From positions 1-22,227 of IMG/VR virus record IMGVR_UViG_3300044648_000023: DNA of 22,227 bases. One strand, given 5' to 3'. Shown here piece after piece: positions 1 through 22,227 of this stretch. Under the pieces are notes generated by a model, which saw nothing but the letters and a program-made list of their open reading frames with translations, made no database searches and had not been told where the DNA came from. Source of the stretch: a virus. Made by a program: the position numbers and the translations under genes. Position 1 is the first letter of the stretch; each line of letters begins with the position of its first letter.

Positions 1-69
1 GAAGCGCAGAAGATGGAAGTCTTCAAGCGCACCGGCTTCTTCCCGTTCGTGGAGGTACTCTACACATGA
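1..69 (+). CDS. C-terminal end of an unidentified upstream gene (partial)
   Basis: Frame 1 is open from the window edge to a TGA at 67-69 and gives 22 residues, including KRTGFFPFVEVLYT. The stop overlaps the exonuclease ATG at 66-68 in an ATGA arrangement, the same coupling used by the next genes, so this is very probably the end of a real gene. The fragment is too short to identify. In T7-like genomes the gene before the exonuclease is the DNA polymerase or a small gene, but nothing visible here decides between them. Confidence 0.6.
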   Translation, partial: EAQKMEVFKRTGFFPFVEVLYT

Positions 70-872
70 GCAGAACCATCCTAATAGATGGTGATGTCCT
101 GGTCTACAAGACCGCATGGGCATCGGAACAAATCATCGACTGGGGCGATGGCCTCGTCACTCTCCACTCCAAGGTGGACGAGGCGGCACAGGCCATCGAT
201 GCTCAGATCAACAACATCAAGGCGAAACTCAAGCCGGATGAAGTGGTCGTGGCCTTGACGTGCCATGAGACCGTGAACTTCCGGAAGGAGTTCTATCCTC
301 AGTACAAAGAGAACCGCAACGAAAAGCGGAAGCCTCTCGTGTGGAAGGCCATGCGAGAGCATCTGCTTACCAACCACGAAGCGAAGATCAAGCCGAACCT
401 GGAGGCCGATGACATTCTCGGCATCATGGCGACCATGTGGAAACCTGATGGCAAAGAAAAAATCATCGTGTCCATCGACAAGGACTTCAAGACCATCCCT
501 TGCAAGTTCTTCAACATGGCGAGCGGGGAGTTGTCGGAGGTTTCCGAAGAGGAAGCCAACGTCAACTTCCTGACACAAACGCTGACCGGCGACAGCACCG
601 ACAACTATCCAGGTTGTGCGGGCATCGGTCCCAAGCGGGCGAAGGCTCTGCTTGATAGCGCCATTCACGAAGCGTTCAGCGACACCGATCCTGCTGAGTA
701 CAGCGTGAGCAATGCGCTCCCTGTTATGTGGCGGGCGGTCCTCAAGGCATTCGAGAAGGCAGGCTTCGGGCCAGAGTTCGCTCTGACTCAGGCCCGCTGC
801 GCTCGCATTCTGCGGGCCAGCGATTACGATTTCCCCACCAAGAAACCGATCCTATGGAGTCCACCCGTATGA
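66..872 (+). CDS. 5'-3' exonuclease, FEN / T7 gp6 type
   Basis: 268 aa (T7 gp6 is 300 aa). Such enzymes degrade duplex DNA 5' to 3', remove RNA primers and recycle host DNA. Visible metal-binding acidic motifs of the PIN-like domain are LIDGD (6-10), EADD (113-116) and SIDKDF (136-141). YKENR (80-84) is the usual basic motif, and LTGDSTDNYPG (173-183) followed by GIGPKRA (186-192) is the helix-3-turn-helix DNA-binding element. The start at 66 has a GGAGG site at 51-55 and an ATGA overlap with the previous gene; the stop overlaps the next start. Neighbouring nucleotide-metabolism genes fit a replication module. The family assignment is secure; the exact substrate preference is inferred. Confidence 0.93.
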   Translation: MSRTILIDGDVLVYKTAWASEQIIDWGDGLVTLHSKVDEAAQAIDAQINNIKAKLKPDEVVVALTCHETVNFRKEFYPQYKENRNEKRKPLVWKAMREHLLTNHEAKIKPNLEADDILGIMATMWKPDGKEKIIVSIDKDFKTIPCKFFNMASGELSEVSEEEANVNFLTQTLTGDSTDNYPGCAGIGPKRAKALLDSAIHEAFSDTDPAEYSVSNALPVMWRAVLKAFEKAGFGPEFALTQARCARILRASDYDFPTKKPILWSPPV

Positions 873-1132
873 AGATCATCTACAAGCCGTACATGGTGAA
901 GCGAATTGCGAAGGCCATTCAGGACGCCACACTGGCTGGCAAAGAAATCGAGAAGATCAAGTTGGACGCCTACGAGTGGGAGCAACTCAAGGACGAATGC
1001 GTTCAGAACATGGGACCGGAGGAGTGGTACAGGACGTTCTGCCAGAACTACGGCAAGGCGTCTGACGGTGCCAGGTATCCAATCGTGACTCAGGTTCTTG
1101 GCGTCCCAGTTGAAAAGGAGAAGAGTTTATGA
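869..1132 (+). CDS. Hypothetical protein, 87 aa
   Basis: The frame is open further upstream, but ATG 869 is preferred: it overlaps the exonuclease stop as ATGA (869-872) and has GGAG at 856-859 with 9-nt spacing. An alternative ATG at 854 would add five residues. The protein begins MKIIYKPYMVKRIAKAI and is mixed charged, with a central stretch (LDAYEWEQLKDECVQNM) likely to be helical. There are no membrane segments. I do not recognise a family. It sits between the exonuclease and nucleotide-hydrolase genes, so an accessory replication role is possible but only by position. Confidence 0.75.
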   Translation: MKIIYKPYMVKRIAKAIQDATLAGKEIEKIKLDAYEWEQLKDECVQNMGPEEWYRTFCQNYGKASDGARYPIVTQVLGVPVEKEKSL

Positions 1133-1218
1133 GCGCCGAGAAACCAACAATGTCCCACGCCGAATGGCTGCATAGATCGAAACAGGGACGAGTACCACAA
1201 CGAAAGGGGAAAAAATAA
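1129..1218 (+). CDS. Microprotein, 29 aa, basic
   Basis: This short frame encodes 29 residues with a basic end (GRVPQRKGKK). Three signals support translation: AGGAG at 1116-1120 with 8-nt spacing to ATG 1129, an ATGA overlap with the preceding stop (1129-1132), and a TAATG overlap with the next start (1216-1220). It exactly fills the gap between two genes, so it is either a real microprotein or a translated linker coupling its neighbours. It has no recognisable domain; histidine and tryptophan occur near the middle (HAEWLH). Function unknown. Confidence 0.6.
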   Translation: MSAEKPTMSHAEWLHRSKQGRVPQRKGKK

Positions 1219-1700
1219 TGGGTGAACATCCTGACAAGTGGGGCGACAAGGAGGATGCCATCCTCTACTGTTCGCCACCGCTCCAGCCTGGAGCCGTTGT
1301 GCCTGGACACGCCGACAACTTCATCGTGAAGGACAGCGGCAAGCGGGCGCAGTTCAATTCCGGCATGGTGCGCGACACGACCGAAGGTAAGCCTGACGTT
1401 GAACTCATCTTCAACGGCCCGATGGCCGACCGATGGGCCATGCACCTGACGAAGGGCGCGATGAAGTATCCGGACCCGCAGCCAGGAATGCCCAACTGGA
1501 TGTTGGCCGATGGCGACGAAGAACGTATCCGCTTTCGCAAGAGTGCGGTGCGCCACTTCCGTCAATGGCTGCGTGGTGACGTGGACGAAGATCACGCCTC
1601 GGCGGTGTTTTTCAACATCAACGGCCACGAGTACGTGAAGCGAAAGATGCAAGAGGAGCAAGCCGCTGCCGACAAGTTTCGCGGGAAGGTGTCGGTATGA
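1218..1700 (+). CDS. dATP/dGTP diphosphohydrolase-like protein (DUF5664 / dGTP_diPhyd_N type)
   Basis: 160 aa. The conserved blocks of the phage dATP/dGTP diphosphohydrolase N-terminal family are visible: SGMVRDT (48-54), GKPD (57-60), GAMKYPD (80-86), NW (93-94), RFRKSAVRHF (105-114) and GDVDEDHASAVFFN (120-133), where the acidic and His residues probably bind metal and nucleotide. Members are annotated as hydrolysing purine dNTPs to the monophosphate and pyrophosphate. The gene starts in a TAATG overlap with the 29-aa ORF and ends in ATGA with the next gene, itself a MazG-fold enzyme, suggesting the pair adjusts the purine dNTP pool together. The family match is from recalled motifs; the substrate is inferred. 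Confidence 0.8.
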   Translation: MGEHPDKWGDKEDAILYCSPPLQPGAVVPGHADNFIVKDSGKRAQFNSGMVRDTTEGKPDVELIFNGPMADRWAMHLTKGAMKYPDPQPGMPNWMLADGDEERIRFRKSAVRHFRQWLRGDVDEDHASAVFFNINGHEYVKRKMQEEQAAADKFRGKVSV

Positions 1701-2065
1701 AGCAGACCCTCGAACACTACGCGCAGTTCGTGGACGCGCACCTGGGCAGGACGCAGCGACCGCTCGCTGTGTTGGCGTTCATGTCGCTTCTCGAATGCGC
1801 GGAAGCGGGGAACGAGGTCAAGCGGATCAGCACGAAGGATGGTGGTGTTCTCACAGAGGCGAGGAGGGACGCCATCCTTGAGGAAATGGGCGACGAGTTT
1901 TACTACTTTGTCGCCCGCCTCAACGCGCTCGGCTTCGACTTGGCCGACGTGATCCGCGCCAACATCACGAAGCTGGAGGCTCGCAATGGAAGAAAGCCAG
2001 TGCGTCGAACAGAATCAGGAGGCTACTCACCCGTGCCAGACATGCCAAGCACCTACGACATATAA
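1697..2065 (+). CDS. MazG-like all-alpha nucleotide pyrophosphohydrolase
   Basis: 122 aa, within the size of a single-domain MazG-fold enzyme. The metal-binding pattern is present: E33-x-x-E36 (LLECAE), then E63-x-x-D66 (EEMGDE), followed by N89 and K92 (NITKLEAR), which in this superfamily contact the nucleotide. Such proteins cleave NTPs or dNTPs to NMP plus pyrophosphate. It is translationally coupled (ATGA) to the purine diphosphohydrolase-like gene. The C-terminal tail after about residue 100 looks disordered, and its DNA encodes another small protein in a second frame (1986-2144). MazZ of 2-aminoadenine phages is a MazG-type enzyme, but MazG genes are also common in ordinary phages, so no Z-pathway call is made. 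Confidence 0.85.
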   Translation: MKQTLEHYAQFVDAHLGRTQRPLAVLAFMSLLECAEAGNEVKRISTKDGGVLTEARRDAILEEMGDEFYYFVARLNALGFDLADVIRANITKLEARNGRKPVRRTESGGYSPVPDMPSTYDI

Positions 2066-2144
2066 GTACCTCTGTGAGCATTGCTCAGAGTTGATGCTTA
2101 TTGAGTTGTGGAACACTGGTCGGTCGTTCGGGTTGAAGTGCTAG
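1986..2144 (+). CDS. Zinc-ribbon-like microprotein, 52 aa
   Basis: An ATG at 1986 opens a 52-codon frame that overlaps the last 80 bases of the MazG-like gene in another frame and ends at TAG 2142-2144. GGAGG at 1975-1979 has 6-nt spacing. The translation contains HPCQTCQAPTTYKYLCEHCS: two CxxC pairs (C17/C20 and C30/C33) 9 residues apart, the spacing expected for a small zinc ribbon or knuckle. A strong ribosome site, a sensible cysteine pattern and extension 79 bases beyond the MazG stop make chance unlikely. The role is unknown; small zinc proteins of phages often bind nucleic acid or host enzymes. Confidence 0.7.
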   Translation: MEESQCVEQNQEATHPCQTCQAPTTYKYLCEHCSELMLIELWNTGRSFGLKC

Positions 2145-2236
2145 GACTCCGGACGGAGCAGATAGACAATGGAACGATAGTGCCTGTGACCGCGCGGCAG
2201 GCCCGTGAAATCCTGTCTCCGTCCGACCAAAATTAA
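2108..2236 (+). CDS. Possible GTG-started microprotein, up to 42 aa
   Basis: A frame beginning GTG 2108 (or GTG 2138, 32 aa) runs to TAA 2234-2236, which abuts the terminator stem. The sequence looks protein-like (EQIDNGTIVPVTARQAREIL) and no other gene covers 2145-2236. Against it, neither GTG has a convincing Shine-Dalgarno sequence. It could also be the remnant of a longer gene. Weak call. Confidence 0.27.
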   Translation: MEHWSVVRVEVLGLRTEQIDNGTIVPVTARQAREILSPSDQN

Positions 2237-2271
2237 GGGATCAGGCCACACGGCTTGGTCCCTTATTTTTT
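2235..2271 (+). terminator. Intrinsic terminator between the metabolism and virion modules
   Basis: The 13-bp stem AAGGGATCAGGCC (2235-2247) pairs with GGCTTGGTCCCTT (2252-2264) with two G-T wobbles; the loop is ACAC, followed by A and six T (2265-2271). It lies downstream of all the early/middle-type genes and just upstream of the virion module. Its architecture matches the terminator after the capsid gene. Confidence 0.88.
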
Positions 2272-2329
2272 CCAACTTTATATTTACCCCTCGTAGTTGG
2301 CCTATTAAACCGTTCTGGAGGGAACGAAT
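2272..2329 (+). promoter_or_regulatory. AT-rich leader with inverted repeat before the virion genes; candidate promoter
   Basis: Directly after the terminator is the perfect inverted repeat CCAACT (2272-2277) / AGTTGG (2295-2300) enclosing the AT-rich TTTATATTTA, then CCTATTAAACC and the ribosome site GGAGG (2317-2321) for ATG 2330. Transcription must restart here if the terminator is efficient. I cannot fit a clear sigma70 or T7-class consensus, so the promoter call rests on position and composition. Confidence 0.4.
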
Positions 2330-2563
2330 ATGAGCAATGTTTTGTGGTCTCACCAACAGCCCGAAGAGGCTCAAGATCCTAACGCGAACTTCCCTGCTGT
2401 ACCGCTCGCTCTAGTTGAAGAACTGGAACAGCGATACCCCGACCGCTGCCCCTCGCCGGATGCGTCCGACCGAGAGATATGGATGGCTGTCGGTCAAGCG
2501 CGGCTGGTCGCTTTCCTGCGGGAAATGTCCAACCGTGTCCCAACAATGAAGGAGAAGAACTAA
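2330..2563 (+). CDS. Conserved small phage protein preceding the portal, 77 aa
   Basis: 77 aa, soluble, acidic N-terminal half. The core YPDRCPSPDASDREIWMAVG followed by QARLVAFL resembles a short unknown protein that I recall just upstream of head-tail connector genes in other podoviruses (pattern PD-K/R-CP...SDREIW..G). A strong GGAGG site precedes ATG 2330. It is the first gene after the terminator/leader, and its stop overlaps the next start (TAATG). Function is not known; a role in packaging or head assembly is a guess from position. Confidence 0.8.
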   Translation: MSNVLWSHQQPEEAQDPNANFPAVPLALVEELEQRYPDRCPSPDASDREIWMAVGQARLVAFLREMSNRVPTMKEKN

Positions 2564-2793
2564 TGTGCATGGGAAGTCCAACCATTGAAGCGCCTCCACC
2601 GCCGCCGCCGGTAGCTCCACCGCCTCCACCGCCGCCGCCGCCTGTGACGATGGCCGCGACTGGTGTGAAGACTGCGAAGCCGACCTCGACTGCGCCGAAC
2701 GCGCCGAAGCGCCGGTCCAATCCGCTGCGCTCCGACTCGTATGACAGCGGTGCGCCTGACTCAGTATCAACTGGTCTCAACATTCCGGTGTAA
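2563..2793 (+). CDS. Proline-rich small protein, 76 aa, with MCM N-terminus
   Basis: The frame extends upstream, but ATG 2563 overlaps the previous stop (TAATG 2561-2565) and has GGAG at 2551-2554. The protein starts MCMGSPTIEA, then two poly-proline runs of six and nine residues (about residues 11-27), an Ala/Lys/Thr-rich linker and a C-terminal RRSNPLRSDSYDSG...GLNIPV. Small MC-x-x-G, Pro-rich proteins with a GLNIP-like end are familiar next to podovirus portal genes, but I know of no function. The poly-Pro segment should be extended and disordered. The same ten start bases (ATGTGCATGG) open the gp14-like gene. Confidence 0.8.
   Translation: MCMGSPTIEAPPPPPPVAPPPPPPPPPVTMAATGVKTAKPTSTAPNAPKRRSNPLRSDSYDSGAPDSVSTGLNIPV
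2590..2645 (+). repeat. CCG/CCA/CCT low-complexity tract encoding poly-proline
   Basis: A 56-base stretch made almost wholly of CCN codons inside the Pro-rich gene, interrupted once by GTAGCT. Such tracts vary in length by slippage and may slow ribosomes. It also creates a glycine-rich antisense frame that is not a gene. Confidence 0.85.
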
Positions 2794-2795
2794 CT

Positions 2796-4418
2796 ATGGC
2801 TGATGACACGGTAAAGGAGAAGGACGAGAAGTCCGGCATCCCGACCGTGGAGAGCCGCTACGATCAACTGGCCTCAGATCGAATCGCCTATCTCAATAGG
2901 GCTTACGATTGTTCTGAGATCACCATTCCGTCGCTGTTACCACGGAACGGCCATAACCCGACAATGGTTCTGCCGACGCCCTACCAATCCGTAGGCGCTC
3001 GCGGCACGAACAACCTATCGTCGAAACTTCTGATGGCTCTGTTCCCACCGAACACTCCGTTCTTCAAGTTGCAGATGGATCAATCCGTCATCAACGACAT
3101 GGAGAAAGAGCAAGGTGAGGACGGCGCTCAAAATCTGACCACTCAATTCGGTAAAGCCTTCTCGAAGATCGAACGTGTCGCCATGTCGGACATTGAAGTG
3201 TCCGGCGATAGAGTGGTGCTGTTCGAAGCTTTGAAGCACGTCATCGTGTGTGGGAACTCACTCCTGCACCAGGCGAAGGAAGGACTGCGGGCGTTCCCGT
3301 TGTCCCAGTACGTTGTGCGCCGAGATCCGGCAGGCAATGTACTTGAGATCATACTCTGTGAAGAGGTCGATCCGATCATTCTGCCTCAGTACGTGCGCGA
3401 TGTGATGAAGGCCGACAAGACCTACGCGAACAAAAAGTCTCACAAGCTCTACACCTACGTCTGTAGGAAAGAGAAGAAGTGGATCACGTACCAGGAAGCC
3501 TGCGGTACGAAGATCACTGAGACCATTGGTTCGTATCCTCTGGACCGCTGCCCCTGGATCCCGCTGCGATTCACACGAATCAACGGCGAGGACTACGGAC
3601 GCGGGTACGTCGAAGAGTACATGGGAGACTTCGTATCACTAGAGAACCTGACCGCTGCTATCGTACAGGGGTCGGCTGCCGCTTCGAAGGTGCTGTTCTT
3701 AGTGAAACCCAACAGTTCAACGAAAGTCACCGTTCTGGCCAAGACGCCGAACGGGGGTTTCGCATCGGGTAGCGCTGACGATGTTACGGTCCTTCGATTA
3801 GAGAAGGCGCAAGACTTTGCGACAGCTAAATCGTTACGCGATGATTTCATTCAGCAACTCTCTTTCGCGTTCTTGATGAACACGGCCATCCAACGTGATG
3901 CCGAACGAGTCACGGCGGAAGAAGTTCGCTACATGGCGCAAGAGTTGGAGCAGACGCTTGGTGGATTTTATTCCATCATGTCCATCGAGCTACAACTTCC
4001 TTACGTCAACGTCAAGCTTGACAGCCTTCAGCGGCTCGGCAAGCTACCTCGACTGCCCAAAGGCACAGTACGTCCCGCGATTGTTACTGGTCTTGAAGCG
4101 TTGGGAAGGGGCAACGATAGAGACAAGTTGGTGCGGTACATCAAGACAGCGTTCGAGATTATGACTCCGAATGTCGCGGTTCGATACTTGAACCCGACGG
4201 AGTTGTTGGATCGACTCGCGGTCGCTGATGGCATCGACACCAAAAATCTTCTGCGGTCCAAAGAGGACATCGAAGCAGAAGCACAGCAACAACAACAGCA
4301 AGCCCTCATCGAGAAGCTCGGGCCTGGTGCCATGAGCGCCGTGAGCGGTATGGCTAAGGAAGGGATCAAAGCCAATGGACAACAGCAAGCAGCAGGAGCA
4401 GCCCAAGCAGCCAGCTAA
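2796..4418 (+). CDS. Portal (head-tail connector) protein, T7 gp8-like
   Basis: 540 aa (T7 gp8 536 aa). Twelve copies form the ring at the head vertex through which DNA is packaged and ejected. Recognisable family features are the N-terminal YDQLASDRIAYLNRAYDCSEITIPSLLP, the PTPYQSVGARGTNNLSSKLLMALFPP block (about residues 61-86), GEDYGRGYVEEYMGDFVSLENLT in the middle, and RVTAEEVRYMAQELEQTLGG (about 370-389). The C-terminus is Gln/Ala-rich, with a run of six Gln (about 490), and probably disordered. It starts two bases after the Pro-rich gene. The last 44 bases overlap the next gene in another frame. No truncation is seen. Confidence 0.95.
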   Translation: MADDTVKEKDEKSGIPTVESRYDQLASDRIAYLNRAYDCSEITIPSLLPRNGHNPTMVLPTPYQSVGARGTNNLSSKLLMALFPPNTPFFKLQMDQSVINDMEKEQGEDGAQNLTTQFGKAFSKIERVAMSDIEVSGDRVVLFEALKHVIVCGNSLLHQAKEGLRAFPLSQYVVRRDPAGNVLEIILCEEVDPIILPQYVRDVMKADKTYANKKSHKLYTYVCRKEKKWITYQEACGTKITETIGSYPLDRCPWIPLRFTRINGEDYGRGYVEEYMGDFVSLENLTAAIVQGSAAASKVLFLVKPNSSTKVTVLAKTPNGGFASGSADDVTVLRLEKAQDFATAKSLRDDFIQQLSFAFLMNTAIQRDAERVTAEEVRYMAQELEQTLGGFYSIMSIELQLPYVNVKLDSLQRLGKLPRLPKGTVRPAIVTGLEALGRGNDRDKLVRYIKTAFEIMTPNVAVRYLNPTELLDRLAVADGIDTKNLLRSKEDIEAEAQQQQQQALIEKLGPGAMSAVSGMAKEGIKANGQQQAAGAAQAAS

Positions 4419-4593
4419 GGCCAAGCGCAACCGGAAATTCCACAAGGAAATTCTGGAAGACACCGACAAGCACATGACCCTGAAGGTCAAGCACCAAGCC
4501 TACAAAGGCGAGAAGATCAGCGACACGATTCGGAAGGACAAGAAGTTCGATCCGAAACAGCGCCGGACTGACCTCAACGGTCGCGTCATCTAA
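4375..4593 (+). CDS. Lys/Gln-rich small protein, 72 aa, overlapping the portal gene
   Basis: Starts inside the portal gene (44-nt overlap) at an ATG preceded by AAGGAAGGG at 4356-4364, and fills the space up to 4593. It is highly basic: about a quarter of residues are Lys, with many Gln near the start (QQEQPKQPAKAKRNRK). It has no cysteine, tryptophan or membrane segment, so it is likely disordered or a charged coil. I do not recognise a family. Its place between portal and scaffold suggests a head-assembly or packaged-DNA role, but this is only positional. Confidence 0.7.
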   Translation: MDNSKQQEQPKQPAKAKRNRKFHKEILEDTDKHMTLKVKHQAYKGEKISDTIRKDKKFDPKQRRTDLNGRVI

Positions 4594-4622
4594 ACCTCTC
4601 ACGTACATAAAGGAAACAAATC

Positions 4623-5033
4623 ATGGCAGATATGGCCCAATTCACGGTGCTTCCGGAAGTTCCCGCGTACAGCACCAGCAAATCATTCTACATCCGGATC
4701 GTTGACACGCTCGGCGCTCCCAAGACCGGCCTCGCGTTTGACACAGCCGGATTGCTCGCCAGCTACGCCCGCATGGGTGCGGCTCGCGTTGCGATCACGT
4801 TGGCGACACTCGCAGCCGTGACGACTGCCTGGACTTCAGGCGGGTTCAAGGAAGTGGACGCCACGAACATGCCTGGTGTCTACCGGCTGGACGTTCCGAA
4901 CGCCGCTCTGTTGGGCGGGGTGGATTACGTCGAAGTGACGGTGTGGGAGTCTGCTGACTGCCACGGTTCAATCACGATTCCTTTGTCTGCTGAGGATGTG
5001 GTCAACCCGAACACGACTCGCACTGACAACTAA
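4623..5033 (+). CDS. Putative virion structural / decoration protein, 136 aa, beta-rich
   Basis: The pattern FYIRIVDTLGAPKTGLAFDT, ASYARMGAARVAITLATLA, TSGGFKEVDATNMPGVYRLDVPNAALLGG and VTVWESADCHGSITIPL is a beta-sandwich-like module I recall from many phage structural gene clusters (GGFxEIDAxNxPGxYRLDxPxAAL). Its exact function is undefined; surface decoration of the head or a tail accessory role are the usual suggestions. AAAGGAAAC precedes ATG 4623, and the gene stands between portal and scaffold with short gaps. No signal peptide. The family resemblance is strong, the role inferred. Confidence 0.75.
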   Translation: MADMAQFTVLPEVPAYSTSKSFYIRIVDTLGAPKTGLAFDTAGLLASYARMGAARVAITLATLAAVTTAWTSGGFKEVDATNMPGVYRLDVPNAALLGGVDYVEVTVWESADCHGSITIPLSAEDVVNPNTTRTDN

Positions 5034-5057
5034 TTCTGAAATCTAAGGAGGGGACAG

Positions 5058-5960
5058 ATGGCAGAATCGATTCAACTGGGAGCGGGTGAACAGCCCGCTT
5101 CCGGTAACACAGCTCCCGTAGATAACAACGCCGGTTCACCGAACTCAGAGGGCGCGGGCGAACGCTCTGCCCCACTGATGGCGAGACCGGAATGGGTGCC
5201 TGAGAAGTTCTTCAAGGATGGCGTCATCGACTACAAAGGTATGGCGCTCCAGAATCAAGAACTCGAAAAGCAGTTCACGCAGAGCCGACAGCAGAAGGCA
5301 GAGGCAGAAGCCGCTGTGGAACCGAAGGCAGGCGAACAGCCGAAGCCAGAGGACAAACCAGCGCAGCCTCCCGTAGCCATCCCTGGTGTCGCACCGGAGC
5401 GAGTTGCACACTTCACGCAAGAGATCACGAAGGATGGGAAACTGTCCGACGCCTCTTATGAGGAGTTGGTGAAGCTCGGCTACCCGAAGAATGTGGTTGA
5501 CTCCTACGTGCGCGGTCTCAACGCCGACAAGGAAGTTGAGTCTGCCGTGGAGGAAGCCGGTATCGCACAGTCGCAGATCAATGAGATCAAGGCTTCAGTC
5601 GGTGGCGACGAGGCGCTCAAAGATATGATCGGTTGGGCCAAAGCCAACTGGTCGGCTGCGAAGCTCGCTGCCTACAACAAGGCAGTTGGATCCAAAGATT
5701 TCGAAACCGTGAAGATGGCGGTGTCTGGTCTCAAGTCGGCCTACACCGAAGACAACGGTGAGCAGCCCAAGTACCTCGGCGGTCGAGCGCCGTCCGATGT
5801 GGATGGTCTTCAGCCGTACCTCTCAGAATCCGACGTGTCCCGCGACATGGCGAAGCCTGAGTACAAGAACAGCGAAGAGTTCCGTCAGAAGGTGTACGCG
5901 CGTTTGAAGATTTCAAACGTGTTCGCCTCCTCACGCGACTACTCCAAAGTGCAAAAATAA
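5058..5960 (+). CDS. Capsid assembly scaffolding protein, T7 gp9-like
   Basis: 300 aa (T7 gp9 307 aa), acidic and Ala/Glu/Gln-rich, expected to fill the procapsid and leave before maturation. The typical block RPEWVPEKFFKDGVIDYKGM is near residues 43-62, then a Glu/Gln-rich coiled segment (ELEKQFTQSRQQKAEAEAAV), a Pro-rich linker, and an alpha-helical C-terminal half ending in SEEFRQKVYARLKISNVFASS, the region likely to contact capsid protein. AAGGAGGGGACAG precedes the ATG. It would normally be followed at once by the capsid gene; here a holin gene and two hairpin-containing gaps intervene. Confidence 0.92.
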   Translation: MAESIQLGAGEQPASGNTAPVDNNAGSPNSEGAGERSAPLMARPEWVPEKFFKDGVIDYKGMALQNQELEKQFTQSRQQKAEAEAAVEPKAGEQPKPEDKPAQPPVAIPGVAPERVAHFTQEITKDGKLSDASYEELVKLGYPKNVVDSYVRGLNADKEVESAVEEAGIAQSQINEIKASVGGDEALKDMIGWAKANWSAAKLAAYNKAVGSKDFETVKMAVSGLKSAYTEDNGEQPKYLGGRAPSDVDGLQPYLSESDVSRDMAKPEYKNSEEFRQKVYARLKISNVFASSRDYSKVQK

Positions 5961-5999
5961 ACACCATAAGACTAGGCGTTCGCGCCGATGCCGGTGTTC

Positions 6000-6041
6000 C
6001 TGGCGGGGGAATGCCCCTCCCATTCCCCTACCAGTATTTTC
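6000..6041 (+). terminator. Strong hairpin with weak T tract after scaffold; probable terminator or attenuator
   Basis: CTGGCGGGGGAATG (6000-6013) pairs with CATTCCCCTACCAG (6021-6034): eight perfect GC-rich pairs, one G-T, one C-A mismatch, then four more pairs; loop CCCCTCC. TATTTTC follows. The T tract is short, so termination may be partial. A small GGCG-TTCG-CGCC tetraloop hairpin lies just upstream (5975-5986). Confidence 0.55.
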
Positions 6042-6054
6042 TAGGAGGCCCTCT

Positions 6055-6450
6055 ATGTGGAATCCGTTTGCAGATGCGTCCGAAGGCGCGGTGAAGGGTC
6101 TCGGTTCCGCAATCAAGGATGCGGTCTCAGCCTTCAAAGCCGACCCGACGAAAGTTCTCGAACTCGAACACAACCTCGAAGTTGCCTTTATGAACTTCCA
6201 GGTCGGCATGGTGTCTGCGATCAACGCAACCATGCAAGCCGAAGCGAAGAGTGAACACTGGATGCAATGGTCCTGGCGACCGACATTCGGCTTCACCGGC
6301 GCAGGCGTCCTCGTCAACAACTACATTCTTCTCCCGTACCTCAAGCCGTTCGGCATTGTTCCCATCGAGGTTCCGAGTGAAGTGTGGTTGATGATCATGG
6401 CTGTCCTCGGCGTAGCTGCCTGGACACGAGGCAAATCAAAAATGAAGTAA
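6055..6450 (+). CDS. Holin, GTA 3TM-holin-like family
   Basis: 131 aa inner-membrane protein expected to form lesions that release endolysin. It resembles the 'holin of 3TMs, for gene-transfer release' family: a soluble helical N-terminus (about 1-65), the signature HWMQWSWRPTFGFT (68-81), a hydrophobic segment at about 79-96, a second at about 108-124 (EVWLMIMAVLGVAAW), and a basic tail RGKSKMK. Only two clear hydrophobic segments are visible; a third would have to be the amphipathic part around 41-57. AGGAGG at 6043-6048 gives a strong start. Its place between scaffold and capsid is unusual; no endolysin is visible nearby. Confidence 0.8.
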   Translation: MWNPFADASEGAVKGLGSAIKDAVSAFKADPTKVLELEHNLEVAFMNFQVGMVSAINATMQAEAKSEHWMQWSWRPTFGFTGAGVLVNNYILLPYLKPFGIVPIEVPSEVWLMIMAVLGVAAWTRGKSKMK

Positions 6451-6696
6451 CACAGTTCTCCCATCCCCTCGCCTTGAGGGGAATGGCAGAACACGCTGCG
6501 CTCTCACCTTTTGCGCGGCTCCAGCCGGTCCCTCCGACCGGCCCACTACCGCTTCTAAGTGGAGTGGTAACTCGAATCCCTTCCACCTTCTTCGGCAACT
6601 TGGCCCTCGTGCGCGAGGACAACCCTGTTAAGGACGATGGCAGGAAGTTGTGGATTCTAAATCCTCAACTCTCAATGTTCCATAAAGGTTTCAATC
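6451..6696 (+). other. 246-bp non-coding, hairpin-rich leader upstream of the capsid gene
   Basis: No supported gene. Hairpins seen: CCAT+CCCCTC (6461-6470) with GAGGGG+ATGG (6476-6486, one bulged A, loop GCCTT); GCCGGTC (6524-6530) with GACCGGC (6536-6542); CCTCG (6605-6609) with CGAGG (6614-6618). None is followed by a T tract. The segment could be an mRNA leader that stabilises or is processed before the abundant capsid message, or hold a promoter; CATAAAGG serves as ribosome site for ATG 6697. I checked for a tRNA and found no cloverleaf. Confidence 0.5.
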
Positions 6697-7650
6697 ATGG
6701 CTGCTGCAACTCCTTCGCGTATTGGTCAAATCGATGGTGCAGGTTCCGCAACCGCACTGTTCCTCAAAGTGTTCTCGGGCGAAATTCTGGAAGCCTTCAA
6801 AGAAGTGAACGTCACTGACGGGCGCACTCTGGAGCGCACCATCACTTCCGGAAAGTCTGCTCAGTTCCCCGCAACCTGGAAGGCGGAAGCTTCCTATCAT
6901 ACTCCTGGTGCTGAAATCGTGGGCCAGGTCATCAACCACAACGAGCGCGTCATCTCCATCGACGGCTTGCTCTTGGCTGATGCGTTCATTTCCAACATCG
7001 ACGAAGCGATGAATCACTACGATGTTCGCGCTCCGTACAAGGCGCAGCTCGGCTACGCTCTTTCCAACAAGAAAGATCGTCACCTGTTGCAGCTTATGAT
7101 CATCGCGGCCCGCGCTGCGGCCACTGTGTCCGGCGGAAACGGCGGAACGGAATTGGTCAACGCGGATTACGATACTTCCGCCAACACGCTCGTCAGCGGC
7201 ATCTTCGATGCTGCGGTCGCGTTGGACGAGAAGGATGTTCCTGACGATGGGCAGCGGTTTGCCTACTTCTCCAGCGAGTCTTATCACATGCTGGTGCAGA
7301 GCGACCGTGCGATCCACCGTGACTGGAACGCGCAGGAGTCGAACGGCTCCTACAAGTCTGGAAAGATCGCTGAAATCAGCGGCGTCCAGATCATCAAGAG
7401 CAACCACGTCCCCAGCACTGACCTCAGTGCCGGTGCCGATGCTCTCCAGAACAACGACTACTTCGAGGACTTCTCGAACACGGTCGGTGTTGTGGCACAC
7501 AAGACTGCCGTTGGTACGGTGAAGCTCATGGACCTCGCGTTCGAAATGGAATACGACATCCGGCGTCAAGGGACGTTGATGGTCGCCAAGTACGCGATGG
7601 GCCACGGCATCCTCCGACCCGAGTGCGCGGTCGAGTTAGCTGTAGCGTAA
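6697..7650 (+). CDS. Major capsid protein, T7 gp10-like
   Basis: 317 aa (T7 gp10A 345 aa), HK97-type fold. Family features: an N-terminal helix region ALFLKVFSGEILEAFKE (about 19-35), the E-loop block RTLERTITSGKSAQFPATWKA (about 44-64), INHNERVISIDGLLLADAFI, and the P-domain/C-terminal VVAHKTAVGTVKLMDLAFEMEYDIRRQGTLMVAKYAMGHGILRPECAVEL. It is followed by a strong terminator, as in T7. No T7-like frameshift extension was recognised near the stop. It is separated from its scaffold partner by the holin gene and a structured gap. Confidence 0.95.
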   Translation: MAAATPSRIGQIDGAGSATALFLKVFSGEILEAFKEVNVTDGRTLERTITSGKSAQFPATWKAEASYHTPGAEIVGQVINHNERVISIDGLLLADAFISNIDEAMNHYDVRAPYKAQLGYALSNKKDRHLLQLMIIAARAAATVSGGNGGTELVNADYDTSANTLVSGIFDAAVALDEKDVPDDGQRFAYFSSESYHMLVQSDRAIHRDWNAQESNGSYKSGKIAEISGVQIIKSNHVPSTDLSAGADALQNNDYFEDFSNTVGVVAHKTAVGTVKLMDLAFEMEYDIRRQGTLMVAKYAMGHGILRPECAVELAVA

Positions 7651-7755
7651 TCGAACTGGGCTGATTGGCTGACGCATAGCAGATTCTAGAAACAAGCGAG
7701 CGTCTGTGCTGTGTATGGTTCGCAACCTGACAGCCAGCGCAATCAGTACCTTCAC

Positions 7756-7793
7756 GAAGGGAGTGGCCTCACAAGGGCTGCTCCCTTCTTTTT
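7756..7793 (+). terminator. Intrinsic terminator after the capsid gene (T-phi position)
   Basis: GAAGGGAGTGGCC (7756-7768) pairs with GGCTGCTCCCTTC (7776-7788), 13 bp with two G-T wobbles, loop TCACAAG, followed by five T (7789-7793). In T7 the main late terminator is at the same place, so capsid mRNA is probably made in excess over tail mRNA. The gap 7651-7755 shows no gene. Confidence 0.9.
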
Positions 7794-7809
7794 CCATTTG
7801 GAGAATCAC

Positions 7810-8409
7810 ATGGCAGAGACAATGACGACTGAAACGGAAGCGGTCAACTCAATGCTCGCGGCGGTGGGCGAAGCTCCGATCAATACGCTCCTGGGCGATC
7901 TACCCGCTTCGATTCAGATTGCCGTGGATCTTCTCAGGGATACAAGCCGACAGGTTCAACTCAAGGGTTGGAACTTCAACACCGAAGAGGAATACGAACT
8001 CGCCCGCAACGGTGACGACGAGGTAGAGCTTCCAGGGAACACCCTCAAGGTGGATCTCACGCAAGCCAGCGGCGACATCGATCTCGTGCAACGCGGGTTG
8101 TTTCTCTACGACCGGAAGAACCACACCTACGAACTCGACGAGAATCCCGAATGCACCATCACGTTCTTCCTCTCATGGGATGAGTTGCCGGAAGCAGCCC
8201 GCAACTATATCAAGATCAAAGCTGCCCGCATTCACCAAGACAACACCGTAGGCTCGGAGTCCCATCACCGCTACACGCAACAGAACGAAGTGGAAGCGTA
8301 TGCAACGATGATGGAAGCAGACGCCGAAGCCGAAGACGCAACGATCTTCGACAACTGGGACGTTGGAAGTATCGTGTCCCGCAAGCGCGTCCGGACCTGG
8401 CAATTCTAA
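7810..8409 (+). CDS. Tail tubular protein A (adaptor), T7 gp11-like
   Basis: 199 aa (T7 gp11 196 aa). It forms the ring joining portal to the tail nozzle. The N-terminal helix EAVNSMLAAVGEAPINTLLG (10-29) and the strand-rich KGWNFNTEEEYELARN are typical, as is the C-terminal helical stretch EAARNYIKIKAARIHQ. The frame is open back to 7711, but that start lies within the terminator region; ATG 7810 has GGAG at 7800-7803 with 6-nt spacing and gives the normal family length. Directly followed by tail tubular B. Confidence 0.92.
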   Translation: MAETMTTETEAVNSMLAAVGEAPINTLLGDLPASIQIAVDLLRDTSRQVQLKGWNFNTEEEYELARNGDDEVELPGNTLKVDLTQASGDIDLVQRGLFLYDRKNHTYELDENPECTITFFLSWDELPEAARNYIKIKAARIHQDNTVGSESHHRYTQQNEVEAYATMMEADAEAEDATIFDNWDVGSIVSRKRVRTWQF

Positions 8410-8418
8410 GGAGACTTC

Positions 8419-11094
8419 ATGGCACTCACCAGCGGCAGCATCTCAAATTTGATTCAAGGAGTGAGCCAACAGCCACAAGCGTTGCGTACTCCGAGTCAAC
8501 TTGAGGGACAAGAGAACTGTTACTCGTCGCCGGTCGAGGGTCTGACCAACCGGCCACCGACAGAACACATCGCCAAAATTTCCACGACTCCGCTCGATGA
8601 CGCCCTGATGCACACCATCAACCGGAGCGCCTCGCAGCGGTTCAAGGCCATCTTTCAAAATGGCTGGGTGGATGTGTACGGCATCGATGGCACACAGAAG
8701 ACCATCAACACCGAAGATGAAACGGTCGTCCTCGGTGAAGGACTCGTAGCCACAGGTGAGGGACAGACATTCATTCTGGCTCCTGCTGATGGCGAGACTG
8801 CGATTGATTTCACAGTCGAGGGCATCGGCGTAGCCACGGTCGTCCTCCAAGTATCGGAAGACGGTTCGTCATGGGACACCATCGCCTCGCTCACCGCAGA
8901 CGGTACAGCGACGGGTGCGCCTTTCGAAGCGGGCGATCTGTACATGCGCGTCAACGTGACCGCGTACACGTCCGGCACGATCAAGGCGACCGCCACATAT
9001 AAGAACTGGCGTTACCTCGTCACCGAATCCCCGTCCACCGACATGCGCTGCGTCACCGTTGCCGACACGACTTTCCTCGTGAACCGCAGCAAGACCGCCG
9101 CAATGTTGAGCGACACCACGACCAATCCAAACGCACAGGGTCTCGTGTTTGTGCGACAGGGCAACTACAGTTCGAACTACGCTATCTACATCGATGGCGT
9201 CCAGCGGGCGCTCTACCAAACAAGTGATACGGTGGTGGATACGCTGCGAACGGACGGTATCGCTGTCGAGTTGTACAACGATCTCGTGGCCTGGGGTGGC
9301 GCGGGTTTCAACTTCGGCGTGTCCGGCTCAGTGGTCTACATTGAGAAGACCTCGGGCGACTTCGTTCTGGCTGCGATTGACTCGCACGGCGGGTCAGACC
9401 TCTCAGCCATCAAAGATACCACCGCCAAGTTCACCGACCTTCCGGCCTACGCGCCGGATGGATTCGTGGTCGGCATCAACGCCAACCCCGATGTGCAAGA
9501 CAGTGAAGCGTACTACGTCATGGCCGTCACGAACCAGGAAGGGCAGTCATTCGGTGACTGTACCTGGCAAGAGTGTCCGGCTCCTGGCATCGAGTACATC
9601 ATCGATCAAACCGTCATGCCCCACAAGCTCACGCGCGAGACCAACGGTACGTTCACCTACGCGCCGATAGCGTGGACTGATCGGGTGTGTGGCGACGACG
9701 ACACCAACAGCGTTCCCTCGTTCATCGGGAACACCGTCAATGACGTGTTCTTCTACAAGAACCGGCTCGGCCTGCTGGCTGATGAGAACTACATTCTCAG
9801 CGAAGTGGGTCAGTATTTCAACTTCTGGCGCACCACGATCACGTCCCTCAAGGACTCAGACGTGGTGGACTTCCGCGCTACGCACACCAAGGTCTCCATC
9901 CTTGAGAACGTAGTCGCGTTCAACAAGTCGCTCATCCTGTTCTCCGATCAAACCCAATTCTCCATTCCTGGGGATGTGGCGATGACGCCGAACACAGTGC
10001 GCTGCGATGTGGTCAGTGAGTTCGAAAGTAATACGCAGATCCGGCCTGTGAACGCAGGCAAGGTGATCTACTTCATGTTCGACCGTGGCGACTACGCCGG
10101 TATCAAGGAACTCTCGGTCAGCAACACGACCGCTGAGATCATGGAAGCCGACGAAGTGACCGCACACACGCCCGCGTACATTCCTTCGGGAGTCACCGGC
10201 CTGAGTGTGTCCACGCTGTTGAACCTCGCCGCCGTCACCACGAGTGGCGATCCAGGTTCGGTCTACCTCTACAAGACCGAGTGGAAATTGGAGAAGAAAG
10301 TTCAAGCGGCTCTCTTCCGATGGAACTTCGACGACGACACTGAAGAGACCTGTACGGTCCTCAGTGCCGACTTCATTGAGTCCACACTCTATCTGCTGAT
10401 CCAGCGGAACGATGAAGTGTTCTTGGAGAAGATCGATCTGCTCCCGAATCGCGTGGACGACTTCGTGTCTTACGTCACGTTGCTCGACCGGCGAATCACC
10501 GACGACGATTGTGTTGTGTCCTACGACGCGAACACCAACCTCACCACCTACACGCTGCCCTACGAGATCACATCTACAGAGATGGCTGTGATCACGCGAG
10601 GCATCGAAGACAACACCGGCATGGCCGACGTTGGCAAGGTGTTGCAGATTGATGATGCGGTGGTAGGCACGACCTCGATCACCGTGGTCGGCGACTACGA
10701 GACCAATCCGGTGTGGATCGGACAACGCTACTATTGTGAAGCGGAACTGTCCACCATCTATATCCGGCGACAGAGCGCGAGCGGCGGCTTGACCATCGAC
10801 GCTGCGAGCAATCTCCAACTCCTGCGCGGGTACGTCAAGTACGACACGAGCGGGGCGTTCACGGTCTCAGTGACACCACAGGGCCGCAACGTCAGCAACT
10901 ACGTCTTCAACGGACGGATCACAGGCGACATCAACAACGTCCTGGGAACGGTTGCACTGGCGAGTGGCATCTTCAAGTTCGGCATTCTCTCGAACAACGA
11001 GCGAGTGACCATCACGATCAACAGCAATTCGCATTTGAAGTTCTCTATCACCGGTCTCGACTGGGAAGGAGAGTTCACGAAGCGAAGTGCCTAA
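8419..11094 (+). CDS. Tail tubular protein B (nozzle), T7 gp12-like, with extra inserted domain
   Basis: 891 aa, about 100 longer than T7 gp12 (794 aa). It forms the hexameric nozzle at the tail tip. Family blocks include SISNLIQGVSQQPQALRTPSQLEGQENC (6-33), SPVEGLTNRPPTEH, CVTVADTTFLVNRSKTA (211-227), and NDVFFYKNRLGLLADENYILSEVGQYFNFWRTT in the middle. Between the first platform segment and CVTVADTTF lies an insertion (about residues 97-196) with an Ig-like/beta-sandwich pattern (TVEGIGVATVVLQVSEDGSSWDTIASLTADG...YMRVNVTAYTSGTIKATA), like modules that often decorate phage tail proteins. AAGGAG precedes the ATG. The C-terminal domain looks complete. Confidence 0.93.
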   Translation: MALTSGSISNLIQGVSQQPQALRTPSQLEGQENCYSSPVEGLTNRPPTEHIAKISTTPLDDALMHTINRSASQRFKAIFQNGWVDVYGIDGTQKTINTEDETVVLGEGLVATGEGQTFILAPADGETAIDFTVEGIGVATVVLQVSEDGSSWDTIASLTADGTATGAPFEAGDLYMRVNVTAYTSGTIKATATYKNWRYLVTESPSTDMRCVTVADTTFLVNRSKTAAMLSDTTTNPNAQGLVFVRQGNYSSNYAIYIDGVQRALYQTSDTVVDTLRTDGIAVELYNDLVAWGGAGFNFGVSGSVVYIEKTSGDFVLAAIDSHGGSDLSAIKDTTAKFTDLPAYAPDGFVVGINANPDVQDSEAYYVMAVTNQEGQSFGDCTWQECPAPGIEYIIDQTVMPHKLTRETNGTFTYAPIAWTDRVCGDDDTNSVPSFIGNTVNDVFFYKNRLGLLADENYILSEVGQYFNFWRTTITSLKDSDVVDFRATHTKVSILENVVAFNKSLILFSDQTQFSIPGDVAMTPNTVRCDVVSEFESNTQIRPVNAGKVIYFMFDRGDYAGIKELSVSNTTAEIMEADEVTAHTPAYIPSGVTGLSVSTLLNLAAVTTSGDPGSVYLYKTEWKLEKKVQAALFRWNFDDDTEETCTVLSADFIESTLYLLIQRNDEVFLEKIDLLPNRVDDFVSYVTLLDRRITDDDCVVSYDANTNLTTYTLPYEITSTEMAVITRGIEDNTGMADVGKVLQIDDAVVGTTSITVVGDYETNPVWIGQRYYCEAELSTIYIRRQSASGGLTIDAASNLQLLRGYVKYDTSGAFTVSVTPQGRNVSNYVFNGRITGDINNVLGTVALASGIFKFGILSNNERVTITINSNSHLKFSITGLDWEGEFTKRSA
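8707..9006 (+). other. Inserted beta-rich module inside tail tubular protein B
   Basis: Codons about 97-196 of the nozzle gene. The motif VVLQVSEDGSSWDTI followed by YMRVNVTAYTSGT resembles the widespread phage module 'ATVTLQ.S.DGGTTW...LRA.VSG...', thought to bind surface sugars or stabilise tails. Boundaries are estimated from where the T7 gp12-type pattern breaks and resumes. Confidence 0.6.
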
Positions 11095-11103
11095 GGAGGA
11101 TTC

Positions 11104-11583
11104 ATGGCTGGCTATGTCCGAGGCTATCAACCTGGCGACGAAATCGAACTCGCCACACGTCTGCGTAAAGCGGATCTCGATGAAATTGAAGCAGCCTCGG
11201 GCATGAAGCCGGTCGATGCGTTGCGGGTGAGTGCGGAGTTATCCGCACCCGCCTGCTCGATCATCGACAACGATTGGGACGAGGGCGAAGTGGTTGGCAT
11301 GTTCGGCTGTGTACCGGACGGCACCGTTTGGCTCCTCGCGGCTGATGCGCTCGTTCAGCCTCCACTACGGCGACAGTTTCTCAAAGAGTGTCGCACGTAC
11401 TTGGACGCGCTCCCTTATCCCCTATTACACAATGTCGTGGACGAACGAAACACGGTCCACATTCGATGGCTACAGTGGATGGGCTTCACCTTCATCGGTG
11501 AGCCGATCCTTGTTGGCCCGAATAAACTTCCATTCCGAAAATTTGTAAGGATACAACCCTATGTGCATGGCAGGCGGCGGTAG
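11104..11583 (+). CDS. Internal virion protein A, T7 gp13-like (DUF2833, GNAT-like fold)
   Basis: 159 aa (T7 gp13 138 aa). The motif RKADLDEIEAASGMKPVDALRVS (22-44), the strand pair VVGMFGCVPDGTVWLLAADAL, and the C-terminal DERNTVHIRWLQWMGFTFIGEP, an acetyltransferase-like 'R.WLxxxGF' turn, fit the family. In T7 the protein assists virion morphogenesis and is not thought to remain in the virion in quantity; enzyme activity is not established. AAGGAGG precedes ATG 11104. The last 23 bases overlap the next gene in another frame. Confidence 0.85.
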   Translation: MAGYVRGYQPGDEIELATRLRKADLDEIEAASGMKPVDALRVSAELSAPACSIIDNDWDEGEVVGMFGCVPDGTVWLLAADALVQPPLRRQFLKECRTYLDALPYPLLHNVVDERNTVHIRWLQWMGFTFIGEPILVGPNKLPFRKFVRIQPYVHGRRR

Positions 11584-12298
11584 CGCAGGAGGAGGCGGCG
11601 GGCAGACTAGCACAGCAGGGGCCGCGATTGGTGGAGCCGCTGCCGGTGCATCAGCGGGCGCAATGTTAGGACCGTGGGGCGCAGCGGCGGGTGCGGTCGG
11701 TGGCGCGGCTATGGGCATCATCGGTTCACGCAACGCCAACAAGGCGGCGAAGCAAGCCGAAGAGGCGAAGCGCATTGAACAGGATCGTGTGATTGCGGAA
11801 ACGCGCAAGCGGGCCACTCAAGATTACCTCACACAAGTTCGACTCGATCAGTTGCAGAGAACTCAAGAGGAAACGGCGATCTCAGAGAAGGCCGGTGACA
11901 TTGTTCGTCAGCGTGACTTGACAGTGAGTACAGCGGTGTCCTCGGCAGCGGAGCGTGGTGTGGACGGGCGGTCGCTCGATCAGATCCTTGAGTCCTACCA
12001 CTTCGAAGCGAGCCAGGAAACAGGCCGACTCTACATCAACCAGGCAATGAAGAATCAACAGCACGGCGAGAATCAGAACCAGTACCTCGACCAGTACGGT
12101 CAGCGGTTCAACTCTCAGAAGGCGTATCAAAAGAAACCTATCGCGCCGGTCGATTACTTCTCTCCGATCTTCGGAGCGGTTGGCGACATGGGCAAGATTG
12201 CGATGGCCTCAGGCGCAGGCAAGACCGGCGGAACCCTTCCCTCAGGCGGTGGCCTGGATTGGGAAACCACTCCAGTCAACCCTGAAGAATACAAGTAA
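11561..12298 (+). CDS. Internal virion protein B, T7 gp14-like
   Basis: 245 aa (T7 gp14 196 aa). The N-terminus MCMAGGGSAGGGGG is followed by a Gly/Ala-rich hydrophobic stretch (about 18-54, AAIGGAAAGASAGAMLGPWG...) that can insert in a membrane, then a long charged helix/coiled coil (NKAAKQAEEAKRIEQDRVIA), and SSAAERGVDGRSLDQIL, the usual conserved block. In T7, gp14 is ejected first and forms a pore in the outer membrane for DNA entry. It starts 23 bases before the gp13-like stop; AAGGA at 11547-11551 is the ribosome site. The C-terminal Gly/Pro tail is probably disordered. Confidence 0.88.
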   Translation: MCMAGGGSAGGGGGQTSTAGAAIGGAAAGASAGAMLGPWGAAAGAVGGAAMGIIGSRNANKAAKQAEEAKRIEQDRVIAETRKRATQDYLTQVRLDQLQRTQEETAISEKAGDIVRQRDLTVSTAVSSAAERGVDGRSLDQILESYHFEASQETGRLYINQAMKNQQHGENQNQYLDQYGQRFNSQKAYQKKPIAPVDYFSPIFGAVGDMGKIAMASGAGKTGGTLPSGGGLDWETTPVNPEEYK

Positions 12299-12306
12299 GG
12301 AGACAC

Positions 12307-14448
12307 ATGGCTCGGTCAAATTTACCTACGCCTGATTCGATCAGCGGGCAGCAGAACATCGCCACACCTTTTACGGATCTTCAGCCAGCGGCGAGACCGT
12401 ACTCGGTGTTCACGCCTGAGACCGGCTTCGACATTCCCGACGCACCCAAGACCAACGGCTACATGCAGTTGGCCGGTGCGATGAAGGACTTGATGCCGGT
12501 AGCGATCCAGGGCGTGAAGTACGTCACCGACATCGATGATGAACGGTTGGTGAGCGAAGGTGCTGTGGCCGCAAGCAAGGCGGCACAAGACAAGAACGTG
12601 AAGGATCTGCACAGCGCGATGCGGGCGGGCTACCTGCCTGCCGGTGCTTCTCCCACGTTCATCAAGGCGTGGAAGGAGAACTTCCTCACGCTGCGAAGCG
12701 AGCAGGCCACCGATGAAATGCGAGCGGCCTACGAAGCGAACACTGAGTTGAAGACCAGTCAAGATCCCAACGCCTTCAACGCCTGGGCGAGTCAGTGGCG
12801 CGACAGCTACATGAAGTCCGTCCTCAACGGGGCAGATGGTCAAGGTCAGTACAGCGCCCTCGAAATCGCCAACAGCAAATTCAACGAACGCATTCAGCAT
12901 TCCATCTTCGGCCTCCACAAGGAACACATCAACGCGCAAGTCGCGGAACGTGAGAAGGTTGGTCGGCAGACAGCAGACAACCTGATGACCGCGCGACTCG
13001 ACGAAGCCTTCAAAGGGAAGGACTTCTTCAGCGTTGACTACGCCGCAGCCGCACAACGGTTGACGGACGTGTGGCAGGGACCGAACGGCATGGTCTCAAA
13101 GGGTGGTCTCAATGTCAGCGAGATCAATCCGGCCATCGCCAACGCGCTGATCACTCACGCGAAGATGACGCGCAACCCTGAAGTCCTCAAGGTCGCACAG
13201 TTCGTCAAGACGCCAGGTGGCACTCTTGCCGGTACATCAGCATGGCGAGCCGCAGAGCAGCAAGCTCGTGAGCATATTGCCAGCGAACAGTACCAAGAGA
13301 TGATGCGCCAGGACGCCGTGGATAAACTCGAAGCGGTGGGGACGCGCGAAGAACGTATCAAGTATTACTCGGACATGGCCGCGAAGGGCAAAGGTGATCT
13401 CGTGCGCGAACGGCTCACACGCGAGTTGTCTTCGGACATCTACTTGCGCGAGCCGAAGACGCAGGACGACATCAACGCCCGCGATGCCCGCATCCGAGAA
13501 CTGTATCAAGTGAACCCCGAAGCTGCCGGACACGTCTACAGCACCGTGCAGCAGATGGAGACCCGACAGAAGACCGAACACCGGACGCGCATCCACGATG
13601 AAATGGAAGGCACGATCCGTCAGGACATTCTCAACAACCCGCTCAACCCTGGTCACGAGAAGCGAATCATCGACGCATTCCGCAACGAGGTCATCGACAG
13701 AGACCAAATGCGGTCCATGCTCTCGTTCGTGCAAACGTATCGTGAGAAGGGCGCAGAGCCATCGGCGTTGAAAGATCCTGCGTACACGAACCTGGAGAAG
13801 GGCGTCTACGGTGGTGTGGTCAAGAACCTCGCCGCTATCGGCGGTATGGAAGCCGTGACGGCCAGCAAGGCGGCATGGGACTTCCGCAGCGAAGCACTCG
13901 ATCTGATCCGGCAGCATCCCGAGTTGGCCACGAATGGTCCGGCTCTCGCTGCCATGATGGAGAAGAGACAGTCGCCCATCGCTGAACGATACAACAAGGA
14001 ACTCACCACACTTCGCAAAGCCGACGAGGACAAGCAGGCGTTTGGAGAGTACCTCATCGATCTCGACAAGCAGATGAACAACCCGTCCCCGAACGAACAA
14101 CGGAAGACGGATATGCAGGTTGAGAAGGCGAAGGAGTTCGACAAGCGATTGAAGGCGCATGACGCAGATCCAGGCAACAACCCTGATCCGCGCGATGCCG
14201 CTTCGCAGAAGACCGATGCTACGAAGCCGGTCGAAGGTGCGAAGAAAAAGCAACCGACGCTCTCTGAGCTACGGGCCGCTTTGTCGCCGGAATCGATCTC
14301 GATACTCGGCAGCGCAATGAAGACTGCGCCCGAGGAGCAACTTAGGACGCTAACGCGAGGCATCTTCAGTCGGCACTACACCGACCCTGATGCTTTGAAG
14401 ACAGCGGTGGACGAGTTCATCAAAGCGAACCGTAAGAAGAAAAAATAA
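12307..14448 (+). CDS. Internal virion protein C, T7 gp15-like
   Basis: 713 aa (T7 gp15 747 aa), with large helical, charged segments. The region MQLAGAMKDLMPVAIQGVKYVTDIDDERLVSEGAVAA near residue 52 and the following helical repeats agree with core proteins that, after ejection, build the periplasmic tunnel with the gp16-type protein. The C-terminus ends in a basic cluster (NRKKKK). Low sequence conservation means the call rests mainly on length, position between gp14- and gp16-like genes, and the alpha-helical composition. AAGGAGACAC precedes the ATG. Confidence 0.82.
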   Translation: MARSNLPTPDSISGQQNIATPFTDLQPAARPYSVFTPETGFDIPDAPKTNGYMQLAGAMKDLMPVAIQGVKYVTDIDDERLVSEGAVAASKAAQDKNVKDLHSAMRAGYLPAGASPTFIKAWKENFLTLRSEQATDEMRAAYEANTELKTSQDPNAFNAWASQWRDSYMKSVLNGADGQGQYSALEIANSKFNERIQHSIFGLHKEHINAQVAEREKVGRQTADNLMTARLDEAFKGKDFFSVDYAAAAQRLTDVWQGPNGMVSKGGLNVSEINPAIANALITHAKMTRNPEVLKVAQFVKTPGGTLAGTSAWRAAEQQAREHIASEQYQEMMRQDAVDKLEAVGTREERIKYYSDMAAKGKGDLVRERLTRELSSDIYLREPKTQDDINARDARIRELYQVNPEAAGHVYSTVQQMETRQKTEHRTRIHDEMEGTIRQDILNNPLNPGHEKRIIDAFRNEVIDRDQMRSMLSFVQTYREKGAEPSALKDPAYTNLEKGVYGGVVKNLAAIGGMEAVTASKAAWDFRSEALDLIRQHPELATNGPALAAMMEKRQSPIAERYNKELTTLRKADEDKQAFGEYLIDLDKQMNNPSPNEQRKTDMQVEKAKEFDKRLKAHDADPGNNPDPRDAASQKTDATKPVEGAKKKQPTLSELRAALSPESISILGSAMKTAPEEQLRTLTRGIFSRHYTDPDALKTAVDEFIKANRKKKK

Positions 14449-14457
14449 GGATAACAC

Positions 14458-17400
14458 ATGGAACAGCCAACACAGCCTGATGAACTCGTGTTCGAAGATA
14501 AGCCCGCCGATCTCGGAGGCGCACAGCGCGTACCTCCGGTCGAGGACTTAGACTTCGGCACAGAGGTCGCCAAGATGGAACCGTCCTCGGGTGAACAGCC
14601 CGAGGGTAGCTCCGTCCTTGGTACGGTCGTGGACATTGGGAAGGGCATTGTCGCAGGAGCCGAGAGTGCTGTGGGCGGGTTACGTGAAACGGCGCGTGGA
14701 ATTGCTGACGCAACTGGTCTCTCTGATCTCGTAGGGGATCGGGAGACCAACGCGCAGCCACTCGAACACAAAGCTCCGCAGCCGGAACATGCCGCTGGAA
14801 AGATCACAGCGGATCTCGCACAACTGACGATTGGGTACATGGCCTCGCCTGTCAAGGCGGTGGGCTATGGATCAACCATCGTCAAGTCAGCGGTCGGCAC
14901 CGGCATTGTCGCCGATCCGAACCGCGAACGACTCAGCAACTTACTTGCCGAGAACTCGTGGTTGGAACCGATCTTCAGTCACCTTGCACAAGATCCATCC
15001 GACTCCGTTCTAGTCTCCAAGTCGAAGGCGATGTTGGAAGACGCAATGACGACAGCTATCGCGCAACCGGTCTTCTCCATGCTCCACCTGGGAGCGGTGA
15101 AGGCGTGGGAGTCAGTCAGTGGCAAGGTCTCACCCGTTGCGAAAGCGGTTGAGAAGGAGGCTGCTGCGGCCATTCAAAAGGTCGAGGCGTCTTCTCAGTC
15201 ATCCACTAATGGATTACATGCGTTCGAGCCGAAGGCAGCGGCCAAGGACATCGATCTGTCGATGGCCGTTCCTGGTACGAAGAACTTGGGCGAACAGGTG
15301 ATCCCTTTCGACAAGATCCGGCCAGGTCACGCGCTCGATACCGAGAAGGCACAACTGTCTCTTGGCAAGTATCAACGAAAGATTCTCGAAGAACCGGACA
15401 CCATCAGTGGCACCATCGTCACCAAGAATCTCGATGGCACGTACACGACGGTCTCCGGAAACGCCCGCCACGAAGCCCTCAAGCTCGCTGGCTACCAAGG
15501 CGTGAAGACAACTGTGATCGAGGAAGCCGGTACGCGCATGGCCGCTCAGGAAGCAGCCTTGCAACGTATGGGCAAAGTCATGTCGGCCAATGGCGACACG
15601 ATGGTTCCTCTCAAGCCAGCCGATCTCAAGAGACTCGGCGGCGTGATGACGAAGATGGTTGAGCGCACGTTTGACGCCAGCCCCGCCGATGCGGTGGTCG
15701 CTGGACACGTCAAGGGCGCGGTCAATCCGGCGCACCTTAAATCCTCAGAGCGAACACTCGACGCGATCTCAGAGGTCGGCAAGATTGCCCGACCGTACAT
15801 GAAGCTCGTCGAGCCGAAGTCGATGGAGGACACTCACGCGCTGGCAGCAATCCTGGGAGAAGATCCCGTTCAACTCTCCGGTCGGCTGCGGGTACTGCGT
15901 GGTGCGTTGGAAGACGCCGACGATGTGGCCCTCGGTGCGCGACAGGTTCTCCAGAACTACGCGCAGGACTTCGCTGACGCTGCCCGCAGGGCGGTGATCT
16001 CCGGTGATCCTGAAGCCGAAGCTATCGCAGTCACAGCATTCAAGCGACAGATCCAATTCCAATCAGACCTCTCTGCCGTAGCAACGGGCGGTGGTCGATT
16101 ACTCCGTTCGTTCGGTGAAGATGTTGGCGCGGCCAGCATCAAGAATCCCGAGGCGCTGTTGGCCGATCCGAAGAGAATGAAAGACCTCTTGCGAATCGCA
16201 GCGGCGACAAACGGTGACGCAGAGAAGGTAGCCCTGCTGGCGAAGTACGCAGCGATGGGCAAGTTCGAAAAGATCGTAGGAACGCACAACGAGTTCTGGA
16301 TGGGCGCGGGACTGCTCTCACGCTTCACAACCCAGACGGTGAACATTGGATCCACGGCGCTCAACAACCTGATGCAGCCCGCATCGATGGTCATTGGCGG
16401 TGGGTTCCAAGTGGTTCGCCGGAACGACTGGACACAGATTCGTGAAGGGCTCGCAATCTACAACGGACTGCGAACGTCCTTCTTCGATTCGATGCAAGTC
16501 GCAGGGCGCGTGTTCATGTCCGGTGCTGCGGAAATCTCCCAGTCCGGCACGATGGAGCAGAAGGTCAAGTACATCTCTGCTCTCGCGTACAACATGAACC
16601 CCGACAATTTCGCTGGCAAAATGGTGGACCTGTTCGGCAACGCTGTGCGCTTCTCATTCCGAGGACTCACGGCAGGCGACGAGTTCTTCAAGCAGATTGG
16701 CTATCGTGCGCGGCTCTCAGCTCGGTACTCCCGAGAAGGAGCTGATCTCGTGCGGGCCGGTTCGTTGCCGAAGAAGGATCTCGCCAAGTACATCCAAGAC
16801 AACATCGACAAAGCATTCAACACCAAGGGCGCGGCCATCGACGATGCGGCCATGAAGTACGCTGAGAAAGCGGCCTTCGTGAACGATCTCAAAGGCTCGA
16901 CCTGGGGTGACTACGCGACGATGGGAGAGATGGTCGCCAACCTCGCAGGCAACCCTGTGATGCGCGGCACACTCCTTCCGTTCGTGAAGACACCGACGAA
17001 CATCATGCGTACCACCTTCGAGTACACGCCAGTCATCGGCCAAATGCGCCGACAGTTCTGGACCGATGTAGCGAAGGGTGGCGAAGACGGTGCGATGGCA
17101 ATGGGCAAGCTCACGATGGGCGCTGGGTTCTATACCGGCGCAGTCATGCTGGCCCTCGAAGGCCGGATCACTGGTGCGCCTCCCGCGCCTGGGATGCAAA
17201 CGCCTCCTGGCTTCAAGCCGTACAGCTTCGTGATCATGGACGAGAACGGCAAGCCGACGAACTACATTCCGTATCAGCGTATCGCGCCGATAGGGAACAT
17301 CCTCGGTCTGACCGCCGACTTCACACAACTCGCTGGCAAGATTTCCACCGACGATGGCGACAAGCTCGCGCACTCGATGGTGATGACGCTGGCGAACAAC

Positions 17401-18177
17401 CTGATCTCGCAAACGTACCTCCGCTCGTTGACCGAGTTCTTCTCGATCTTCAGCGGGTACAACTCAGAAGCGAAAGTCGAACGCTACCTCCAGAACCGCG
17501 CAGGCTCATACGTGCCTGGTGCGCTCGCTCAGTTCAACTGGGATGAGGGCCAACGCGAAGTGCGAAGTATGCTCGATGCGATGATTGCGCGTGTGCCTGG
17601 TCTCTCACAGACCCTTCCGCCGAAGCGGGACTACCTCGGAGAAATCAAGCCGGTCACGATGGGCCTCCCCTGGTCGCTCATCTCACCGGTGCCTGTCTCC
17701 GACGCGAAGCCCGACAAGGTGATGGAAGAACTCGCGCGGCTATCGTCCTCTGACGCGCAGATCAAGTTCAGCGAGCCACCGCACAAGACCGTGCTGGCTG
17801 GCAAGGAAGTCGATCTGAAAGAAGTCACGAATAAGAATGGCGTCACGGCTTACGACCGGATGCTTGAACTCATCGGAACAGTAAAGCCTGCCGGTGAGAC
17901 CAAGACCTTCCGCAGCAAGCTAGAAAGCGTCATCGAAGATCAACGCTACAAGCAGGGCAACGATGGCTCGACCATGTTCCCTGGCCTACGCGCGAACATG
18001 ATCAAGGCCGAAGAGATGAAGTACCGGAAAGCGGCCTACGAGAAAGTGGTGGAGGAATACCGCGATGAGCTAGGTCTCCCGCGCTTCTCCCCTGTCCCCG
18101 TCATTCAAGGCATGGACAAGGCGAACCGCTCCCTCTCCAAAGCCGGTCAGGAACTTCTCCAGTACGGCGCTCAGTAA
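14458..18177 (+). CDS. Large internal (ejected core) virion protein, T7 gp16 position, with ParB/Srx-like domain
   Basis: 1239 aa (T7 gp16 1318 aa). It is expected in the ejected core that passes through the tail and spans the inner membrane. Order: Pro/Glu-rich N-terminus; Gly/Ala-rich amphipathic stretch (about 55-90); ParB/sulfiredoxin-like domain (about 279-358) with VIPFDKIRPG and SGNARHEALKLAGY; long helical middle; a block seen in large phage polyvalent-type proteins (RFTTQTVNIGSTALNNLMQP from about 622; GDEFFKQIGYRARLSARY near 741; NPVMRGTLLPFVKTPTNIMR near 837); a hydrophobic stretch (about 885-902); charged C-terminus. No SLT lysozyme-type motif was recognised near the N-terminus, unlike T7 gp16. 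AAGGA precedes the start. Confidence 0.85.
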   Translation: MEQPTQPDELVFEDKPADLGGAQRVPPVEDLDFGTEVAKMEPSSGEQPEGSSVLGTVVDIGKGIVAGAESAVGGLRETARGIADATGLSDLVGDRETNAQPLEHKAPQPEHAAGKITADLAQLTIGYMASPVKAVGYGSTIVKSAVGTGIVADPNRERLSNLLAENSWLEPIFSHLAQDPSDSVLVSKSKAMLEDAMTTAIAQPVFSMLHLGAVKAWESVSGKVSPVAKAVEKEAAAAIQKVEASSQSSTNGLHAFEPKAAAKDIDLSMAVPGTKNLGEQVIPFDKIRPGHALDTEKAQLSLGKYQRKILEEPDTISGTIVTKNLDGTYTTVSGNARHEALKLAGYQGVKTTVIEEAGTRMAAQEAALQRMGKVMSANGDTMVPLKPADLKRLGGVMTKMVERTFDASPADAVVAGHVKGAVNPAHLKSSERTLDAISEVGKIARPYMKLVEPKSMEDTHALAAILGEDPVQLSGRLRVLRGALEDADDVALGARQVLQNYAQDFADAARRAVISGDPEAEAIAVTAFKRQIQFQSDLSAVATGGGRLLRSFGEDVGAASIKNPEALLADPKRMKDLLRIAAATNGDAEKVALLAKYAAMGKFEKIVGTHNEFWMGAGLLSRFTTQTVNIGSTALNNLMQPASMVIGGGFQVVRRNDWTQIREGLAIYNGLRTSFFDSMQVAGRVFMSGAAEISQSGTMEQKVKYISALAYNMNPDNFAGKMVDLFGNAVRFSFRGLTAGDEFFKQIGYRARLSARYSREGADLVRAGSLPKKDLAKYIQDNIDKAFNTKGAAIDDAAMKYAEKAAFVNDLKGSTWGDYATMGEMVANLAGNPVMRGTLLPFVKTPTNIMRTTFEYTPVIGQMRRQFWTDVAKGGEDGAMAMGKLTMGAGFYTGAVMLALEGRITGAPPAPGMQTPPGFKPYSFVIMDENGKPTNYIPYQRIAPIGNILGLTADFTQLAGKISTDDGDKLAHSMVMTLANNLISQTYLRSLTEFFSIFSGYNSEAKVERYLQNRAGSYVPGALAQFNWDEGQREVRSMLDAMIARVPGLSQTLPPKRDYLGEIKPVTMGLPWSLISPVPVSDAKPDKVMEELARLSSSDAQIKFSEPPHKTVLAGKEVDLKEVTNKNGVTAYDRMLELIGTVKPAGETKTFRSKLESVIEDQRYKQGNDGSTMFPGLRANMIKAEEMKYRKAAYEKVVEEYRDELGLPRFSPVPVIQGMDKANRSLSKAGQELLQYGAQ
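15292..15531 (+). other. ParB/sulfiredoxin-like domain within the gp16-position protein
   Basis: Residues about 279-358: QVIPFDKIRPG (strand and IRP motif), a spacer, ISGTIVTKNLDGTYTTVSGN, then ARHEALKLAGYQGVKTTVIEE. The GNARHEALKLAG block corresponds to the GxRRxxAxKxAG nucleotide-binding box of ParB-type domains. ParB-like domains occur in phage and plasmid polyvalent proteins such as P1 DdrB/DarB. Whether it binds CTP, cuts DNA or does neither cannot be told from sequence. Confidence 0.65.
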
Positions 18178-18235
18178 ACCTAAAGCTATACAGGGATGAC
18201 CTCTCTGTATAGCTATCCCTATACAAGGATCACTC
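18178..18235 (+). promoter_or_regulatory. Inverted- and direct-repeat element upstream of the first fibre gene
   Basis: The only gap between the core protein and fibre genes. AGCTATACAG (18184-18193) and CTGTATAGCT (18205-18214) form a perfect 10-bp inverted repeat. CTATACAGGGAT (18186-18197) recurs as CTATACAAGGAT (18219-18230), whose AAGGA is the fibre ribosome site. GGGAT (18193-18197) can instead pair with ATCCC (18215-18219), so two exclusive folds are possible. There is no T tract. T7 has a promoter at this position. Confidence 0.6.
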
Positions 18236-19822
18236 ATGTATTCAATCGTAGACCTAGCAGGGACGGAAGGTCAGTCGAATTTCAACTTCTCCTTCCAGTA
18301 CCTCAGTGAAGCACACATCCATGTGTACATCGATAGCGTGGAGACCGAGGACTTCACGTTCTCTGCCGCGTTCACGATTACGCTGGATACGGCGCTGACC
18401 GCAGCGGCCACTGTTCGCATTCGGCGCATCACGCCCATCGACGAGCAGATGGTGGACTTCTCCAACGGCTCGGTGCTGGGTGAGACCGATCTCGATACCT
18501 CCGTTCTGCAAGTCCTCTACGCGCAGCAAGAGTTGGATGATTTCAACGAAGGCACCATGACGCTCCAGCAGAACGATGCTGGAAACTGGGACGCCGAGAA
18601 CACGCGCATCGTCAACCTCACTTCGCCGGTCGATCCGACGGACGCCGCCTCGAAGTCATACGTGGATGCCCAACTCGCAGCGTTCGCGCTCGGGGAAGGC
18701 TTCTCACTCCAGGGCATCAGTGGTGTCGATCCCACAACCACAGTAGATAAGGGTACGTTCCTGGTGGGCGATGGTGGTGCGCCTTCGGAGCTAGTCGATT
18801 TCAACATCGGCAACAACGGCGAACTCCTCACGGTAGACACAACCCAACCGACGAACCTCAAGTGGGAATCGCTCATGGCGAAGCTGCTTGCGCTTCTCAC
18901 CACGAAGGGCGACATCGGGGTGTCAACCGGCGCAGTCATCCAGCGCAAAGCGGTCGGCAGCGACAATCAGGTTCTCGTCGCAGACTCCAACGAAGCCGAC
19001 GGTTTGGCATGGAAGGGCGTAGCAACCATCCTCTCATCCATCGGCGGTGCGATTGTGGGAGTCCCAAGCATCGTCAACCTTCGAGGCTTTTGGGCGTCAG
19101 CCACCAGCTTCACGTTCTCATCGACCGCTGTGGTGTTGCAGAACACCGCAGGCGCGTGTGTGCGAGTCGCAGGGAACACAGCAGGCTGCGACATTTCGCA
19201 AGCCGGTCCCGTCGCAAGCGGGCGTGACCAGGTTGGCGCATTCAGTCCCAGTTCATATGTTCACTTCTACTACATCTGGAACGGGACAAACCTCGACATC
19301 ATCGCAAGCACAGCGGCCCCGACACACTCCACAGGGCCAACTCTCCCGAACGGCTACACGCACTGGTGCTACATCACCACGTTGCCGCTCAACGCGAGTA
19401 CGCAACTCAACCAGCACGTTGTCATGGGCAACACGGTCTACAGAGACCCGTGGGATGTCATGTATCAACTCTGCTCCAAGACCAATGCGAGTGAAGAACT
19501 CTTCACATCGTCAACGGTGCTGCCGACGATTGCTATGTCAGCGCAGTTCGAAATCCATCTAAGCGTCAGCGACAACTCTGCTGCCGCTGGGGATAACATC
19601 ACGTTCTACCTGCGACAGACCTCGGGCGGTGGTAGTGGTTGGTCGATGATTACACCAGTGACGTGTCAACCATCGGTGAACGGCATCGCCGCTCACGCGC
19701 AGTTCTCGCTCAATGTTCCGTACCTCTCTGGCTACTATGTTCTGCTGAGTGGTTCGGGAACAGTTACCTCGTTCACTCTGACCATCCACGTCACTAGTTA
19801 CACGGTGCCAAACAACTCATAA
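18236..19822 (+). CDS. Tail fibre protein 1, T7 gp17-like N-terminus
   Basis: 528 aa (T7 gp17 553 aa). Residues 1-105 are the gp17-type virion-attachment domain (VDLAGTEGQSNFNFSFQYLS, RIRRITPIDEQMVDF, LQVLYAQQELDDF). Next come the trimer-type repeat ENTRIVNLTSPVDPTDAASKSYVDAQL (121-147), a LLTTKGDIGVSTG...VGSDNQVLVADS module common in fibres, and a beta-rich distal part ending in serine/threonine-rich strands (VTSFTLTIHVTSYTVPNNS) that should contact the host surface. The phrase YYIWNGTNLDIIASTAAPTHS...LPNGYTHW is a widespread fibre-tip pattern. No peptidase or depolymerase motif is recognised. AAGGA at 18225-18229 starts translation. Confidence 0.9.
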   Translation: MYSIVDLAGTEGQSNFNFSFQYLSEAHIHVYIDSVETEDFTFSAAFTITLDTALTAAATVRIRRITPIDEQMVDFSNGSVLGETDLDTSVLQVLYAQQELDDFNEGTMTLQQNDAGNWDAENTRIVNLTSPVDPTDAASKSYVDAQLAAFALGEGFSLQGISGVDPTTTVDKGTFLVGDGGAPSELVDFNIGNNGELLTVDTTQPTNLKWESLMAKLLALLTTKGDIGVSTGAVIQRKAVGSDNQVLVADSNEADGLAWKGVATILSSIGGAIVGVPSIVNLRGFWASATSFTFSSTAVVLQNTAGACVRVAGNTAGCDISQAGPVASGRDQVGAFSPSSYVHFYYIWNGTNLDIIASTAAPTHSTGPTLPNGYTHWCYITTLPLNASTQLNQHVVMGNTVYRDPWDVMYQLCSKTNASEELFTSSTVLPTIAMSAQFEIHLSVSDNSAAAGDNITFYLRQTSGGGSGWSMITPVTCQPSVNGIAAHAQFSLNVPYLSGYYVLLSGSGTVTSFTLTIHVTSYTVPNNS

Positions 19823-19831
19823 GGAGACAGC

Positions 19832-20134
19832 ATGAAGTCAGAGAAGACTCCTGACAAGCAGTTGTCTCCGAAGGCCATCGAGCGCATGACGCAACTCAAG
19901 AACGAAGAACGCGAGCCAACGAAAAAGCCGCTGACTCCGTTCCAACTGAGGATGCAACGCGCTCGCTTGACCCGTCCACTCGTAACCCAACACCGCCTCT
20001 TCGAATCGAAGGGGCGTGTGCTGTGTACTTGTCGTGTGGTCCTGGGCAACATGACCGAACTCAGAGAAGCGAAGTGGAACCTCCTCATGCACCGCCGCGC
20101 AATTCGTCAATCACTGGAACAGCAAGGAATCTAA
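19832..20134 (+). CDS. Unknown basic protein between the two fibre genes, 100 aa
   Basis: 100 aa, strongly basic, starting after AAGGAGACAGC. The sequence has KAIERMTQLKNEEREPTKKPLTPFQLRMQRARLTRP in the N-terminal half and a C-terminal LREAKWNLLMHRRAIRQSLEQQ, mostly helical; two cysteines lie close together (RVLCTCRVV). No membrane segment. I do not recognise a family. The tight position between two fibres suggests a fibre assembly or adaptor role, but a DNA- or RNA-binding protein is equally possible from its charge. Confidence 0.7.
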   Translation: MKSEKTPDKQLSPKAIERMTQLKNEEREPTKKPLTPFQLRMQRARLTRPLVTQHRLFESKGRVLCTCRVVLGNMTELREAKWNLLMHRRAIRQSLEQQGI

Positions 20135-20135
20135 G

Positions 20136-21941
20136 ATGGCCTACAGTTACGTCGATCTCGCTGGCACAGCCGGTCAGCAGAATTTCAATTTCAGTTTCTC
20201 GTACCTGTCGTCCACACACTTGTCCGTCTACATTGACTCAGTGTTGACGACGGCGTGGAGCTTGACCTCGACCTTCACCGTGCGCCTCGACTCCGCATTG
20301 GCCGCAGAAGCGACCGTGCGTATCCGGCGCGTCACTCCCATCGATGAACCCGTTGTGGACTTCACCGGTGGATCAGTCATGGCCGAGTCGGATCTCGACA
20401 TGGCGTTCCTCCAGATCATCTACGCGGAACAGGAGCTAGAGGACTTCACTGATCTCTCGACGCTCGCCGCCGAAGTTGCCAACGCTGCGGCCAGTGCTGC
20501 CGCTGCGCTCGCCAGCCAAACGGCTGCGGCTGCATCTGCGGCTGCTGCTGCACTTGCTGAGACCGCTGCTGAGTTGGCTGAGACCAACGCAGAGACCGCA
20601 GAGACAAACGCCGAACTCGCAGAGACAAACGCGGAGGCCGCAGAAGCGGCTGCTGCGATCAGTGCTGCGGCGGCGGCTGCATCAGCGACCGCTGCTCAGA
20701 CGGCAGAGACCAATGCAGAGACCGCAGAGACAAACGCAGAGACAGCAGAGACAAATGCCGAAGCAGCACAAGCGGCTGCCGAAGCTGCCCGCGATGCGGC
20801 TCTCACAGCGCAGACGGCAGCGGAACTAGCGGAGACCAACGCAGAGACCGCAGAGACCAACGCGGAGTTGGCAGAGACCAACGCCGAAACCGCGGAAGTG
20901 AACGCCGAAGCTGCACAAGCAGCGGCGGAAGCGGCTCAAGCTGCGGCGGAAGCTGCGGCTGCTGAGATCGTTCAATACACGAACGCCAATCCGATCATCA
21001 ACCCTTGCATGGACATCTGGCAGCGCGGGACGAGCTTCTTGTCTGCTGCGTCCGGTATCTATACTGCCGACCGTTGGGCCTACAGCAAGAGCAACGCCGC
21101 AGTTCACGACATCACTCAAAGCACAGACGTTCCTACGGTTGCTGAGGCTGGTGTCAAGTTTAATGTCTCGGTCCTCGTAGATTGCACCACCGCCGATGCT
21201 GCTGTTGCGGCTGGCGATTACGTGCAGTTCTATCAGGTCATCGAAGGCTACAACTGGAAGCACTTCGCACAACGCGCCCTCACGCTCACCTTCTGGGTGA
21301 AGGCGACCAAAACAGGCATCTACTGTCTCTCGCTCACCAACACTGGCGGCGACCGTACATTCCTCGCAGAGTACACGGTCAACGCGGCTGATACGTGGGA
21401 AAAGAAGACCATCAACATTTCCGCCTCTCCGAGTGCAGGAACGTGGGACTACGGGTCAGGACATGGACTCATCGTCCGGTTCTGTCTCGTGAGCGGCACG
21501 ACCTACCAGGGATCAACTGGCTGGTCTACCGGCAACTTCCTCGCCACAGCAAACCAAGTCAACGCTTGTGACAACACAGCGAACAACTGGCGTTTGACCG
21601 GCGTGAAGATGGAGCTTGGATCGACGGCGACTGATTTGCGGTGGCGATCCTTCCAAGAAGAAGTACAGTTGTGTCAGCGGTACTACGAAACTCGGTCAGC
21701 AACCCTTTGGTCTGGCGAAGTCGTCAACCCACAGGTGTACTACCACAGTCAATCGTTCAATACGTTCAAGCGAGCCTCGCCCACGATGGCCTATGGGTTC
21801 ATCGGACAAAACGGGTTTGCGGCCTCCGTACCGGCAACTTTCTCAGCGGAGAGTCAGGGATTCACTTCCTTCAAAGCTGCGAACGCAACTGTCTCGGGTG
21901 GGTTCCTTCACTATTCATGGACCGCAGACGCGGAGTTGTAA
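20136..21941 (+). CDS. Tail fibre protein 2, gp17-like N-terminus with long Ala-rich coiled coil
   Basis: 601 aa. Residues 1-105 closely match fibre 1 (SYVDLAGTAGQQNFNFSFSYLS, RIRRVTPIDEPVVDF, FLQIIYAEQELEDF), so both should attach at the same tail site. Residues about 109-278 are an Ala/Glu/Thr/Asn repeat (AETNAET units of seven) forming a long coiled-coil shaft. Residues from 285 (NPIINPCMDIWQRGTSF ... YTADRWAYSKS) to ELGSTATDLRWRSFQEEVQLCQRYYE form the jelly-roll-like carbohydrate-binding type module common at phage fibre ends, followed by about 80 further residues. It begins one base after the previous stop, with AGCAAGGAATCTAAG as a modest ribosome site. Confidence 0.9.
   Translation: MAYSYVDLAGTAGQQNFNFSFSYLSSTHLSVYIDSVLTTAWSLTSTFTVRLDSALAAEATVRIRRVTPIDEPVVDFTGGSVMAESDLDMAFLQIIYAEQELEDFTDLSTLAAEVANAAASAAAALASQTAAAASAAAAALAETAAELAETNAETAETNAELAETNAEAAEAAAAISAAAAAASATAAQTAETNAETAETNAETAETNAEAAQAAAEAARDAALTAQTAAELAETNAETAETNAELAETNAETAEVNAEAAQAAAEAAQAAAEAAAAEIVQYTNANPIINPCMDIWQRGTSFLSAASGIYTADRWAYSKSNAAVHDITQSTDVPTVAEAGVKFNVSVLVDCTTADAAVAAGDYVQFYQVIEGYNWKHFAQRALTLTFWVKATKTGIYCLSLTNTGGDRTFLAEYTVNAADTWEKKTINISASPSAGTWDYGSGHGLIVRFCLVSGTTYQGSTGWSTGNFLATANQVNACDNTANNWRLTGVKMELGSTATDLRWRSFQEEVQLCQRYYETRSATLWSGEVVNPQVYYHSQSFNTFKRASPTMAYGFIGQNGFAASVPATFSAESQGFTSFKAANATVSGGFLHYSWTADAEL
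20460..20969 (+). repeat. Alanine-rich 21-bp repeat region encoding the fibre 2 shaft
   Basis: About 510 bases, codons 109-278 of fibre 2. The unit GAGACCAACGCAGAGACC and variants recur many times, interspersed with GCT/GCG alanine runs. The repeated heptad (AETNAET, AETNAEL, AQAAAEA) suits a coiled coil. Recombination or slippage between units could change shaft length. The antisense and +2 frames here are composition artefacts. Confidence 0.85.
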
Positions 21942-22196
21942 ATGTACAAGATCACCAACATGGGCGTTCGTCGTGCAGACGGCGCTGACATTCCGAGAGA
22001 TCCCGCAAACCGTGACTGGCAGGATTATCTGAAATGGCTCGCGCAGGGGAACACTCCCCTGCCAGCCGATCAGGCTCCAGTCGTCGTGGATCGTGCCACC
22101 ACACTGAGGACGAAGCTCGACGAGTTGAAGGGACGGGCGCAAGCTCCGACCACGCTCGCTGAACTCATCGCGGCCCTCAAGGACTACGTGAGCTAA
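21942..22196 (+). CDS. Small putative tail-fibre accessory / assembly protein, 84 aa
   Basis: Begins at the base after the fibre 2 stop. The N-terminal half, [20 protein letters not shown] plus [23 protein letters not shown], has the pattern 'IP.DPxNxDWxxYLxWLxxGNTPxPAD' that I recall in small proteins encoded after phage tail fibres and sometimes called tail assembly chaperones. The C-terminal half is helical ([28 protein letters not shown]). No signal or membrane segment. Role in fibre folding or assembly is inferred from pattern and position. Confidence 0.7.
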
Positions 22197-22198
22197 AC

Positions 22199-22227
22199 AT
22201 GGATCAGCAAACATTTGAACTGCTGCA
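22199..22227 (+). CDS. Start of a further gene (partial at window edge)
   Basis: ATG 22199 lies three bases after the previous stop and opens a frame reading MDQQTFELL to the window end. AAGGA at about 22179 is rather far for a ribosome site, so the true start could differ. In T7-like phages lysis genes often follow the fibre, but nothing here supports an identification. Confidence 0.45.

Follow-up and report, generated by a model that had tools for sequence, protein, structure and literature searches.

The ejection proteins of T7-type phages are regarded as a conduit for DNA with, at most, an added cell-wall hydrolase, whose place can shift between gp15 and gp16 (PMC8954989). The locus described here raises the question of what such a protein may carry when the lytic domain is missing and a ParB-like domain is present. 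The stretch analysed ("the window") comprises 22,227 nt, one strand, of the IMG/VR record IMGVR_UViG_3300044648_000023. An initial annotation had placed a 1239-a.a. protein of this window at the T7 gp16 position, and the surroundings agree: Pfam annotation of the window gives the T7 gene order gp11-gp12-gp13-gp14-gp15-gp16-gp17 around the ORF, which follows the gp14 and gp15 positions and lies ahead of the tail fibre, and the PHROGs family phrog_6651 ("internal virion protein") matches a.a. 570–1089, in the C-terminal half, with an E value of 4.7e-46. The structural genes before gp13 encode the portal (PF12236), scaffold (Phage_T7_Capsid), capsid (Gp10A-like), tail tube (Tube) and nozzle. The ejection cassette consists of the following genes.

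11104–11583, + strand: gp13-like protein, upstream in the cassette (Pfam Phage_T7_Gp13, E 1.9e-4, slightly under the family cut-off)
11561–12298, + strand: gp14 internal virion protein (Pfam T7_gp14, E 4.7e-12)
12307–14448, + strand: gp15-position ejection protein, 713 a.a. (assigned by position; no Pfam family up to E 5)
14458–18177, + strand: gp16-position ejection (internal virion) protein, 1239 a.a. (ORF, phrog_6651 match and gene order)

Two tail-fibre genes lie near each other (18236–19822 and 20136–21941), both with the T7 fibre N-terminus, and the second contains long AETNAETAE repeats. The window also encodes a three-TM holin (6055–6450; GTA_holin_3TM, E 3e-13) between the scaffold and capsid genes, and the N-terminal domain of a dATP/dGTP diphosphohydrolase (1218–1700; E 1.4e-6).

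The ParB/sulfiredoxin (Srx)-like block had been reported at 15292–15531, which in frame corresponds exactly to residues 279–358 of the 14458–18177 ORF, and both VIPFDKIRPG and SGNARHEALKLAG are present there as quoted. With the window sequence alone, the profile matches were weak but concordant (Pfam ParB_N, E 0.13; ParB-like PHROG, 0.09; NCBIfam SbnI, 0.07, and Noc, 0.11; PDB SbnI, 1.6), and the Pfam, NCBIfam and PHROG scans of this single domain were set aside as proof, their scores being too weak to decide. A tblastn search of the domain alone against phages returned a Lactococcus ParB-like gene as its sole match (E 0.2), the phage collection searched yielded no isolate with the domain, and L011, an apparent IMG/VR match of the ParB query, proved to be a tape-measure protein with chance similarity. 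We accept the domain despite the weak single-sequence scores because its relatives settle the question. A profile built from the domains of three relatives scored the window at 37.2 bits, compared with 9.0 for the best of 2000 shuffles. A four-domain family profile matched SbnI in the PDB at 3.7e-7, together with Noc, Spo0J/ParB, and SerK-type and ParB-nuclease-type chains, and SbnI was still the top match (2e-4) when L092 was left out. Pfam ParB_N also matched the relatives L092 (E 4.4e-4) and L012 (E 1.2e-3).

The predicted structures point the same way. In an AlphaFold model of residues 1–681, the longest confident stretch spans about 280–357 and the rest is poor, and the domain modelled alone has a pLDDT of 81–90 across model residues 20–100. 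Its elements (E19-27, E31-33, H40-55, E63-67, E73-75, H79-87 and E92-99) follow the beta-beta-alpha-beta-beta-alpha-beta order of the ParB/Srx fold. Foldseek matched the model to Srx, the pNOB8-like ParB N-domain, SbnI, Noc, ParB and KorB, and VIA placed most of that set at Z 8–10.6, the structures in this range being those of Srx, SerK, SbnI, ParB and Noc; the best-scoring plainly unrelated fold reached 4.0. Profile matches, relatives and comparison of the model with known structures thus bear out the proposed domain, and residues 279–358 adopt the ParB/Srx fold.

The absence of an SLT transglycosylase motif was likewise confirmed: no Pfam SLT match appeared in the 1239-a.a. protein among matches up to E 5, whereas T7 gp16 scored E 1.7e-31 in the same scan. 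This had been regarded as special to the protein, an idea that the relatives contradict. In the N-termini of 111 relatives, SLT was absent from the families listed (for the first 72, the best 25 of 29, the remaining four having E values of 0.036 or worse), and none was found in the whole records of 16 relatives, with the T7 control positive; the absence is therefore a lineage-wide trait. Phage lysozyme was present in 2 of the 16 whole records, in separate small genes. The 713-a.a. gp15-position protein has no hydrolase domain among Pfam matches up to E 5. In Vibrio phage ICP3 and some other closer T7 relatives, the alignment to T7 gp16 begins only after the SLT region. By Pfam profile, a.a. 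1–270 of the window protein appear to hold no hydrolase; because the 681-a.a. AlphaFold model is poor outside the ParB block, structure leaves room for a cryptic hydrolase fold there.

The family architecture, compared across 146 relatives of the gp16-position protein, has a variable slot between a conserved N-terminal block and a conserved core. In the window protein these parts lie as follows.

14770–15102, + strand: conserved N-terminal block, a.a. 105–215 (profile present in 121/146 relatives)
15277–15525, + strand: ParB/Srx-fold domain, a.a. 274–356 (AlphaFold, Foldseek, VIA and profile matches; common to L092, L174, L012 and L093)
15457–15468, + strand: GxxR phosphate-binding (Box II / P) motif, G334-N-A-R337
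15526–16257, + strand: remainder of the variable slot, from the ParB domain to the core, a.a. 357–600 (12–35% conservation, length varying among relatives)
16258–17907, + strand: conserved C-terminal core, a.a. 601–1150 (57–59% identity to the closest relatives, ~40% to the wider clade)

The four relatives that carry the ParB domain at the equivalent place are 33–46% identical to the window protein. L012, 34–37% identical over nearly the whole protein, has SGNGRLAAAKALG at the equivalent position, and L093 has SGNGRLQAAKQLG; the closest relatives, L092 and L174 (46%), show the more classical DGRHRLLAAREEG and DGRHRVEAAKAQG. All four came from IMG/VR. L174 was recovered at E 2.4e-12 by a ParB profile built without it. 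The close relatives L094, L095 and L013 retain the core and lack the domain, and in the core tree the carriers then known (before L174) and the close non-carriers belong to a single starred set with eight members, which requires at least two state changes. Slot lengths differ as well: 372–395 residues in the first-found carriers versus 274 (L095), 314 (L094) and 167 (L013) without ParB. Among the five carriers, identity is 20–32% in the ParB block, 38–58% in the N-block and 39–59% in the core, and this faster divergence fits an effector under diversifying pressure and also fits a relaxed domain. The window domain is more identical to those of L012/L093 than to those of its core sisters L092/L174; these identities hint at module exchange, with separate histories of core and ParB, but five-row unrooted trees of both gave the same topology and do not support it. 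Separately, in the L111 record a distinct 332-a.a. ORF elsewhere in the genome (G011:C1:38882-39163) matches ParB_N weakly and below the cut-off (E 1.1e-5).

In relatives from other clades, the slot holds different domains. L143:2931-7169 has a PBECR3 RNase domain (a.a. 373–491, E 1.2e-21) and L074:4536-10571 a methyltransferase match (a.a. 761–851, E 6.7e-7); helix-turn-helix matches occur in L057 (a.a. 298–392), and a Phage_L5_gp82-like segment in L061 (a.a. 432–545) and L147 (a.a. 407–518). The ejection proteins of L074, L057, L061 and L147 are very long (1609–2012 a.a.). In seven proteins of one clade (L025, L027, L029, L030, L062, L076 and L081), an ART-PolyVal ADP-ribosyltransferase with the N-terminal motif YHGSPxxFxxF...GEGAQAYGYGLYFAE stands ahead of the N-block. 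Since relatives have ART-PolyVal, PBECR3 or methyltransferase domains in their counterparts of this protein, the polyvalent-type setting proposed in the initial annotation is upheld.

Some relatives depart from this layout. L014, a further close relative in which no ParB was detected, has a 525-residue slot with no convincing Pfam family, and it is one of five (with L008, L129, L078 and L130) whose slots are unusually long (403–525 a.a.) with no such family and are possible carriers of cargo. L041, L046, L053, L112, L119 and L150 are short (870–898 a.a.) and begin near the core with no N-block, which may be encoded on its own elsewhere or have been lost. Relatives were also seen on bacterial contigs (L157, Leisingera; L162, Nitrincola; L165, Parvibaculum; L170 and L173, Mucispirillum) and in Pelagibacteraceae single cells, possibly as prophages or co-assembled phage DNA.

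The reading that we favour, with moderate confidence, is that an ejection protein devoid of SLT delivers the ParB/Srx domain as an interchangeable effector module that binds NTP. The space between the conserved N-block and the core would serve as a cargo slot, filled here by a ParB/Srx-fold domain with its GxxR motif. By its gene position and by analogy with T7 gp16 (PMC8954989), the 1239-a.a. protein would be packaged in the phage head and threaded into the host along with the genome. The domain would then lie in the cytoplasm, bind an NTP (CTP or ATP) and act early in infection, either as an NTP-controlled nuclease or as a binder directed at host defence or nucleotide pools, a role parallel to that of the ART, PBECR3 and methyltransferase domains in the matching proteins of relatives. 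The cell wall might be breached by another protein, or no dedicated enzyme might be needed.

The main rival of the effector reading is that the fold acts on the phage's own DNA, as an NTP-gated clamp or sensor within the gp16 ring and thus as a part of the ejection machine. Such a domain would grip the entering DNA, or sense arrival in the NTP-rich cytoplasm, as ParB-CTP clamps DNA. T7 gp16-C has been modelled as a DNA-binding cytoplasmic ring (PMC8954989), clamping under the control of a CTP switch is known for the ParB fold (PMC12704722), and the GxxR motif is retained. We nevertheless consider this rival unlikely. L094, L095 and L013 share the core without the domain, and ejection therefore works in its absence, which counts against an essential role; unrelated enzymes occupy the slot in other relatives; and no Pfam match to the canonical ParB HTH (parS-binding) or dimerisation domains follows the fold in the 1239-a.a. 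protein. A degenerate fold, inactive, without a ligand and retained purely as a structural spacer, would account for the low identity among carriers in the domain, the weak Pfam score and the absence of the catalytic residues of Srx and of SerK/SbnI-type kinases. This is decidedly unlikely given what has been kept: the P motif retains both its G and its R in 5/5 carriers, the S-G-N-R-A-K-G positions are invariant in three, and the sister contig L001, 99.6% identical to the window with 31 nucleotide differences in the gp16-position gene (mostly synonymous), has zero nucleotide differences and zero amino-acid changes inside the ParB domain. In the ParB-CTPase fold the R-to-A change of GxxR serves as the non-binding control, showing that the motif matters for NTP binding (PMC12704722); from its sequence, NTP binding by the present domain is not certain.

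The motifs also bear on which family the domain belongs to. The catalytic cysteine of sulfiredoxin (GCHR) is absent and the 1239 a.a. include zero cysteines, so Srx chemistry is excluded. The glutamate column of SbnI is occupied by H291, making serine-kinase activity unlikely, and DGxHR has Ser in place of its Asp; the catalytic residue of SbnI is here presumed to be the equivalent of SerK E30, in line with the titles of E30-mutant structures. Membership in the P1 DdrB-ParB family, which the initial annotation had entertained, did not hold up. A true DdrB-type anti-restriction domain acting as in P1 would agree with the packaging of DdrB in the P1 head (PMC5512222) and with the SGNGR of L012 and L093, which equals that of P1 DdrB. 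It was already disfavoured, and we regard it as highly improbable: H79-87 runs directly into E92-99 where P1 DdrB has ~40 residues, so that the DdrB-specific helix with its conserved Tyr is absent; hhalign against the P1 sequence alone gave a probability of 0.3%; and neither a Pfam ddrB-ParB match nor a metallopeptidase domain was obtained for the 1239-a.a. protein. Lacking both the cysteine of Srx and the extra helix of DdrB, the domain is, as far as motifs and model indicate, neither Srx nor DdrB-ParB.

Extended from the window protein to the large SLT-less T7-like branch, the effector reading would make the gp16-position protein a general delivery platform, a fixed chassis with defined sites for cargo, where ParB, RNase, ADP-ribosyltransferase and methyltransferase domains are swapped, that injects a different early enzyme in each phage; we see the chances of this broader proposal as evenly balanced. 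An ejection protein with a ParB/Srx domain may double as a delivery vehicle whose slot elsewhere holds other host-attacking enzyme domains. If the variable slots do carry interchangeable effectors, a small podovirus could deliver enzymes before its own genes are expressed, and the slot domains would provide a list of candidate factors for anti-defence and takeover, drawn from phages that abound in the environment.

Compared with known systems, the window protein resembles T7 gp16 in its gene position, the gp14-gp15-gp16 cassette and its size (1239 versus 1318 a.a.; PMC8954989), but it has no SLT and carries ParB/Srx, and profile–profile comparison of the family with T7 gp16 detected no homology (hhalign probabilities of 1.7% and 0.5%); its predicted ejection role therefore rests on gene order and annotation. 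It resembles SbnI and the SerK free serine kinases, SbnI being the best PDB sequence match and superposing at 2.4 A over 77 residues, and differs from them at the glutamate and DGxHR positions and in that no second kinase domain was matched. With the ParB-CTPase-fold fusions (PMC12704722) it shares the fold with its GxxR P motif, fusion to another protein and a phage setting, whereas a fusion to an ejection protein is absent from those described in the domain section of that paper. No title found in our literature search reports an ejection or internal virion protein fused to a polyvalent, ART, ParB or anti-restriction domain, and no mention of gp16, ejection or T7-like was found in the polyvalent-protein survey (PMC5512222). 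Phage head proteins with ParB domains are already known, as are ejection proteins with swapped lytic domains; for ParB/Srx, and more broadly the conflict-type set, in the gp16-position protein of SLT-less T7-like phages, we found no earlier account in the literature searched. Phage polyvalent proteins are predicted to be packaged and to enter the host with the DNA (Iyer et al. 2017, PMC5512222), and ART-PolyVal and PBECR domains are of the kinds described in them. The window protein differs from these in its T7-like gp16-position ejection core, in the single recognised domain of each family member, in the absence of a matched metallopeptidase and in a ParB domain that is not of the DdrB type. 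It is like them as a large, late-gene, virion-type protein with conflict-type domains, in a family that includes ART-PolyVal and PBECR3; by domain and position it is a candidate polyvalent protein, one that, by analogy, would be delivered into the cell with the genome.
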